DNA of 64,000 nucleotides from an uncultured Psychroserpens sp. (GTDB taxonomy: Bacteria; Bacteroidota; Bacteroidia; Flavobacteriales; Flavobacteriaceae), in assembly GCF_947492715.1 (NCBI RefSeq), contig NZ_CANLNS010000001.1:620001-684000 (forward strand), written 5' to 3'. The position numbers were made by a program, and so were the translations under genes. Below, piece by piece: positions 1 through 64,000 of the stretch (position 1 is its first letter; every line of letters starts with the position of its first letter). The notes under the pieces were generated by a model. The model made no database searches. It was not told the DNA's origin and saw only the letters and a program-made list of their open reading frames with translations.

Positions 1-144
1 CCCGTCACCTCCGTAAGTGGTTCCTAAAATTGAAAATAATGCCGTATGACTTGCAATTGGTAATAGTTGGCCGTCACATAATGCCCAATTTCTTGGGGCA
101 AAATTTCCTCCAAACATCATAATTTGTCCGATGTATTGTTCCAT
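1..144 (-). CDS. Phage tail collar domain protein (5' part, runs off left edge)
   Basis: Forty-eight codons are visible from an ATG at 142-144 to the window edge. The peptide opens MEQYIGQIMMFGGNFAPRNW and continues with CDGQLLPI and GTTYGGDG, which is the signature start of the Tail Collar fold (microcystin-dependent protein, MdpB family). In phages this fold is the short-tail-fibre collar; in Bacteroidetes chromosomes such genes of about 170-190 codons often stand in small tandem arrays with unclear roles. Only the N-terminal quarter is present, so the total length and any neighbours on the left cannot be judged. It is divergent from the operon that starts at 326, with 181 bases between them. 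Confidence 0.85.
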   Translation of the reverse strand, partial: MEQYIGQIMMFGGNFAPRNWALCDGQLLPIASHTALFSILGTTYGGDG

Positions 145-325
145 AATAGTCTAATTTTTTAATTGTTAATAGATTACAAATTTGACAGAAAACCCTCTAA
201 TTTTTAAGCGCAAAACCACTACATATTCAAATCACGTAGAAATACCTGTTTTTTTAAATAGCTCTGTTTTTTTAATACAATTTGAGTAGCTTTAAGGATT
301 ATTAATCAACTTTAAATTAAATATT

Positions 326-733
326 ATGAGTGCAACGAGACCCTTAACACGAACGCTCCAAGAAGGAAAAGACTGGACAGAAAACTGGCAAAGCCAACAC
401 AAAACCTTGTCCAAAGCTTTCAGAATCCCTGTCGAAGATTTAATCGCATGTTTTAATGAAATGAAACTCGATTTTACCATTGATTCTGCTACAAATAGGC
501 TTCATGTTGTCCCTGGAACGTATGAATTCTCATTAAGAGCATATCAAGCTATTGATGGTACCGGCGGAGAAAAACTATTAATTGTTGGTACAGAAACCAC
601 AGATGGAAAGGTCTATAAAGACATCACTTCCGTTAATGGAAAATCTGCTATTTATGATTTTACAACACCTTGTCCTGCGGACTGTGATAGAGGAAGTATT
701 CTTTATCATGATATAAAATCAGATGCTTATTAA
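326..733 (+). CDS. Hypothetical protein, first gene of a two-component operon
   Basis: This 135-residue soluble protein has no signal peptide or membrane segment. I do not recognise the family. A C-terminal CPADCDRGSILYH segment holds the only clustered cysteines. The start is the ATG at 326, and the stop codon overlaps the start of the next gene (TAATG), so it is translationally coupled to the membrane protein, kinase and regulator that follow. That context suggests it is either a target or an accessory part of the signalling operon, but this is inference only. The divergent tail-collar gene lies 181 bases upstream. Confidence 0.7.
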   Translation: MSATRPLTRTLQEGKDWTENWQSQHKTLSKAFRIPVEDLIACFNEMKLDFTIDSATNRLHVVPGTYEFSLRAYQAIDGTGGEKLLIVGTETTDGKVYKDITSVNGKSAIYDFTTPCPADCDRGSILYHDIKSDAY

Positions 734-1383
734 TGAAATTAATAAATGTTTTTTTTGAATATACAGGCATTATACTAATTTTTATTAATGCATTATTATA
801 CCTTATAGGCTATAAACACTTTAAAAGTGTTTTAGCCTATAAGTATTTTAGCTGGTATTTATTTATTTCATTTTTAGTATCAACTTCGGCTTTTGTACTT
901 GCCAAGTTGGAAATCACAAATTTATTTCTTTCGCATTTTTATTTTATAAGTCAATTCTTGCTTTTGTCTTTATTTTATAGTGCTTTATTCAAAAAAAATC
1001 AAAAGAAATATGTTTTCATTGTTATTTTATTGGTTTGCGTTATTCTGGCTATTCAGTATGCTTTAAAACCAAGTTTATTTTATCATTTTAATCTATTCGA
1101 AATATTTATAACATCGCTACCTATAGTTGTATATGCCATTATTCACTTGTATAATTCTTTAAGTAACACCAACAAGTTTTTAAAAATTAACTCTGGTGTT
1201 TTAATCTATATTACCTCAAGTACCCTTATATTTATTCTAGGTAACTATATATCATATGAAGCGATGAATAGTGATGTAAAAAGAAACATATATCTGATAA
1301 ATAAAATTCTATATGTTGTTTATTTAACCTTAATTTTGATACAATGGAAAACGAGTTTTCAGCCGGTCAAGAACAAATCATAG
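733..1383 (+). CDS. Multi-pass membrane protein, probable sensor partner of the downstream kinase
   Basis: The 216 residues are mostly hydrophobic and form about seven membrane segments, starting at residues 5-25 and ending near 195-205, with short charged loops. No extracytoplasmic domain or catalytic motif is visible. The gene overlaps the preceding stop by one base and its 3' end overlaps the histidine kinase gene by 40 bases in another frame, a sign of tight co-expression. The kinase next door has only a single membrane helix and no input domain, so this protein may supply membrane sensing. That role is inferred from position, not from a recognised family. Confidence 0.75.
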   Translation: MKLINVFFEYTGIILIFINALLYLIGYKHFKSVLAYKYFSWYLFISFLVSTSAFVLAKLEITNLFLSHFYFISQFLLLSLFYSALFKKNQKKYVFIVILLVCVILAIQYALKPSLFYHFNLFEIFITSLPIVVYAIIHLYNSLSNTNKFLKINSGVLIYITSSTLIFILGNYISYEAMNSDVKRNIYLINKILYVVYLTLILIQWKTSFQPVKNKS

Positions 1384-2150
1384 GTGCGCTTGTCTATAGT
1401 ATCATTTTTTTAGTCTTAGTTACTCTAGGACTTATCTTATTTTTTTATTACTCACGCAAAAAACTTATCGAGAAAGAGGTTGAAAAAATTAACATTAAAC
1501 TCGATCATCAAAAAAAGATATTACAAACCACAATCAAGGTTCAGGAAAAAGAACGTAATCGTATTGCTCAAGACTTACATGATGCTATTAGTTCAAAATT
1601 GAATGTGGTGAGTTTAACAACCAACGTTTTAATTGAAGACGAAACCATTTCTAGCGAGCATAAAGAAGCTCTAAATCATATTTTAGATATTACCACAAGA
1701 ACGCTAGAAAGCTCCAGAAAAATTGCGCACGAATTAATGCCTCCAATTTTAGACAAGTTTGGTTTAAAAGTGGCTTTAGAAGAGTTGTTTGAAGAGTTTA
1801 CATCAAACACATCTATAAAAATAAATCATCAAATTGAACCCCTAAATCAATTAGATAGAAATAGTGAACTTCATGTGTTTAGAATCGCACAAGAACTAAT
1901 TAATAACGCCTTAAGACATGGCAAAGCAGACCTACTACAAATGCATTTAAAAAAACAGAAGCAAGGCTTTGAACTCGTTTTCAAAGATAATGGCATTGGA
2001 TTCGACGTCAATGAACATAAAAAGAAATCCGGAATTGGATTACAAAATATTAAGAGTAGAGTTGCGATATTGAATGGGCAACTTTTTGTTGAGAGCTCTA
2101 AAAAAACGGGAAGTATATTCACAATTAATTGTTACTCTTATGGATACTAA
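1344..2150 (+). CDS. Sensor histidine kinase, HisKA_3 (NarX/LytS-like)
   Basis: The protein has 268 residues. One membrane helix lies at about residues 12-37, followed by a short linker coil. The HisKA_3 dimerisation helix carries ERNRIAQDLHD with the phospho-acceptor His79. The ATPase domain shows the N box ELINNALRH near 184-192, the G1 box DNGIGFD near 215-221 and a GIGLQNIKSR G2 motif near 230-239. It should autophosphorylate and pass phosphate to the response regulator encoded immediately downstream, whose start overlaps this stop by 11 bases. There is no recognisable sensor domain, so the preceding membrane protein is a candidate for that task. Confidence 0.92.
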   Translation: MENEFSAGQEQIIGALVYSIIFLVLVTLGLILFFYYSRKKLIEKEVEKINIKLDHQKKILQTTIKVQEKERNRIAQDLHDAISSKLNVVSLTTNVLIEDETISSEHKEALNHILDITTRTLESSRKIAHELMPPILDKFGLKVALEELFEEFTSNTSIKINHQIEPLNQLDRNSELHVFRIAQELINNALRHGKADLLQMHLKKQKQGFELVFKDNGIGFDVNEHKKKSGIGLQNIKSRVAILNGQLFVESSKKTGSIFTINCYSYGY

Positions 2151-2817
2151 AATCACAATTGCAATAGCCGATGACGAGCTATTATTTAGACAAGGGCTTA
2201 TTTCAATTTTAAGCAAAGAAAAACACTTAGACATTTTATTTGATGCAGAAGATGGTAACCATTTAATGGAACAACTACGCTCAGCAAAGCAGTTGCCAGA
2301 AATTGTGATCACAGATTTAAAAATGCCTGGTCTTAATGGTGTTGAAACCACAAAACTTATTCGTAAAGAATACCCAGATATTAAAATTATTGCGCTTACC
2401 AGTTATTTTAGTAAGCCATTCATTATTAATATGATTTCTATTGGAGCTGTCGCTTATTTAGCAAAAAACAGTACTCCAAAATTGATGCTTACTACCATTA
2501 AAGAAGTTGCCGACAAAGGGTTTTATTATGATGAACAAGTGATGAAATTTATTCATGAAGGGTTATTAAATAATAATGACCAAATCAAGAAATCTAACTT
2601 TGACACAACCTATTTTACCAAACGAGAAAAAGAGGTGTTAGATTTAATATGTAAGCAGTTTACAACGAACGAAATTGCCGAAAAACTATTTATAAGTCCG
2701 AGAACCGTTGATGGTCATCGTAATAATTTATTACTGAAGACAGAAGCTAAAAATCTTGCTGGTTTGGTAGTGTATGCCATTCAAAATAAATTGGTAAACC
2801 TCGAAGAGCAATTCTAA
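2140..2817 (+). CDS. NarL/LuxR-type response regulator
   Basis: The start is the ATG at 2140, giving 225 residues; longer readings from 2074 add a tail that overlaps the kinase and is not receiver-like. The receiver domain has the acidic pair D11-D12 and the phospho-acceptor Asp59 in VITDLKMPG. The C-terminal LuxR-type helix-turn-helix spans about residues 155-220 and contains FTKREKEVLDLI and the recognition helix ISPRTVDGHRNN. It is the partner of the overlapping kinase gene. Its target genes cannot be told from the window, though autoregulation of this operon would be usual. Confidence 0.93.
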   Translation: MDTKITIAIADDELLFRQGLISILSKEKHLDILFDAEDGNHLMEQLRSAKQLPEIVITDLKMPGLNGVETTKLIRKEYPDIKIIALTSYFSKPFIINMISIGAVAYLAKNSTPKLMLTTIKEVADKGFYYDEQVMKFIHEGLLNNNDQIKKSNFDTTYFTKREKEVLDLICKQFTTNEIAEKLFISPRTVDGHRNNLLLKTEAKNLAGLVVYAIQNKLVNLEEQF

Positions 2818-2822
2818 TTAAA

Positions 2823-2858
2823 CAAAAAAAAAGCATCCTTTTCAGAATGCTTTTTTTC
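2823..2858. terminator. Bidirectional intrinsic terminator
   Basis: An A-run, the arms GCAT and ATGC with flanking A/T pairing, a loop of about ten bases and a T-run form a hairpin between the response regulator (plus) and the Bax-inhibitor gene (minus). The A- and T-runs on both sides let it serve both convergent genes. Confidence 0.8.
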
Positions 2859-2878
2859 ATACATAATATTTAGAATAA

Positions 2879-3604
2879 TTAATCTCTCGACATAAAAATT
2901 TGCAAGACATACCAGAACAGTAGCATTAATGATGCAAACAATCCTAAAGCCGCAGGAATGTAATCCTCGGTTGAATATTTGTGTACCATATTAGAGGTTT
3001 GATATAAAATCGAACCGCCTGCTAATAGACACATGGCCACAGAAAACCATAGACCAAGATTAAATCCAAAAAGTAAACCAGCAACAATTAATCCCATAGC
3101 GATAAAAAAACCAATTGTTAATCCTGTTCTTAAAAATGAAAAGTCCTTTTTAGTCACAAATACTATGGCAGACAACCCTGTAAACAAAGACAAGGTTACA
3201 ATGGAAGCCTGATATAACACATCTCCACCATCGGCCAAAAATGTTGTTGCGATATACAGCAGTGGAACAAAAATAAAAGCCTCGGCTAAAATATATAAAC
3301 CATAAGCGAGATACTGCTTATTCTTATCTTGAGTTTTTAGAGCCATTCCCTCGGCATAATTGGTAATAAACATAAAACCACCAAGCATGATTAACCATCT
3401 CCAACCTTGCGTCATAGACATCGCAAAACTAACAATGGCATCACTTTGTAATAAGAGCCATTCAAACATGATAAAAACGAGAACACCACCAGCTACATGA
3501 GCATAGGTTTTTTTGTAAAAAGCTACACGATCTGTAGCAGATAAAGCACTCAACATCAATTTGTTATTAGCATTGTGAAAAGGGCTTTGGTTAGAATTTT
3601 CCAT
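2879..3604 (-). CDS. Bax inhibitor-1 / YccA family membrane protein
   Basis: The 241-residue protein has seven membrane segments and the layout of the Bax inhibitor-1 (UPF0005, YccA/YbhL) family: a cytosolic N-terminus of about 30 residues, then helices from about residue 35 to the end, with an acidic/charged C-terminus FMSRD. Family members are linked to membrane-protein quality control through FtsH in E. coli and to ion leak in eukaryotes; the role in Flavobacteria is not established. The ATG at 3602-3604 follows a short 5' region shared with the zinc peptidase gene, which lies just downstream on the same strand. Confidence 0.85.
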   Translation of the reverse strand: MENSNQSPFHNANNKLMLSALSATDRVAFYKKTYAHVAGGVLVFIMFEWLLLQSDAIVSFAMSMTQGWRWLIMLGGFMFITNYAEGMALKTQDKNKQYLAYGLYILAEAFIFVPLLYIATTFLADGGDVLYQASIVTLSLFTGLSAIVFVTKKDFSFLRTGLTIGFFIAMGLIVAGLLFGFNLGLWFSVAMCLLAGGSILYQTSNMVHKYSTEDYIPAALGLFASLMLLFWYVLQIFMSRD

Positions 3605-3699
3605 AGGTTAATTGATTTAATAAATCTAAAATAATAAAACAAAACCGAATCCCGTGTAAAAAAACGAAATTCGGTTGAACTCTTGTTTATAAGGTCGTA

Positions 3700-4404
3700 T
3701 TAATCACGCCCTCCAAACACTTGAAGTGCCCAATACAGAAGAGACGCTAAAGCTCCAATAGCTGCAACAAGATAGGTTCTTGCTGCCCATTTTAATGCGT
3801 CTTCAGATCCTTTATACTCCTCTGGAGTAACTACATTTTTGTTTTTTAACCAAGCTAAGGCTCTGTTACTCGCATCGTATTCTACAGGTAAAGTAATAAA
3901 GCTAAATAACGTAGCAAATCCCATAAATACCAATCCTGCAACCGCAACCCAATAGCCTAAGCCAACACCTGCTGCTGCTCCTAATACCAATCCGCCAATA
4001 ACTAACCATTGCGACATGCCAGAAGTTACACTTACAATTGGCACTAGTGCCGAACGCATTCCTAAAGCACTGTATGCTTGCGCGTGTTGTACTGCATGAC
4101 CAACCTCGTGTGCTGCTACAGCCGCTGCTGCTGCATTACGTTGATTGTAGACTGCCTCACTTAAATTTACCGTTTTATTTTTTGGATTGTAATGATCTGT
4201 TAACTGACCTGCCACAGAAATCACCTCAACATCTGTAATTCCATTATCTGCAAGCATTTTCTCAGCTACTTCTCGTCCGCTCATACCATTGCGCAATTGC
4301 ACTTTAGAGTATTTCGCAAATTTTTGTTTTAATTGATTACTTACTAACCAGCTTACCAATGCTATGGCTCCAATTAATACGTAATATCCCATCATTCCGT
4401 TCAT
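3700..4404 (-). CDS. Zinc metallopeptidase, YugP / Zn_peptidase_2 family
   Basis: This is a 234-residue membrane protease. A first membrane helix lies at residues 5-20, and the cytoplasmic part holds the zinc motif HEVGHAVQH with HEVGH at residues 99-103. Two further helices lie near 125-165, and a last one near the C-terminus (about 210-230). Length and layout fit the Zn_peptidase_2 family typified by B. subtilis YugP, whose substrates are unknown. The neighbour downstream on the same strand is a Bax-inhibitor-type gene, so both may act on the inner membrane, but the 95-base gap gives no firm proof of co-transcription. Confidence 0.9.
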   Translation of the reverse strand: MNGMMGYYVLIGAIALVSWLVSNQLKQKFAKYSKVQLRNGMSGREVAEKMLADNGITDVEVISVAGQLTDHYNPKNKTVNLSEAVYNQRNAAAAAVAAHEVGHAVQHAQAYSALGMRSALVPIVSVTSGMSQWLVIGGLVLGAAAGVGLGYWVAVAGLVFMGFATLFSFITLPVEYDASNRALAWLKNKNVVTPEEYKGSEDALKWAARTYLVAAIGALASLLYWALQVFGGRD

Positions 4405-4477
4405 AATTATAAAAATTAAATTGTTACTATTCTAGTACAAAAAGTAAGCCAATTTGTAGCTAGGGAAATTTTGTCAG

Positions 4478-4993
4478 TTATTGTTTTGTTAAAATGGCTT
4501 TTTGTATAACCGTTACTGGATAATTCGTCACATTCACTGCATCTCCTCCATTATCACTGCTCGTTTTGTCAGTCATATCTGAATATACAATCTTGAACTC
4601 CATTTTATTCTCATAAAACGTTTCGGTAGTTGTTATCAAACTACTCTCAACATCAAAAACACTATAAAGTGTATTATCAATATAATTGGCGTTGAGTACA
4701 ATACCATTGTTTTCATCTATTAAAAACTCGCCTTTAGATTTATCTTTTACTTTTAAAGTGTAGTTCTTTTCAGAGGGCTTATTATTCACCAACACAATAA
4801 ATTTATAGCTGTAAAGATCAGTAGAATCTGTAGCCTTTAAATGAAATTCCATAGGCAGGCTTTGTTTGCCTTTAGAACTTGTAATGACCAAATCGCCTTT
4901 ATAAACTCCTAAATAATCATCTGGAAAAACCTTGTCTTGCGCATTAAGACTAAAACAGGCAAATAAACCAAGCAGTAAGAAAACGGTTCTCAT
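4478..4993 (-). CDS. Hypothetical secreted protein
   Basis: The protein has 171 residues with a clear Sec signal, MRTVFLLLGLFACFSLNAQ, cut after AQ. The mature part of about 150 residues is rich in beta-forming stretches and polar residues and resembles small periplasmic beta-sandwich proteins. No catalytic motif is seen and I do not recognise the family. It lies on the minus strand between the small BamE-like gene and the YugP-type protease. Confidence 0.75.
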   Translation of the reverse strand: MRTVFLLLGLFACFSLNAQDKVFPDDYLGVYKGDLVITSSKGKQSLPMEFHLKATDSTDLYSYKFIVLVNNKPSEKNYTLKVKDKSKGEFLIDENNGIVLNANYIDNTLYSVFDVESSLITTTETFYENKMEFKIVYSDMTDKTSSDNGGDAVNVTNYPVTVIQKAILTKQ

Positions 4994-5082
4994 AATCGTT
5001 GTTTTAGTAAAAGTAATGAAAGTTCTTGATACTGCTCACTTTTATAAAACGCAGAAAGTCATTTATAGACACTCTTAAACCT

Positions 5083-5448
5083 CTATTCTTTAAAGGGTGT
5101 TAGGACTACTTGAGCAACGACATTATTATAAAGCAACACAACCAATCTGTCTTGTTCAGATTTAAAAAAACTTGGCGCATTTCCTAGTTTATATAGTAAG
5201 GTGTCTCCTCCTGCTTCTAGTGTCATTTCGGGCTCACCTAATAGTGATATCACCTCATCTTTTGTTTTGCCAATGAGCAATTTACTTTCAACAATGTCAT
5301 TGGCCATTTTGTAACGTTGGGTTGGATTCGTAATCCATTTTGATTGGTCAAACCGTTCTTCAAATAACCAAATTAAGCTACTAGCAGATATAAAGGCTAC
5401 GAAGAAGAACAATATAATCTTATCATATTTTTTAATCTGCAGCCTCAT
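5083..5448 (-). CDS. Membrane-anchored protein with a BamE/SmpA-like domain
   Basis: The 121-residue protein has an N-terminal membrane anchor at about residues 10-30 without a lipobox. The segment LLIGKTKDEVISLLGEP near residues 57-73 is the typical helix and turn of the SmpA/OmlA (BamE-like) fold, and a beta hairpin follows at the C-terminus. BamE itself is an outer-membrane lipoprotein of the barrel-assembly machine; this protein is anchored differently, so the fold is supported but the role is not. It starts 4 bases after the leuS stop and is very likely co-transcribed with leuS. Confidence 0.7.
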   Translation of the reverse strand: MRLQIKKYDKIILFFFVAFISASSLIWLFEERFDQSKWITNPTQRYKMANDIVESKLLIGKTKDEVISLLGEPEMTLEAGGDTLLYKLGNAPSFFKSEQDRLVVLLYNNVVAQVVLTPFKE

Positions 5449-5452
5449 GTTT

Positions 5453-8296
5453 TTAACCTACTATATTGACAATTTTGCCAGGAACTACAATTACTTTTTT
5501 AGGTTCTCGTCCTTGTAATTGCGCAATGGTTTTTTCATGAGCCATGACTGTTTTCTCAATATCATCCTTACTCATATCTAAAGGTAGCTCCAATGTAAAT
5601 CGCATTTTACCATTAAAAGAAATAGGATAATTCTTACTGCTTTCTACCAAGTGTTTTTCTTCAAACTTCGGAAATGGAGCTGTCGAGATCGATTGGTCAT
5701 GCCCTAGTTTACTCCATAATTCTTCAGCAATATGTGGCGCATAAGGAGATATTAATACCAGTAACGGTTCTAGTATGGCCTTACTTGTACACTTTTGAGC
5801 TGTCAATTCGTTCACAGCAATCATAAAGGTGGATACTGATGTATTGAATGAAAAGTTCTCGATATCGTCTTCTACCTTTTTTATGGTTTTATGAAGGGTT
5901 TTTAAGTTGTCTTTTGTGGCCTCTGCATCGTTTACTTTAAGTCCATTGTCATCCACATACAGTTTCCACAGTTTCTTTAAGAATCCGTGAACACCAGTAA
6001 TACCAGCAGTATTCCAAGGTTTGGCTTGCTCTAATGGTCCTAAGAACATTTCATAAAGACGTAAACTATCGGCTCCATATTGTTCACAAATACTGTCTGG
6101 GTTAACGACATTAAACCAACGCTTTGACATTTTTTCAACTTCGCGACCAACAATATAATTACCTTCTTCAAGAATAAATTCAGCATTTTCAAACTGTGGT
6201 TGCCATTGTTTAAGTTTTTCGATATCTATCTCATCAGAAGCGTTTACGATATTTACGTCTACTCTTATTTCTTCAACATCGTGACCTTCTTTTAACCCCT
6301 TGGACACATAAGTATTAGTCCCTGAAACTCTATAAACAATCGCACTCGTCCCCAAAATCATCCCTTGGTTGATCAACTTTTTAAACGGTTCATCTACACC
6401 AACAAAACCTCTGTCGTGCATAAACTTCACCCAAAAACGTGAGTAGAGTAAATGTCCTGTGGCGTGCTCGCTACCTCCAATATATAAATCTACATTTTCC
6501 CAATACTTTAGCGCATCCTCGGTTGCAAAATGCTCACCTCTATTGGCAGCTTCTTCCATATATCTAAAGAAATACCAAGAACTTCCTGCCCAACCTGGCA
6601 TCGTGTTTAATTCTAATGGATAAATACCATTGTCATGAGACCCTTCGACGCCGCTCAGGGTGACAAGATTATTAGATACTATTGTGTTAGTGTTCGTATC
6701 CCAAGCCCAAACATCGGCACGACCTAATGGCGGCTCACCTTCTTCTGTTGGCAGGTATTTTTCAACCTCTGGTAAACGTACTGGTAAATGTTCAAGATCG
6801 ATCATTTGAGGCATCCCATTTACGTAATACACTGGAAACGGTTCTCCCCAATAACGTTGGCGCGAAAACACAGCATCTCGCAATCTGTAATTGGTTTTTC
6901 CTTCGCCTTGACCCAATTGCTCCAATTCATAAATGGCACGTTTGGTTGCTTTTTTATAATTCATTCCATTAAGGAAATCACTATTAGCGATAATCGTATT
7001 TTCTTTATCTGAAAAGGCTTCTTCGGAAATATCTACACCTTCAAAAATATTCGGAATTGGAATATTAAAGTGCTTTGCAAAATCGTAATCGCGCTGGTCA
7101 CCACAAGGTACAGACATCACAGCACCTGTTCCGTAACCTGCCAATACGTAATCACCAATCCAAATAGGAATGGGCTCTTTTGTAAATGGATGCTCTGCAT
7201 AAGCTCCCGTAAAGACACCTGAAATCGTCTTAACGTCTGCCATACGATCACGTTCACTACGCTTTGCTGTAGCTTCAATATAGGCTTCAACTTCAGCTTT
7301 TTGTTCGTCTGTTACAATTTGTGATACCAAGTCATGTTCTGGAGCTAAAGTCATAAAAGACACGCCATAAATGGTATCTGGTCGTGTTGTAAACACATCA
7401 ATTACTGCATCGTGGTCATTCACATTAAACGTAACGCTAGCCCCAACAGATTTCCCTATCCAGTTACGCTGACTCTCTTTAAGTGAGTCTGTCCAATCAA
7501 TAGTATCTAATCCTTGAAGTAAGCGTTCTGCATAGGCCGAAATTCGCATACTCCATTGGGTCATCTTTTTTCGAATAACGGGATGTCCTCCACGTTCGGA
7601 AACACCATTAACGATTTCATCATTGGCCAAAACTGTTCCTAATGCAGGACACCAGTTGACTTCGGTTTCTGCCAAATAAGTCAATCTATATTTTAATAAA
7701 ATGTCTTGCTTCTTTTCCGAAGAAAATTGATTCCATTCTTCTGCAGTAAACACATTCACATTATCATCGCAAACGGCTTCAACAGATTCATTTCCTTCCG
7801 AAGAAAATACTTTTTCTAATTCTGAAATTGGAAAAGCGCTCTGGTGATTTTTACAATACCAAGATTCAAACAATTGAATAAAAATCCATTGTGTCCACTT
7901 ATAATAATCTGGATTACTGGTACGTACTTCTCTACTCCAATCGAATGAAAACCCAATTTGGTCGAGTTGACGACGATAGGTTTTTATGTTAGTTTCTGTA
8001 GTTATTGCTGGGTGCTGTCCTGTTTGAATAGCGTACTGCTCTGCAGGCAATCCAAAACTATCATAGCCTTGAGGATGCAATACGTTAAACCCTTTATGAC
8101 GCTTATAACGCGCATAAATATCACTTGCAATATAACCTAATGGGTGCCCTACATGTAAGCCTGCTCCACTAGGATAAGGGAACATATCTAACACGTAATA
8201 TTTAGGCTTGTCGCTTTTATTTTCAGCTTTAAAGGTATGGTTGTCTGCCCAATATTTTTGCCATTTGGCTTCAATCTCATTAAAATGATAACTCAT
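5453..8296 (-). CDS. leuS: Leucine--tRNA ligase
   Basis: At 947 residues this is a class I synthetase that charges tRNA-Leu. The HIGH-type motif HVGHPLGY follows PYPSGAGL near residues 41-55, and the KMSKR signature appears as VEKMSKRWFNVV in the last third. The CP1 editing domain (about residues 235-430, with TTRPDTIYG) and the C-terminal anticodon-binding region are present. Two insertions near residues 145-185 and 680-735 are typical of Bacteroidetes LeuRS. A 37-base dispersed repeat at 6630-6666 lies in frame just before NTMPGWAGSSWY and adds about 12 residues (VTLSGVEGSHDN). Upstream are two tandem -7 boxes. Confidence 0.98.
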   Translation of the reverse strand: MSYHFNEIEAKWQKYWADNHTFKAENKSDKPKYYVLDMFPYPSGAGLHVGHPLGYIASDIYARYKRHKGFNVLHPQGYDSFGLPAEQYAIQTGQHPAITTETNIKTYRRQLDQIGFSFDWSREVRTSNPDYYKWTQWIFIQLFESWYCKNHQSAFPISELEKVFSSEGNESVEAVCDDNVNVFTAEEWNQFSSEKKQDILLKYRLTYLAETEVNWCPALGTVLANDEIVNGVSERGGHPVIRKKMTQWSMRISAYAERLLQGLDTIDWTDSLKESQRNWIGKSVGASVTFNVNDHDAVIDVFTTRPDTIYGVSFMTLAPEHDLVSQIVTDEQKAEVEAYIEATAKRSERDRMADVKTISGVFTGAYAEHPFTKEPIPIWIGDYVLAGYGTGAVMSVPCGDQRDYDFAKHFNIPIPNIFEGVDISEEAFSDKENTIIANSDFLNGMNYKKATKRAIYELEQLGQGEGKTNYRLRDAVFSRQRYWGEPFPVYYVNGMPQMIDLEHLPVRLPEVEKYLPTEEGEPPLGRADVWAWDTNTNTIVSNNLVTLSGVEGSHDNGIYPLELNTMPGWAGSSWYFFRYMEEAANRGEHFATEDALKYWENVDLYIGGSEHATGHLLYSRFWVKFMHDRGFVGVDEPFKKLINQGMILGTSAIVYRVSGTNTYVSKGLKEGHDVEEIRVDVNIVNASDEIDIEKLKQWQPQFENAEFILEEGNYIVGREVEKMSKRWFNVVNPDSICEQYGADSLRLYEMFLGPLEQAKPWNTAGITGVHGFLKKLWKLYVDDNGLKVNDAEATKDNLKTLHKTIKKVEDDIENFSFNTSVSTFMIAVNELTAQKCTSKAILEPLLVLISPYAPHIAEELWSKLGHDQSISTAPFPKFEEKHLVESSKNYPISFNGKMRFTLELPLDMSKDDIEKTVMAHEKTIAQLQGREPKKVIVVPGKIVNIVG
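6630..6666. repeat. Short dispersed repeat inserted in frame in leuS
   Basis: The 37-base stretch begins TTGTCATGAGACCCTTCGAC and ends GCTCAGGGTGACAA, so its ends are TTGTCA and TGACAA, an inverted pair. The CCCTTCGAC...GCTCAGGGTGACA pattern is one I know as a dispersed intergenic repeat in many Bacteroidetes genomes. Here it sits inside leuS and is translated on the minus strand. Its GC content is clearly higher than that of the surrounding coding DNA. No second copy of it was seen in this window. Confidence 0.7.
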
Positions 8297-8306
8297 GGTT
8301 TCTTTG

Positions 8307-8327
8307 CAAATTTAGACCGCAAATTTA
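8307..8327 (-). promoter_or_regulatory. Tandem -7 promoter boxes upstream of leuS
   Basis: On the minus strand two exact TAAATTTG boxes, matching the Bacteroidetes TANNTTTG consensus, lie 13 bases apart (8320-8327 and 8307-8314). Start points a few bases below each box would give very short leaders before the leuS ATG at 8296. Confidence 0.55.
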
Positions 8328-8418
8328 AAGGTATTACAACACATTTAAAAGTTTAAGCGTTGTAAACCTTAAACAAACAAATTGTTTTTTATTTTTACAG
8401 CATTAATCTGTTCTATTT

Positions 8419-9297
8419 ATGGCATCATCTTTTGATCAATATCAAAAACGAAAATTAATTTCCTCTTACTTCTCTGTAGTCATTAGTATCGCTTTAGTCC
8501 TGTTTTTATTGGGCTGTTTAGGTTTATTGGTTTTAAATGCCAAAAAAGTAGCAGATCATTTTAGAGAGCAAGTTGTGGTTACTATTTATTTGAACGACTC
8601 GGCAAAAGATGTAGAAGTTAATCAGCTTCAAAAAAGTTTAGCCATGGCAGATTACACCAAAGAGGCAAAATATGTATCGAAGGAAGAGGCCGCTCAAATT
8701 GTTAAGTCTGATCTTGGTGAAGATTTTACGGAATTCTTAGGGACTAACCCGTTACAAAATTCTATCGATGTATACTTAAATGCAGATTATGTAACTAACG
8801 AAACTTTAGATGGCATTACTGCCGAACTAGCTAACAAGGCGTTTATTGAAGACATTAAATATGATAATAACCTCGTTGAATTAATGAATGATAATGTCAA
8901 AAAGATTACGTTTTGGGTACTTATCCTTAGCGCTGTTTTTACGTTAATTGCAGTGTTATTGATTAATAGTTCCATACGATTGGCTGTATATTCTAAACGT
9001 TTTATTATTAAAACGATGCAAATGGTAGGCGCCACTAAGCGTTTCATTAGAAAACCCTTTGTATTTAAAAGTATCCAATTAGGAATTATTGGTGCTATAG
9101 TCGCCTTGATAGGTATGGGCGTTGTACTTTATTATCTCAATAAAACTTTTCCAGAGTTAGAATTACTTCAAAAACCTGTATTAATTAGCGCGTTATTTAT
9201 TGGTATTTTTCTCTTAGGTATTTTAATTACTTGGGTAAGTACATTTATCGCAACACAGCGCTTCTTAAACTTAAAGACAGATCAATTGTATTATTAG
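8419..9297 (+). CDS. ftsX: Cell division ABC-type permease FtsX
   Basis: The 292-residue protein has the FtsX layout: a cytoplasmic start, membrane helix 1 at about residues 22-42, a periplasmic domain of about 120 residues (VVVTIYLNDSAKDVEV onwards), then three helices between about 165 and 285 forming the FtsX permease domain. With FtsE it makes a transporter-like complex that activates peptidoglycan hydrolases at the septum. ftsE is not in the window. The next gene starts directly after the stop codon, so the downstream envelope genes are probably co-transcribed. Confidence 0.93.
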   Translation: MASSFDQYQKRKLISSYFSVVISIALVLFLLGCLGLLVLNAKKVADHFREQVVVTIYLNDSAKDVEVNQLQKSLAMADYTKEAKYVSKEEAAQIVKSDLGEDFTEFLGTNPLQNSIDVYLNADYVTNETLDGITAELANKAFIEDIKYDNNLVELMNDNVKKITFWVLILSAVFTLIAVLLINSSIRLAVYSKRFIIKTMQMVGATKRFIRKPFVFKSIQLGIIGAIVALIGMGVVLYYLNKTFPELELLQKPVLISALFIGIFLLGILITWVSTFIATQRFLNLKTDQLYY

Positions 9298-9852
9298 ATG
9301 GATAGGTCTTTTTTTAAGAGAGTATTTTGGGTTATTATAGCTATAGCCTTATACTTTTTTATAAACTCAGATTTAGGGAAAGCACTATTTTCAGATTACG
9401 AAGATTACAAACCATTTGACCTTGAGATTGTCCAAGTTCTTTATATTGTAATACCACTTGCTTTGCTTTCTGCAATCGTTATATTTTGGGTGTCTACTGA
9501 AAAGGATCTCTTTATTAGAATAGCAAAAAGTTTTGCTTATAGTATTTTTATCGGACTTACATTAGGAGTGATTATTGCCGCTTTCGACTCGGCTTTTGTA
9601 TTTCAAGTCAATAGATTATATACAAAAAAAACAGTGCTAAAATCGTATAAAATAAAGTATATTAGAGACGTGGATGATACATTTGAAGTTACATTAAGAA
9701 CTTCAAATAATAAAAATGGATTTACTGTTTTTAATAAATTCACTCCTGAAGATGAGTCTCGGTTACGCGAAAAACAAGTAATTACAATCGAAACAGGTGT
9801 AGGTCTTTTTGATAGACCCTTCTTATTTCATGGAAAACTAAAAACATATTAA
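9298..9852 (+). CDS. Hypothetical membrane protein in the ftsX operon
   Basis: The protein has 184 residues and no recognised family. Three hydrophobic segments lie at about residues 8-24, 45-65 and 77-100; the rest, about residues 105-184, is a soluble beta-rich tail. Its ATG follows the ftsX stop without a spacer. In other Flavobacteria ftsX is usually followed directly by the DUF3098 gene, so this and the next two genes look like an insertion into that order. Confidence 0.7.
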   Translation: MDRSFFKRVFWVIIAIALYFFINSDLGKALFSDYEDYKPFDLEIVQVLYIVIPLALLSAIVIFWVSTEKDLFIRIAKSFAYSIFIGLTLGVIIAAFDSAFVFQVNRLYTKKTVLKSYKIKYIRDVDDTFEVTLRTSNNKNGFTVFNKFTPEDESRLREKQVITIETGVGLFDRPFLFHGKLKTY

Positions 9853-9864
9853 AACATAAAACCA

Positions 9865-10554
9865 ATGGCTGTAAAAAATCGTATTAATTTGTTCACATGC
9901 ATTATTACAATGGCGTTGACTTTAACCTTAGTCACATCATGTAAAACAGAATCACCAGGATTGCCAGAAAGCTTTGATTATGGTAAGGTTGAAAACGGCG
10001 TGTATACTAATGACTATTTTAAGATGCGTGTTCCTTTTGATACAAGTTGGGACGTACAATCTGAAGAAGAACGAAAAGAGATTTCAGAGTACGGCAAAGA
10101 ACTTGTTGAAGACGAAGATTTAAAACGCGCTATAGATGCATCATCTATTAATAACGCTAGTTTATTTACGGCATATCAATATGAACTAGGATCGACACTA
10201 GGCTACAACCCTTCTATATCCATTATTGCCGAGAATGTAAGTCAGCATCCACAAGTAAAACACGGACAAGATTATTTAAAAGAAGCTCAAAAAATAATGG
10301 AACAAATGCAAATGGATTATACTTTTAACTATCTAGATGCGCCTAAAACTATTGGGAATCATTCTTTTGATATGATGAATGTTGATGTAGACTATTTAGG
10401 TTCGGAGTTTCATCAACAGTATATGGCTACAATAACAAAAGGGTTTTGTTTGTTACTGGTGATTTCTTATGATACAGACGAACAACGTGAAGAACTTGAG
10501 GCCATGGTTAATCGCATTGTATTTACTGAAGGACAGTCTAAAAAGAAAAGCTAG
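9865..10554 (+). CDS. Hypothetical lipoprotein
   Basis: The protein has 229 residues. Its signal ends in the lipobox LVTSC, with the lipidated cysteine near residue 26. The mature part (GVYTNDYFKMRVPFDTSW, then a long helix and a C-terminal beta strand region with VISYDTDEQREE) resembles PsbP-like folds of surface or periplasmic lipoproteins, but I cannot assign a family. It starts 12 bases after the previous gene and is part of the ftsX-to-truB run. Confidence 0.7.
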   Translation: MAVKNRINLFTCIITMALTLTLVTSCKTESPGLPESFDYGKVENGVYTNDYFKMRVPFDTSWDVQSEEERKEISEYGKELVEDEDLKRAIDASSINNASLFTAYQYELGSTLGYNPSISIIAENVSQHPQVKHGQDYLKEAQKIMEQMQMDYTFNYLDAPKTIGNHSFDMMNVDVDYLGSEFHQQYMATITKGFCLLLVISYDTDEQREELEAMVNRIVFTEGQSKKKS

Positions 10555-10611
10555 ACGTTATACTATATGGGATAAAAAACCGTTATCCTCGTATCAACCA
10601 ATATCCTAGTC

Positions 10612-10989
10612 ATGAAAAAACAGCGTTCTTTTTTTGTTCTAGCCCTCAGTCTTATTATCATAATTCTCTTATCATTTCATTCCTGCATCATTGAAAATCC
10701 GAAACCCGAAGAATGTGATGTTGAAATCGAAAAAATTATCAGCATTAAAGAAGGAACCTCCTTTGATATTATTTTTAGTGATGACCATGGAAATCACTAC
10801 TATATTAATCGCGGATTAGAACGTGGGCTAAATTTAGATTCTCTTAACGCAAAAGTTTTAAATAAAACTGTTACTTTGCACCTACCAAAACTATTTTTTG
10901 GAACTTCAGAGCATATAGCACAACTTGCTATTGACGATGAAATTATTTTTACTGAGTTTAATACTGAGGCAAATAGCAAAGAGGATTAA
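10612..10989 (+). CDS. Small hypothetical lipoprotein
   Basis: This is a 125-residue protein with a hydrophobic signal (residues 8-24) that ends in LSFHSC, a plausible lipobox. The mature domain of about 100 residues alternates short strands and polar loops; no family is recognised. It lies 57 bases after the preceding lipoprotein gene and 9 bases before the DUF3098 gene, so it is probably in the same transcript. Confidence 0.65.
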   Translation: MKKQRSFFVLALSLIIIILLSFHSCIIENPKPEECDVEIEKIISIKEGTSFDIIFSDDHGNHYYINRGLERGLNLDSLNAKVLNKTVTLHLPKLFFGTSEHIAQLAIDDEIIFTEFNTEANSKED

Positions 10990-10998
10990 TATAAGATT

Positions 10999-11262
10999 AT
11001 GGGAGAACAGAAACGTAAAGAAACTGCAAAAGGTGAATTTATCTTCGGAAAGAAAAACTATAAATTTATGCTTATAGGCTTGGCTTGTATTGCCATTGGT
11101 TTTATTTTAATGTCTGGTGGAGGTAGTGATGATCCTAATGTATTCGACCCTTCAATTTTTAGTTGGAGACGTATAAGATTGGCACCAACATTGGTCTTAA
11201 TAGGATTTGGAATTCAGGTTTATGCGATTTTATTAAATCCTAACAAAGGATCTAAATCTTAA
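10999..11262 (+). CDS. DUF3098 domain membrane protein
   Basis: The 87-residue protein has two membrane helices (about residues 23-41 and 60-78) joined by a loop with SGGGSDDPNVFDPSIFSWRR. The FGKKNYKFMLIGLACIAIGF start and the FSWRRI loop are typical of DUF3098, a small membrane family found beside ftsX and uppP in Bacteroidetes. The function is unknown; the constant company of ftsX and uppP suggests a part in cell envelope growth or division. Confidence 0.85.
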   Translation: MGEQKRKETAKGEFIFGKKNYKFMLIGLACIAIGFILMSGGGSDDPNVFDPSIFSWRRIRLAPTLVLIGFGIQVYAILLNPNKGSKS

Positions 11263-11300
11263 AAATCAACTCTTTTTAACAATAGCTGCATCTATTTTGA

Positions 11301-11308
11301 TATTTTTG
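11301..11308 (+). promoter_or_regulatory. -7 promoter box directly before uppP
   Basis: TATTTTTG matches the Bacteroidetes TANNTTTG box. Its last base is 5 bases from the A of the uppP ATG at 11313, so transcription would begin at or next to the start codon and give a leaderless message. The upstream -33 region is T-rich but has no clear TTTG. Confidence 0.4.
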
Positions 11309-11312
11309 CCTC

Positions 11313-12104
11313 ATGGATATCATCGATTCAATTGTATTAGGAATTATTCAAGGGCTTACCGAGTTTTTACCAGTATCTTCAAGTGGTCATCTCGAATTAG
11401 GTAAAGCCATTCTTGGAGATAATTCTGTTCCAAAAGAAAGTTTATTATTTACTGTAGTCTTACATTTTGCAACGGCATTAAGCACTATGGTTGTGTTTAG
11501 AAAAGACATTATAGATCTTGCTAAAGGGGTTTTAAAATTTGAGTGGAACGATGACTTAAAGTTTGTATCTAAAATCGCTTTATCTATGATACCTGCTGTT
11601 ATCGTAGGTCTCTTTTTTGAAGATCAACTTGAACAATTATTTGGTGGCAACATTTTACTCGTAGGCTGTATGCTTATTGTAACTGCTGCGCTTTTGTTTC
11701 TAGCAGATAGAGCGAAAGACACCAATAAAAAAGTGAGTTTTTCTAATGCCTTTATTATTGGAATTTCCCAAGCCATTGCTATGCTCCCAGGTATTTCAAG
11801 ATCTGGCGCAACCATCTCAACATCAGTATTATTAGGAAACGATAAAACCAGAGCTGCTCGTTTCTCTTTTTTGATGGTAGTACCATTAATTTTCGGGAAA
11901 ATTGCTAAAGATATAGTAAGTGGAGATATTAGTTATGAAAGTGCCAACTTTACAACATTAGGTTTTGGTTTTGTTGCTGCCTTTATTTCTGGCTTATTTG
12001 CATGTACTTGGATGATAGCTCTTGTAAAGAAAAGCAAGCTCTCATATTTCGCACTTTATTGTGTTATTGTAGGTATCACAGCTATCATTTTTACTTTACT
12101 ATGA
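11313..12104 (+). CDS. uppP: Undecaprenyl-diphosphatase (UppP/BacA)
   Basis: The 263-residue polytopic enzyme removes a phosphate from undecaprenyl diphosphate, recycling the lipid carrier for peptidoglycan and other surface polymers. Both family signatures are present: QGLTEFLPVSSSGHLELG near residues 13-30 and PGISRSGATIS near residues 159-169. About eight membrane helices are predicted. The stop overlaps the truB start (ATGA), so the two genes are translationally coupled, a pair often seen in Bacteroidetes. Confidence 0.97.
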   Translation: MDIIDSIVLGIIQGLTEFLPVSSSGHLELGKAILGDNSVPKESLLFTVVLHFATALSTMVVFRKDIIDLAKGVLKFEWNDDLKFVSKIALSMIPAVIVGLFFEDQLEQLFGGNILLVGCMLIVTAALLFLADRAKDTNKKVSFSNAFIIGISQAIAMLPGISRSGATISTSVLLGNDKTRAARFSFLMVVPLIFGKIAKDIVSGDISYESANFTTLGFGFVAAFISGLFACTWMIALVKKSKLSYFALYCVIVGITAIIFTLL

Positions 12105-12796
12105 AAACAGGAGAAGATTTCCAATCTGGAGAGGTTTTACTTATAGACAAGCCATTAACATGGACGTCCTTTCAAGCTGTAAATAAATTGCGTTGGGAGA
12201 TTAGACAGGCTTTTAATATTAAAAAAATCAAAGTAGGACATGCTGGGACTTTAGATCCACTTGCCACAGGTTTATTGATTATCTGTACAGGCAAAATGAC
12301 CAAACAAATTAATACGTTTCAGGGTCAGGATAAAGAGTACACAGGCACCTTTGTTTTGGGAAGTACAACACCATCTTACGATTTAGAAACAGAGATTAAT
12401 GAAACCTTTCCTACTGAGCACATTTCCGAAGGTTTAATTCATGATACCGTTCAACAGTTTATAGGACATATCGAACAGTTTCCTCCTGTATTTTCGGCAT
12501 TAAAAAAAGATGGTAAACGTTTATACGAATACGCTCGTGCTGGTGAACAGGTAGAGATAAAATCTCGAACAGTAAACATTTCAGAATTTGAAATCACAGC
12601 TATTGATGCTAATCATCTTAATTTTAGAGTGGTTTGCAGTAAAGGTACTTATATTAGGTCTTTAGCGCACGACTTTGGGAAAGCACTGAACTCTGGAGCA
12701 CATCTCTCGGCATTACGTCGTACGAAAATTGGAACATTCGATGTGAAAAATGCAATAGCTCCAGAAGATTTTATTGCAAGACTCTCTTCGGAATAA
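12101..12796 (+). CDS. truB: tRNA pseudouridine(55) synthase TruB
   Basis: The enzyme makes pseudouridine 55 in the T-loop of tRNAs. The catalytic Asp52 lies in GHAGTLDPLATGLL, and the KxxGKRLYEYAR type segment appears further on. I choose the ATG at 12101 (231 residues) because it gives the ATGA overlap with uppP and the usual start GEVLLIDKP; an in-frame ATG at 12002 lies inside uppP. The length is typical of the shorter Bacteroidetes TruB without a long PUA domain. Confidence 0.96.
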   Translation: MKTGEDFQSGEVLLIDKPLTWTSFQAVNKLRWEIRQAFNIKKIKVGHAGTLDPLATGLLIICTGKMTKQINTFQGQDKEYTGTFVLGSTTPSYDLETEINETFPTEHISEGLIHDTVQQFIGHIEQFPPVFSALKKDGKRLYEYARAGEQVEIKSRTVNISEFEITAIDANHLNFRVVCSKGTYIRSLAHDFGKALNSGAHLSALRRTKIGTFDVKNAIAPEDFIARLSSE

Positions 12797-12831
12797 TTCT
12801 TGATATCTATTTTGCTTCTAACTAAAAAATT

Positions 12832-13371
12832 ATGAAGCATCTTTATACACTACTTCTTTTATTTTATTTTACCGCAGGTTTTTCACAAGAAGAAGACAAG
12901 ACGAACGGGTTATTTTATAAGGTCTCGTTATCTGCAACGTTAACCACTAACGATAATTATACTATTGCCAACGACGATGGCGAATCATTTATTAACCTCA
13001 ACGGTCTTTTTATAAACAACACGATTGGCTATCAATTTGATACGAGATCCAGTATAGGACTTAATGTGGAATACGATCATTACATCGATCAAAATTTAAA
13101 TTTCCTGCCAGTCTATCTCGATTTTACTTATAATATTTTGGATTTTGACGATCAAGTATTTGTTCGTGGTGGCTATGGAAAATTAGTCGATTTAGGAAAA
13201 GCCTTTGAAAATGGAAACACATATAAAGTAGGAATTGGTTATCGTGCTTATGATGATAATTTTAAAAACTCCTTTTTAATTGGTTTCGATTTTAGTAGGA
13301 AACGTTTTGGTTTTAGACAAACTGAAAAGCTCTCAAGCTTCGCCATTTTCCTCGAATTTATGCTCTTTTAA
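12832..13371 (+). CDS. Small outer-membrane beta-barrel-like protein
   Basis: The 179-residue protein has a signal peptide MKHLYTLLLLFYFTAGFSQ. The mature part consists of alternating amphipathic strands with aromatic residues (for example VGIGYRAYDDNF) and ends in a strand finishing with FLEFMLF, as expected for an outer-membrane barrel of about eight strands. I do not recognise a specific family. It lies 35 bases after truB on the same strand. Confidence 0.7.
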   Translation: MKHLYTLLLLFYFTAGFSQEEDKTNGLFYKVSLSATLTTNDNYTIANDDGESFINLNGLFINNTIGYQFDTRSSIGLNVEYDHYIDQNLNFLPVYLDFTYNILDFDDQVFVRGGYGKLVDLGKAFENGNTYKVGIGYRAYDDNFKNSFLIGFDFSRKRFGFRQTEKLSSFAIFLEFMLF

Positions 13372-13429
13372 TCCAATTTGCCTATATTGACGTATATATA
13401 AGACAAACTATATTTAAATTTTTGCCTAC

Positions 13430-14191
13430 TTGAATTTTGTTGAAAAACATAAAGCACTACTTATAACGTCCTTAATTACAGGAACGATAGTTCTTGGTAT
13501 GTTCAGTTTTCATATTAAGAAAAAGTCTGAATTTATAGCTGAAAGTTATTATGAAATTGAACCTCAAACCATTGAGGAACTCGAAAAATTGGAACGTCTA
13601 AAAGCATTAGAAGACAAGGAAAACGCTAATCCTAAAACCAACGAAGCCTTTAATGAGGATGAAGAGTTCAAGGAAATGATGCGTAATTTTAAATCTATGA
13701 ATTCTCAGCCAGAAGAAGACACTTCTGATACACCTGACGAACCTATTGAAGACGCTTCAAATACCACAGATGATGTGATGACCTCTAATTCTAATTCGTC
13801 ATACAGTAATTCTAAAAACTACGCTTTACAAGAAAAGGAAAGAAAAACGTTCAATAAAGCCAACGATATATTGGCAATGCATACACCTAAAGAAAGCACA
13901 AAAAACAGTAAAGGTAATGCCAATAGTAGTGTTTCATTTTCATTGACCAATCGTAATAAAGTAAAGTTACCACCTCCAGTATATTTATGTGAGGTAGGTG
14001 GAAAAATTGTAATAAATATTACGGTAAACGCTCAAGGTCAGGTAACCGACACTTATATCAATTCGTCTTCGTCTAGTAAAAATCAGTGTTTAATTGATAC
14101 GGCTTTAGAATATGCTCAAAATGCTGTATTCTCTGATGCTAAACGAAAAAGTCAGATTGGTTCTATTACTTATTATTTCCAAGGCAAATAA
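13430..14191 (+). CDS. TonB-like protein (TTG start)
   Basis: The 253-residue protein has one N-terminal membrane helix (about residues 11-27), a long acidic, asparagine- and serine-rich periplasmic linker, and a C-terminal domain of about 75 residues that begins VYLCEVGGKIVINITVNAQG. That pattern of alternating strands resembles the TonB C-terminal domain, so it may couple inner-membrane energy to a receptor or bind the periplasmic face of one. The linker lacks the proline-lysine repeats of classical TonB. The start is a TTG; no ATG lies in frame before the membrane helix. The gene ends next to the convergent thioredoxin-like gene. Confidence 0.75.
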   Translation: MNFVEKHKALLITSLITGTIVLGMFSFHIKKKSEFIAESYYEIEPQTIEELEKLERLKALEDKENANPKTNEAFNEDEEFKEMMRNFKSMNSQPEEDTSDTPDEPIEDASNTTDDVMTSNSNSSYSNSKNYALQEKERKTFNKANDILAMHTPKESTKNSKGNANSSVSFSLTNRNKVKLPPPVYLCEVGGKIVINITVNAQGQVTDTYINSSSSSKNQCLIDTALEYAQNAVFSDAKRKSQIGSITYYFQGK

Positions 14192-14812
14192 CTACACGCC
14201 TAAAAGCGCTACGATATCACTAATTATATTTTGACCTTTATCTTTGTTGTACCACACTTGTAAATCTTCTTTAAACTCTGGAGTTAACGTACCGTGTTCT
14301 TCTTTGTAATCGTTCACCAACTGAGTTGCCTTACTAGGTCTAGGTCCAAACGTATGCACAATTTCTTCTGTGGTATGATCAATCATAATCAATTTTGCAA
14401 TGGCACGACCACCATTTGTTAAAAACTGATCCATTAATTCTTCATTCTCATCTCTAAATACCAATTTTAAATCGATGCCTTCCGATAAGTCTGCAAGTTT
14501 ATTTAGTACAGGTATTACGTGCGCTGCATCACCACACCAACTCTCTGTAATAACTAACCAAGTCACGTGTCCGTCAAATTTGACTAATCGTTCTTTAATC
14601 TCTTCAGATACTTTAACCGTTTTATCCCAACGTTTCATTCGTCTATCGTTAAGCATAGTATAATTAACCAATGCATCGGTTTTCTCATTTCCGCTTGTAG
14701 AGCCATCCTCAACATATTGATGCACGAGTGTGCGATAATCTTGATACGAAATTCCTTTTTTCAAGCTCTCGGTTATAATGTCTTTTACTGTTATATGTTC
14801 CAATGTTGTCAT
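14192..14812 (-). CDS. Thioredoxin-family protein with a single active-site cysteine
   Basis: The protein has 206 residues. The thioredoxin fold spans about residues 75-185, with the active-site region ITESWCGDAAH (Cys93) and a later GRAIAKLIMID strand. The second cysteine of a CxxC pair is absent (it is Ala96), so it is likely a monothiol thioredoxin-like protein rather than a general disulfide reductase. No signal peptide is seen, so it is cytoplasmic. It stands alone on the minus strand; its stop abuts the stop of the TonB-like gene. Confidence 0.85.
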   Translation of the reverse strand: MTTLEHITVKDIITESLKKGISYQDYRTLVHQYVEDGSTSGNEKTDALVNYTMLNDRRMKRWDKTVKVSEEIKERLVKFDGHVTWLVITESWCGDAAHVIPVLNKLADLSEGIDLKLVFRDENEELMDQFLTNGGRAIAKLIMIDHTTEEIVHTFGPRPSKATQLVNDYKEEHGTLTPEFKEDLQVWYNKDKGQNIISDIVALLGV

Positions 14813-14957
14813 AGTATTTATTTGTGCAATTTAAAGTAAACAAATGCAATGAAAAATGATTTTAATCATGAAATTATTCAAGCACATTACATCGTGTAGA
14901 CATAAGACGTATTATTAACAAAAAACTTACTACTTTTAAAGTTCAATACAATTTATT

Positions 14958-15521
14958 ATGACTAAACACAGATGCGGTTGGTGTGAAGGAAATACACTTT
15001 ATGAGGCTTATCACGATGAGGAATGGGGCGTACCTGTTCATGATGACGACACTTTATTTGAATTTTTAATATTAGAAACATTTCAGGCGGGTTTAAGTTG
15101 GATAACCGTTTTAAAAAAACGTGAAAATTTCAGAAAAGCATTTGATCATTTTGACTATAAAAAAATTGCCAAGTACAATCAGAAAAAAATAGACAAACTA
15201 CTTCAAAATGAAGGTATTATTAGAAACAAATTAAAGGTAAATGCCACAATTACTAACGCGCAAGCCTTTATGAAAATACAAGACGAATTTGGCTCGTTTT
15301 CAAAATACATTTGGGATTTTGTAGATGGTAAACCTATAAAGAATCGTTTTGAAGATTATAGAAAAGCACCTGCTAACACGCCACTTAGCGATGCTATAAG
15401 TAAGGACTTAAAAAAACGCGGGTTCAAGTTTGTGGGCTCGACAGTCATATATGCCCATATGCAAGCTACCGGAATGGTAAATGATCACGAGGTTAATTGT
15501 TTTAGATATAACGAGGTTTGA
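14958..15521 (+). CDS. tag: DNA-3-methyladenine glycosylase I
   Basis: This base-excision repair enzyme removes 3-methyladenine from DNA. The 187-residue protein shows the Tag zinc ligands Cys6 and His19 near the start (KHRCGWCEGN...AYHDEEWGVP) and the His/Cys pair in NDHEVNCF near the end. The conserved ILETFQAGLSW segment, with the catalytic Glu40, is present. The gene is convergent with aat, with one base between them, and has its own short upstream region. Confidence 0.96.
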   Translation: MTKHRCGWCEGNTLYEAYHDEEWGVPVHDDDTLFEFLILETFQAGLSWITVLKKRENFRKAFDHFDYKKIAKYNQKKIDKLLQNEGIIRNKLKVNATITNAQAFMKIQDEFGSFSKYIWDFVDGKPIKNRFEDYRKAPANTPLSDAISKDLKKRGFKFVGSTVIYAHMQATGMVNDHEVNCFRYNEV

Positions 15522-15522
15522 T

Positions 15523-16149
15523 TTATTTTAAATAGGTCATAAACTCTGCTCTAGGCATGTCTTCTGCTCCTAAACTATCTAAGTGATTGGTATATACTTG
15601 ACAATCTATTAATTTGTAGTTAGAGTTTTGAATAAAAATGATAAGTGCAACTTTACTGGCATTACTTACTTTACTAAACATACTTTCGCCACAAAACACC
15701 CCATTACCAACATCTATCCCATATAAACCACCTACAAGCTCATTATTTAACCATACTTCAACCGAAATGGCATACCCTAATGTATGAAGTTGGGTGTAAG
15801 CAGATTTCATACTAGGCGAAATCCAGGTCCCTTGTTGCCCATAACGTTTCATTAAAGCACAATTACTTATAACAGCTTCAAAATCTTTGTTTATAGTAAC
15901 TTCAAAACTGGTGTTTCTTAATACCTGTTTCATACTTTTAGATACTTTTATGTTCTGCGGAAAAAGGACAAAACGAGGATCTGGAGACCACCAAACAATG
16001 GGTTCTTCATCATCAAACCAAGGGAAAATACCACTTTGGTATGCTAATAGTAGTCGTTCAGGTGACAAATCACCGCCAACTGCTAGAATCCCTTCCTTTG
16101 TAGCTTCGGATACATCTGGAAACGCTATGTCTTGATTAAGAAAATGCAT
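15523..16149 (-). CDS. aat: Leucyl/phenylalanyl-tRNA--protein transferase
   Basis: The 208-residue enzyme adds Leu or Phe to N-terminal Arg or Lys of proteins, creating N-degrons for ClpS/ClpAP. Diagnostic motifs are SGIFPWF, PIVWWSPDPRFVLFP and the C-terminal region with GGLYGIDVGNGVFCGESMFS. The ATG at 16147-16149 gives the usual start FLNQDIAFPD. It is a single gene on the minus strand next to tag. Confidence 0.96.
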   Translation of the reverse strand: MHFLNQDIAFPDVSEATKEGILAVGGDLSPERLLLAYQSGIFPWFDDEEPIVWWSPDPRFVLFPQNIKVSKSMKQVLRNTSFEVTINKDFEAVISNCALMKRYGQQGTWISPSMKSAYTQLHTLGYAISVEVWLNNELVGGLYGIDVGNGVFCGESMFSKVSNASKVALIIFIQNSNYKLIDCQVYTNHLDSLGAEDMPRAEFMTYLK

Positions 16150-16263
16150 GTGCTTACTATAACGTTGTAATTATCTATTTGTATGTTAAATCTGGCTTTA
16201 AACTTTGAAAAGTATTCAATTTTCGCCATATTTGAAATGACCTTTGTGAATTAAATTTTGTTC

Positions 16264-16347
16264 ATCATTGCTTTTTTTTGAGTTTGTTTGTAAAGGTCAA
16301 ACCTAAAACCACAATACTAAGTCCCGAAATTTTCGGGACTTTTTTTA
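16264..16347 (+). ncRNA. Candidate small RNA between aat and the DUF3127 gene
   Basis: The 271-base gap 16150-16420 has no reading frame. On the plus strand it holds TTTG at 16231-16234, then, 17 bases on, TAAATTTTG (16252-16260), close to the -7 consensus with one extra base. A strong hairpin with stem GTCCCGAA/TTCGGGAC followed by a T-run stands at 16319-16347. A transcript from about 16266 would be about 80 nt. No plus-strand gene lies upstream that this terminator could serve, because aat and its neighbour are on the minus strand. The RNA family is not recognised and the call is tentative. Confidence 0.3.
16319..16347 (+). terminator. Intrinsic terminator reading on the plus strand
   Basis: A perfect GC-rich stem AGTCCCGAAA/TTTCGGGACT with almost no loop is followed by seven T on the plus strand, while the minus-strand side lacks a T-run. 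It therefore points away from the minus-strand gene next door. Confidence 0.7.
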
Positions 16348-16348
16348 T

Positions 16349-16382
16349 AAAAAAAACCTCAATGCTTATTGAGGTTTTTTAG
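16349..16382 (-). terminator. Intrinsic terminator of the DUF3127 gene
   Basis: The stem AAAAAACCTCAAT/ATTGAGGTTTTTT with loop GCTT ends in a long U-run on the minus strand, about 40 bases after the stop at 16421. Confidence 0.85.
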
Positions 16383-16420
16383 TTTAATAGTGATGAACAC
16401 CATATTTGAATTAGCTCTAA

Positions 16421-16792
16421 TTAGAATGGCAGATCATCGTGATCTTCTTCATTTAAATTTGTTGCAGGCTCAAAAGCTTCGGTTGGTGCCACAGGAGGCA
16501 TGTTTCCAGCTTCTGCTTGTAATGCTTCAATTCTCCACCCTTGTATAGAGTTAAAATATTTGGTTTCGCCTTGAGGGTTTACCCACTCTCTTCCTCTTAA
16601 ATTGATATTTACTTTTACAGATTGCCCAACTTGATATGTGTTTAATAAATCTGTTTTGTCTTGAACAAATTCAACCAAAATATGCTGTGGATATTGTTCT
16701 TCTGTCGTTACTACCAATTCTCTCTTTCTAAACCCATTACTTCCAAACGTCTGAGTTTCTCCAATCATTTTGATTTTTCCTTGTACTTCCAT
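16421..16792 (-). CDS. DUF3127 protein, OB-fold-like, with SSB-type C-terminal tail
   Basis: This 123-residue protein is a DUF3127 family member (MEVQGKIKMIGETQTFGSNG start, FRKRELVVTTEE and KVNINLRGREW motifs), a small cytoplasmic OB-fold-like protein of Bacteroidetes. After about residue 95 comes a flexible stretch that ends in NEEDHDDLPF. The last residues DDLPF are the same as those of the SSB protein encoded at 56059-56511. In SSB this acidic-hydrophobic tip recruits repair and replication enzymes, so this protein may compete for or share those partners. It is a lone gene with its own terminator. Confidence 0.9.
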   Translation of the reverse strand: MEVQGKIKMIGETQTFGSNGFRKRELVVTTEEQYPQHILVEFVQDKTDLLNTYQVGQSVKVNINLRGREWVNPQGETKYFNSIQGWRIEALQAEAGNMPPVAPTEAFEPATNLNEEDHDDLPF

Positions 16793-16832
16793 TTTGTATT
16801 TACTTATATTTAATTTAGATTGTTTTTAATAT

Positions 16833-17702
16833 TTAAGACAAGAGCAATTTCCAAGCGCTCTCTACATCACCATAGCTCAAATAATTTCTGGCTATTTTAT
16901 GTTTTTCGCGGTGAGACATATTTTTAATATTTGGATAACGTTCACTCACATTAGTTATAAATTCGTCTATTTCAACTTGTTTTGGCAAGGCTTCCACATT
17001 TCCAAGCATACCAAGATCATTACCAGTTAAAATCATACTGTTTTTGATGGCAGGTGGCATGGCATCAACCCCTATTCCTAAAGTCGAAATAGGCTTTGGG
17101 ATTTCAAAAAAGCCTTTTCTTGCTCTATTGTAATAACTTCCTCCTGCTCTAGCAACTAAGTCTAATCTTTCTTGAATAATAACATCTTGATCATCTAAAA
17201 CCTCATCAGAGATATGCAGTTTTACAACTTCACAAATCACTAAATTACCTGCTCCTCCTTCGGTTCCCAAATGCACAATTTCATTAACTTTACATTCAAA
17301 TTGAACTGGAGACTCGGCAACTCTAAATGGCTTTACAATATCAGATGCTAACATCGTTAGTCCAGCTTTATCAAACTCATTAACTCCTTTTGCATACTCT
17401 GTACTACTCAACGACATTTGTTGTACAATATCATAATTAACAACATTAATCACCACTTCTTTTGTCGCTTCAACATTTTCTAAAGTGTGTTTTATGGTAT
17501 TATTTCTCACACGACGTGCTGGAGAAAATATCATAATTGGCGGATTAGCGCTAAACACATTAAAAAAACTATAAGGTGATAAATTGGGTTTGCCATCTGC
17601 ATCCATTGTACTCGCAAAAGCAATAGGTCTAGGCGCCACAGCACTTAATAAGTAACTATGTAATCGTCCTGTTGAAATGTCTTTTGGTTTAAAAGATGCC
17701 AT
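16833..17702 (-). CDS. Flavin reductase family protein (FMN-binding)
   Basis: The 289-residue protein carries the flavin reductase-like split barrel in its first 200 residues, with YLLSAVAPRPIAFAST and the FMN-contact region NLSPYSFFNVFSANPP. Family members bind FMN and act as flavoredoxins or NAD(P)H:flavin oxidoreductases. A C-terminal extension of about 70 residues (EIDEFITNVSERYPNIKN) is common in Bacteroidetes members. It lies 40 bases before the DUF3127 gene on the same strand; co-transcription is possible. Confidence 0.88.
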   Translation of the reverse strand: MASFKPKDISTGRLHSYLLSAVAPRPIAFASTMDADGKPNLSPYSFFNVFSANPPIMIFSPARRVRNNTIKHTLENVEATKEVVINVVNYDIVQQMSLSSTEYAKGVNEFDKAGLTMLASDIVKPFRVAESPVQFECKVNEIVHLGTEGGAGNLVICEVVKLHISDEVLDDQDVIIQERLDLVARAGGSYYNRARKGFFEIPKPISTLGIGVDAMPPAIKNSMILTGNDLGMLGNVEALPKQVEIDEFITNVSERYPNIKNMSHREKHKIARNYLSYGDVESAWKLLLS

Positions 17703-17854
17703 TTTGTTATTGTTTTTACCCTAAACGTAGCCGTTTCAAGATATTGAAATGCAAATGTAACCATATTGATAGTGTTATAAAAATGAATTCACTCTATCTC
17801 AACACAATATTATTAACATAAATCCTTTATATTTAAAATTCAAAAATATAGTTA

Positions 17855-19060
17855 ATGGCCGTTACCATAAACCGCAATATGATACGATGGATTATCATCG
17901 TTACTTCATTTATTATAATCTCTCTTATTCTCTGGAATACGTATGTGTTTTTCCAAAATTTTAAAGCAGAAGAACGAAGTAAAATGGAAATAAGTTCATC
18001 TGCTCAGCGCGACATATTTAAAGCTCTAGAAGAATCAGACATGAATAATAGTGATGATGTGCTTGCCGATTTAGATCTTGCTTTTGAAGTCTTAGACAAC
18101 AACAACACCACACCAATGATTCTTATTGAAGCAGATTCGATATTAGTGAATTTTAGAAATATTATTAAAAAAACTGAAGCTGATTCCATACATAACATCA
18201 AAGAATCTGAATATGTAAATCAAAATTTAAAAATGCTCATTTCTAAATATGGTAAAGAAAATAAACCTATTGAAATTGAAAATAATAATAAAACCATCTA
18301 CTATGGGAATTCGCCTTTATTAAATAAACTGAAATATTATCCACTGGCCCTATTGTTAATTATTATTTTATTTGCTGCTGTTGCTTACTTCTTTTATAAG
18401 AGTTCAAAAACGGCAGATCAAAATAAACTCTGGACAGGTATGGCAAAAGAAACAGCTCATCAGATAGGAACACCTTTATCGTCATTAGTGGGCTGGACTG
18501 AAATTTTAAGAAGCGAAAGCGTCAATCCCGATTATCTCATTGAAATTGAAAAAGATATCACAAGATTACAAACTATTACGGATCGTTTTAGTAAAATAGG
18601 GTCTGTCCCAACACTTAAAAAAACTGATATTGTTCAAGAAACAATAGAATCTTTTGAATATCTTAAGGCACGATCGTCGAAGTTAATCGATTTTGAAATT
18701 ACAGCTCCGGAAAAAGAACTTCCTGTAAATCTAAACAAGCAATTATATAGCTGGACTATCGAAAATCTGGTTAAAAATGCCATAGATGCCATGAAGGGAA
18801 AAGGCGCATTAAAACTTGCGATATCTCATGATGATAAATACGTAAAAATAACTGTAAAAGATACAGGTAAAGGCATTTCGAAACAAAATTTCAATTCGGT
18901 TTTTCAACCTGGTTTTACAACTAAAAAACGTGGTTGGGGACTAGGCTTATCTTTGGCCAAACGCATTATTGAAGATTACCATAAAGGAAAGATTAAAGTT
19001 CTTAATTCTGAAATTGGTAAAGGAACAACAATGCAAATTTCATTGAAATTGTTATCTTAG
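17855..19060 (+). CDS. Orphan sensor histidine kinase
   Basis: The 401-residue kinase has membrane helices at about residues 11-32 and 162-181, enclosing a periplasmic domain of about 130 residues with long helices. The phospho-acceptor is His202 in KETAHQIGTPLSS, a motif variant known from Bacteroidetes kinases. The ATPase domain shows ENLVKNAIDAM, DTGKGIS and a GWGLGLSLAKRI lid. No response regulator gene is adjacent, so its partner is unknown. The small zinc-ribbon gene 9 bases downstream is probably co-transcribed. Confidence 0.93.
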   Translation: MAVTINRNMIRWIIIVTSFIIISLILWNTYVFFQNFKAEERSKMEISSSAQRDIFKALEESDMNNSDDVLADLDLAFEVLDNNNTTPMILIEADSILVNFRNIIKKTEADSIHNIKESEYVNQNLKMLISKYGKENKPIEIENNNKTIYYGNSPLLNKLKYYPLALLLIIILFAAVAYFFYKSSKTADQNKLWTGMAKETAHQIGTPLSSLVGWTEILRSESVNPDYLIEIEKDITRLQTITDRFSKIGSVPTLKKTDIVQETIESFEYLKARSSKLIDFEITAPEKELPVNLNKQLYSWTIENLVKNAIDAMKGKGALKLAISHDDKYVKITVKDTGKGISKQNFNSVFQPGFTTKKRGWGLGLSLAKRIIEDYHKGKIKVLNSEIGKGTTMQISLKLLS

Positions 19061-19069
19061 TTGTAGACC

Positions 19070-19426
19070 ATGAAAGCACAACAATATTTTACATTAAAAG
19101 AAGTTCAACTCAACAACAATTGCCCAGAGTGTTATTCTAATGAAGGGCTGCAATTAACCTTTAAGCAGCGTTTTGTTGAAAACGCATTTTACAAGGCAAT
19201 AACAGGAGAGACCATTCACGAAATGTATTGCAACACTTGTAATACTAACATTTTCCCTGTACGTTGGACCAACGATATTGAGCAAGTAGTAGCTTACCAA
19301 GAACGCGCAATAAAAGCTAAACCACAATCTACAAAACTGAAAAAATTAGCTTGGATTTTAATTATTGCAGACGCATTATTGATACTTATTGTGGTTCTTT
19401 TTGTGACTGGAGTGTTATCATTTTAA
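19070..19426 (+). CDS. Small membrane protein with a zinc ribbon
   Basis: The 118-residue protein has two CxxC knuckles, Cys18-Cys21 (NCPECYSN) and Cys54-Cys57 (YCNTCNTN), which together can bind one zinc. A single membrane helix fills about residues 94-116 at the C-terminus, so the ribbon should face the cytoplasm. The family is not recognised. It follows the orphan histidine kinase by 9 bases and its stop abuts the convergent HIT gene. Confidence 0.75.
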   Translation: MKAQQYFTLKEVQLNNNCPECYSNEGLQLTFKQRFVENAFYKAITGETIHEMYCNTCNTNIFPVRWTNDIEQVVAYQERAIKAKPQSTKLKKLAWILIIADALLILIVVLFVTGVLSF

Positions 19427-19816
19427 CTACAAAAACGACGCAATTTTATTTGCAGTAGCTTCAAACTCTTCTTTGGTTAAAGCTGTTTTATCAATAAATC
19501 GTGCATCTTCCATAGTATTAAGTGGGATTAAATGTACATGCACATGCGGAACCTCCAACCCAATAACAGTCATCCCAACGCGCTTACAAGGCACAGCCTT
19601 TTCAATGGCCAACGCCACCTCTCTGGAAAATGCCATCAACCCAAGATAGGCCGTTTCATCTAAATCAAAAATTTTATCAACTTCTTGTTTTGGAATACAT
19701 AATGTATGCCCATTAGCATTAGGATTAATATCTAAAAAGGCGAGATAATCTTCTGTTTCTGCTATTTTGTAACAAGGGATGTCGCCACTAATTATTTTTG
19801 TAAAGATAGATGCCAT
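19427..19816 (-). CDS. HIT family nucleotide-binding protein
   Basis: This 129-residue protein is a histidine-triad hydrolase with the active-site motif HVHVHLIPL (triad at residues 91-95) and NPNANGHTLCIPK earlier. HIT proteins cleave adenosine nucleotide conjugates such as adenosine phosphoramidates. It lies downstream of greA on the same strand, separated by a hairpin, an order common in Flavobacteriaceae. Confidence 0.95.
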   Translation of the reverse strand: MASIFTKIISGDIPCYKIAETEDYLAFLDINPNANGHTLCIPKQEVDKIFDLDETAYLGLMAFSREVALAIEKAVPCKRVGMTVIGLEVPHVHVHLIPLNTMEDARFIDKTALTKEEFEATANKIASFL

Positions 19817-19847
19817 GGCACTGAAGTATTAGAGTATATGTAAATAT

Positions 19848-19878
19848 AAAAAGATTCCTCTTTTGAAGGAATCTTTTA
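19848..19878 (-). terminator. Intrinsic terminator of greA
   Basis: The stem AAAGATTCCT/AGGAATCTTT with a seven-base loop and flanking A/T runs lies 26 bases after the greA stop and before the HIT gene. A U-run in the minus direction is short, so some read-through into the HIT gene is likely. Confidence 0.6.
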
Positions 19879-19903
19879 TCTATATATTAACAAGATTAAT
19901 CTA

Positions 19904-20377
19904 TTATCTTGATATTTCTAAAATATCAAATTTCATAATTCCATTAGGCACTTGTACTTCTGCAACTTCACCAACAGACTTTCCTAAAAGTCCTTTTCCT
20001 ATTGGAGAATTTACAGAAATTTTACCAGAAGCTAGATCTGCTTCACCGTCGGCTACTAAAGTATAAGTCATTTCCATTCCATTGGTTTGGTTTTTTATTT
20101 TCACTTTAGATAGTACTAAGGCTTTGGATGTATCCATTTGAGATTCATCAATAACACGTGCTCCTGCTAAGGTTTCTTCTAATTTAGAAATCTTCATTTC
20201 TAACATACCCTGAGCTTCTTTGGCTGCATCGTACTCTGCATTTTCACTCAAGTCACCTTTATCTCTAGCTTCTGCAATAGCTTGAGATGCTTTAGGTCGT
20301 TCTATATCTTTTAACTGTTGCAGCTCGTTTCTTAATTTTTTTAAACCTTCGGCCGTATAATAAGATACTTTACTCAT
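19904..20377 (-). CDS. greA: Transcription elongation factor GreA
   Basis: The 157-residue protein has the GreA coiled coil at about residues 10-75 with the acidic tip (RDKGDLSENAEYDAAKE, two key acidic residues D and E) and the FKBP-like C-terminal domain ending in GEVAEVQVPNG. It rescues backtracked RNA polymerase by stimulating transcript cleavage. Its 5' leader is unusual: about 100 bases with a promoter box, an intrinsic terminator and a second hairpin before the ATG at 20375-20377. Confidence 0.97.
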   Translation of the reverse strand: MSKVSYYTAEGLKKLRNELQQLKDIERPKASQAIAEARDKGDLSENAEYDAAKEAQGMLEMKISKLEETLAGARVIDESQMDTSKALVLSKVKIKNQTNGMEMTYTLVADGEADLASGKISVNSPIGKGLLGKSVGEVAEVQVPNGIMKFDILEISR

Positions 20378-20402
20378 AATTCATTCGTTTAATAATAAAA
20401 AG

Positions 20403-20486
20403 ATGCTGAAATCTAAGAACTAGCATAAGCTAAACTCGTTCAGCATAAAAAAAATCTCGCTATCACGAGATTGAAATACAAAGATA
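20403..20486 (-). promoter_or_regulatory. greA leader: promoter box, attenuator and second hairpin
   Basis: Reading on the minus strand: an exact -7 box TATCTTTG (20486-20479); then the hairpin AATCTCG/CGAGATT (20472-20453) followed at once by eight U (20454-20447), a complete intrinsic terminator starting at about +5; then a second stem ATGCTGAA/TTCAGCAT (20446-20403) that encloses smaller pairings (GAAC/GTTC, TAGC/GCTA) and is followed by a U-rich run. greA starts 26 bases later. CTCGT in hairpin 1 can also pair with ACGAG in the second element, which would break hairpin 1. No gene lies upstream on this strand in this gap (20378-20568), so the terminator acts on greA itself. Confidence 0.6.
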
Positions 20487-20568
20487 CAAAATATTTAATT
20501 CAACATTTAAAATATTGTAACTTGCAGCCCATATTAAACCCATAGCATCTAAAATTAGTTATTTATAA

Positions 20569-21003
20569 ATGAACAACATAAAAAAAATATCAATCATTTT
20601 ATCTCTTCTGTTGATAACGAACTGCGGAAGTGACGACAGAATAAATAATTGTAATTTCTTACTCAACGTTGGTGTTAATGCATCGCTTAATTTAAACTTA
20701 CCAGAATTTAGTCAACTTATGTTTATTAGTAATTCGGTATATATCCCTAATCAAGGAAATGGAGGGGTTTATGTAACAAATGTTGGAAACGGTAATTATC
20801 GTGCCTGGGACGCCTATGACCCTAATCATGCGCCTTCAACTTGCTCGTTTTTACAAAGAGATGGTGTAAATGTAACTTGCGGCTGTGCTGATGAGAATGA
20901 GTACAGTTTGTTTACAGGGCAGGCCATTGGAGATCCTTTACCTTGCGGACTTAAAGAATACCGTGTCACAGTTTCTGGTAATACTTTGGTGGTTAGCAAT
21001 TAA
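20569..21003 (+). CDS. Rieske-like lipoprotein lacking canonical cluster ligands
   Basis: The 144-residue lipoprotein has a signal ending in LLITNC (Cys19). The rest resembles a family of Bacteroidetes lipoproteins with a Rieske-type beta fold: a strand pair NYRAWDAYDP, then cysteines at 92, 104 and 106 and a late YRVTVSGNTL strand. A true Rieske cluster needs two CxH-type ligand pairs; here one loop has CGC and the other lacks Cys-x-His, so [2Fe-2S] binding is doubtful, and the cysteines may instead form disulfides. It is divergent from greA and ends in a shared terminator. Confidence 0.65.
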   Translation: MNNIKKISIILSLLLITNCGSDDRINNCNFLLNVGVNASLNLNLPEFSQLMFISNSVYIPNQGNGGVYVTNVGNGNYRAWDAYDPNHAPSTCSFLQRDGVNVTCGCADENEYSLFTGQAIGDPLPCGLKEYRVTVSGNTLVVSN

Positions 21004-21026
21004 TTCAAAGTTTAATATAAAATCAA

Positions 21027-21065
21027 TAAAAAAACTCCCAATTAACAATTGGGAGTTTTTTTATA
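21027..21065. terminator. Bidirectional terminator
   Basis: A stem AAAAAACTCCCAATT/AATTGGGAGTTTTTT with loop AAC lies between the Rieske-like gene (plus) and the end of the TonB-dependent receptor (minus); U-runs are available in both directions. Confidence 0.9.
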
Positions 21066-21080
21066 AAGTCAATTATAGTT

Positions 21081-23474
21081 TTAAAATTTCAGAGTAACAC
21101 CTATTAAAAAATTTGTAGTAGCTTGAGGATAAAATCCGGAGAAATATCCAGTAGTTGTTCCTGTTGGACTCGAAGCATCATCAAAATCGAACGATCCAAA
21201 ATAGCCATTTGACACGTATTTTTCGTTAAATATATTGTTAACTAAACCTGAGAATACAACCGACTTAAATATTGATTTTGACTTCCATTCATAGGTAATA
21301 TTTAAATCATTAACAAAGTAGTTATCTAATTTAGAATCTGGGTTTTCAGTATTTCCCATAAATTGATCGCCAACAAATTTGCTAAGTAATGCCATTTGAA
21401 AACCTTCCTTTGGTTGAAACACAAAAGCGTTAGCAGCAACCAATTCTGGAGAGAAAGAAATATCTGTTTTTCCTAAATCTAATAATACACCATTCACAGA
21501 TTCGAAGGTTTCCTTGTTTTTATTAGAACTAATTGTAAAGTTTGGTTGTACCGAAAATTTATCAGTAATGGCAATTGCCGCATCTACTTCTAAACCTAAT
21601 CGGTAACTATCACCATTATTTGCTCTAATTGGATCTCCAGTTGTATCTATTTGACCTGTTAAAACCAACTGTTCATTATACAACATGTAGTAAGCATTCA
21701 CGTTCAATCTAAATTTCTGATCGTTATGTCTCCAACCTAATTCGAAATCATTAAGTTGTTCTGGTTTTACCGTTGCATTATTCTCAAAATCACTTCTATT
21801 TGGTTCTCGATTTGCTCTGGCATAAGAAAAATACAAACTATTAGTTCCATTAACTTTATAGGTAATTCCTGCTTTTGGGTTAAAGAAACTATAGCTTTCA
21901 TCAATATTAAACGGAATTCTATCTGAAGTTAAACCTGAAGTTTCATAACCAACCAATCGTAATTGTAGATCACCATACAAACTCACTTTATCATTAACAC
22001 GATATGTGGCTTTTGTAAACAAACTCCAATCTGTTTTTTGACCATTTCCTTCATAATAGCGATCTCTTATTTCACTATCACTAGCAAATTCTGCCCAAAT
22101 AATTTCACCAAAATGGTCTCCATCATAGAAGCTGTAAGAGCTTCCAAATATTAAATTAACCTCATTGTTTTTATAGTTTGCACTTGCGTTTAACACATAG
22201 AAATCGTTGTCCAACCATCTACGTCTAATTAAGTCGGTTGTGTTAACCGTTTCTCCGCCAATCTCTAGAGGTGTCAGGTCATAGTCTGAAAAATCTTCAT
22301 CTTCCCTATATTGCTCAAAATAGCCTCTTCCGTAGGTATAATTTAGACCAATGTTGGTAGACCATCTATTGTTATAACGTTGATTCCAATGCAATTGATA
22401 ATGATCTTGATTATAGTTATCAACCTCATTATCATAGAAACGCGTATTTCCGTTGGCATCGGTATACATCCCTGAAGGGTTAAAGGTTCTGTTATTAGTT
22501 AAGGTTTCGGCATCGATACCATTCCAAGCCTGATAAGTAACTTCTTTCCCTCCAAAAGTAATGGCCTTTATCAAGGTGTTATCATCAATATAAGACCCTT
22601 GCAAGAAGTATGATTTTAAATCGGTTTCTGCTCTGTCGATATAGCCGTCGGATGTGATATTTGACAAGCGACCAGCAATTTCGATGTGCTCATTTAGTAA
22701 CCCAGTGCTAAACTTTACAGTATGTTTTCTTGTATTATAACTTCCAAAGGAGTTAGAAATTTCTCCATTAGATGTTGTAGAAACGGCATCTGTTAATACA
22801 TTGATACTGGCACCAAAAGCACCAGAACCGTTGGTGGATGTGCCAACACCACGTTGAAGTTGCAAACTTTCTACAGACGAGGCAAAATCACCGAGATTCA
22901 CCCAAAAAGTGCCTAAAGATTCGGCATCATTGTATGGAATTCCATTGATCGTTACATTTGTAGATTGGGCGTTAATACCACGAACACGAATTCCTGTATA
23001 CCCTACTCCTGCTCCAGCATCTGTAGTAGTAACTACAGAAGGTAAATAGTTTAAAAGCACAGGAATGTCTTGTCCTAAATTGCGCTTAGCCAATTGTTTT
23101 TTCGTCACGTTGCTATGCGTAATTGGTGACGTAGCTACTACTCTAACAGCTTTAACAAGGACTTCGTCTAACGTTTGTGGTTCTTCAGTAAGTTCAACAT
23201 CTAAACTCAGATCTTTACTTAAATAAAATGATCGTTCTACCTGTTTTGGTCCTAAGTAACTAAAAACCAAAATGTACTGTCCTTCTTCTAATTGTAATTG
23301 GTATTTTCCTTCTAAATCAGATTGGACTCCGGTAGTTGTACCTTTAACTATAATACTAACTCCAGGTAAAGGTTGAGTATCTACTGTAACCACTCCGGAG
23401 ACAGTAAATTTTTCTTGAGAAAATGCACCAGATGACAGTGCAAAAAGACATAAAAAAGCGAATAAATTTTTCAT
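21081..23474 (-). CDS. TonB-dependent receptor under TPP riboswitch (probable thiamine receptor, OMR1 type)
   Basis: The 797-residue outer-membrane receptor has a signal peptide ending GAFSQ, a carboxypeptidase-regulatory-like domain at about residues 22-105 (VSGVVTVDTQPLPGVSIIVKG), a plug domain at about 120-235 (VNLGDFASSVESLQLQRGVG) and a 22-strand barrel ending in the aromatic C-terminus FLIGVTLKF. A TPP riboswitch lies directly upstream. TPP-controlled receptors of this kind in Bacteroidetes have been predicted to import thiamine or its precursors (OMR1). The upstream genes for a YkoF-like protein and a PnuC-type transporter fit that. The substrate is inferred, not shown. Confidence 0.88.
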   Translation of the reverse strand: MKNLFAFLCLFALSSGAFSQEKFTVSGVVTVDTQPLPGVSIIVKGTTTGVQSDLEGKYQLQLEEGQYILVFSYLGPKQVERSFYLSKDLSLDVELTEEPQTLDEVLVKAVRVVATSPITHSNVTKKQLAKRNLGQDIPVLLNYLPSVVTTTDAGAGVGYTGIRVRGINAQSTNVTINGIPYNDAESLGTFWVNLGDFASSVESLQLQRGVGTSTNGSGAFGASINVLTDAVSTTSNGEISNSFGSYNTRKHTVKFSTGLLNEHIEIAGRLSNITSDGYIDRAETDLKSYFLQGSYIDDNTLIKAITFGGKEVTYQAWNGIDAETLTNNRTFNPSGMYTDANGNTRFYDNEVDNYNQDHYQLHWNQRYNNRWSTNIGLNYTYGRGYFEQYREDEDFSDYDLTPLEIGGETVNTTDLIRRRWLDNDFYVLNASANYKNNEVNLIFGSSYSFYDGDHFGEIIWAEFASDSEIRDRYYEGNGQKTDWSLFTKATYRVNDKVSLYGDLQLRLVGYETSGLTSDRIPFNIDESYSFFNPKAGITYKVNGTNSLYFSYARANREPNRSDFENNATVKPEQLNDFELGWRHNDQKFRLNVNAYYMLYNEQLVLTGQIDTTGDPIRANNGDSYRLGLEVDAAIAITDKFSVQPNFTISSNKNKETFESVNGVLLDLGKTDISFSPELVAANAFVFQPKEGFQMALLSKFVGDQFMGNTENPDSKLDNYFVNDLNITYEWKSKSIFKSVVFSGLVNNIFNEKYVSNGYFGSFDFDDASSPTGTTTGYFSGFYPQATTNFLIGVTLKF

Positions 23475-23544
23475 ACGACTATACGTAAATAATCGAATAA
23501 AAAGAGGTCATTATTCTTGGTTAATACTATTAAACAATTGTTAC

Positions 23545-23561
23545 GTGAAACATAGTTTCAC
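23545..23561 (-). promoter_or_regulatory. Leader hairpin between riboswitch and receptor gene
   Basis: The stem GTGAAAC/GTTTCAC with loop TAT lies in the receptor leader, after the riboswitch terminator. It has no U-run; it may stabilise the message after read-through. Confidence 0.35.
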
Positions 23562-23574
23562 TTTTGCACTCGCT

Positions 23575-23597
23575 AAAAAGGTCTACTAGACCTTTTT
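23575..23597 (-). terminator. Riboswitch-linked intrinsic terminator
   Basis: The stem AAAAAGGTCTA/TAGACCTTTTT lies immediately downstream of the TPP aptamer in the transcript and ends in a U-run. It is placed where an expression platform should be, so TPP binding probably favours termination before the receptor gene. Confidence 0.7.
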
Positions 23598-23684
23598 TAC
23601 GCTCGCTTCCTAAACAGCATTACCTGTTCTAGGTTCAATGGGTATGATCTCAGCCGATAATAGGCACCCCTTTTTTGAGAACGT
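23598..23684 (-). promoter_or_regulatory. TPP riboswitch (THI element)
   Basis: On the minus strand the conserved pieces occur in order: GGGGTGCC (23670-23663), GGCTGAGATCATACCC (23655-23640), TTGAACCTAG (23638-23629) and CAGGTAATGCTG (23626-23615). These are the pyrophosphate- and pyrimidine-binding parts of the THI aptamer. Spacing between them is normal. The aptamer lies after arfB and controls the TonB-dependent receptor that starts at 23474. The remaining part of the gap 23475-23738 holds the terminator and a second hairpin. Confidence 0.95.
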
Positions 23685-23738
23685 TGCAAAGATAAAATAG
23701 ATTTATCATTTGCCAATCAAGATTTTTGTTTTTTTTAA

Positions 23739-24146
23739 TTAATCAATTTGCGGTGGTTTGCGACTGGCCTTCTTTTCTGAATTTTTGCGTTTATTAGAAA
23801 GCCTCTTTTTTATAACAGCCTTAGGTATTTTGGTAGGAATGCGTTCTTTTTCTTCAAGGAGGTTTACTTTTAATAATTCTAAAAAACGCTGGATAATAAT
23901 GGCTTTATTTCGAAATTGACTTCGACTTTCACCACACTGCATAATTAATATATGATCTTTTGACAGTCTTGTTTGAAGATTAATCTTAAGTCGTTCCTTT
24001 TGTTCAGCCGAAAAAATTTGAGACTGCTCTAAATCGAAAGTCAATTCTATTTTAGACGACGTTTTATTTACATGTTGACCGCCAGCTCCAGAGCTTCTAA
24101 TCGCCTTAAATCTCAACTCATTCAATATGGCTTGTTCATCAAACAT
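23739..24146 (-). CDS. arfB: Peptidyl-tRNA hydrolase ArfB (GGQ domain)
   Basis: The 135-residue protein has the release-factor GGQ loop SSGAGGQHVNK (GGQ at residues 22-24) and a basic C-terminal tail from about residue 110 (KKRLSNKRKNSEKKASRK) that in ArfB/YaeJ enters the empty mRNA channel. It frees peptides from ribosomes stalled at mRNA ends. It lacks stop-codon recognition domains, as expected. The start is one base after the DUF4301 stop, so it belongs to the same transcript. Confidence 0.95.
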   Translation of the reverse strand: MFDEQAILNELRFKAIRSSGAGGQHVNKTSSKIELTFDLEQSQIFSAEQKERLKINLQTRLSKDHILIMQCGESRSQFRNKAIIIQRFLELLKVNLLEEKERIPTKIPKAVIKKRLSNKRKNSEKKASRKPPQID

Positions 24147-24147
24147 T

Positions 24148-25704
24148 TTATTTAATTTGATGTGGCGCCTTTAATAAATCGTTCACCGTTTTTACAGGAT
24201 TAAATGTAATTAACGGTACTTCTACAAAAATTGTATTCCAATTGGCCATACTACCATTCCATAATCCGGGAAGTTCAAGAGCTTTTAAATCTTTCCCTGT
24301 TTTGGTTTTCATAGAAATGAAAGCAGCTTTGGTGTCAACAAACTTTCTTAGATCAAACTTTTCACCTTTATAGTTTTTAACGCTACAAACAAGGTCTACA
24401 GGATTAAAATGTGTTGCGCCCTTTAAAATATCTTTTTGCTGCTTACTCTTTTTATTTATTTGTGCCGACTCTACAATTTGAAGTGATACATTTCCGCTTT
24501 CATCTTTTACCCAAAATGGACCTCCTCCAGGTTCTCCTTCATTTTTTACCATACCACATACTCGAATTGGTCGGTTCAATTTTTCAGCCAGATATTCAAT
24601 TTGATATTTAAGAGAGTATTTTTCAAACTCAGAGCTAATTTTCACACTCATTCTATTGATTAGAAACTCGGCTATTTCAATAAGTTGATCTTCTGCAGGA
24701 TTTTCCTTTTCTAATATGTTTAGATATTTAAAGGCCTGTTCTTGAATGTCTATTAAAATCCCAGCCAATATCTTCTTGTGCTTAGCAACTTCGGTCTTAT
24801 ACTTATAAGTTACGACGTTATCTATGTTTTTAATAAAAATAACATCGGCATTTAAATCATTTAAATTTTCAATAAGAGCGCCATGGCCAGAAGGTCTAAA
24901 TAGCAATGACCCATCATCATTTCTAAAGGGTTTATTTTTGGGAGTCACAGCGATTGTATCTGTGGATTCTTTTTGATAAGAGAACGAAATATCAAACTTT
25001 GAACCTGTTTTATCTTCAACTTTTTTCTCTATTCGCGAGAATTCTTCATCAAACTTATGATTATGTTTTTCTGAAATCGTGAAATGTAATTTCGTAGCTT
25101 CATTTGTTGAAGAGTACAATGCCGACTCGTATAAATGTTCTTCAAATGCAGTTGAAACCACCTGATTTTTATACTCATGAAAAGGTAACAATCCTTTAGG
25201 GAAATTTCCATAGTCTAACTTATCGCTATCTAACATCATTTGAACAAATTTAAATCCTTGTTCGTCAATAGATAGGTCATCAAAATTTGGATAGGCCTCC
25301 TTTAGTCTTTCTCTAACAATATTGTAAAAAGGGAGTTTTTCTAAACCAATAAAAAAAATCGATAAATCTTTACCTTTATGTGTGTTTATATATGAATTGA
25401 TACTCTCTTTTTCAATATCATACTCCTCTAAAAAAGGAAAAAGAAATTTAAACATTCGCGTTGCCGCACCAGATGCTGGCACAAATTTCAATATAGAAAT
25501 ACCATCTTTTTTTGCTTCAAAAGATGTTATATATTCTTCGGCATGTTGCGTATTTATTTTAAGAATTCCATTACTTATCGTGGCTTCAGAAACCAAGTTT
25601 GCAAAAGGGAGTCCGTTTTGAAAAAGTTTAATTTGTTGATGTACTTTTTCTAAGGTTAATCCTTTATTCTCTATTTGTTTTATGTCTTTTTTAGAAAAAT
25701 TCAA
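24148..25704 (-). CDS. DUF4301 family protein (TTG start)
   Basis: The 518-residue cytoplasmic protein matches the DUF4301 family of Bacteroidetes. Visible features are KFVPASGAATRMFKFLFPF near residues 75-93, LFRPSGHGALIENLNDLNAD near 265-285 and CGMVKNEGEPGGGPFWV near 385-400. The first two look like the GxG-rich loops of nucleotidyltransferase-type sugar enzymes, but the function is unknown. The start is TTG at 25702-25704, giving a TTGA overlap with the NadR-like gene stop. The operon context links it to vitamin salvage. Confidence 0.85.
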   Translation of the reverse strand: MNFSKKDIKQIENKGLTLEKVHQQIKLFQNGLPFANLVSEATISNGILKINTQHAEEYITSFEAKKDGISILKFVPASGAATRMFKFLFPFLEEYDIEKESINSYINTHKGKDLSIFFIGLEKLPFYNIVRERLKEAYPNFDDLSIDEQGFKFVQMMLDSDKLDYGNFPKGLLPFHEYKNQVVSTAFEEHLYESALYSSTNEATKLHFTISEKHNHKFDEEFSRIEKKVEDKTGSKFDISFSYQKESTDTIAVTPKNKPFRNDDGSLLFRPSGHGALIENLNDLNADVIFIKNIDNVVTYKYKTEVAKHKKILAGILIDIQEQAFKYLNILEKENPAEDQLIEIAEFLINRMSVKISSEFEKYSLKYQIEYLAEKLNRPIRVCGMVKNEGEPGGGPFWVKDESGNVSLQIVESAQINKKSKQQKDILKGATHFNPVDLVCSVKNYKGEKFDLRKFVDTKAAFISMKTKTGKDLKALELPGLWNGSMANWNTIFVEVPLITFNPVKTVNDLLKAPHQIK

Positions 25705-26276
25705 TTTGCTTTTTTTAAAAGTTCATCTATATGTTTTTTACAAGTCTCTAACCGTTCTTCAAACCTCCCTTTTACCACAATGTAAGGCTTTTTAGCATCA
25801 ATTAAGGCTTGTTCAAAACGATTAAACAGATTCAATCTATTATGAGGTTGATCTCTAATGTCATCTGCCTCCCAAACCGTGTCAATATAAGTTAAAAAAT
25901 ACAAATCGTAAGTATTTTCGAGTGCATATTTTTTGATGATATCTGGGCAATATCCATCATAATAAAATTGAGAATATACTTGAGTCTCTAGTAAATCGGT
26001 ATCGCAAACAAGGAGTTTATCTGCGTTCTTCAATTGTGCATTTTCCAATTGCATCTGGCCTATGGCAATGGGTAAAACATCGTCTTTTGAAAGCAACTCA
26101 TTGTTGTCTGCTTTTTTTTGAGCATACTTACGAGAAAACTCTTCCACATAAACCGTATTGTAGTGTTTGGCTAATGCTTCCACCAAAGATGATTTACCTG
26201 TAGATTCTGGACCAAACAACACAATTTTTATACACTTTGTGTTAAGGCCACTGATTTGTTTAAACGTTTCTTCCAT
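25701..26276 (-). CDS. NadR-like kinase (AAA/P-loop, vitamin riboside or thiamine kinase)
   Basis: The 191-residue protein has the P-loop GPESTGKSS (residues 22-30), then EEFSRKYAQ, the DTDLLETQVYSQFYYDG segment and WEADDIRDQPHNR, all as in the C-terminal nicotinamide riboside kinase part of NadR. It lacks the nucleotidyltransferase and helix-turn-helix parts of NadR. Family knowledge suggests phosphorylation of nicotinamide riboside; the neighbouring thiamine-binding gene and TPP riboswitch raise thiamine as a second option. The gene overlaps pnuC by 49 bases. Confidence 0.85.
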   Translation of the reverse strand: MEETFKQISGLNTKCIKIVLFGPESTGKSSLVEALAKHYNTVYVEEFSRKYAQKKADNNELLSKDDVLPIAIGQMQLENAQLKNADKLLVCDTDLLETQVYSQFYYDGYCPDIIKKYALENTYDLYFLTYIDTVWEADDIRDQPHNRLNLFNRFEQALIDAKKPYIVVKGRFEERLETCKKHIDELLKKAN

Positions 26277-26869
26277 GCTAAATAGCCAAAAATGGCAATA
26301 AAAGTAAATCCGAAATATTGCAGACTTGTAAAGGTAAAACCTTTATAGAAATAAAGCGGTACAGAAATAATATCTCCAATAATCCAAAATATCCAATTTT
26401 CTAATTTTCGTCTTGCCATTAACCACATCCCAACAAAAAATATAGCCGTAGTAATGGTATCAACATAAGCTACCCAACTTGTCCATTTATCAAAAGATTT
26501 ATAAATAACAAAAACGAACAACAAAGTGGCTATAAAAATCAAAACGCTTATACGTTTCTCCTTAAATGTCGTTCTAGAAATAGGTGTTACATGAGTTTCA
26601 TCTACTTTTCTAGTCCAAATGTACCAACCATAAACGCTCATAATAAAATAGTAGGCATTTATCATCATATCTCCCAACAACTCCCATTTTATCAATAGAT
26701 ACACAAAAATAGCAGTACTTATCATTCCCGTTGGAAACACCAATATTTTATTTTGCTTAGAGAACCACACCGACAGGAATCCAAAAAAGACTGCTACAAT
26801 CTCCAATACAATATCAGTAGTTGAATATGTACTGTATTGTCCAAATAAAACTTCAAAAATGTGGTTCAT
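26228..26869 (-). CDS. pnuC: PnuC-type vitamin transporter (nicotinamide riboside or thiamine)
   Basis: The 213-residue membrane protein has about seven helices and the PnuC family core with YYFIMSVYGWYIWTRK (about residues 73-88) and a late motif ENWIFWIIGDIISVPLYFYKG. PnuC proteins are SWEET-fold facilitators that trap vitamins after phosphorylation by a cytosolic kinase. The overlapping NadR-like kinase fits this. In Bacteroidetes some members (PnuT) take thiamine, and the surrounding YkoF-like and TPP-controlled genes make this plausible. The start overlaps the preceding gene by 17 bases. Confidence 0.88.
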   Translation of the reverse strand: MNHIFEVLFGQYSTYSTTDIVLEIVAVFFGFLSVWFSKQNKILVFPTGMISTAIFVYLLIKWELLGDMMINAYYFIMSVYGWYIWTRKVDETHVTPISRTTFKEKRISVLIFIATLLFVFVIYKSFDKWTSWVAYVDTITTAIFFVGMWLMARRKLENWIFWIIGDIISVPLYFYKGFTFTSLQYFGFTFIAIFGYLAWKKRLNKSVALTQSV

Positions 26870-27113
26870 AATCGTGGCGATCAGATTTTACAATTTTCAT
26901 AAATAATAATCCGTGTTCAATTAACTTAAAAGCGTCTTTTATTTCAGACGTCAATATGGTCATCACCTCATCATAGTTACCATAGACTTGTGTACTAAGC
27001 GGATTTTCAAGTACTTTTAAACCTGAAGCTCTTAACTTTGTTATAAACTGAATAATTGCAGGCTCATAGTTGTCATGCAATGGTGTTAGCGTTAATTCTA
27101 CTGATATTTTCAC
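26853..27113 (-). CDS. Thiamine-binding protein, YkoF/MTH1187-like (GTG start)
   Basis: The 86-residue protein has a ferredoxin-like fold pattern: SVELTLTPLHDNYEPAIIQF, then LENPLSTQVYGNYDEVMTIL, matching the Thiamine_BP (MTH1187/YkoF) family. B. subtilis YkoF binds thiamine and hydroxymethylpyrimidine and belongs to a TPP-regulated transporter operon. The start is a GTG at 27111-27113, 7 bases after the GGGP synthase stop, and the 3' end overlaps pnuC. It is the strongest gene-based evidence that the pnuC operon handles thiamine. Confidence 0.82.
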   Translation of the reverse strand: MKISVELTLTPLHDNYEPAIIQFITKLRASGLKVLENPLSTQVYGNYDEVMTILTSEIKDAFKLIEHGLLFMKIVKSDRHDYEPHF

Positions 27114-27120
27114 GTGCTTT

Positions 27121-27846
27121 TTATGGTCTTAGTTCATTAAAAAAGGATACATCGTTTTCAAAAGCGGTACCAATAACTACGAGGTCGGCTCCATTATTGT
27201 ATGCCGTTTCCAATTGTTGTTTTGATTTAATCCCTCCGCCAACAATGAGTGGCACTTTTAATTCTTGTTTCACAAAACTAATCATTTCTGCTGTCAAAGG
27301 ATGGAGAGCTCCACTACCTGCTTCGAGATAAATTAATCGCATTCCTAGAAGCTCTCCTGCTTTAGCTGTATCGACAATTTGCAGAATATTTTGTCTCGAC
27401 AAAGGTTTCGTTTTTGTCACCTTTTCAACGGCTGTTTGTCTTCCGCTTTCAATCAAGATATAACCTGTGGGAATCACCTCTAAATTAGAATTTTTTAATT
27501 TGGATATTGCTTGAATATGCTTTCCTATAAGGTACTCAGGATTATCACCAGAGATTAGTGCCAAGAACAATAATGCATCTGCATAATTTGTTAATTGAGT
27601 CACATCACCAGGAAAAAGCACTATAGGTAAATCTGTGTATTTTTTTACTTCAACAACAAGATTTTCGGTAGCATGATTGTCAACAATACTACCACCAACA
27701 AAAATGTGAGTAGCTATAGATTCATTAACTTTTTTAATAAAACCAGAGGCCATTTCAACCGTCATTTTATCAGGATCAATGAGCACAGCCAATAGTCGTT
27801 TACCTTCAGAAATAGAGCTTAATATGTTGCTATAAATCTCCTTCAT
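27121..27846 (-). CDS. Geranylgeranylglyceryl phosphate synthase (GGGPS, group II)
   Basis: The 241-residue TIM-barrel enzyme joins a polyprenyl diphosphate to glycerol-1-phosphate. Motifs include AVLIDPDKM near residues 20-28, FVGGSIVDN near 49-57, LFPGDVTQL near 77-85, IYLEAGSGA near 173-181 and a phosphate-binding GGGI near the C-terminus. Such enzymes make ether-lipid precursors in archaea and are known from Flavobacteria, where the product's use is unclear. It abuts the phosphopantetheinyl transferase gene and is first to precede the thiamine genes. Confidence 0.93.
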   Translation of the reverse strand: MKEIYSNILSSISEGKRLLAVLIDPDKMTVEMASGFIKKVNESIATHIFVGGSIVDNHATENLVVEVKKYTDLPIVLFPGDVTQLTNYADALLFLALISGDNPEYLIGKHIQAISKLKNSNLEVIPTGYILIESGRQTAVEKVTKTKPLSRQNILQIVDTAKAGELLGMRLIYLEAGSGALHPLTAEMISFVKQELKVPLIVGGGIKSKQQLETAYNNGADLVVIGTAFENDVSFFNELRP

Positions 27847-28473
27847 TTAAGTAGTAACAAAAGCACAAGTAAATCCTTCAAACTCCAAGAAACGTGTGTT
27901 GTATCTATATTTTTTATTCTCATAATCTATCCACGCCATAGTTTCTCCATCTTCTAGCATAAACGGAATCACCAAAAAATGTTCTCTAAATAACATGCCT
28001 GGTGTAGCAAACAACTTATAAAGAGACTCTTTAATTCCCCAAATTATGGTCAACTTTTTAATGTAGTTGTCATCTGAATCAGACAAATACTTGAACTCAT
28101 AATCCACAAACTTCTTGGCGATAATAGCAATTTTTTCTCGTTGCTTTTCAATATCTATTCCAACCGCATTATCACTAATAATGACACCAGAAAATGTAAA
28201 CGAATGTGTAATGGAAATATGTTTACCATCTTTTAAATGCGGCTTTCCATTGTCGTCATAATATAAATCCTGATCTGTGTACCCAAAATCTCTTAGAAGA
28301 TGTCTCACGCTTAGAAACCCACGTTGATGCAATTCGCTTTTCATTCCTAACACACGATTTAGGCTATTGAGTTTTAGATCTAAGGGTTTGATTAATGCCT
28401 CATAAGACTCTGTAATCTTCCAGATTTTAACAGTAGTTTGTGAGTTTGGTTGAATAGTTTTATAAAGTGGCAT
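27847..28473 (-). CDS. 4'-phosphopantetheinyl transferase superfamily protein
   Basis: The 208-residue protein belongs to the Sfp-like group: SITHSFTFSGVIIS, then AVGIDIE with Asp107 and WGIKESLYK (residues 145-153, with Glu149 and Lys153) that bind magnesium and CoA. It transfers the 4'-phosphopantetheine arm to carrier proteins of lipid or secondary metabolism; AcpS-type transferases for fatty acid synthesis are shorter. It is the first gene of the eight-gene minus-strand block and is divergent from ahcY. Confidence 0.93.
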   Translation of the reverse strand: MPLYKTIQPNSQTTVKIWKITESYEALIKPLDLKLNSLNRVLGMKSELHQRGFLSVRHLLRDFGYTDQDLYYDDNGKPHLKDGKHISITHSFTFSGVIISDNAVGIDIEKQREKIAIIAKKFVDYEFKYLSDSDDNYIKKLTIIWGIKESLYKLFATPGMLFREHFLVIPFMLEDGETMAWIDYENKKYRYNTRFLEFEGFTCAFVTT

Positions 28474-28496
28474 TTAATTATCTGAAACTTAATGGT

Positions 28497-28504
28497 TATC
28501 TTTG
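28497..28504 (+). promoter_or_regulatory. -7 promoter box of ahcY
   Basis: TATCTTTG is an exact TANNTTTG box. Start near 28509 would begin the message at the short palindrome CGCCTTAGGCG (28508-28518), giving a leader of about 100 bases. Confidence 0.55.
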
Positions 28505-28609
28505 CAGCGCCTTAGGCGAAATTCACATTTTTAGACAAGCGAATTTAACCAATTTTAATCTCTAAAAGGTGAAGTATTTTAAAAATTAAGAAAGAATAAA
28601 AACAAACAA

Positions 28610-29923
28610 ATGGATAAAACAACGACTTACGTGCCTTACAAAGTAAAAGATATGTCTCTTGCTGCTTGGGGAAGAAAAGAAATTGAATTAGCTGAAGCTG
28701 AAATGCCAGGACTTATGAGTCTTCGTGAAGAGTATAAAAACGCTCAACCTTTAAAAGGTGCTCGTATAGCTGGATGTTTACATATGACGATTCAAACGGC
28801 TGTTTTAATTGAAACATTACAAGCATTAGGTGCCGAGGTTACTTGGAGTTCTTGTAACATTTTCTCGACACAGGATCAAGCTGCCGCTGCTATTGCAGAT
28901 GCAGGAACGCCTGTATACGCCTGGAAAGACATGACTGAAGAAGAGTTTGATTGGTGTATTGAACAAACTTTATTTTTTGGAGAAGACCGCAAGCCTTTAA
29001 ATATGATTTTAGATGATGGTGGTGATTTAACGAATATGGTATTAGACAAATACCCAGAGTTAGCTGATGGTATTAATGGTTTATCTGAAGAAACAACTAC
29101 TGGTGTACACCGTTTGTACGAGCGTGTTAAGAATGGAACTTTACCAATGCCTGCGATTAACGTTAACGATTCTGTTACTAAATCAAAGTTTGATAACAAA
29201 TACGGTTGTAAAGAAAGTGCTGTAGATGCGATTCGTCGTGCAACAGATGTTATGCTTGCTGGAAAACGTGTTACTGTTTGTGGTTATGGTGATGTAGGTA
29301 AAGGAACAGCTGCTTCTTTTAAAGGTGCTGGAAGTATTGTTACAGTTACTGAAATTGACCCAATTTGTGCATTACAAGCTGCAATGGACGGTTTTGAAGT
29401 TAAGAAATTAGAAACTGTTGTTGGAAACTCTGACATTGTTATTACAACAACTGGAAACAAAGATATAGTACAAGCACGTCACTTTGAGGCATTAAAAGAT
29501 AAAGCGATCGTTTGTAATATTGGTCACTTTGATAATGAGATTGATATGGCTTGGTTAAATGATAATCATGGTCATACAAAGAATACGATTAAGCCTCAAG
29601 TAGATAAATACACTGTAAATGGTAAAGATATTATCATTTTAGCTGAAGGTCGATTAGTAAACTTAGGTTGCGCAACAGGTCACCCAAGTTTTGTAATGAG
29701 TAACTCATTTACAAACCAAACCTTAGCTCAAATCGAATTATGGAATAATGTTGATGCCTACGGAAATGAGGTATATATGTTACCTAAGCATTTAGATGAA
29801 AAAGTTGCAAAATTACACTTAGAAAAAATTGGTGTTGAGTTGACAGAACTTCGTCCAGATCAAGCTGAATATATTGGTGTAACACCTCAAGGACCATTTA
29901 AGCCTGAGCATTACAGATACTAA
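28610..29923 (+). CDS. ahcY: Adenosylhomocysteinase
   Basis: The 437-residue NAD-dependent enzyme splits S-adenosylhomocysteine to adenosine and homocysteine, keeping the methyl cycle moving. The substrate domain has [16 protein letters not shown], and the Rossmann motif [17 protein letters not shown] binds NAD. The C-terminus with [10 protein letters not shown] is the family's conserved NAD-contact tail. The ATG is preceded by about 100 bases of leader with a promoter box. A terminator follows. Confidence 0.98.
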
Positions 29924-29944
29924 TAATAGTTCTATATTAAATAT

Positions 29945-29976
29945 TAAAACCCTTACAGCGATGTGAGGGTTTTTTA
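29945..29976 (+). terminator. Intrinsic terminator of ahcY
   Basis: The stem AAACCCT/AGGGTTT and a T-run lie 23 bases after the ahcY stop. Confidence 0.85.
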
Positions 29977-29985
29977 ATTATGAAG

Positions 29986-30108
29986 TTCTCGATACATCCC
30001 AACTTTTGGTTGGGACACTCGAACTGACGTCGTAAGTTATTTTAACTCTTCTATAATTATTTGTCGTCACTTCGAGTGATGACGAAGTATGAGTCATTGT
30101 ATCGAGAA
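29986..30108. repeat. Inverted-repeat element of about 123 bases (paired dispersed repeats)
   Basis: Left and right ends are inverted copies. TTCTCGATACA (29986-29996) matches TGTATCGAGAA (30098-30108), and CACTCGAACTGACG (30016-30029) matches CGTCACTTCGAGTG (30065-30078) with one mismatch. An extra hairpin CCCAAC/GTTGGG lies in the left arm. The middle, 30030-30064, is plain AT-rich DNA without a reading frame. I know the GTATCGAGAAG and CACTTCGAGTG pieces as dispersed intergenic repeats in Flavobacteria. The right end touches the stop codon of the next gene. No transposase is encoded. Confidence 0.7.
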
Positions 30109-30109
30109 G

Positions 30110-30874
30110 TTAATACCCAGTAACCAACAATCGCTTCGCACCTTTAAGTCCGCATTTTTGATAATGATTATAGGCTTTTGCAGCACGCTCAGTAATTTGA
30201 GTATCTGATTCATTTAGAATCCAACCATCAATAGCCCATTTTAAGGTATAGGCTTCTGGTGCCATCAAACCTGTTGTCCAAACTAAGGGATTCGCCTTGG
30301 TTTGCTTAAGATAAGGTTTAAAAAAATCTTTACTAATACATGCCAGAATAATAGCATCGCGTTTATGTTCATTAGCAGGTTTAAAATTTCCTTCAACATC
30401 AAACTCCATCAATCCATCATGACCAATGTAAGATAATAGCTGAGCATCACCTCCAAACTTGAGCGTTTCTGTTTTGTGTTTTACCTTAACAGGATTTCGT
30501 CCTGCCGAGGCTTCCAAAAAATCGATTGTGGTTTGCTTAATGTACTTTCCGTCGTAAGCATCTGCTAAAAGATATGTATTCGTGGCTTTGTGCTTAAACA
30601 ATACGCGTTCTAGTATATGATTCCCTATATCTTTTTCCGAAGACAGTAAAGTCCAATCTTTACTATTCTTAAAGTGGGTTTTTACACCATATAATGCCGA
30701 CCAGTATAAATTCCCTTTAATATCTTGACCATTACCCAATTTTGCAGGAACAGGCACAATACCTTGATTAACATTATCACATAAAGCGACAAAAACATGA
30801 ATGGTTTTAGGATTGGTTTGCGACAAGGCAGTCCATGATAATAGAACAGAAATAAAGAGTACTAGTGGTTTCAT
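30110..30874 (-). CDS. Secreted protein with a possible caspase-fold His/Cys dyad
   Basis: The 254-residue protein has a signal peptide ending ALSQ. The mature part starts with a HVFVALCDN strand. Two segments look like the clan CD (caspase, gingipain, legumain type) active site: LLSYIGHDG with His152 and AIILACISK with Cys179, each preceded by four hydrophobic residues. Spacing of 27 residues is shorter than in most caspases. I do not recognise a named family; it could also be a non-proteolytic relative. It is encoded downstream of the S46 peptidase but separated by a terminator. Confidence 0.65.
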   Translation of the reverse strand: MKPLVLFISVLLSWTALSQTNPKTIHVFVALCDNVNQGIVPVPAKLGNGQDIKGNLYWSALYGVKTHFKNSKDWTLLSSEKDIGNHILERVLFKHKATNTYLLADAYDGKYIKQTTIDFLEASAGRNPVKVKHKTETLKFGGDAQLLSYIGHDGLMEFDVEGNFKPANEHKRDAIILACISKDFFKPYLKQTKANPLVWTTGLMAPEAYTLKWAIDGWILNESDTQITERAAKAYNHYQKCGLKGAKRLLVTGY

Positions 30875-30914
30875 AAATAAAGAACGTCATTATAGGAGTT
30901 TATAGTATAGTACA

Positions 30915-30946
30915 AAAAAACCATCCTATTTCTAGAATGGTTTTTC
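30915..30946 (-). terminator. Intrinsic terminator after the S46 peptidase gene
   Basis: The stem AAAAACCAT/ATGGTTTTT with a 14-base loop and a U-run lies 19 bases after the stop of the peptidase gene and before the next gene. Confidence 0.8.
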
Positions 30947-30964
30947 TTTACTATGTACGTGCTG

Positions 30965-33055
30965 TTATTTTTTCTTTGGATGCACTAGTTTCATTTCATC
31001 AATAAGGCGTTTAGCTCCAGCATACTTATCTACTATAAATAAAACATAGCGTAAATCAACCATAATATTTCGGCAAATTTCAGGATCGTAATAAATATCA
31101 CTCATGGTACCTTCCCAAACGCGGTCAAAGTTTAATCCCACTAGATTGCCTTCGGCATCAATGGCAGGACTTCCAGAGTTCCCTCCAGTAGTATGATTTG
31201 TTCCTAAGAAACAAATTGGGAGCTTTCCGTTCTTATCAGCATATTGCCCATAATCTTTAGCGTCATATAAATCTCTTAGCTTTTGAGGTACATCAAATTC
31301 ATAATCGCCTGGCACATACTTTTCAATGACACCATCTAAATACGTCACAGGATCATAATATACAGCATCACGAGGCGCATACCCATTTACTTTTCCGTAG
31401 GTCACACGAAGTGTACTATTAGCATCAGGGAAATAGCGTTCTTCTGGCATCACTTTCATTAAAGCTGTCATATACTTCGTTTGAAGTGCATTAATCTGCG
31501 TATTGATTTGCTGAAATTCTGGCTCTAATTTGGTATAAAATTCCTTGATTAAAGGTTTCGCATATTGGTAAGCGGCATCATTATTTAATTTTTCAAGAAT
31601 TTCATCACCAGTTCCCTCTAATAATTTCGACGCGCTATCCATATCTGTGAAAGCTGTTTTATCATAAATTGAAGCATCAACCGTACTCGTATATAATGGC
31701 ATTACCGCTTGATAAACACCTTTATCTACATTAACGTTATAGTTTTTATGTATACGCTTCAAACGGTTTTTAAAACTTTCTACAGCTTTATCTAGATTGT
31801 TAGGATTAGCGATAATAGCTTGTTCCATTTGAAAAGCTCTAAACGCCATTTGCATCAATTCATTGGTTCTAAAAAAGACTTCAATAAAGTTGTTTCGCTT
31901 TACATTTACAGCTTCAAATTCATTGTACAAACGACTAAACTCTGGTAATATAGTTCCATATTCGGTTTCCATACCTTTTGCCTTTAAGGCCTTTGTAAAA
32001 TCACTTTCAAATTTGCGTTTAATGGCAATGGCACCACTTTTTTGAATTCCTAAGTTTTCACCAATCCACTTTTTCCAAGCATTAGCAATTCGTGCTTGCT
32101 TTGATGCGTACTGAATTCTAATCTGGTCATCTGCTTTCATATTAGCATCAATTACTTTTAAAGCAGCTTCTCTAATTGCAATATTTGATGGATTTACTTT
32201 TTGTGTAATTTGCTCTATAGCCACAGCTGGTAAGTATTCATTAGTACGACCTGGAAATCCAAAAACCATTGTAAAGTCACCTTCCTCAATACCATCTAAT
32301 GACACAGGCAAGAAGTGCTTAGGCTTATAAGGCACATTATCTTTACTATACTTTGCTGGACGATTGTTTTTATCGGCATAGATTCTAAACATTGAAAAAT
32401 CTCCTGTATGTCTTGGCCAAACCCAATTGTCTGTATCGCTACCAAATTTACCAATACTACTTGGAGGAGCACCTACTAATCGCACATCTTCAAAGCGCTC
32501 TGTTACAAACAAGTAATACGCATTACCTTTATAAAAAGGTCTAATTTTAATACCTTGCCAGTCTTCTTTTTGTGTTGCTTTTACAACGGCGTTTCTATTA
32601 ATATCAATTTTTGATTGCCTAGCTCTAGGGCTCATCTCATTGGTTACACCTGCCAACATCGCATCTGTAACATCTTCAATTCGTACTATGAATTCTACAA
32701 AAAGACCATCGTTTGGTATTTCTTCCTCTAAAGTCATTGCCCAAAAACCATCCCTTAAATAATCATTTTCTAATGATGAATGTGATTGAATCTGACTAAA
32801 TCCGCAATGATGATTTGTTAGGAGTAGTCCTTTAGGAGAGATAACCTCACTAGTACAACCACCATTGAAATGTCCGATGGCATCTTTAAGGCTAGAATTA
32901 TTAACGTCATAAATATCCTGTGCAGTTAACTTACTGCCTAAACTTTGCATTTCATCTTCATTCATTCCTTCTAACAATGAAGGAATCCACATGCCACCTT
33001 GTTGGGCGGTCATTTGAAACGCAATAAAAAAGAAGATAATTTTTAGAAATCTCAT
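30965..33055 (-). CDS. S46 family dipeptidyl-peptidase, DPP11-like
   Basis: The 696-residue secreted serine peptidase removes dipeptides from peptide N-termini. I start it at the ATG 33053-33055, which gives the signal peptide MRFLKIIFFFIAFQMTAQ; the in-frame TTG two codons upstream adds only two residues. Catalytic sites are in TNHHCG (His near 83), GSDTDNWVWPRHTGDFS (Asp) and GGNSGSPAID (Ser). The specificity segment reads NFDRVWEGTMSD; the Arg is the residue that separates acidic-specific DPP11 from hydrophobic-specific DPP7, which has Gly. It probably works in the periplasm for peptide nutrition. Confidence 0.93.
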   Translation of the reverse strand: MRFLKIIFFFIAFQMTAQQGGMWIPSLLEGMNEDEMQSLGSKLTAQDIYDVNNSSLKDAIGHFNGGCTSEVISPKGLLLTNHHCGFSQIQSHSSLENDYLRDGFWAMTLEEEIPNDGLFVEFIVRIEDVTDAMLAGVTNEMSPRARQSKIDINRNAVVKATQKEDWQGIKIRPFYKGNAYYLFVTERFEDVRLVGAPPSSIGKFGSDTDNWVWPRHTGDFSMFRIYADKNNRPAKYSKDNVPYKPKHFLPVSLDGIEEGDFTMVFGFPGRTNEYLPAVAIEQITQKVNPSNIAIREAALKVIDANMKADDQIRIQYASKQARIANAWKKWIGENLGIQKSGAIAIKRKFESDFTKALKAKGMETEYGTILPEFSRLYNEFEAVNVKRNNFIEVFFRTNELMQMAFRAFQMEQAIIANPNNLDKAVESFKNRLKRIHKNYNVNVDKGVYQAVMPLYTSTVDASIYDKTAFTDMDSASKLLEGTGDEILEKLNNDAAYQYAKPLIKEFYTKLEPEFQQINTQINALQTKYMTALMKVMPEERYFPDANSTLRVTYGKVNGYAPRDAVYYDPVTYLDGVIEKYVPGDYEFDVPQKLRDLYDAKDYGQYADKNGKLPICFLGTNHTTGGNSGSPAIDAEGNLVGLNFDRVWEGTMSDIYYDPEICRNIMVDLRYVLFIVDKYAGAKRLIDEMKLVHPKKK

Positions 33056-33112
33056 AGTCAATGATTTTAAATTTGAATGTTTGTAAAGATAAAAAAGTTA
33101 CGCAAAGTAATT

Positions 33113-33898
33113 CTAATGAGCAGGTACATTCAAACGTTCATTTAAAATCCAGCTTTTTATCAGTTTTTTGTTTGTAGATATTTCAGCAAATACATAAATG
33201 TTTGAAGAAAAACAAGGCGATTTTTCGGCATCTTCTATCATCACCTTATCATCGTAATAACTTGAATGTAAAAAGTAAAGTTCTTTATCTTTTAGTATTA
33301 CATAACCCACATGATTATCGAGGCCAACAAAATAAATACCATCAGTATATACAGCATTAATTTTTTCTTTTAAGGCTTTAAACGATAGATTAGAAAAAAT
33401 CTTGAGATTGGCTCTTGGTTGCAACATTCTGGCTTCGGTCAAACCTGCCTGTTGCGCCATTTTGTATCGATTTAAGTTAAACCCTAAATGCTTTAATGTG
33501 GTTGAAACAAAATAACCGCATGCAATTTCACCTTCATTTGGCGTATTGGTATGACCATTAAAATCCCACTCGGTTCCGTACCAATGTGGCACTATAGTAT
33601 TCACTAATTTAGAATAGACATACTTTGCGGCCGAGTCAATTGCTTTTTCTGGATTGGTTTGATACAAACGGTTGAAATTAGTTCTATCATTTTTAATAGC
33701 ACTTAAAATGGAAATGTAGTCTCCTTTTGGTTTGAAACTAATGTCGAGTTTTACCGAATCTAACGATGCTATCTTTTCATCTGTCTTAGGTATTGTCTTC
33801 GCTACTTCTTCGGTATTTGGATTAGTACTAACTATTGTTTCATTTCCTTTTTTACAGGAAAAACTTAGCAGAATAATGAAGACTAAAAATGGTTTAAT
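33113..33898 (-). CDS. NlpC/P60-like lipoprotein with apparent ATT start
   Basis: An open frame runs from the stop-limited position 33913 to 33113. The first ATG/GTG/TTG start is the TTG at 33665-33667 (184 residues), but the frame upstream is fully open and encodes a good lipoprotein signal KPFLVFIILLSFSC with the lipobox Cys at residue 15 if the ATT at 33896-33898 starts it (261 residues). The C-terminal domain shows GEIACGYFVST (Cys127), NHVGYV (His196) and FLHSSYY (His211), the C-H-H pattern of NlpC/P60 or CHAP hydrolases, so a peptidoglycan endopeptidase is likely. No ATG exists in frame, hence either a rare ATT start, mutation, or sequence error. Confidence 0.65.
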   Translation of the reverse strand: MKPFLVFIILLSFSCKKGNETIVSTNPNTEEVAKTIPKTDEKIASLDSVKLDISFKPKGDYISILSAIKNDRTNFNRLYQTNPEKAIDSAAKYVYSKLVNTIVPHWYGTEWDFNGHTNTPNEGEIACGYFVSTTLKHLGFNLNRYKMAQQAGLTEARMLQPRANLKIFSNLSFKALKEKINAVYTDGIYFVGLDNHVGYVILKDKELYFLHSSYYDDKVMIEDAEKSPCFSSNIYVFAEISTNKKLIKSWILNERLNVPAH

Positions 33899-33957
33899 AG
33901 CTAGGTGTATTAATTACAGTGAATATAACTCTTTTTTCGTATAATTATTATCATTAG

Positions 33958-33965
33958 TATCTTTA
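33958..33965 (+). promoter_or_regulatory. -7-like box directly before the aminotransferase gene
   Basis: TATCTTTA differs by one base from TANNTTTG. Its last base is 5 bases from the ATG at 33970, as for uppP and glyS, so the message may be leaderless. Confidence 0.3.
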
Positions 33966-33969
33966 CAAG

Positions 33970-35112
33970 ATGCAAATAGATCCAAAACTTACCAACGTAG
34001 CAACTTCGATTTTTTCAGTAATGAGCGCTTTAGCACATAAGCATAATGCCATTAATCTCTCTCAAGGATTTCCAAATTTTAAAAGCGACCAACAACTTAT
34101 CGATGGGGTTTCTAAGGCCTTGAATTCAGGTTATAATCAATATGCTCCAATGCCTGGACATCTAGCGTTACGAGATGCTATTTCAAAAAAAATAGAACTT
34201 TTGTACGATACCACTTATCATCCAGAATCCGAAATTACAGTTACTGCAGGAGCAACTCAAGCTATTTTTACCATTATTTCGACTTTCGTAAAACCTCAAG
34301 ATGAAGTCATCATATTTAAACCAGCTTATGACTGTTACGAGCCAGCCATTACGCTAAATGGAGGAAAAACTATAGCGATTGCCTTGGAGGCTCCAAACTA
34401 CAGCATCGACTGGAGCCAAGTAAAACAAGTCATTTCTAAAAACACCAAACTAATCATTATTAACACACCTCATAATCCAAGTGGCACTGTTATGAGCAAA
34501 GCTGATATGCTTAAACTTCAAGAACTCACCAATGGCACTAATATCATGGTTCTAAGTGATGAAGTTTATGAGCACATCATTTTTGACGAAGAACAACATC
34601 AAAGTGTATGTTTATTTCCTGGTTTAAAAGAGCGAAGTTTCATTACTGCATCATTTGGAAAAACGTTTCATAATACCGGCTGGAAAGTAGGCTATTGTTG
34701 CGCTCCAAAACACTTGATGACAGCCTTTAGAGCCGTTCATCAATTTAATGTGTTTTCAGTACATCATCCTACTCAAAAGGCCTTAGCCGATTACTTAGAA
34801 ACACCAAAACATTATTTAGAATTACCACATTTTTATCAAGAAAAAAGGAATACATTCCTTAACCTCATTAAAGATTCTCGATTTAAATTCAAACCATCAA
34901 AAGGCACCTATTTTCAGGTGTTAGATTATTCTGAAATAACCACCGAAAGCGATATTGATTTTGCAAAACACCTTACTATAGACCATGGCATTGCTTCTAT
35001 TCCTCTTTCTGTTTTTAATGATCATCAACGTGATGATAAAGTCCTGCGTTTTTGTTTTGCAAAAACCGATGATACTTTAGAGGCAGCAGCAAAAATTTTG
35101 AATTCAATTTAA
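33970..35112 (+). CDS. PLP-dependent aminotransferase, methionine/glutamine type (YbdL-like)
   Basis: The 380-residue class I/II aminotransferase has the Schiff-base lysine in TASFGKTFHNTGWKVGY, the NTPHNPSGTV motif and the DEVYEHI PLP-contact segment. The sequence is closest in style to E. coli YbdL (methionine aminotransferase) and mammalian glutamine transaminase K. The omega-amidase gene 750 bases downstream supports this: together they close a transamination cycle in which glutamine serves as amino donor and the product is deaminated. Confidence 0.9.
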   Translation: MQIDPKLTNVATSIFSVMSALAHKHNAINLSQGFPNFKSDQQLIDGVSKALNSGYNQYAPMPGHLALRDAISKKIELLYDTTYHPESEITVTAGATQAIFTIISTFVKPQDEVIIFKPAYDCYEPAITLNGGKTIAIALEAPNYSIDWSQVKQVISKNTKLIIINTPHNPSGTVMSKADMLKLQELTNGTNIMVLSDEVYEHIIFDEEQHQSVCLFPGLKERSFITASFGKTFHNTGWKVGYCCAPKHLMTAFRAVHQFNVFSVHHPTQKALADYLETPKHYLELPHFYQEKRNTFLNLIKDSRFKFKPSKGTYFQVLDYSEITTESDIDFAKHLTIDHGIASIPLSVFNDHQRDDKVLRFCFAKTDDTLEAAAKILNSI

Positions 35113-35178
35113 CTTCATTAAAGTGACTTTTCAGGTATTTTTGTTTCTAATGAATGGAACAAACAAAAAACACATAAC

Positions 35179-35769
35179 ATGAAATATATTATTATTCTTT
35201 TTTTTATGGCATTTAGTTTAACTATGAATGCTCAAAAAGTTAAAATAGACGGTAAAACATACCAAGTTAAAAATGAAAAAATCTTCCTTGATGGAAAGGA
35301 CGTTACTAAAACCTTAAAATTAGAAGAGAAAGAATTCATTTTAAAGCAAGCAGCAATGACTTCAGAAAGAATGAAAGGGAAAGGTAATAATAATGGAAAA
35401 GCTAAGGGCAAAGAAAAAAAGGCTATTACTGATGAAAAAGAAAAAATGGAAGAAAAGACCTTAAAAGAGGCTGAAAAAGCCGAAAAGAAAAAAGAAAAAG
35501 AAGCCAAAAAACTCGAAAAAGAGAAACAAAAAGCCGAAAAAGCGCAAAAAAAGGCTGAAAAAGAAGCAAAAAGGGCCGAGAAAGCATTAAAGAAAAAACA
35601 AAAAGCTCAAGACAAATTTGAGAAAGCGAATAAGAAACTAAGTTCGGCTCAAAAAAAATATGATAAACTAAAACGTAAAGGAAAATTATCTCCAAATGCA
35701 GAAGCCAAGTGGTTAAAAAAACTTGAGGATTTGAGAGAAAATATTAAAAAAGCCGAAAAGAGACTATAA
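35179..35769 (+). CDS. Secreted lysine/glutamate-rich helical protein
   Basis: The 196-residue protein has a signal ending TMNAQ and a short N-terminal globular part (VKIDGKTYQVKNEKIFLDGKDV). From about residue 70 to the end it is a single Lys/Glu/Ala-rich stretch, predicted as a very long helix or coiled coil. The strong A-richness of the DNA reflects AAA/GAA codons. No family is recognised; many Flavobacteria have such proteins with variable repeat length. It lies between the aminotransferase and omega-amidase genes and ends at a terminator. Confidence 0.75.
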   Translation: MKYIIILFFMAFSLTMNAQKVKIDGKTYQVKNEKIFLDGKDVTKTLKLEEKEFILKQAAMTSERMKGKGNNNGKAKGKEKKAITDEKEKMEEKTLKEAEKAEKKKEKEAKKLEKEKQKAEKAQKKAEKEAKRAEKALKKKQKAQDKFEKANKKLSSAQKKYDKLKRKGKLSPNAEAKWLKKLEDLRENIKKAEKRL

Positions 35770-35793
35770 CTCGATTGTTTATAGTAGGTTTTG

Positions 35794-35839
35794 AAATCTA
35801 TTTTGATTGGTGATTTACCAGTTAAAATAGATTTTTTTT
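35794..35839 (+). terminator. Long intrinsic terminator
   Basis: The stem AAATCTATTTT/AAAATAGATTT with an inner pairing TGGT/ACCA and a run of seven T lies 25 bases after the stop of the Lys/Glu-rich gene. Confidence 0.8.
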
Positions 35840-35865
35840 ATGCTTAAAATTTGTAATTTTAAGAC

Positions 35866-36645
35866 ATGCAAAATCATTTAAAAGTTGCTTTAATTCAAAC
35901 GACCTTAGTTTGGGAAAACCCAATTCAAAATCGTATTAACCTCAGAGACAAAATCGATGAAATTTCTGAATCTGTAGACCTTATCGTATTACCAGAAATG
36001 TTTACAACAGGCTTTAGCATGAATCCTGAAAGTATTGCCGAATCAATGGACGGGGTTACTGTTAAATGGATGACACATATTGCCAAAGAAAAAGATGTTG
36101 CCATTGTTGGGAGTTGTATTATACAAGACAATAAAAAATTCTATAACCGATTACTATTTGTAGAACCTAATGGCAAAATTAGCAGCTATGATAAACGACA
36201 TACCTTCACCCTTGCTGGTGAAGACAAAGTTTATGAGTCTGGGAACCACAGATTAATTGTAACGTATAAAGGCTGGAAAATTTGTCCGTTGGTTTGTTAT
36301 GATTTGCGTTTTCCTGTTTTTGCAAGAAACACTGAAGATTATGATGCTTTAATTTATGTTGCGAATTGGCCTAAAGTGCGAATTTCTGCCTGGGATACGC
36401 TTCTTAAAGCACGCGCTATAGAAAACATGAGTTATTGTATTGGCGTTAATCGCGTAGGTTTAGATTTTAATAATTATGAATATTCTGGGCATTCTGCAGC
36501 TTATGATGTTCTGGGGGAGCGCTTAGATGATATCCCTCATGGTAAAGAAGCTATTGCCATTATTACCCTTGATAAGGCACATATTTCAAAATATAGAGGA
36601 AAGCTTGGCTTTTTAAATGACAAAGACGGGTTTACTCTAAAATAA
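35866..36645 (+). CDS. Nitrilase-family amidohydrolase, omega-amidase (YafV-like)
   Basis: The 259-residue enzyme has the nitrilase triad Glu44 (VLPEMFTTGF), Lys110 (YDKRHTFTLAG) and Cys144 (LVCYDLRFPVF). The GFSMNPE and HTFTLAGED segments are typical of the YafV/Nit2 omega-amidases, which hydrolyse alpha-ketoglutaramate and ketosuccinamate made by glutamine or methionine transaminases. The aminotransferase upstream gives a direct functional partner. The 3' end overlaps the convergent Ig-like lipoprotein gene by 14 bases. Confidence 0.92.
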   Translation: MQNHLKVALIQTTLVWENPIQNRINLRDKIDEISESVDLIVLPEMFTTGFSMNPESIAESMDGVTVKWMTHIAKEKDVAIVGSCIIQDNKKFYNRLLFVEPNGKISSYDKRHTFTLAGEDKVYESGNHRLIVTYKGWKICPLVCYDLRFPVFARNTEDYDALIYVANWPKVRISAWDTLLKARAIENMSYCIGVNRVGLDFNNYEYSGHSAAYDVLGERLDDIPHGKEAIAIITLDKAHISKYRGKLGFLNDKDGFTLK

Positions 36646-38236
36646 TTTCAATAACGGGATCCCAATTAGCCCGAGCATCCACTAAATCTGGATAGTGTGC
36701 AATACGCTCTGGTTGTAGTTGCTTTAAATAGTTACCTGAATCCCATTTTTTGTTTCCATTAGTATCAAAAATCACACGAATGTAATATTTGCCTGGGTTG
36801 AGATTTCTGAAATCAAATAACTGTTCCTGATCAGCAAATTGTTCGTATTTTACTTCTCCTCGTTCATTAGTTAGCTGAATAATCATTGGGTATTGCGCAT
36901 TCCTGAGTGTTATTCGAATGTTAGAATAATCGGCAAAGGTTTTAGTCTTTATATTATAATTAAGTGTGTCATTCACATTTCCGAAGAAATCTGTAAGCGC
37001 ACCAGGAAGCATTCTTATTTTATAGGTATTAGATTGGTTTTTATCAAACTGCAAACTATAAATATTGTCATAGTTGCTATATGAAGTTTTAAAAGGTACG
37101 TTTAGAGAATCTTTATCTAAAATTGTAATGTCTTTTTCATTTATGGTTTCAAATGGGATATTAGCAGAAACACCGAAATCCTCATTAAACCCTAAAGTTC
37201 CTGATGTTACAGCTTTTATAACCAATGAATCTCTTTCTAAGTTTCTAAATCGATGCGTTAAGGTATCAATAAACGTCTTATTTTTCACAAGAAATAAGGC
37301 CGAATCTGCTTCAATCTTTGGCTTGTACCAATAGTATAAAGTATCTGATTTTTCATCTTTAGTGCGTCGTGTTTTAAAATCGGTTGGCTTCGCACTTAAC
37401 ATCTCAATGTCCATAGTTTTATAATCGCCTTCAAAACCAAAAGCAATTTTTTGCCCAGCAATTTGCTTTGGACGTTTAGCATCAAAGTCTAATTCTTCCT
37501 TAAACAATTTGATGGTATATTCTTCATCTGATGGAGCTGTTATAAAGCCTTCATAGAAACCTATCTTATCTTTATCCTGCTGAAATGTAAAGTTTCCATT
37601 TTCATCCTTTAAAGCTATCAATTTATAGGTTCCAGGTTTAATATTGTCAATACTGAATGTCGTAATACTATCTAAAGTATTGGTGATGTATTTAGGCTTT
37701 TTCTTAAACACTGTAGAATCTGTATAGGTAGAATCTTTTTCATATAGCATTACCGAAATATAAGAATCTGGAGATCTACTTTCGGCATCAAGAATTTTAC
37801 CTTTAACAGAAAGAGAGTCTATATAATCGCCAGTTGAAAATACATATTTATAATAATCGTAAGGGTTCTCTTCATTATTATCAACAATACTTTGCCCAAA
37901 ATTAAAGGCGTAAGTTGTATTGGCTTCTAAAGTATCATTGATGATAATTTTAATCGATTTACTTGCAGTTCCTAAAGGGGTCACAGTAGGTTCTACATCC
38001 ATTGGAGGAGAAATGATAAGTTGCTTTTGAAGGTTTTTTATCTTGACATATTCATCAAAATAAATTCTAATCTCTTTGCCTTTAAAATTTGTCGTAAAGT
38101 TTTCAGGTGTTGATCTAATAATTACAGGAGCCTCTACGTCTTTTGGCCCACCAGATGGCGTGCCTCTGTTAGCGCAACCAATCAACATAGCCACCAATAT
38201 AACTAGCACTAAACTTTGTAAAACATTTTTATGCAT
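36632..38236 (-). CDS. Large lipoprotein with an N-terminal Ig-like domain
   Basis: Starting at the ATG 38234-38236 the protein has 534 residues; longer in-frame starts would put 16 residues before the signal. The lipobox is LIGC (Cys near residue 21), followed by ANRGTPSGGPKD. An SbsA/Big_5-type Ig-like domain covers about residues 35-135 (PVIIRSTPENFTTNF, IRIYFDEYVKI). Further beta-rich domains follow, with TYKLIALKDENGN and GKYYIRVIFDTNGNKKW at the end resembling prealbumin-like folds. Homologues occur across Flavobacteria; function is unknown, presumably at the outer membrane. Confidence 0.85.
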   Translation of the reverse strand: MHKNVLQSLVLVILVAMLIGCANRGTPSGGPKDVEAPVIIRSTPENFTTNFKGKEIRIYFDEYVKIKNLQKQLIISPPMDVEPTVTPLGTASKSIKIIINDTLEANTTYAFNFGQSIVDNNEENPYDYYKYVFSTGDYIDSLSVKGKILDAESRSPDSYISVMLYEKDSTYTDSTVFKKKPKYITNTLDSITTFSIDNIKPGTYKLIALKDENGNFTFQQDKDKIGFYEGFITAPSDEEYTIKLFKEELDFDAKRPKQIAGQKIAFGFEGDYKTMDIEMLSAKPTDFKTRRTKDEKSDTLYYWYKPKIEADSALFLVKNKTFIDTLTHRFRNLERDSLVIKAVTSGTLGFNEDFGVSANIPFETINEKDITILDKDSLNVPFKTSYSNYDNIYSLQFDKNQSNTYKIRMLPGALTDFFGNVNDTLNYNIKTKTFADYSNIRITLRNAQYPMIIQLTNERGEVKYEQFADQEQLFDFRNLNPGKYYIRVIFDTNGNKKWDSGNYLKQLQPERIAHYPDLVDARANWDPVIEIILE

Positions 38237-38300
38237 TATCACACGAAATTTCAGCAAATTAACGACAAACCTCTTTATCCTCAAAACAATTAACTTCGTT

Positions 38301-38981
38301 TTAATCTGTAATTGCCATTGTAGCTAAACTTAGCTTTAGATCTTCAATTTTTAAAAGTTGACTGGCACAATCCTCAATGGTTGCTCCAGTTGTAATAATA
38401 TCATCAACCAAAAGAACATGTTTATTTTTTAAAAAATGGCCGTTTTTAAGCTCAAAATTACTGTTGTTGCCAGTTTGTCTTTTTAATCGATCTTTAAATA
38501 CTTGAGTTTTGGTATTTGTTGTTTTGACCAATACAGATGTGTTGTATGTTGCGTTTAATGCCGTTGCCAAAGTTTGTCCAAATTTATCAACTTGATTATA
38601 ACCTCTAGACTTTAGTTTTGCCTTGTGCAATGGCACTGGCACAACAACATCAATGCTTTGATACGACGCCATATCCTTCAAGGATTCTCCTAACCATGCT
38701 CCAAGACATTCGCCAATGGACTCCTGCCCTCGATATTTAAGATTATGCATCAATTGCTGAACCATTCCTTTTTTGGAAAAATGTAATAATGCCGTTGCCT
38801 GTTGTAATTTAACCCGTCCATAAAGTATTTTATGGACTGCATTTTCAGGGTCATCGTGAAAATTAGTTAATGGTAATTGATGTCTACAATTCGTACAAAT
38901 ATGTAGTTCATTGTCTGACAATTGATTACTACAAGCACCACAAATTTGCGGAAAAAATAAGTTTAACAAGTTTTTTATCAT
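38301..38981 (-). CDS. ComF family phosphoribosyltransferase-like protein
   Basis: The 226-residue protein has an N-terminal zinc finger with CGAC (Cys14, Cys17) and CTNC (Cys29, Cys32) and a phosphoribosyltransferase domain with VVPVPLHKAKLKSRGYNQ and the PRPP loop VLLVDDIITTGAT near residues 185-197. ComF homologues support DNA uptake in competent bacteria, and the fold also binds nucleotides. It is a lone minus-strand gene divergent from the coiled-coil gene. Confidence 0.92.
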   Translation of the reverse strand: MIKNLLNLFFPQICGACSNQLSDNELHICTNCRHQLPLTNFHDDPENAVHKILYGRVKLQQATALLHFSKKGMVQQLMHNLKYRGQESIGECLGAWLGESLKDMASYQSIDVVVPVPLHKAKLKSRGYNQVDKFGQTLATALNATYNTSVLVKTTNTKTQVFKDRLKRQTGNNSNFELKNGHFLKNKHVLLVDDIITTGATIEDCASQLLKIEDLKLSLATMAITD

Positions 38982-39050
38982 TTCAACGATTAAAATCAGT
39001 TTTCGATAACATATTAATTAGTTTCGCAAGATAAAATAACGATATTAATA

Positions 39051-39935
39051 ATGATAGTTAACCCTCAATCATTTAACTACAGATTAATTATTGGTTCTTT
39101 AATAGTTGCGGTCGCAGTTTTAACTGTTTACAGTTTTACAAGTTACCAATCCATTGTGGCGCACCAGCAATTTTTAGAACAGGAAAAGAAGCTAGTTGAA
39201 AGTGAACTCTCCCAAATGATCACGCGCTATGATGACGTTTCAATTTCAAATGATCTGATTTCTTCCCAACTGGAAGATGCTAAAAGAAATACCCAATTAG
39301 CTTTGGACTCTCTTAGGATGGTTCGTAGTGACCTATCTGTATTATCAAAATTTAAGCAGCAGTTATTCAACTTAAAAAGTAAAAACAAATCTTTGTTTAA
39401 AACGGTAGACTCCTTAGACGAAGTCAATAAAGGCTTAGAAAAAGAAAAACTTCTAGCTTATAATGAACTTAGAAAGCAAAAACGCGAAAACTCTACACTA
39501 TTAAAAGAAAATGAAAATCTTGAAAAAAGTATAGAAATTGGAGCAAAGCTTACAGCTAATTCTTTTCGAGCTAAAGGATTTGAAAAATTCTTTGGAGCTA
39601 GACGTTCAAGTAATAGAGCAAAGCGTGTTGAAAGTATTGAAGTGTGCTTTACGCTTGCCGAGAACTCACTAACCGAAGCAGGAGAGAAAGAGTTATACAT
39701 TCAAATATTAAACCCTAGAAATAATGTTGTTGCAGACAAAGGTGCTATTAATTTTGGCAACTCTTCATTAATTTACAGCGCCAAGAAAATTGTGAATTAC
39801 GACAACAAAGTTCTTGAAGTATGTATTGATGTAGATGCAGATATTGATGAACAACCATTAGTTGGCGGTACATATTATATCTCAATCTTTCATGAAGACA
39901 GAAAACTAGGCAATACAGAAGTTAGATTAAAATAA
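39051..39935 (+). CDS. Membrane-anchored coiled-coil protein
   Basis: The 294-residue protein has an N-terminal membrane helix (residues 12-31), a long coiled coil at about 40-165 and a C-terminal beta-rich domain (VESIEVCFTLAENSLTEAG to the end, about 95 residues). This family is often labelled chromosome partitioning protein in Flavobacteria, yet no ATPase motif is present, so that label has no support here. It may be an envelope scaffold. A terminator and then glyS follow. Confidence 0.7.
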   Translation: MIVNPQSFNYRLIIGSLIVAVAVLTVYSFTSYQSIVAHQQFLEQEKKLVESELSQMITRYDDVSISNDLISSQLEDAKRNTQLALDSLRMVRSDLSVLSKFKQQLFNLKSKNKSLFKTVDSLDEVNKGLEKEKLLAYNELRKQKRENSTLLKENENLEKSIEIGAKLTANSFRAKGFEKFFGARRSSNRAKRVESIEVCFTLAENSLTEAGEKELYIQILNPRNNVVADKGAINFGNSSLIYSAKKIVNYDNKVLEVCIDVDADIDEQPLVGGTYYISIFHEDRKLGNTEVRLK

Positions 39936-39955
39936 CCAACACTATATAATTTCTT

Positions 39956-39988
39956 AAAAACCGTTCTGTTAATTGGAGCGGTTTTTTA
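39956..39988 (+). terminator. Intrinsic terminator
   Basis: The stem AAAAACCGTTC/GAGCGGTTTTTT ends in a T-run that merges with the glyS promoter region. Confidence 0.8.
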
Positions 39989-39994
39989 TTTTTG
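39987..39994 (+). promoter_or_regulatory. -7 promoter box directly before glyS
   Basis: TATTTTTG lies 5 bases from the A of the glyS ATG at 39999. It overlaps the end of the terminator T-run, so part of the match could be chance, but the exact spacing is shared with uppP. Confidence 0.3.
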
Positions 39995-39998
39995 CATC

Positions 39999-41540
39999 AT
40001 GGCAAACGAAGATCAATTTAAAAAAGTAATCTCTCACGCAAAAGAGTATGGTTACGTATTTCAAAGTAGCGAAATCTATGACGGATTAAGCGCAGTATAT
40101 GACTATGCTCAAAATGGAGCAGAGCTCAAGAAAAACATTCGCGACTACTGGTGGAAGGCTATGGTACAGATGAATGAAAACATTGTAGGTATTGATGCTG
40201 CAATTTTCATGCATCCTACAACATGGAAAGCGTCTGGTCATGTTGATGCATTTAGTGACCCTTTAATTGATAATAAGGACTCTAAAAAGCGTTATCGTGC
40301 AGATGTTTTGGTTGAAGACTATTGCGCTAAAATTGAAAACAAAATTGAAAAAGAAGTCAAAAAAGCGGCAAAACGTTTTGGAGATGCTTTTAACAAAGAA
40401 GAATTTGTAAGCACGAATGGTAGAGTTCTTGGTTATCAAGAAAAGATAGACAGTATTCTAAAACGCCTAGGACAATCTTTAGAAAAAGAAGACTTAGCAG
40501 ATGTCAAAGCGCTTATAGAGGAATTAGAAATTGCAGACCCTCTATCTGGTTCTCGTAATTGGACGGAAGTCAAACAATTCAATTTAATGTTTGGAACGAA
40601 GTTAGGAGCCAGTGCAGAAAGCGCTATGGATTTATACTTACGTCCAGAAACAGCCCAAGGTATTTTTGTAAACTTTTTAAACGTTCAGAAAACAGGACGT
40701 ATGAAAATTCCTTTTGGAATTGCTCAAACTGGTAAAGCGTTTAGAAATGAGATTGTTGCAAGACAATTTATTTTTAGAATGCGTGAATTTGAACAAATGG
40801 AAATGCAATTTTTTATTAAACCAGGTACGCAAAAAGAATGGTTTGAACATTGGAAAGATGCACGATTAAAGTGGCACAAATCTTTGGGAATGGGTGATGA
40901 AAATTATCGCTTTCACGATCATGAAAAATTGGCTCATTATGCAGATGCGGCTACAGATATCGAATTTAAATTTCCTTTTGGGTTTAAAGAATTAGAGGGC
41001 ATTCACTCTCGTACTGATTTTGACCTAAAACAACACGAAGAGTTTTCTGGAAAGAAATTACAATATTTTGACCATGAAGATAATGCGAGTTATATACCTT
41101 ATGTTTTAGAAACCTCGATTGGTTTAGATCGTATGTTCTTAGCTGTGTTCTCAAATTCATTAGAAGACGAAACTTTAGACGATGGAAGTGTTAGAACTGT
41201 ATTAAAATTACCAGCGGTTTTAGCGCCAACAAAAGCGGCTGTATTACCTTTGATTAAAAGAGATGGCTTACCTGAAATCGCTAGAGAAATCATAGAAGAT
41301 TTAAAATGGGATTTCAATGTTATATATGATGAAAAGGATGCCGTAGGTAGGCGTTATAGGCGTCAAGACGCAGCAGGAACACCATTTTGTATTACTGTTG
41401 ACCACGATACATTAAATGATAACACTGTAACAATTCGTCATCGCGATACCATGGAACAGCAACGTGTTAAAATTGAAGATTTAAGAGCTATTATCAAAAA
41501 AGAAGTTGATGTTAAACATTGGCTAATGAAAATGAAATAA
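39999..41540 (+). CDS. glyS: Glycine--tRNA ligase (homodimeric type)
   Basis: The 513-residue class II enzyme charges tRNA-Gly. It is the single-chain alpha2 type of archaea, eukaryotes and Bacteroidetes, not the alpha/beta type of E. coli. Motifs include an N-terminal catalytic segment with HPTTWKASGHVDAF, LRPETAQGIFVNF (motif-2 region start), RMREFEQMEMQFF and GLDRMFLAVFSNS (motif 3). The C-terminal anticodon-binding domain starts near VLAPTKAAVLPL. No large insertion or deletion is seen. Confidence 0.98.
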   Translation: MANEDQFKKVISHAKEYGYVFQSSEIYDGLSAVYDYAQNGAELKKNIRDYWWKAMVQMNENIVGIDAAIFMHPTTWKASGHVDAFSDPLIDNKDSKKRYRADVLVEDYCAKIENKIEKEVKKAAKRFGDAFNKEEFVSTNGRVLGYQEKIDSILKRLGQSLEKEDLADVKALIEELEIADPLSGSRNWTEVKQFNLMFGTKLGASAESAMDLYLRPETAQGIFVNFLNVQKTGRMKIPFGIAQTGKAFRNEIVARQFIFRMREFEQMEMQFFIKPGTQKEWFEHWKDARLKWHKSLGMGDENYRFHDHEKLAHYADAATDIEFKFPFGFKELEGIHSRTDFDLKQHEEFSGKKLQYFDHEDNASYIPYVLETSIGLDRMFLAVFSNSLEDETLDDGSVRTVLKLPAVLAPTKAAVLPLIKRDGLPEIAREIIEDLKWDFNVIYDEKDAVGRRYRRQDAAGTPFCITVDHDTLNDNTVTIRHRDTMEQQRVKIEDLRAIIKKEVDVKHWLMKMK

Positions 41541-41554
41541 TCTCATATACACAT

Positions 41555-41596
41555 AAAAAAAAAGAGCCTTGAATAATATCAAGGCTCTTTTTTTTA
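41555..41596. terminator. Bidirectional terminator
   Basis: The stem AGAGCCTTGA/TCAAGGCTCT with a six-base loop, preceded by A-run and followed by T-run, lies between convergent glyS and the next minus-strand gene. Confidence 0.9.
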
Positions 41597-42463
41597 TTTC
41601 TTCAATAAGGTAATCTTTGCTTTTTCTTTCTCCTTTAAATTGGTGAGTGCCTTATAATTATTTTTAGAATCTTCTATTTCCAAAAACACCGTATTAGGTG
41701 AAACCTTCCCAATATTTAAGGCTTCAAGTTCTAAGGTTGTTTGGGGTTTATCTAAAATGATTTCAATCTTCTTCTTCTCTTTAGTCACCACATAGTTTCT
41801 AAGCACAATCTTAGAATCAATTTTAAGATTGATTTTATCACCATCTTCTTGACCAGCATCATACAACACGATGGTTACTTTTTTATCCTTACTGAAAAAA
41901 TTAAGTGTTTCATCTTTAGAAATGAATGTTGTTTTTAAGGAATCTACAAGTTTAACAATATTTACCTTTTCTTTCACCTCCTTTTTAACAAAAATACTCC
42001 TGTCAATTTTCTTATCAAGTTTCTTTGCTTTTTTGTCAATTTTCTTCATATCTGCCATCAAAATCTCTCCACTAATACATTCTTGACCATCGCCATATAA
42101 ACCTTTAAAATCACCTTTAATTTCACCTTTGCCGTTTAGTTTTTTTAATGAGCCTTTAAAATTAACAAAGCAAAAATCATCGGTATTAACTTCAGATTTG
42201 GTATATACAATACCTTGTTCCTTAAATGTAATTCTATTTTCTTTATCATTAAAAAAACCGCTTATCATGGATTTAGTTTCATGTGGCCCGCCAAAATCAG
42301 TCAGGGAATAACCATCAATAACACCTTCTTTTTCAGAAAAATGCACACTATAACTTATAAACGAAGTATCATTTAATTTTATGGCCCCCATAAATTCTGA
42401 CTTGGCTTGTGCCTGAGAAAAGAAATACATAAGTGAACATAAAAAACATAGGAAAATTCTCAT
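41594..42463 (-). CDS. Hypothetical secreted protein
   Basis: The 289-residue protein has a signal peptide ending SQAQA. The N-terminal half (about residues 22-140) is a beta-rich domain with GFFNDKENRITF, reminiscent of lipocalin-like or META-like folds. A basic helical linker (MKKIDKKAKKLDKKID) follows at about 147-165, then a second beta-rich half rich in lysine. No family is recognised. The role, presumably periplasmic, cannot be inferred from its neighbours. Confidence 0.7.
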   Translation of the reverse strand: MRIFLCFLCSLMYFFSQAQAKSEFMGAIKLNDTSFISYSVHFSEKEGVIDGYSLTDFGGPHETKSMISGFFNDKENRITFKEQGIVYTKSEVNTDDFCFVNFKGSLKKLNGKGEIKGDFKGLYGDGQECISGEILMADMKKIDKKAKKLDKKIDRSIFVKKEVKEKVNIVKLVDSLKTTFISKDETLNFFSKDKKVTIVLYDAGQEDGDKINLKIDSKIVLRNYVVTKEKKKIEIILDKPQTTLELEALNIGKVSPNTVFLEIEDSKNNYKALTNLKEKEKAKITLLKK

Positions 42464-42516
42464 TAATATCGTATTAATTATTATACTTGTAAATATAAAC
42501 TTATAAATTAGATCAT

Positions 42517-42891
42517 ATGAAATTTAAAATTATTCTTTCGTTTTTAGCGATTATTCTAACGATGAATTTAAGTTATGCTTCTTTTCCGGTTGTAAAAGCT
42601 AAAACAACAAGTGCAGAGGTAGTGACCAATATTGACACCGAAGACAACGAAACTTATTACTCGCCAGCAGCTAAAGCTGCTCAAAAAAGTCAAGGAGTTG
42701 CCTTACTTCTTTGGTTCTTCTTAGGTGGTCTTGCTGGTCATAGATGGTATTTAGGAAGTCCTGTTGGTTGGAACATTCTATTCATCCTTACATTAGGAGG
42801 TTTAGGTGTTTGGGCCATTATTGATTTAATTGGTATTATTTCTGGATCATACGAACCTAAAAATGGATCTTATAAGAGTAGTTTCTTCTAG
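42517..42891 (+). CDS. TM2 domain-containing protein
   Basis: The 124-residue protein has a first hydrophobic stretch at residues 4-21 (possible signal) and, from about 65 on, the TM2 domain: VALLLWFFLGGLAGHRWYLG, a turn with a conserved GxHRxYLG-like motif, and LTLGGLGVWAIIDLI. TM2 proteins are small two-helix membrane proteins of unknown role. It ends at a terminator shared with the convergent outer-membrane protein. Confidence 0.9.
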   Translation: MKFKIILSFLAIILTMNLSYASFPVVKAKTTSAEVVTNIDTEDNETYYSPAAKAAQKSQGVALLLWFFLGGLAGHRWYLGSPVGWNILFILTLGGLGVWAIIDLIGIISGSYEPKNGSYKSSFF

Positions 42892-42915
42892 GATTTAAAT
42901 CTCATATACAATTTG

Positions 42916-42953
42916 AAAACTCCCAAATATTTAAATATTTTGGGAGTTTTAAT
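42916..42953. terminator. Bidirectional terminator
   Basis: The stem AAAACTCCCAAA/TTTGGGAGTTTT, with AT-rich inner pairing, separates the convergent TM2 and barrel genes. Confidence 0.85.
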
Positions 42954-42966
42954 TTATACATAATCT

Positions 42967-43512
42967 CTAAAATCGATAGCCAACACTAATCCCTAATTTC
43001 GCGACAAAATCATTATTAAACTCATTGCTATTAAATAAATTTCGGCCAACACCAAAACTCACTTCGCCAATAAAACCATTATTAGTGACCCATTTTCCGC
43101 CTAATCCAATTCCTAGAGCAAAATCGGTAACCGTTTCTTCTCTATTAACGAGTATATCACCTCCAACAAGAGCTAAAGTATTTTCTTTTACAGAACTAAG
43201 CAATCCAAAACCTTCCAAGAAAAACCCCGAAGCATACTTCTTGCCAAAATAAAGTCTGTAATATGGTGAGATGTAATAATCAATATCATCTTTTATATCG
43301 TCATCAAATGGTAAAAACACATTAAGACCAATACCAGATTCTTCATTTAGTAAACGTTCATAAGTGACATCAACGGCTCCAATAACCATATAAAGTGCAT
43401 TAACTTTTACTTCATTAGAAGCCTGTTTAACATCGCTATTAACTGGGTCATCTTGAGCATATAATGCTATTGAAAATAAGAACAGAAATGTGCATAAAAT
43501 AGAGTTTTTCAT
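42967..43512 (-). CDS. Outer-membrane beta-barrel protein
   Basis: The 181-residue protein has a signal peptide ending ALYAQ. The mature part consists of alternating strands with aromatic girdles (VTYERLLNEESGIGLNVF, GVGRNLFNS) and ends in LGISVGYRF, a classical C-terminal barrel strand with a final Phe. It fits the small porin-like outer-membrane beta-barrel families with about eight strands. It is the last gene before the large surface protein and shares no overlap with it. Confidence 0.82.
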   Translation of the reverse strand: MKNSILCTFLFLFSIALYAQDDPVNSDVKQASNEVKVNALYMVIGAVDVTYERLLNEESGIGLNVFLPFDDDIKDDIDYYISPYYRLYFGKKYASGFFLEGFGLLSSVKENTLALVGGDILVNREETVTDFALGIGLGGKWVTNNGFIGEVSFGVGRNLFNSNEFNNDFVAKLGISVGYRF

Positions 43513-43626
43513 AAATAATTTAGTTTAAAGTTAATTTGGTTTACTGTCACAACAATTGTACCAATTGAAGATGCACTTAAACTAAAAAGGTTGCGTACAA
43601 AACAATATATCTTATTTGTCTATGCT

Positions 43627-46600
43627 CTAAAAGTAGGCCTTTAACTGAACTGTTCCTGTGTGAATTGTTTTACTAGTTTCTGTTTTTCTTCCGAAGTAAT
43701 TCAAATTTAAATCCAGAAACTTGGTGAGTTTTTTCTGAGCTAGTAGATTCCACGTAAAATTATTTCCTGGTTGCAATCCTTCCAGAATTTGATAAGCAAC
43801 TGGTGTATTAGCATTTCCGTCGAATTCATTTTTAAAGAAGTTAACTTCTCCTGTTAAGGCAATTTTATTGGCATTATTATATGTAAATGATAGGCCATAA
43901 TTACGCTGTGTTAATTGCTCCATATTACCTATTACATTGTCTTTAGACGTATATTGATAAAACATATCAAAACGTGCGTTTTCATTAAATATATAGGATA
44001 ACTTAGGTTGAAATCTCACCTCATCGAGTTTATAATTTCTTGTAGTGAAATTTTCATTCAAACTTTCATTAGTTTCCAAACTTGACTGTAAATTAATCAA
44101 CCAACTTGTCCAAAATTTATGATTAAACTGAACCTGGTGACTTTCCAACTTATTTTCCTGAAACCCTACAGACAAGGTAGACCTATTCGTATTAGATAAA
44201 AACGTATAAGACGTTGTGAAATCTTGTTTCCCCCTATTATAAAACAATACATTTCTTATGCTTTTATTTAGTGCAAGTTGATTGTCATCATCTGTAGAAA
44301 ATGGATTTAAGTTAAAGCCATCATCAACACGCCTGTTTTTCCTATCAATAAGAAAAGAGGTTTGATTATAAAAATGTGACCAGAATTTTTTGCTTTTTTC
44401 TTCTGATGTCGACCATTGTTTCGGATTTATAATTAAAGTTTGACTAAACCTATTTTGATGGGTTTTTACAAAGACCTGATTTGGCAATAGCACGCGAATA
44501 AAACTACCTTGATCTGTAAATTGAGCAACTTCAAACTCATTGAGTTCTTGAATACCATTCTCATTATAATCAATCCATGTATAAGCACCTTGACCAGGTT
44601 CAACCTCAACATAGGTAAAGTCTTGTTGCGGCAATGTCCCAGAATTGGTCTCAAAAACGGTATTCCATAGTACCAAGTTATTCCATAATCTTTGGTTGAA
44701 ATTTAATCTTGAGTTCAATGAATTTTCGTCTTCTATAGTATCATCTTCATTTTTTAAGGCTCTATAGTTGACATACAGCCCTAAATTAGTTGTTTTATTC
44801 TGTAAGATCTGTGATTTTAAATAGTAGGTATTTGAGGTATTAACACGCGTAACTTCATTGGTGCGAAGACTATCGTTTACCCTATATTTATAACCAAGTT
44901 CAACAAAAACTCCCGTGCTATCTCCATAACCTGTAAACACTTCATAGGAATTAAAACGCTGACTCAAATTTGTCAATAAATCTGTAGCTCTTTCTCGTTG
45001 TTCACTATCCTCTAATGCTATTTTAGCACCAACCCATTGCTTACCAAAATTATAGGTAGCGCGATTAAACGATCGCACAAACGTGGATGTGGAGGTACTA
45101 CTTTTATTACTTAGAAAACTCGAATTCGAAAATATATTAAACTTATTCAATTGAAGGTTTGCTAAGATACTATGACGATTTCCATTGAAATTTTCTGAAT
45201 AGTTAAGATGTTCAAATTTATAACTAGCTAAACCTTTTTTAGAATGTAATACATCTACTCCTGAAGACCATAATATTTGATTTCCTAACGGGTTTTCTAA
45301 ATTCCAATCTCGATTAAATTCAGCTCTGTATAAACGCTGAATTGTTCTGAAATTCTTCTGAATAACATCGGCATCGGCATAGGCATTTAAGTTCCATAAG
45401 CTATCAGACTTAATTATGTTTTGATTTACTTTTAATTTCGCTGCAAAGCCATCATTGTCATTATCATCAAGATTAGAAAATAAATTGACGTCATTTTTAC
45501 TTCCAGCCAATTCAAAGTAAACATCGGTATTCTCATTTGGTCTATAGGCGCCATTAATTATTGCTATCTGCAATTTTTCGGGTGCAATTAGCCTAACAAT
45601 GGGCTCATAATTTCCTTGTGGTATGCCGTTTATAGGCTCAACATATTCAAAAATATTTTCAACAGCATTACTGTTTATAATTATATAATTTCCTTGATTC
45701 TCACCCACCAACGTAAACCGTACACTAAACAACTCATCGTCAGGATTATTAGAGAACACAAATATTTCTGTACCATTAACAATATCCTTCCTATATAAAA
45801 TCCTATTATCATCAAAGGCCTCTGCCACATCAGAAGGAGCTACCATTAACGATTGGTCATCTCCAGCATTAGATAAAATCTCTACCTGCTCGGCTGAAAG
45901 GTTTTGCTGTAGTGGTTGGTTTTTAGCATCTGCTTCAGAATAGACCGATACACCTAGTTTTAATTTTTCAGTCTCATACGTACTCCCTCCAAATACTGTA
46001 AATCTCGAAAAGTTTCTATCACTAAACTGATAGTCTACTGTAATTCGCATTTCCGAAGTAATAGGATAGGTCGAATTAAAGATAATTTCACCTGCGTTAT
46101 AATCGATTATATAATCTTTATTTTCGCCACGTTCAATAGGAATTCCGTTAACATATACGGTTTCACTTCCTGAAACAATAAGCACAAACAATTCATTATT
46201 TGGTCCAGTGAGTTTATAAGGTCCTTGATTTCCTTCTTGAGCCACAAACTGACTCGTTGTAAACTGACCTCGAACCAATGCTCCAGATGCAAAAACGCTG
46301 GTTTTAGAAGCTTCACCCTCAAAATTTGTCGTAACCTGAAGCCCTTGTACACGCTTTGTGAAATTGGCAAAATAACTATTGGGATTTGCCAAATCAATAT
46401 CACCTGCTCTAATATTCCATTTATCACTAAATAGCTCTATAAAAACTTGATCAAATTCATCTAATCGCTGAGAATAGCCACTTTCTTGCAACGGAATGTT
46501 AGCGTCTTGTATAGATGCCCTAAGTGAGACTTTATCGCTTAATTTTCCTGAAATTTGTAAATCCAGTTCACTGTTTAATACCGAATTTTGATTGTTTCCA

Positions 46601-47037
46601 AGTGTTACACCTCGAGAGATACTCCCTGAGGTACTCAGACCATCAAAGGGTGTGAAGTTTTGCTCAATATTTGATTGGTTGAGTTTATAAAGACGTTGAA
46701 GGTTATCTGTGTTTTCTACAATAATCTTATCATCTAGTTGGAAATATTTCCGCGTTAAAAAATCGGGATAACGTAAATAGCTAATCTCTACCGAATCTAT
46801 ATCTATGGGTTTCTTAAACGTTAGCAAGGCTTTCGCAAAATCAACTTTGTAATAGGAGGTATCTATCGTTGTTTTATCCTTACGCTTAAGTATAAACCAA
46901 CTCGAGTTGATACTTACAGTATCCACTTTAATCGAATCTCTAACGGCTACCTTCTTTGTTCTATAGTTAGACTGCTCCTCTTGTGCCAAAGCATAAAAAG
47001 ACATCATAAAACATATTAGTGAAATAGCAATTTTCAT
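43627..47037 (-). CDS. Very large outer-membrane protein (1136 residues)
   Basis: A signal peptide ends ALAQ. The N-terminal third (to about residue 350) holds short beta modules with a repeated style: NWNIRAGDIDLANPNSYFAN-like text and VYVNGIPIERGENKDYIIDY, the latter typical of plug or anchor domains. From about residue 560 the sequence consists of long amphipathic strands rich in Asn and aromatic residues and ends FGRKTETSKTIHTGTVQLKAYF-like (last residues VQLKAYF), as in a big barrel. It belongs to a conserved uncharacterised Flavobacteriaceae family; no transport motif such as a TonB box is obvious. Confidence 0.75.
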   Translation of the reverse strand: MKIAISLICFMMSFYALAQEEQSNYRTKKVAVRDSIKVDTVSINSSWFILKRKDKTTIDTSYYKVDFAKALLTFKKPIDIDSVEISYLRYPDFLTRKYFQLDDKIIVENTDNLQRLYKLNQSNIEQNFTPFDGLSTSGSISRGVTLGNNQNSVLNSELDLQISGKLSDKVSLRASIQDANIPLQESGYSQRLDEFDQVFIELFSDKWNIRAGDIDLANPNSYFANFTKRVQGLQVTTNFEGEASKTSVFASGALVRGQFTTSQFVAQEGNQGPYKLTGPNNELFVLIVSGSETVYVNGIPIERGENKDYIIDYNAGEIIFNSTYPITSEMRITVDYQFSDRNFSRFTVFGGSTYETEKLKLGVSVYSEADAKNQPLQQNLSAEQVEILSNAGDDQSLMVAPSDVAEAFDDNRILYRKDIVNGTEIFVFSNNPDDELFSVRFTLVGENQGNYIIINSNAVENIFEYVEPINGIPQGNYEPIVRLIAPEKLQIAIINGAYRPNENTDVYFELAGSKNDVNLFSNLDDNDNDGFAAKLKVNQNIIKSDSLWNLNAYADADVIQKNFRTIQRLYRAEFNRDWNLENPLGNQILWSSGVDVLHSKKGLASYKFEHLNYSENFNGNRHSILANLQLNKFNIFSNSSFLSNKSSTSTSTFVRSFNRATYNFGKQWVGAKIALEDSEQRERATDLLTNLSQRFNSYEVFTGYGDSTGVFVELGYKYRVNDSLRTNEVTRVNTSNTYYLKSQILQNKTTNLGLYVNYRALKNEDDTIEDENSLNSRLNFNQRLWNNLVLWNTVFETNSGTLPQQDFTYVEVEPGQGAYTWIDYNENGIQELNEFEVAQFTDQGSFIRVLLPNQVFVKTHQNRFSQTLIINPKQWSTSEEKSKKFWSHFYNQTSFLIDRKNRRVDDGFNLNPFSTDDDNQLALNKSIRNVLFYNRGKQDFTTSYTFLSNTNRSTLSVGFQENKLESHQVQFNHKFWTSWLINLQSSLETNESLNENFTTRNYKLDEVRFQPKLSYIFNENARFDMFYQYTSKDNVIGNMEQLTQRNYGLSFTYNNANKIALTGEVNFFKNEFDGNANTPVAYQILEGLQPGNNFTWNLLAQKKLTKFLDLNLNYFGRKTETSKTIHTGTVQLKAYF

Positions 47038-47149
47038 TCCCTATATAAACTTCTAAAGGCGGAAATTATTTTATCCTTAAAATCGGGTTAAAATAATAGT
47101 GTAAAAGTACAGTATTATTTAATTTAGCTGAAATCTTAACTTATCTAGA

Positions 47150-47911
47150 ATGAAAATCATCTCATACAATGTCAACGGGATTAGAGCAGCAATGAATAAA
47201 GGCTTTATTGATTGGCTTAAAAGTGCAGATCCTGATGTGATTTGCCTGCAAGAAATTAAAGCCATGAAGGAGCAGGTGGATATAGAAGCCATTGAAAATG
47301 CTGGCTATAAATACAATTATTGGTTTAGCGCTCAAAAGAAAGGATACAGTGGTGTTGCTATCTTTAGTAAAACAGAACCAGACCATGTTGAATATGGAAC
47401 CGGAATTGAATCTATGGATTTTGAAGGTCGAAACATTAGAGCAGACTTTAATGGATTATCTGTTATGAGTATGTATTTACCATCAGGTACTAATGATGCA
47501 AGACTCGCTCATAAATTTGAGTACATGGACATGATTCATGAATATTTAAACACCTTAAGGCAATCATTTCCAAACCTGGTTGTGCTTGGTGATTATAATA
47601 TTTGTCATGAAGCCATTGATATTCATAATCCAAAAATGAAAGGTGTTTCTGGATTTTTACCAGAAGAACGTGAATGGCTTGGTAGCTTTATTAATAGTGG
47701 ATTTGTCGATTCGTTTAGACATCTACACCCAGAAAAACAAGAGTTTTCATGGTGGAGCTATCGCGCTAATGCTAGAGCAAATAATAAGGGCTGGCGCTTA
47801 GATTATGCCATGGTGAGCCAACCATTGCAAGAAAATATAAAACGAAGCGTTATCCTCACGGAAGCGGTTCATAGTGATCATTGTCCGATTTTAGTAGAAA
47901 TTGAAAATTAA
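47150..47911 (+). CDS. xth: Exodeoxyribonuclease III
   Basis: The 253-residue AP endonuclease/3'-exonuclease has the family motifs KIISYNVNGIRAAMNKGF at the start, the magnesium Glu in CLQEIKA, GDYNICHEAID near 147-157 and SWWSYRANARANNKGWRLDY plus SDHCPI at the end. It cuts abasic sites in base-excision repair. It is followed after 25 bases by the OmpA-type gene, with which it may share a transcript. Confidence 0.97.
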   Translation: MKIISYNVNGIRAAMNKGFIDWLKSADPDVICLQEIKAMKEQVDIEAIENAGYKYNYWFSAQKKGYSGVAIFSKTEPDHVEYGTGIESMDFEGRNIRADFNGLSVMSMYLPSGTNDARLAHKFEYMDMIHEYLNTLRQSFPNLVVLGDYNICHEAIDIHNPKMKGVSGFLPEEREWLGSFINSGFVDSFRHLHPEKQEFSWWSYRANARANNKGWRLDYAMVSQPLQENIKRSVILTEAVHSDHCPILVEIEN

Positions 47912-47936
47912 TTATTAAGTACATAACCCAAATAGT

Positions 47937-48896
47937 ATGATTAAAAAATTGTCATTAATAGCACTAACTCTAATATTAACTACGTCCTGCGTATCAAAAA
48001 AAATATATACCGATTTAGAAGATAAATACGCCAATCTTAAAAAAGAAAACAGAAAATTAGCCGATTCAAATCGCGATCTAGAAACAACATTGAATAAGGC
48101 GCAAAACGATTTATCAAAACTTCAGCAAGACTATGATAAAACGTTAGCGCAGCGTAATAAACTTCAAACCGATTATAACGCGACCAAGTCTAATCTCGAT
48201 AACTTAAAAGCCTCTTATGATGCTTTAGAAAAAAACAGCAATGCCTCTATTGCAGCAAACTCAAAAAAGAACCGAGAACTATTAGCTCAACTGGAAGCTA
48301 AAGAGCAAGCCTTGGCCGCTGAAAACGCAAGATTAGAAAAGATTAAAAAAGAATTAGAATCTAGGTCGCAACGTGTTGCCGAATTAGAAAATGTAATTGC
48401 TTCTAAAGACGCGGCAATGACCAAACTGAAAAATGCTATTTCTCAAGCCTTAACTAACTTTGAAGGGAAAGGACTTACAGTAGAACAGCGTAATGGTAAA
48501 GTTTACGTATCTATGGAAAACAAACTCCTTTTTCAATCAGGAAGTTGGGCTGTAGGTACGCAAGGAAAACAAGCCGTTAAACAACTTGGTAGTGTCTTAG
48601 CAGACAATCCTGAAATTGCCATTTTAATAGAAGGACACACCGATAATGTTCCATACAAAGGGAACTCTCAACTTAGTGGTAACTGGGATTTATCAACCAA
48701 GCGTGCAACAGCTATTGTTAATATTCTAAGAGAAAACTCGTCTATCAATCCAGAAAACCTAACAGCTGCTGGTCGTGGTGAATTTGCACCAATTGCAACC
48801 AACGACACTGCTGAAGGTAAAGCAAAAAATCGTCGTATAGAAGTCATTCTAACACCTAAATTGGATGAGATTTCAAAATTGCTGAACGACATTTAA
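47937..48896 (+). CDS. OmpA family lipoprotein with coiled coil
   Basis: The 319-residue protein has a lipobox TTSC (Cys18), a coiled coil from about residue 30 to 165 with many Leu/Lys/Asp heptads, and a C-terminal OmpA-like domain at about 185-310 (IEGHTDNVPYKGN, NWDLSTKRATAIV, GRGEFAPIATN). It should sit in the outer membrane with the OmpA domain bound to peptidoglycan, spanning the periplasm by the coil. A terminator follows about 50 bases after the stop. Confidence 0.93.
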   Translation: MIKKLSLIALTLILTTSCVSKKIYTDLEDKYANLKKENRKLADSNRDLETTLNKAQNDLSKLQQDYDKTLAQRNKLQTDYNATKSNLDNLKASYDALEKNSNASIAANSKKNRELLAQLEAKEQALAAENARLEKIKKELESRSQRVAELENVIASKDAAMTKLKNAISQALTNFEGKGLTVEQRNGKVYVSMENKLLFQSGSWAVGTQGKQAVKQLGSVLADNPEIAILIEGHTDNVPYKGNSQLSGNWDLSTKRATAIVNILRENSSINPENLTAAGRGEFAPIATNDTAEGKAKNRRIEVILTPKLDEISKLLNDI

Positions 48897-48944
48897 ATCG
48901 ATATTGAAGCACACCATCAAATTCTAAAACCTTAACATAGATTT

Positions 48945-48982
48945 AGACCTTTCAGTTTTTTAAAAGCTGAAAGGTCTTCTTA
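48945..48982 (+). terminator. Intrinsic terminator
   Basis: The stem AGACCTTTCAG/CTGAAAGGTCT with a nine-base loop is followed by a T-rich run. The -7 box of the next gene begins right behind it. Confidence 0.8.
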
Positions 48983-48988
48983 TCTTTG
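48981..48988 (+). promoter_or_regulatory. -7 promoter box of the aldo/keto reductase gene
   Basis: TATCTTTG is an exact TANNTTTG box, placed 25 bases from the ATG at 49014 to give a leader of about 20 bases. It directly follows the terminator of the OmpA gene, so the reductase has its own promoter. Confidence 0.55.
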
Positions 48989-49013
48989 CTTGTCTTAACA
49001 CCAAACCAACATC

Positions 49014-50051
49014 ATGAGATATACCACATTACCAAAAACCGATATAAAAGTTAGCAAAATCTGTTTAGGCACGATGACTTGGGGAAATCAAAATACCCAA
49101 GATGAAGGCTTTGCACAAATGGATTTAGCCCTAGATAAAGGTGTTAATTTCTTTGACGTTGCCGAATTATATCCTGTCCCAGCAACTGCAGAAACCTACG
49201 CTGAAACAGAACGTATTATAGGCAATTGGTTTGAAAAAACCGGACAAAGAGACAAAGTTGTTTTAGCCACCAAGATTGCCGGACCTGGAGATTATACCGC
49301 TCATATTAGAACCAACGGTTTTAGTAAAGCTGCGCTTAACGATGCAGTAAATAATAGTTTAAAACGCCTGAAGACCGATTATATAGATTTGTATCAGTTG
49401 CATTGGCCAGAGCGACATACCAATACTTTTGGTGTTAGAGATTACAACCATAATGCAAACGATCCTTGGACAGATAATTTTAATGAAATCTTACATAATC
49501 TTAATGAGATTATGAAAACCGGAAAAGTGCGTCAAGTAGGAATTTCGAATGAAAAAGCATGGGGAACAATGCGTTATTTAGAAGAGTCTAAGCTACATGA
49601 TTTACCAAGAATGATTACCATACAAAATGCCTATTCTCTATTAAATAGAGTTTTTGAAGGCGATATGGCAGAGATTGCTATTCGCGAAAATATTGGGCTT
49701 CTAGCCTATTCTCCTATGGCATTTGGAGTACTCTCTGGTAAGTATATTAAAGGTACAGCTGCAGATGATGCACGATTAAAGCTGTTCCCTAGATTTGCTC
49801 GTTATAGTGGAGATAAGGCTACTGAAGCAACGAAACGTTACCTTCAAATTGCAGAAGATAATGGTATGACCTTAGCTCAAATGGCATTGGCTTTTGTAAC
49901 CGATAGACCTTTTATAACAAGTAATATTATTGGAGCAACCACATTAAAGCAATTGGAAGAAAACATTGATAGTATCGATATAGAATTAAGTGATGATATC
50001 TTAAAGGCTATTGCCGAGGTACATGCCGAAATTCCAAACCCAGCACCCTAA
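49014..50051 (+). CDS. NADP(H)-dependent aldo/keto reductase (Tas-like)
   Basis: The 345-residue TIM-barrel enzyme matches the Tas/AKR branch: KICLGTMTWGNQNTQDEGF, FFDVAELYPVP with catalytic Asp and Tyr, ATKIAGP with Lys, YQLHWPERHTNTFG with His, and the C-terminal NADP site with SNIIGATTLKQL. It reduces aldehydes or ketones; the substrate is unknown. It is a single gene with its own promoter. Confidence 0.92.
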   Translation: MRYTTLPKTDIKVSKICLGTMTWGNQNTQDEGFAQMDLALDKGVNFFDVAELYPVPATAETYAETERIIGNWFEKTGQRDKVVLATKIAGPGDYTAHIRTNGFSKAALNDAVNNSLKRLKTDYIDLYQLHWPERHTNTFGVRDYNHNANDPWTDNFNEILHNLNEIMKTGKVRQVGISNEKAWGTMRYLEESKLHDLPRMITIQNAYSLLNRVFEGDMAEIAIRENIGLLAYSPMAFGVLSGKYIKGTAADDARLKLFPRFARYSGDKATEATKRYLQIAEDNGMTLAQMALAFVTDRPFITSNIIGATTLKQLEENIDSIDIELSDDILKAIAEVHAEIPNPAP

Positions 50052-50124
50052 TGCTAAAATTTTAATTTAAAAAATTGGTGGTTTGTCGATTATATTCTAT
50101 ATTAGTTGTACTAAACTAACCAAC

Positions 50125-50322
50125 ATGACACTCTATAATCTATTGCTACAAAGTAAACATTCAATGAATAGTAATGTTTCATCCGATATATTTGTGTGGT
50201 CTCTTTTTAATATTTTTATACTAGTAGGCGTCATCGTAATTTCATTTACAATAGCCTTTAAACTTATAAAATATCTCAATTTAAAGATCAAACTCATGCA
50301 ACGGGAGCTTGATAACTACTAA
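50125..50322 (+). CDS. Small single-helix membrane protein
   Basis: The likely start at the ATG 50125 gives 65 residues; the in-frame start at 50083 lies in front of what looks like promoter sequence. One membrane helix covers about residues 21-42 (VWSLFNIFILVGVIVISFTIAF), and a short basic-to-acidic C-terminal helix follows. No family is recognised. A terminator lies 31 bases downstream, so it is a single small transcript. Confidence 0.5.
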   Translation: MTLYNLLLQSKHSMNSNVSSDIFVWSLFNIFILVGVIVISFTIAFKLIKYLNLKIKLMQRELDNY

Positions 50323-50352
50323 TCTCATTTTTTTGTAAAAAACAAACACCTT

Positions 50353-50383
50353 AAAAACCTAGGCACTGCTTAGGTTTTTTTTG
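50353..50383 (+). terminator. Intrinsic terminator
   Basis: The stem AAAAACCTA/TTAGGTTTTT with loop of about eight bases and eight T closes the small membrane protein gene. Confidence 0.8.
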
Positions 50384-50422
50384 TTTTATCATCTTTCAAA
50401 ATATAAAAATCATATACATCAT

Positions 50423-50476
50423 TGTAATTGTATAGAATATTTTCTATATTTGATTATGCAGAAAATATTCTATACA
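50423..50476 (+). promoter_or_regulatory. Promoter inside a perfect 17-bp inverted repeat (probable operator)
   Basis: TGTATAGAATATTTTCT (50429-50445) and its exact complement AGAAAATATTCTATACA (50460-50476) flank a 14-base spacer. The left arm is itself the core of a dyad TATAGAA-4-TTCTATA. An exact -7 box TATATTTG lies at 50445-50452 and a TTG at 50423-50425, 19 bases before it, so the promoter is between and within the arms. There is no T-run after the right arm, so it is not a terminator. The rest of the 50323-50517 gap holds the terminator of the small gene and a 40-base leader. Confidence 0.6.
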
Positions 50477-50517
50477 TTAATTATTCACATTGAACACTAA
50501 CATAAATCAACAATACA

Positions 50518-52092
50518 ATGAAACATAATTTAAAATTTGTATGCTTTCTTCTCATAGGAGGATTTTTAGCAACAGTATCATGTCAAAAAGATGATGATGC
50601 ATTAGAGAACAGCAATCAATACAACATACCAAGTATTGAAACAGCCAAAGCCTACTTTAATGATAATATTAACCTTTCTTCTTTAGGATCCAGCTCACTT
50701 AGGAATGGGGAAAGTCTTCTAAATTCGGATTGGGATCTATCTAAGGCAAAAAAATACAAAGATGAACCTCAAGAATCTCTAGACATTTTATACACACCTA
50801 TTTATTTACCTACAGCTGGTAAAGCAAAAAGTTTTGTGGGCTCTGTAGAAGTTAATAATGAGATGCAATCTAAACTATTTATACTGCTCTATAAACAAGC
50901 AGAAAACAGCGGGGCTTTTTCTGGTTTTATGATGATTTACAACTTAGATGGACAAATTGAGTATTCCTATGAATATACAGATGGTCAACGCGTTGCAGAG
51001 GGCCTCCCTTCCCTCGTAAATAGCACATTAAATCGAACGAATGATGGTGATTGTGAAAGTCCCTTTGATAGTATAGGTTGCCTTATAGACTGGGTTGGTG
51101 GTGATTGGTTTGGTATAAATGGATTTATTGAAAATGACCTTGTAGAAATCATTGCTGTAGGAGATTCTAACACAGGAGGAGGACCTTTTGATGATTCCAG
51201 CTTTGGAAATCCAGGGTTTAGCATCCCAGCTTTAGATGATAGTACAGCAGGTGCTAATGGTAATATTGAAGAACCTTGGTGGCTAGACAATACAGTTAGT
51301 GCTAATGCACTTTCTATCATTATGGCTTTAGAACTGGAACATGTTGCACTACCAGAAGCTGATTGGCTTTTAAATCAGGCATCCCAAGAGCAGCTAACAT
51401 CTATTGCCAACTTTTTAAATGCCAATAGATCTAAAGACAAAAACACCTCTCCTGATGGCATAGAAAATGACGGATTAAACCCAAATCAAATGACCGAAAT
51501 ATCGCAGGAGGCATTAGATTTTGCAATAAGTATGATTAATTTTTTGATGAATAATCCAAGTATTAGCTTTGAACATAACTCCTCAAATGACATTAATACC
51601 AACACACTTAATTTTGGGTCTTTTGACGAGTTCGAAGACTACTATGATAATTTAAATGGGAATAGTTATACCACAATGTCTTCTACATTTCAAGATGGCT
51701 CAATTAGAAGGGATGTACATTCGCTGGAATTCAATAGTTTTCCCCAAGCAGATTTGGTAACTACGGTTAAAATCGCGATTCCGAATAACAATAACACTTT
51801 GGAAAATTTGAATGTTATAAATGCAAGAACTATATTAGAAGGGAATAACACATTTTTCGATTGGACTCAACTTGATAGCGAAGATCCCGATGATAGCGAT
51901 GGAATTCTGGTTGAAATCAATGAAGATTTAAATCGTGTCAAAATTTCTATTGAAGGTGAAATGCTTGTTGGCTTAAACATAAGTAACTATCCTATTAGAT
52001 TTAGACACTTAATTACAGTCGTGATTACCTATGATTATTCTACAGCAGAAATCAATGAAAATTACTGCTACTGGCATAACACCAATAATTAA
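50518..52092 (+). CDS. Hypothetical lipoprotein, 524 residues
   Basis: The lipobox is LATVSC (Cys near residue 22). The mature part begins with a low-complexity acidic stretch QKDDDALEN, then a domain with LYTPIYLPTAGKAKSFVGSV and MMIYNLDGQIEYSYEY (residues 90-150), a Gly/Asp-rich middle (about 170-255), a helical part at 265-345 and a beta-rich end. It resembles other uncharacterised Bacteroidetes surface lipoproteins. It starts downstream of the inverted-repeat promoter and is followed after 11 bases by a second lipoprotein gene. Confidence 0.7.
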   Translation: MKHNLKFVCFLLIGGFLATVSCQKDDDALENSNQYNIPSIETAKAYFNDNINLSSLGSSSLRNGESLLNSDWDLSKAKKYKDEPQESLDILYTPIYLPTAGKAKSFVGSVEVNNEMQSKLFILLYKQAENSGAFSGFMMIYNLDGQIEYSYEYTDGQRVAEGLPSLVNSTLNRTNDGDCESPFDSIGCLIDWVGGDWFGINGFIENDLVEIIAVGDSNTGGGPFDDSSFGNPGFSIPALDDSTAGANGNIEEPWWLDNTVSANALSIIMALELEHVALPEADWLLNQASQEQLTSIANFLNANRSKDKNTSPDGIENDGLNPNQMTEISQEALDFAISMINFLMNNPSISFEHNSSNDINTNTLNFGSFDEFEDYYDNLNGNSYTTMSSTFQDGSIRRDVHSLEFNSFPQADLVTTVKIAIPNNNNTLENLNVINARTILEGNNTFFDWTQLDSEDPDDSDGILVEINEDLNRVKISIEGEMLVGLNISNYPIRFRHLITVVITYDYSTAEINENYCYWHNTNN

Positions 52093-52103
52093 ACATACCA
52101 TTA

Positions 52104-52574
52104 ATGAAAACAAAATCTTTAGTAACCATCGTATCCTTTTTTTTGATAATTAGCTGTACCTCTTATAAGCCTTTTTCAAGTATTAAAGAGAAAAAAGAAA
52201 GGATAAGCCAGATTAAAAGTTCGTTTAACTTAACACCAAAGGAAATCAAACTAATTAAACATCAAGATTCTATATTATATGAAATAGCTGAATCTATGGA
52301 TAAAGAAGTTAAATTTTATACAACAAATAGACGTATCGATTCTTTTTTAAGCGGTAATTATTTGAAAGATGAAATGTTAATGGCCTTAAATATCGATCAA
52401 TTAAAATTGAAGGGAGAGTTTGATTTTGATCGCACAAATCAGTTTAAAGATCGCCGATTGAACATTGAATCGCTTGAAGAACTTGAAAAATATATGAGAA
52501 AAATTGATAGTAGTTTAATGATAAATATGAAAATAAAAGTAGACACCATTACAAAAAAGAAAAACAAACCATAA
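52104..52574 (+). CDS. Hypothetical lipoprotein
   Basis: The 156-residue protein has the lipobox LIISC (Cys near 18). The mature part is mostly helical and polar (SIKEKKERISQIKSSFNL, LEELEKYMRKIDSSL). The family is unknown. It starts 11 bases after the preceding lipoprotein gene and shares its promoter with the inverted repeat; a terminator follows. The two are likely a functional pair. Confidence 0.65.
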   Translation: MKTKSLVTIVSFFLIISCTSYKPFSSIKEKKERISQIKSSFNLTPKEIKLIKHQDSILYEIAESMDKEVKFYTTNRRIDSFLSGNYLKDEMLMALNIDQLKLKGEFDFDRTNQFKDRRLNIESLEELEKYMRKIDSSLMINMKIKVDTITKKKNKP

Positions 52575-52604
52575 TACAGTGATTTTTTAATAATGTTTGA
52601 GTAA

Positions 52605-52646
52605 ATAAAAACCCCCTTTCCACATGATGTGAAAAGGGGGTTTTAG
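52605..52646. terminator. Bidirectional terminator
   Basis: The stem AAAACCCCCTTT/AAAGGGGGTTTT lies between the convergent lipoprotein pair and the RNase G gene. Confidence 0.9.
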
Positions 52647-52649
52647 ATA

Positions 52650-54203
52650 TTATTTAATTTCCTTACCATTTTTGTCATAAAAATGATATTCAAGATATGT
52701 GTAAGCATCTCTAGGTAAAACTTTTACCCATTTTTTGTGTTCTATAAACCATTTAGAACGTACTGATGGAAACCCTTTGGTTAAAAAGGCTGCTATAAAT
52801 GGATGTGCATTTAGCGTAATCTTTTTATAGTCTTTTTTGAAAAGCCTTTCTAGGTCTTGCGTAATCTTTTGAATCACTACAATTGGTGCTTCAATTTCTC
52901 CGCCTTCTCCACCATTAGGATTTTCTTCTTTTGTTTTAATATTGCGTTCTGGGCGAACACGTTGTCTGGTAATTTGTATCAAACCAAACTTACTAGGTGG
53001 CAAAATCTTATGTTTTGCCTTATCATCTTTCATTTCGTCACGAAGATGATTGTACAATTTTTTTCGATTCTCTGCCTTTCCCATATCAATAAAATCAACT
53101 ACGATAATACCTCCCATATCACGTAAACGCAATTGGCGAGCAATTTCCGAAGCAGAAATTAAATTGACTTCTAAAGCAGTGTCTTCTTGGTTTTTTTCTT
53201 TGTTAGATCTGTTTCCGCTATTCACATCAATCACATGCATCGCTTCGGTATGTTCTATTACCAAATAAGCGCCTTTTGCCATAGACACTGTGCGACCGAA
53301 AGAGGTTTTTATTTGACGCTCAATACCATACTTTTCATAGAGTGGCACGCCATTTTTATACATCTTTACTATGGATTCTTTAGCAGGTGCAATCTCTTGC
53401 ACGTAATCTTTAATTTGTCCATAAAGCACTTCGTCATCTACTGTAATACTTGAAAATGAATCATCAAAAATGTCTCTTAATATAGAAGAGGCTTTGTTCA
53501 TTTCGCTCAAGACCTTACTAGGATGATGTGCTTTATTTAATTTTTTACACATTGCTGTCCATCTATTCAGCAAGTTCTGTAAATCTTTGTCGAGTTCGGC
53601 AACTTTTTTGCCTTCTGCGACTGTACGAATGATAACACCAAAACCTTTAGGCGTAATACTCTTTACCAAGCGTTTTAAACGCTCTTTTTCTTCTTTAGAT
53701 TCAATCTTTTGAGAAATTGAAATACGATCAGAAAACGGTACTAAGACTATATAACGACCAGCTATAGACAACTCGCTACTAATACGAGGTCCTTTGGTTG
53801 AAATTGGCTCTTTTACAATTTGTACTAATAGAGATTGATTTGATTTTAAAACATTAGCAATGCTTCCGTTTTTATCAATATCTTTCTCAAACTGAAAATT
53901 TTTCAGTAAAAAATCGGTATGTCTACCTGTGCTTACACGTTTAACGAATTTTAAAAGTGAAGGTAATTTAGGTCCTAAATCATGATAATGCAAAAAAGCA
54001 TCTTTTTCATAACCCACATTTACAAATGCAGCATTTAGACCAGGAACAGCTTTTCGTATTTTGGCAATAAATATATCACCAACCGAGAAGTTATTATCAT
54101 CTTCATCTTTGTGTAACTCGATAAGTTTTCCATCTTTTAATAAGGCAAAATCAACAATATCAGAACTCGATCTTATAATCAATTCTTTTTCCATGTTGTT
54201 CAT
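52650..54203 (-). CDS. rng: Ribonuclease G/E family protein
   Basis: The 517-residue endoribonuclease has an N-terminal S1-type domain (VGDIFIAKIRKAVPGLNAAF at about 41-60) and the catalytic core with the magnesium ligands in IDVNSGNRSN and VVDFIDM. Length fits RNase G without the long RNase E scaffold. In Bacteroidetes it acts in rRNA and mRNA decay. The ATG at 54201-54203 is used, with an alternative at 54194. A hairpin stands 4 bases before the start codon, and a head-to-tail palindrome lies further up. Confidence 0.95.
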   Translation of the reverse strand: MNNMEKELIIRSSSDIVDFALLKDGKLIELHKDEDDNNFSVGDIFIAKIRKAVPGLNAAFVNVGYEKDAFLHYHDLGPKLPSLLKFVKRVSTGRHTDFLLKNFQFEKDIDKNGSIANVLKSNQSLLVQIVKEPISTKGPRISSELSIAGRYIVLVPFSDRISISQKIESKEEKERLKRLVKSITPKGFGVIIRTVAEGKKVAELDKDLQNLLNRWTAMCKKLNKAHHPSKVLSEMNKASSILRDIFDDSFSSITVDDEVLYGQIKDYVQEIAPAKESIVKMYKNGVPLYEKYGIERQIKTSFGRTVSMAKGAYLVIEHTEAMHVIDVNSGNRSNKEKNQEDTALEVNLISASEIARQLRLRDMGGIIVVDFIDMGKAENRKKLYNHLRDEMKDDKAKHKILPPSKFGLIQITRQRVRPERNIKTKEENPNGGEGGEIEAPIVVIQKITQDLERLFKKDYKKITLNAHPFIAAFLTKGFPSVRSKWFIEHKKWVKVLPRDAYTYLEYHFYDKNGKEIK

Positions 54204-54207
54204 TTTA

Positions 54208-54239
54208 ATCCACCTCGATTCATTTCGAGATAGATGGAT
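54208..54239 (-). promoter_or_regulatory. Leader hairpin directly before rng
   Basis: In the rng leader the pairs ATCCA/TGGAT and CTCGA/TCGAG, separated by a 5:1 internal loop, form a two-part hairpin whose base is 4 bases before the start codon. E. coli RNase E regulates itself through its 5' leader, so this could be an autoregulatory cut site; that is inference. A second palindrome TATTACG/CGTAATA lies at 54284-54306. The rest of 54204-54381 holds nothing else I can support. Confidence 0.4.
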
Positions 54240-54343
54240 ATTACTTTATTTTGACACAGGATATTTAATCCAGCAAATTCATGTATTACGAAGGTAAAAC
54301 GTAATAAAACTCATGAATTTTATATCAAAGAACGTTGTTTTTA

Positions 54344-54383
54344 AAATTAAGAAAAGTAGTTAAAAAACTACTTTTCTTAATTT
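54344..54383. terminator. Perfect 18-bp inverted repeat terminator overlapping a stop codon
   Basis: AAATTAAGAAAAGTAGTT and its exact complement, with a loop AAAA, overlap the stop codon TTA (54382-54384) of the small basic protein on the minus strand. The AT-rich ends and T-run mark it as a strong terminator. Confidence 0.75.
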
Positions 54384-54471
54384 ATTTCTTTTTGTGACGA
54401 TTAGCGCGTCTACGTTTTTTACGCTTATGCGTCGCTACCTTGTGTCTTTTTCTTTTTTTACCACTTGGCAT
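54382..54471 (-). CDS. 29-residue basic ribosomal-type protein (AURKAIP1/COX24, mS38/bS22-like)
   Basis: This short frame reads MPSGKKRKRHKVATHKRKKR, then RRANRHKKK. It is rich in Arg, Lys and His, with spacing like the COX24_C/mS38 (bS22) domain of mitochondrial and mycobacterial small-subunit proteins, and is labelled AURKAIP1/COX24 domain protein in Bacteroidetes. It is too short for the usual length filters. It lies between rng and HU; its terminator overlaps the stop. The role in ribosomes is known for relatives; for this protein it is inferred. Confidence 0.75.
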   Translation of the reverse strand: MPSGKKRKRHKVATHKRKKRRRANRHKKK

Positions 54472-54509
54472 AAATAAGTCTTTTTTAAATTAATATTTGT
54501 TTTAATGCT

Positions 54510-54800
54510 TTAGTTTACTTCAACGTTAGTCTTAACACCTTCAACAAATACTTTTGCAGGTTTAAATGCAGGTATATTGTGAGCAGGTATTTTGATTGTT
54601 GTATTTTTTGAAATGTTACGTCCAGTTTTTTCTGCTCTAGTTTTAACGATAAAACTTCCAAAACCTCTTAGATATACATTATCTCCACCTTCTAATGAAG
54701 ATTTTACTTCTTCCATGAATGTTTCAACTGTTGCTTGAACATCTCCTTTTTCAATTCCTAATTTATCAGAAATTTTCGCTACTATATCAGCTTTTGTCAT
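54510..54800 (-). CDS. HU family DNA-binding protein
   Basis: The 96-residue protein shows the HU/IHF fold: MTKADIVAKISDKLGI, VYLRGFGSFIVKTRA, then GRNISKNTTIKIPAHNIPAF with the DNA-inserting Pro region. It bends and compacts DNA. It sits 38 bases upstream of the small ribosomal-type gene on the minus strand and is divergent from mutY, an order I recognise from other Flavobacteriaceae. Confidence 0.95.
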   Translation of the reverse strand: MTKADIVAKISDKLGIEKGDVQATVETFMEEVKSSLEGGDNVYLRGFGSFIVKTRAEKTGRNISKNTTIKIPAHNIPAFKPAKVFVEGVKTNVEVN

Positions 54801-54907
54801 TGTTATTAATTTTTAGGGTTATCTATTAATTATAAGGGATGCAAATATAGGTAATTTAATTTCAATATTTCAAGCGTAATTAATTAAAATTTAACCTTGT
54901 AAAGATT

Positions 54908-54915
54908 TATTTTTG
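54908..54915 (+). promoter_or_regulatory. -7 promoter box of mutY
   Basis: TATTTTTG is an exact TANNTTTG box, 20 bases before the mutY ATG. Confidence 0.45.
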
Positions 54916-54934
54916 TAAAAATTTAGTCATATAA

Positions 54935-55975
54935 ATGAATTTTACCGAAATTTTAACGCATTGGTACTCAGTCAATAAGAGAAATTTACCATGGAGAACA
55001 ACTAAAAATCCTTATCACATTTGGTTGTCTGAAATTATTATGCAACAAACTCAAATTACCCAAGGATTACCTTATTATGAAGCTTTTGTTACCCATTTTC
55101 CTACTGTTTTCGACTTAGCAAATGCCAGCGAACAGGCGGTTTTAAAGCTTTGGCAAGGTTTAGGCTACTACTCTAGAGCTAGAAATTTACATGCCTCTGC
55201 TCAATACATTGTTAATGATCTCAATGGTGAATTTCCAAATACATATGAAGCGCTTCTAAAACTTAAAGGTGTAGGAGATTATACAGCCAGTGCCATCTCT
55301 TCTATTTGTTTTGATGAACCTCATGCCGTTGTTGATGGTAATGTTTATAGGGTGTTATCTCGATATTTCGCGATTGACACACCTATTAATTCTACTAAAG
55401 GTATTAAGGCATTTAAAAAGCTCGCTACAACACTAATTGACACCAAACATCCAGGAGACTACAATCAGGCTATAATGGAATTTGGAGCCACACAATGCAA
55501 ACCTAAAAGCCCCAATTGCAGCAATTGCCCATTAACAGATAGTTGCTTAGCATTTCAACACAAAACAATAGATCAATTACCTGTTAAATTAAAAAAAACC
55601 AAGGTCACTAAGAAGTATTTTAATTTTTTGGTCATCCTCTCCCAGGATAACAGAGTGATTTTCGAGCAGAGAATGGATAAAGGAATTTGGCGAAATTTAT
55701 ATCAATTTCCTCTATTAGAATCAGATAGAAGTTTGGAAGCCCATGAATTTCATCTTCTTAATTTGGGAAACACACCTCTAATAGACGATGTTATGGAACA
55801 TTATTTATATAATGAAACAGATATCATTCATAAACTATCACATCAGCATTTATACACCAAATTTTGGATTGTCAAACCTGAAACATTTCCGTCAAAAAGC
55901 ATTTCTATTTCAGATATAGAAACCTATCCAACACCAATTTTGATAAGTAATTTTATAGACCAGTACAATTTCTGA
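54935..55975 (+). CDS. mutY: A/G-specific adenine glycosylase MutY
   Basis: The 346-residue enzyme removes adenine mispaired with 8-oxoguanine. Landmarks are WLSEIIMQQTQ with catalytic Glu33, the helix-hairpin-helix LKGVGDYTASAI, catalytic Asp in AVVDGNVYRV, and the 4Fe-4S loop CKPKSPNCSNCPLTDSC (Cx6Cx2Cx5C). A C-terminal NUDIX-like 8-oxoG recognition domain follows from about residue 225. ssb, gldE and gldD lie downstream; this order is conserved in Flavobacteria. Confidence 0.97.
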   Translation: MNFTEILTHWYSVNKRNLPWRTTKNPYHIWLSEIIMQQTQITQGLPYYEAFVTHFPTVFDLANASEQAVLKLWQGLGYYSRARNLHASAQYIVNDLNGEFPNTYEALLKLKGVGDYTASAISSICFDEPHAVVDGNVYRVLSRYFAIDTPINSTKGIKAFKKLATTLIDTKHPGDYNQAIMEFGATQCKPKSPNCSNCPLTDSCLAFQHKTIDQLPVKLKKTKVTKKYFNFLVILSQDNRVIFEQRMDKGIWRNLYQFPLLESDRSLEAHEFHLLNLGNTPLIDDVMEHYLYNETDIIHKLSHQHLYTKFWIVKPETFPSKSISISDIETYPTPILISNFIDQYNF

Positions 55976-56029
55976 TTTTAGAGAACTCATAAATTTTTCA
56001 TACTTTTAATAATCAGACTTTAAAATGCT

Positions 56030-56037
56030 TAATTTTG
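56030..56037 (+). promoter_or_regulatory. -7 promoter box of ssb
   Basis: TAATTTTG is an exact TANNTTTG box, 22 bases before the ssb ATG; the leader would be about 17 bases. Confidence 0.45.
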
Positions 56038-56058
56038 TAGTCTTAAACAACAATAATT

Positions 56059-56511
56059 ATGTCAGGAACATTAAATAAAGTGATGCTAATTGGGCATTTA
56101 GGAGATGAAGTAAAGATGCATTATTTTGATGGTGGTAATTGTGTAGGGCGTTTTCCATTAGCTACTAATGAAACTTATACTAATAAGCAAACCAACGAGC
56201 GCGTTACTAATACAGAATGGCACAATATTGTAGTACGCAATAAAGCCGCCGAAATTTGTGAAAAGTACTTATCTAAAGGTGATAAAGTATATATTGAAGG
56301 ACGACTTAAAACCAGAAAGTGGCAAGACGACAAAGGAGCAGATCGTTACTCAACAGAAATACAATGTACAGATTTTACCTTCTTGTCTACTAAAAATGAA
56401 AATCAAGGTGGTACTCCGCCAGCGGCCAATCCACAGCCTGCGGCTGAGCAAACACCTAGCAATTCAGTATCTAAACCCATAACAGAAGATAATGATGATC
56501 TTCCGTTTTAA
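56059..56511 (+). CDS. ssb: Single-stranded DNA-binding protein
   Basis: The 150-residue protein has the SSB OB fold (MSGTLNKVMLIGHLGDEV, TEWHNIVVRNKAAEICEKYL, DKVYIEGRLKTRKWQDDKG) at residues 1-110, then a flexible Pro/Gln/Asn linker and the interaction tail NDDLPF. It covers single-stranded DNA in replication and repair. Its tail is the same as that of the DUF3127 protein at 16421-16792. gldE follows 24 bases later. Confidence 0.97.
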   Translation: MSGTLNKVMLIGHLGDEVKMHYFDGGNCVGRFPLATNETYTNKQTNERVTNTEWHNIVVRNKAAEICEKYLSKGDKVYIEGRLKTRKWQDDKGADRYSTEIQCTDFTFLSTKNENQGGTPPAANPQPAAEQTPSNSVSKPITEDNDDLPF

Positions 56512-56535
56512 ATAACCTAAACTAAATTATTTACT

Positions 56536-57867
56536 TTGGATCCCGAACCCGCGAGTTTAATAGTCTTAATGCTTAATGTAAACGTTTCTTTAATTTCTGG
56601 GCTCGTATTACTTTTTATTTTATTGCTTTGCTCTGCTTTAATTTCTGGTGCGGAAGTCGCTCTTTTTTCATTATCAAAGTCAGATATCGATTCGGGTTTA
56701 GAAGACAACGCTAAACATTTCAGTATCGTTTCTAAACTATTAGACCGTCCAAAAAAACTATTAGCAACCATCTTAGTAGCCAATAACTTCATTAACATTG
56801 GCATCGTTTTACTATTTGATTCCTTAAGCGATATTCTATTTAAAGGCGTTGATGCTTCTATTAGTTTTTATTTTTTTAAAGTTGATCTTGTTTTCTTCCT
56901 AAATGTAGTAATCATTACATTTTTAATTTTACTATTTGGTGAAATTGTTCCAAAGATTTATGCCAGTAGAAATCGCATGAAGTTTTCAAAATTCATGGCC
57001 TTACCGCTTAAAGTTTTAGATGTTATTTTTTCACCTATTAGTTTACCTATGCGTAATGTAACATTGGGTATTCATAAGAAATTAGGAAAGCAAAAATCAA
57101 ACCTTAGTGTTGATCAATTGTCTCAGGCTCTAGAACTAACTTCTGATGGAGACACAACAGATGAAGAACAAAAGATTTTAGAAGGCATTGTTTCCTTCGG
57201 AAATACAGATACGAAGCAAGTCATGCGACCTAGAATGGATATTTTTGCGCTCAACGAAGATTTAACCTATGACGAAATCATTCCAGAGGTTATCAAAAAT
57301 GGGTATTCTCGAATTCCTGTTTATAAGGATAGTATAGATAATGTCATTGGAATCTTATACATTAAAGACTTACTGCCATTTATAGATCGAAAAGAATTTG
57401 ATTGGACTACACTCTTGCGTGATCCATTTTTCGTTCCTGAAAACAAAAAACTGGACGATTTAATGGTAGAATTCCAAGAAAAAAAGGTTCATTTAGCTGT
57501 TGTAGTTGATGAATATGGCGGAACATCTGGTGTGGTATCCTTAGAAGACGTAATTGAAGAGATTGTTGGTGATATTAGTGATGAGTTTGACGATGATGAC
57601 GTGATATATACTAAAATTGATGACCGCAACTACTCCTTTGAAGGCAAGACTACCTTGAAAGACTTTTATAGAATTCTGAAATTGGATGATACATCAGAAT
57701 TTGAAGACCATAAAGGTGAAGCCGAAACTGTTGCAGGGTTTGTTTTGGAAATTTCTGGCATATTCCCTAGACGTCAAAGTAAAATAAATTTCAAAAATTA
57801 CGTTTTTACTATTGAAGCTATCGACAAAAAGCGAATCAAACAAATCAAATTTACTATATTGGACTAA
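56536..57867 (+). CDS. gldE: Gliding motility-associated protein GldE (TTG start)
   Basis: The 443-residue membrane protein has a DUF21/CNNM transmembrane part (about residues 10-185), a CBS pair at about 205-330 (VMRPRMDIFALNEDL, HLAVVVDEYGGTSGVVSLED) and a CorC/HlyC C-terminal domain from about 345. The start is TTG at 56536, giving the family-typical DPEPASL start; no ATG lies close by. GldE is related to GldD and needed for gliding in Flavobacterium; the fold also suggests metal transport. gldD follows 14 bases later. Confidence 0.94.
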   Translation: MDPEPASLIVLMLNVNVSLISGLVLLFILLLCSALISGAEVALFSLSKSDIDSGLEDNAKHFSIVSKLLDRPKKLLATILVANNFINIGIVLLFDSLSDILFKGVDASISFYFFKVDLVFFLNVVIITFLILLFGEIVPKIYASRNRMKFSKFMALPLKVLDVIFSPISLPMRNVTLGIHKKLGKQKSNLSVDQLSQALELTSDGDTTDEEQKILEGIVSFGNTDTKQVMRPRMDIFALNEDLTYDEIIPEVIKNGYSRIPVYKDSIDNVIGILYIKDLLPFIDRKEFDWTTLLRDPFFVPENKKLDDLMVEFQEKKVHLAVVVDEYGGTSGVVSLEDVIEEIVGDISDEFDDDDVIYTKIDDRNYSFEGKTTLKDFYRILKLDDTSEFEDHKGEAETVAGFVLEISGIFPRRQSKINFKNYVFTIEAIDKKRIKQIKFTILD

Positions 57868-57881
57868 ATTGCCTCCTCTCT

Positions 57882-58463
57882 ATGACTATTAAAAAATTTG
57901 TTATCCCATTAATTGCTATTGCTTGTTTTTCCTGCGGAAATGATCCGTTGCCAAAACCAAAGGCTATGCTAAGATTGGACTATAAAAAACCTGTATATAC
58001 AAAAGTAGATGTACGTTTACCATTCACTTTTGAAAAAAATAGTAATGCCGATAAAATTTCGAACATTAAACTTGATGGCATTAACAATTCTATTGGTGTG
58101 AATATAAATTATCCTGCCATGAAAGGCACCATTTACCTTACTTATAAGCAAGTTAATACCACCAACTTAGATTCATTACTTCGCGATGCACAGACGTTAA
58201 CACAGAAACATACAATTAAAGCCGATGAAATAGAAAGTGTTCTTTATGAAAACCCCGAACAAAATGTATATGGAATGTTTTACGAAGTTGGAGGTAATGC
58301 AGCATCACAATCACAATTTTATGTTACCGATAGTACCAAACATTTTTTAAGCGGCTCTTTATACTTTCATGCCATACCTAATTACGATTCGATTTATCCA
58401 GCAGCAGTATATTTAAAAAATGATATAAAGCGCATCATGGAATCTGTAGAATGGAAAGAATAA
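57882..58463 (+). CDS. gldD: Gliding motility lipoprotein GldD
   Basis: The 193-residue lipoprotein has a lipobox CFSC (Cys18) and the family text NDPLPKPKAMLRLDYKKPVY. GldD is an outer-envelope lipoprotein that works with GldE in gliding motility and type IX secretion function in Flavobacterium. Its position just after gldE and ssb confirms the assignment. A terminator follows, shared with the minus-strand lipoprotein. Confidence 0.95.
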   Translation: MTIKKFVIPLIAIACFSCGNDPLPKPKAMLRLDYKKPVYTKVDVRLPFTFEKNSNADKISNIKLDGINNSIGVNINYPAMKGTIYLTYKQVNTTNLDSLLRDAQTLTQKHTIKADEIESVLYENPEQNVYGMFYEVGGNAASQSQFYVTDSTKHFLSGSLYFHAIPNYDSIYPAAVYLKNDIKRIMESVEWKE

Positions 58464-58480
58464 ATTCTATTTAAAACATA

Positions 58481-58515
58481 AAAAAATGCCTATCAAAACT
58501 GATAGGCATTTTTAT
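58481..58515. terminator. Bidirectional terminator
   Basis: The stem AAAATGCCTATCA/TGATAGGCATTTTT lies between gldD and the minus-strand anchored lipoprotein gene, with U-runs both ways. Confidence 0.9.
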
Positions 58516-58535
58516 TTTTATGAATCTTACTAAAA

Positions 58536-60227
58536 TTAGTTATTAATAACCCATTCACCGCTACTCTTAATCATCGAGAAATCTTCGGTTGAATTTCCAG
58601 GTGCCCAAGTTGCTATTGTAACAATATATTTTTGTCCATCTGCTGCAGAAGGATTCAAATTATCTAGTACAATATTTAATGCAGTAACTATCATCTCATC
58701 TGTCCAGTTAGTACTTCCTCCAGCTCTATTAAAGTTACCAAAGTTATCTAAGTTATCAGCCGCTGCTTCAAAACCTTCAACAGCTATTAACTCTGACGCT
58801 ACTAATGTATAATCACTACCAGTTAAGGTATATCTAATTGTATTATCTGGAACCCAAATACCATTTTCTAAACCAAATTGTAGAGAAGATATACTAGGTG
58901 ACCAGTTTCCGCCACTAAATGTGTATAAGTTTCCTTTAGTTACAGTACCTACACCACTACCACCAAAGAATCTATAGATTATAAATAGTTCGTCTCCTTC
59001 TTGAGCAAACGGGTAGTTAATACTTAAGAACTGTGGTAAATAGTTTTCTGGTAAAACAGAACCACTAAAGTTATTAAATGCACCTGGCTGACCAGAACCT
59101 TCACCCATTGAATCATAATCAGCACTACTTAAATAGTACACGCCATCTACCTCATCCCATTCACCTTCAGAATATTTGTAATATGCAGATAATGACTCGG
59201 TATCGCCAGAAAAACCGATAGTTCTAATAGCAAAATCTTGAACTCTCCAACGTGGTGAATCAGAATCTGTAGAGCTATACTTTAAAGCTACGTGAACAGT
59301 TTGTCCATCATAAGCAGTAAAATCTAAATCAGCAGATGTCGTCATACTTCCAAACATTGTTTTATCAAAAGCAACAGCAGTCCATGTTGCAGTCGTAGGA
59401 TCTCCACCAGTTGCATAGTCCATAGATACTAAGACATCAAATAAGGTTTCATCTCCTAAAAAGTCAATCTCTTGAGTAATTTGAAATGATAAACCTGTAC
59501 TACCAGATAAGTCATATTCAGGAGAAATTAGCCATTCTTCAGTAGCATTAGCACCACCTGAAAAACCAGACCCTTCAGCATAAGCAGCTTCATCTCTCCA
59601 GCCTAAATTATCATCATCACCTTCTAATCCGTCATCTAATACTTCTACAAGTTCAAAATTACCAAAATCAAGTGGAAATGATGCTTCGTAAACGCTAGCC
59701 AAACCAACTTCAGGCTCTGCTGTAAATCTATTATAACCTAATCTCACTACTTGTCCTTCTGTTGGACTGGCGAATTGATCGGCTAGTACATTTTCTAATG
59801 TATTTCCAGCATTCTCACTAGGCAAAAATGCATTACTATTACTTGTTGGATAATCACTAGATCCCAAACTATATACATCTGCATTAGTGAACGCACTTAC
59901 ATCTTCTGGGTTACCATCTATTAAGTTAAAGCTAACAGTAACTGATGAACCGTCTCCCCAAAAAGGGTATCTATCTGCTAAAAACGGAGGTAAGATAACT
60001 TTAGCGTCCTCTATGTCGCTAAATGCTTCAAACGTTTCATAAAAATCAGGATCTTCATCGTCTCCTTGATCAACTAGAGCTGCATAATCATCTGATGTTA
60101 ATGTAAATTCATCAACACCAATTATTGGGTCGCCCAGATTGGCAAGATCATCATTAATATCTTCTACAGGATTACATCCTGTGAAAATTGCGCCTATAAA
60201 GGCTAATACATAAACTATTCTTTTCAT
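58536..60227 (-). CDS. Anchored lipoprotein with DUF5017/choice-of-anchor J domain
   Basis: The 563-residue lipoprotein has the lipobox IFTGC (Cys near 18). A central jelly-roll domain at about residues 190-345 contains EEWLISPEYDLSG and HVALKYSSTDSDSPRWRVQDF, typical of DUF5017 or choice-of-anchor J domains that bind carbohydrate or protein. Flanking it are modules starting LTSDDYAALV, LSSADYDSMG and LTGSDYTLVA, at about 42, 367 and 465, that look like repeats of one unit. It starts 11 bases after the TonB-dependent receptor gene stop, so the two are a surface pair, similar in plan to SusC/SusD but without a SusD fold. Confidence 0.82.
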   Translation of the reverse strand: MKRIVYVLAFIGAIFTGCNPVEDINDDLANLGDPIIGVDEFTLTSDDYAALVDQGDDEDPDFYETFEAFSDIEDAKVILPPFLADRYPFWGDGSSVTVSFNLIDGNPEDVSAFTNADVYSLGSSDYPTSNSNAFLPSENAGNTLENVLADQFASPTEGQVVRLGYNRFTAEPEVGLASVYEASFPLDFGNFELVEVLDDGLEGDDDNLGWRDEAAYAEGSGFSGGANATEEWLISPEYDLSGSTGLSFQITQEIDFLGDETLFDVLVSMDYATGGDPTTATWTAVAFDKTMFGSMTTSADLDFTAYDGQTVHVALKYSSTDSDSPRWRVQDFAIRTIGFSGDTESLSAYYKYSEGEWDEVDGVYYLSSADYDSMGEGSGQPGAFNNFSGSVLPENYLPQFLSINYPFAQEGDELFIIYRFFGGSGVGTVTKGNLYTFSGGNWSPSISSLQFGLENGIWVPDNTIRYTLTGSDYTLVASELIAVEGFEAAADNLDNFGNFNRAGGSTNWTDEMIVTALNIVLDNLNPSAADGQKYIVTIATWAPGNSTEDFSMIKSSGEWVINN

Positions 60228-60238
60228 TGTTCTATTTT

Positions 60239-62812
60239 TTAAAATTTAAGTTTTGCTCCAACACTAAATGTTCTTCCAAAACCATAATAAACTAAAGCTG
60301 TTTCAGCATTTGAATCTGCACCATCTAAGGCATCAGCGATATATTCTGTATTAAATACATTATTCATTCTAGCTGTTAACGATGCGTCGAAATCTCCAAA
60401 CGAGAAACCATGAGTAATAGCAGCATCAAATACGCCATACGATGGTACTTCCCATGGATCTGGAGCACCTTGTGTTCCTCTATCACTTGGATCAAAATCT
60501 GCATACAAACGATCGAAATAGTTGTAATCTACAGATAATCTTGTCTTTACTCCAAATCTATAGTTAACACCTAATGCCATAGTTGTTTGAGCAGCATCAC
60601 CTACAGGTGTATCTTCAATAAACAAGTTTACTGTATCTACTACTTCCTGCTCTTCATTTAAAATATTAACTCCAGTAACATCTTCTTCCCATCTCCAATC
60701 TCCAAGAGATGCCATACCTGTAATGTCTAATTTATCTGTTGCTTTATATACAAAATCAATTTCAATACCTTGGTGAATTGCATTTACACCTAAAATGTTA
60801 GCAAACCCTGTTTCATCTTCATTTAACTGAAAAGACAATGTTTCCGTTCTATCTCTCCAAGCAGTTCTATATAAGTTAACATTAGCAGAAAAACGTTCGC
60901 CTCTGAAACCATAGCCGATTTCATAACTTGTTATTTTTTGATTTTCGGCATTTTCATTAATCTCATCATTGTTAAAGTTAGGGAAAACCGCATCAAAATC
61001 AGCTGCTTTTTCAAAATACCCTATGTTAACAAATACATTATGGTTCATATCGATTCGATAGTTAGCACCACCTTTCGCTCCAAAACCAAAGAAGTTGAAA
61101 CGATCTGTTTCTTGAAGAGGATCGCTATTTAAATAGTTAAAGTAATCTTTTCTCTTATAAGATGTGTTCGACGCGTTTAATGATATGAATGTGTTGAAGT
61201 TTTCGTTTACATCATATTCTAACTGAGCAAATGCTCCTAACCACCCAACGATTCCGTCATTATTATAAGCCACTTTATCACCTACTCTTGCGATACCTGT
61301 TGGGTTATTAACGTTATCCTCATTAATTATGAATTGACCACCTAATAAATCTGTAACTTCTCTAAAGTGTTTTCCTGTATAGCTTCTCCAGTCTAATCCA
61401 GCCAAAAGCACTAAGTCATCTGATAAATCCGATTTCAATGTAGATAGGATTCCGTACCAATTGTGGTCGTTACGTGATGCTCTTAAAGCAGCACTAGAAC
61501 CATTTGCTCCATTTGCAATATTTTCATCAACTATGCGGTCGAAATCTAAAGGACCAAGTACACCTATACGGTAATCTGGACTTGTGAATTTAAATCTTCC
61601 ATCACCTTCAAATCCTGGTGTTTCGGCATCACTTCCTAGAGTTCCACCTCCACCTCCAGTACCAAAGGACGCATAGGCTGCTGTTGAGATACTTGTTTTA
61701 TCATTGAGATCCCAATAGTGATTTAAAGAGATCTGAGGTTTGTGATAAAAGTTATCTTCAATAGATGTTAACTGACCATTTTTATAACCCCAATCTGAGT
61801 TATACTTGATACCATCTTCACTCAATCTATATGTATCAATTAAATGTCTGTTTTGTCTTTGACCATGACGTTGTTTTGCGCCAAAAGCGGTAAAAGATAA
61901 TTTGTGTTGATCATTAAGTTCTTTAGATACGTTTACAAAATATGAAACAGCATTAAAAGGTGTTCCTCTTACATAACCATCACCATCAGTCTTAGCGGCT
62001 GAAACTGTAACAGCGAAACCATTTTCCATTAAACCTGTAGAATACGTTACTCCAAATTTTCGGTACCCATCATTAGCAAGTGTTGTCATAATGTTTCCAC
62101 CAGCTTCAGCATCTGTCGTTTTAGTCAAGATATTGATTGTTCCTCCTACAGATGGCACGGCAACTCTTGCTGCTCCAAGACCTCTTTGCACTTGCATTGA
62201 ACTAGTAACATCTCCTAATCCAGCCCAGTTACTCCAGAATACACGACCATTTTCCATGTCGTTTACTGGAACACCATTAATCATTACGGCAACATTCTCA
62301 GAATTAAATCCACGTAAATTAATACGACCATCACCAAAACCACCACCTGCTTTAGTAGCATAAACACCAGGTGTAGATTTTAATACTTCAGGAAATTCTT
62401 GTGTTCCTAATTTTAATTGAATATCTGCAGCTCTTACCGTTGATACAGCAACAGGTGTTTTTCTGTCTACTGCTACAGATGCAATAATTTGAACTTCTTG
62501 TAAGCCTACTTCGCTCGAAACAAGAGTAATCGTCCCAAGATCCATATCTCCTGAAAAAGTAATTGTTTGCGAGTTATAACCCACAAAAGTAATTACTATT
62601 TCTCCAGACGACGCTTGAGTTTTAAGGGTGAAATTTCCATCAAAATCGGTGTTGGTACCATTTGATGTTCCCTTTTCAATGATATTTGCTCCAGGTAATG
62701 GTTCGTTCATATCAGAACCAACTAATTTACCTGTAATTGTGCTTTGTGAAAAAGCAATTGTAGTGCACAATAAGACTACAAATACCAATAAACATTTTGA
62801 AATTTTTTTCAT
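60239..62812 (-). CDS. TonB-dependent receptor with carboxypeptidase-regulatory-like domain
   Basis: The 857-residue receptor has a signal ending AFSQ, the regulatory-like domain at about 22-110 (ITGKLVGSDMNEPLPGANII), a plug at about 120-235 (MINGVPVNDMENGRVFWSNW, then VQRGLGAARVAV) and a barrel ending FSVGAKLKF. The lipoprotein gene follows on the same transcript. It is a constitutive-looking outer-membrane transporter of Flavobacteria; the ligand is unknown. An exact -7 box lies upstream at 62846-62853. Confidence 0.93.
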   Translation of the reverse strand: MKKISKCLLVFVVLLCTTIAFSQSTITGKLVGSDMNEPLPGANIIEKGTSNGTNTDFDGNFTLKTQASSGEIVITFVGYNSQTITFSGDMDLGTITLVSSEVGLQEVQIIASVAVDRKTPVAVSTVRAADIQLKLGTQEFPEVLKSTPGVYATKAGGGFGDGRINLRGFNSENVAVMINGVPVNDMENGRVFWSNWAGLGDVTSSMQVQRGLGAARVAVPSVGGTINILTKTTDAEAGGNIMTTLANDGYRKFGVTYSTGLMENGFAVTVSAAKTDGDGYVRGTPFNAVSYFVNVSKELNDQHKLSFTAFGAKQRHGQRQNRHLIDTYRLSEDGIKYNSDWGYKNGQLTSIEDNFYHKPQISLNHYWDLNDKTSISTAAYASFGTGGGGGTLGSDAETPGFEGDGRFKFTSPDYRIGVLGPLDFDRIVDENIANGANGSSAALRASRNDHNWYGILSTLKSDLSDDLVLLAGLDWRSYTGKHFREVTDLLGGQFIINEDNVNNPTGIARVGDKVAYNNDGIVGWLGAFAQLEYDVNENFNTFISLNASNTSYKRKDYFNYLNSDPLQETDRFNFFGFGAKGGANYRIDMNHNVFVNIGYFEKAADFDAVFPNFNNDEINENAENQKITSYEIGYGFRGERFSANVNLYRTAWRDRTETLSFQLNEDETGFANILGVNAIHQGIEIDFVYKATDKLDITGMASLGDWRWEEDVTGVNILNEEQEVVDTVNLFIEDTPVGDAAQTTMALGVNYRFGVKTRLSVDYNYFDRLYADFDPSDRGTQGAPDPWEVPSYGVFDAAITHGFSFGDFDASLTARMNNVFNTEYIADALDGADSNAETALVYYGFGRTFSVGAKLKF

Positions 62813-62845
62813 TGTTTAAAATTATTTAGAGTTTTAATTTTGCGG

Positions 62846-62853
62846 CAAAAGTA
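62846..62853 (-). promoter_or_regulatory. -7 promoter box of the TonB-dependent receptor operon
   Basis: TACTTTTG on the minus strand is an exact TANNTTTG box, 33 bases before the receptor ATG. The leader would be about 28 bases. Confidence 0.5.
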
Positions 62854-62944
62854 CACCTGATAAAGGGATACTATATTACCAAAATGTTAAGATTTGTTAA
62901 CCTTTAAAAATACTTAAAATTTTCTTAAAATTTGAAATTGACCT

Positions 62945-62972
62945 GTTGTTAAAGCAATAAGTATTTAACAAC
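62945..62972 (-). terminator. Weak hairpin after pgi
   Basis: GTTGTTAAA and TTTAACAAC, with a ten-base loop, lie right after the pgi stop. The U-run is poor, so termination may be partial. Confidence 0.35.
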
Positions 62973-62973
62973 C

Positions 62974-64000
62974 TCATCTTAGGTTTTGGTAGTGTTTAAT
63001 GAGGTTTTGGGTAGATTCGTCATGATTGTTAATAACATTTTCATTTTGAAGTTCGTCTAAAATTGTATTTGCAAGCTGTTTTCCAAGCTCAACACCAAAC
63101 TGATCATAACTAAAAATATTCCAAACAATTCCCTGAACAAATATTTTATGTTCATACAAGGCAATCAATTTCCCAAGACTTTGTGGCGTTAATTTCTCAA
63201 TTAAAATCGTGGTTGTTGGCTTATTTCCTTCAAAAACTTTAAAAGGTTTTAATGCCTCTATTTTCTCTTTGGAAAGTCCTAAATCTTGTAATTCTTTAGT
63301 TACAGTACCCTCAGATTTACCATTCATTAACGCCTCTGTTTGGGCAAAGAAATTAGACATTAATTTGTCATGATGATCTTGGTTTCCATGTAGTGGTTTT
63401 GCGAAACCAATAAATTCGGCAGGAATTAATTTTGTGCCTTGATGAATTAACTGAAAAAATGCGTGTTGAGAATTGGTTCCAGGTTCTCCCCAAATTATGG
63501 TTCCGGTTTGATAATTAATAGTATTGCCATTGCGATCAACGCTTTTACCATTACTTTCCATAATACCTTGCTGAAGATAGGTAGCAAATTGATTTAAATA
63601 CTGAGAATATGGTATTACTGCTTCGCTTTCAGCATTAAAAAAGTTATTATACCAAACACTTAAAAGCGCCGTAATTACTGGGATATTCTTTTCGAAATCT
63701 TCAGTCTTAAAATGTATGTCCATGTTATGAGCTCCTAAAAGCAACTCATCAAAATACTTAAACCCAACGGCCAAACTAATAGAAAGTCCAACAGCACTCC
63801 ATAGTGAAAAGCGTCCACCAACCCAGTTCCACATAGGGAAAATATTGTTTTCATCAATACCAAAAGCTTTTACTTTTTCAATATTTGTGGAAACAGCTAC
63901 AAAATGTTTTGATACAGCATCTTGAGGGGCTTGCTCTAAAAACCACTTTCTAATGGTGTTGGCATTAGACAACGTTTCTTGAGTTGTAAATGTTTTAGAG
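62974..64000 (-). CDS. pgi: Glucose-6-phosphate isomerase (3' part, runs off right edge)
   Basis: The visible 342 codons are the C-terminal two thirds of Pgi, which interconverts glucose-6-phosphate and fructose-6-phosphate. Motifs are KTFTTQET at the edge, [40 protein letters not shown] with the catalytic His/Glu region, and [15 protein letters not shown] with the catalytic Lys before the stop. The frame continues to the window edge, and the start lies outside. No frameshift is seen. Confidence 0.97.

Follow-up and report, generated by a model that had tools for sequence, protein, structure and literature searches.

The window, by which we mean the whole stretch of 64,000 nucleotides of DNA analysed here, belongs to a Flavobacteriaceae-like genome of 4.2 Mb in 41 contigs and carries the gene for the transcription elongation factor GreA on its minus strand. 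Two Pfam domains identify the gene product as GreA (GreA_GreB_N, 4e-28; GreA_GreB, 1.2e-24), and the best-matching named greA among the matches listed is that of Hanstruepera neustonica (94%). The gene, its leader and the neighboring upstream frame comprise the following features:

20569-21003, plus strand: upstream open reading frame of 144 aa, divergent from greA, small and lipoprotein-like by eye, no Pfam match
20486-20479, minus strand: -7 promoter box TATCTTTG (TAnnTTTG) of greA, from sequence reading; start predicted about 5 nt downstream
20472-20453, minus strand: first hairpin T1, 8-bp stem AATCTCGT/GCGAGATT with loop GATA, from folding, conservation and covariation; predicted to begin at about +3
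20454-20447, minus strand: run of eight T, the U-tract of T1, from sequence; the first two T pair in the T1 stem and six lie beyond it
20446-20403, minus strand: second hairpin T2, ATGCTGAA (20446-20439) with TTCAGCAT (20410-20403) and an inner stem, from folding and genus conservation
20402-20391, minus strand: T-rich tail of T2, CTTTTTATTATT, from sequence
20390-20375, minus strand: A-rich translation start region with the greA ATG (20377-20375) and an out-of-frame ATG 7 nt upstream, from sequence
20377-19904, minus strand: greA, transcription elongation factor GreA, 157 aa, from the open reading frame and Pfam

The box starts 109 nt ahead of the greA ATG and is separated from T1 by a spacer of 6 nt. 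Between the end of T1 and the ATG there are 75 nt, so that this terminator-like hairpin lies inside the 300 nt preceding the start codon, in the same orientation as the gene. Sequence reading confirmed the layout given in the original prediction, namely an exact -7 box, a hairpin 6 nt further on and a second hairpin with a T-rich tail, all ahead of the greA ATG. The eight U that it placed behind the first hairpin are present as eight T, but only six trail the stem. T1 folds with -9.2 kcal/mol (z -3.7), and one of 200 shuffled sequences folded equally well; the corresponding values are z -2.6 and 4/200 for T2 and z -3.0 and 2/200 for the whole leader. No Rfam family reached its gathering score anywhere in the window, the best sub-threshold match near the site having an E value of 6. 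Since the TAnnTTTG box of Flavobacterium psychrophilum occupies positions -12 to -5 relative to the start (PMC9723704), the +1 of greA is predicted near 20474 and the T1 stem from about +3. Stops at T1 and T2 would then release short RNAs of roughly 28 nt and 78 nt, respectively. The region between greA and the divergent frame at 20569-21003 may hold back-to-back promoters. At the other end of the gene, a further terminator-like hairpin (AAAAGATTCC..GGAATCTTTT, 19849-19877, minus strand) lies between greA and a downstream HIT-domain gene, and letters resembling it were seen by eye in several loci of the genus.

Leaders of relatives were scored by a strict rule consisting of the -7 box, a hairpin and a T-tract with at least 6 T in the best 8-nt window. 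The family set contained 130 leaders with almost one genome per genus; greA had been matched in 148 family genomes, and the 18 not taken into the set were mostly more divergent ones, three of the 18 being read in the phylum set. The named set consisted of the best 80 of at least 590 genomes. The phylum search covered 118 genomes, from which 48 new leaders were read in addition to those of the window and of locus L055, leaving 68 unread. These genus, family, named and phylum sets partly overlap, and loci of Gre-domain paralogues (L024-L030) were excluded from all leader counts.

By the strict rule, the terminator-like element was present in 23/23 genus and 93/130 family leaders and is thus conserved in relatives. 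It was also found in 61 of the 80 named genomes (best 80 of at least 590) and, within the phylum sample, in 6/11 leaders from the same family or order and 7/16 from other orders of the same class, but in 0/21 leaders from other classes. Among the upstream regions of 481 other open reading frames used as control, the rule was satisfied once (1/481). An exact box with a looser hairpin adds 32/130 family leaders, 9/80 named leaders (best 80 of at least 590) and, from the phylum sample, 3/11 of the same family or order, 2/16 of the class and 1/21 of other classes, compared to 13/481 in the control. The 37 family leaders outside the strict rule thus comprise these 32, four with a non-consensus box only and one with a terminator but no box; a few of these calls looked doubtful by eye. 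The relaxed classes of the scanner are weak, as 68 of the 481 control regions were scored 'relaxed' and 298 'weak hp only', and because of this frequency no conclusion rests on them. In the other classes of the phylum a terminator alone was seen in 5/21 leaders versus 28/481 in the control, and the element is not established there. Terminator-like hairpins are visible by eye in many leaders of these classes.

The combination of box and hairpin is rare in the genome itself. Over 859 kb, i.e. the window and 40 further stretches scanned on both strands, 4 of 1133 TAnnTTTG sites, greA included, have a hairpin with T-tract behind them when the stem must have 6 bp or more and must follow, with the T-tract, within 12 nt of the box. 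When the greA leaders were read on the other strand, none of the boxes had a hairpin behind it (0/1 in the genus, 0/28 in the family and 0/47 in the named set, best 80 of at least 590).

Relative to the predicted start, the first T1 stem position of the 93 strict family leaders falls between about -1 and +5, with 44 of them at +3. A stem at the predicted 5' end would make the full-length mRNA begin in a near-blunt hairpin, and T1 could accordingly protect the greA message, its U-run being incidental or aiding ribosome loading. We consider this improbable because such a hairpin needs no T-tract, yet in 76 of the 93 leaders the best 8-nt window at the stem end contains 7 or 8 T, where the rule itself required only 6.

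The arrangement of neighboring genes bears on another reading, in which T1 terminates transcription arriving from upstream. Divergent upstream genes were found at 22/23 loci of the genus, 28/28 of the family and 65/77 of the named set, i.e. in 115 of these 128 loci with the window included (named loci from the best 80 of at least 590), and the greA box stands between T1 and any such transcript. A same-direction upstream gene occurs in 12/77 named loci (best 80 of at least 590), nine of which are more distant Flavobacteriales (L128-L135, L138), and in 7/20 loci of the phylum sample. A flanking-gene terminator was rejected for the family on the basis of the divergent upstream genes, and overall we regard this reading as extremely unlikely.

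The original prediction had named covariation of the stems in relatives as a check, and the T1 stem does covary in the family. Because the hairpin finder itself selects pairing stems, 115 family leaders were picked solely for having exactly one TAnnTTTG box within the final 200 nt and aligned over 50 nt from the box; this alignment, A1, leaves out 15 of the 130 leaders, seven with several boxes and eight with none in 200 nt. At the eight T1 pairs of the window, 88.2% of 917 cells pair in A1 compared to 80.3% after shuffling, 59 cells are altered on both sides compared to 19.2, and the covariation score is 0.366 compared to 0.218; none of 500 shuffles reached any of these values. Structures slid along A1 pair in only 25.6-54.6% of cells. 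The number of pairs changed on both sides showed no excess (6 vs 5.1 shuffled, 134/500 shuffles), further pair types amounted to 19 vs 16.7 (26/500), and RNAalifold gave no consensus pairs on this gappy alignment. Among stems selected for pairing, the family types are TCTCG/CGRGA (61/130), TCCTC/GRGGA (25) and TCCCG/TGGGA (20).

Within T1, G-U was found in 133 cells and A-C in 40, and this large excess indicates that the sense strand, as RNA, is the pairing one. The same counts weigh against the palindrome being a DNA operator, e.g. for an autoregulatory repressor, as A-C is the antisense counterpart of G-U; moreover, the stem sequence differs between lineages while pairing is kept. An operator would agree with a symmetric site that overlaps the predicted start and with the core TCTCG arm that is uniform in 23/23 genus leaders, and yet it appears very unlikely to us. 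The T1 loop is variable, with 53 different loops among the 93 strict family leaders. This may argue against the leader serving as the source of a GraL-like short RNA acting in trans, as the original prediction also considered. E. coli GraL acts in trans as well (PMC6829880), but for the leader described here we find such a function quite improbable. In four leaders (L079, L082, L089 and L092, from Muricauda, Flagellimonas, Croceivirga and Allomuricauda records) the loop apparently holds an insert, AAATCCTCGC..GAGGATTTTTT, with an inner stem, as judged by eye.

The second hairpin was counted in leaders that extend 35 nt or more beyond T1, as a hairpin with a T-rich tail beginning within 14 nt. 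T2 is real in the genus: it occurs in 20/23 leaders where 0.2 would be expected from shuffles, in support of the two hairpins originally described. In the family it occurs in 41/94 leaders (1.0 expected); 35 family leaders are too short after T1 for this count, and in 11/130 the ATG follows 24 nt past the stem. Many leaders therefore carry tandem hairpins and others a single one. The T2 arms vary in step (ATGCTGAA/TTCAGCAT, ATTCCGAA/TTCGGAAT and GTCCCGAA/TTCGGGAT). A REP-like origin of T2 was rejected for this genome, as the 859 kb examined contain TGCTGAA..TTCAGCA at a single site, that of greA.

Among the candidates scored, one clear copy of the leader element exists in the genome, at greA. 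A covariance model of the leader, R1, scored greA with 47.4 bits (E 2.5e-5) and the next match with 27.7 bits (E 0.17), with 150 of 5645 first-look candidates scored; a dispersed element was rejected as R1 gave no second clear copy among these candidates. The strict rule found the element in none of seven Gre-domain paralogue loci of the genus when the 600 nt preceding each match were scanned (7 of 10 matches fetched). Elsewhere in the same genome, two near-identical units of TAGATTTG, GGGC, hairpin and T lie about 300 nt apart (L318:6385 and L318:6684, minus strand). A weak R1 match (L329, about 1501-1556, minus strand; 27.4 bits, E 0.19) reads TATATTTG followed by a weak hairpin and T-tract, and overlaps the start of a 323-aa frame resembling an M23-type peptidase (named by eye).

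The T1 stem is weak. Its median energy in the 93 strict family leaders is -8.6 kcal/mol (quartiles -9.4 and -8.0) with a mean of 3.0 G-C pairs, whereas a search behind 518 open frames of this genome gave 60 gene-end terminators with a median of -16.1 kcal/mol and 4.3 G-C pairs. Such weakness is more in keeping with a leaky attenuator than with complete termination.

As a way to relieve termination, the original prediction had offered pairing of CTCGT in T1 with ACGAG downstream. This antiterminator was rejected: the partner is unconserved, ACGAG being present downstream in 3/23 genus leaders and in 2/61 family leaders with the CTCGT arm. Furthermore, ACGAG would be made only after the polymerase has passed T1. 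More generally, 6-mers complementary to the 5' arm of T1 occur in 9/127 family leaders (6.1 expected); as a caveat to the rejection, they exceed the shuffled expectation in the genus, with 6/23 leaders (1.6 expected), and complementary 5-mers are present in 10 genus leaders (6.5 expected). Only about 2 nt precede the stem by the predicted start, which leaves no room for an RNA antiterminator ahead of T1. With an antiterminator unsupported, leaky termination remains, either fixed or modulated by factors on the polymerase.

Attenuation of greA has been described in E. coli (PMC6829880). There, GraL ends roughly two thirds of the transcripts that start out towards greA; without GreA, reporter output rises about 3.5-fold and GraL falls about 4-fold. 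Catalytically active GreA represses greA via GraL whereas GreA D41A does not, and this feedback was seen in vivo but not reproduced in vitro. Like GraL, the leader in the window has a predicted intrinsic terminator, here recognized by sequence signature and conservation, between the greA promoter and the greA start, and the short leader RNAs of E. coli have predicted counterparts in the window. T1 bears no relation to the E. coli stem, read by eye as GACCTGGG..CCCGGGTC, and R1 gave one match on the E. coli greA region (3.8 bits, E 8.9) that lies within greA and none in the leader. In E. coli, 19 nt ahead of the GraL terminator are needed for the full GreA response, compared to the approximately 2 nt that precede T1 by the predicted start.

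Given the position, conservation, covariation, strand, single clear copy and stem weakness observed here, we propose a promoter-proximal attenuator of greA that, by analogy with E. coli GraL, would act as a brake under GreA feedback, a reading we consider rather likely. RNA polymerase leaving the greA promoter would make the hairpin from about +3 and have reached the U-tract by about +28. Some of the complexes would halt at T1 while the remainder continues into greA; in this genus a further fraction may halt at T2 near +78. The stem would be kept weak for a leaky stop, and the element probably limits the amount of GreA made. Catalytically active GreA would probably increase termination and steady its own level, as with GraL. 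In all 159 loci long enough to read (159/159, of 279), the GreA tip has its acid motif, GDxxEN. We infer the start site, termination in the cell and its extent, and GreA as the signal. Provided that the element terminates, feedback by GreA is the likeliest use of the leader, a view that we hold with about even confidence.

Alternatively, T1 could stop a fixed share of transcripts and keep greA expression low without sensing GreA. The narrow range of stem energies in the family (quartiles given above) would agree with this, as would the lack of both a conserved RNA switch and room for an upstream sensor. On the other hand, a weaker promoter would suffice for the same end, and E. coli GreA works via its leader (PMC6829880). 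We regard such a constant setting as rather unlikely. Extending the GreA brake beyond this family, a minimal autogenous switch may be envisaged, in which greA of Bacteroidia, and perhaps of most bacteria, is balanced by a start-proximal terminator. Polymerase in a promoter-escape or early-backtracking state would be the only sensor, the leader would read GreA activity directly without an RNA switch or other factor, and the phyla would have converged on this solution; we put this forward tentatively, as a possibility.

Attenuators of greA as such have already been predicted in other phyla. In their survey, Naville and Gautheret (2010, PMC2965389) list the greA/rnk family as seventh and predict such leaders in Proteobacteria, bacilli and Clostridia. 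The claim of a GraL-like attenuator outside Proteobacteria therefore stands as to a terminator-like element right behind the greA promoter box, but its occurrence outside Proteobacteria is not itself new. Like the leader in the window, those leaders are predicted transcription attenuators of greA that recur in several phyla; each of them was described as having an antiterminator structure, whereas the leader in the window lacks room for one ahead of T1 and a conserved downstream pairing. No word beginning with Bacteroid or Flavobac occurs in the main text of that survey. The F. psychrophilum study reports 64 structured leaders in the same family and with the same TAnnTTTG promoters, and greA is unnamed in its main text (PMC9723704). 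It is likewise unnamed in the main text of a Bacteroides thetaiotaomicron map (PMC7366714), and within partial literature coverage we found no Bacteroidota greA leader described as having a terminator. Set against the earlier cases, the leader differs in that its hairpin lies almost at the predicted first nucleotide, its stem is weak and varies little in energy, T2 is frequent, an antiterminator is unsupported and no sequence relation to that of E. coli was detected.

Control of the GreA dose is unsettled even in E. coli, with feedback in vivo and none seen in vitro (PMC6829880). A leader of promoter, hairpin and U-tract only, conserved over the family and present in part of the class sample (7/16 by the strict rule), is a simpler object. 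It hints at the portions of the E. coli leader that may not be needed, and with it the link between GreA and the terminator becomes accessible to work with purified components and a Bacteroidota polymerase. We suggest that greA expression data from Flavobacteria be read alongside 3'-end mapping.

The translation start region, AAACGATGAAGTT before the greA ATG, is conserved in family leaders. An out-of-frame ATG stands at -8 in 69/130 family leaders and at -7 in the window and 11/23 genus leaders. In its commonest form, this upstream ATG opens a tiny reading frame, ATGAAGTTATGA, whose stop overlaps the greA start.
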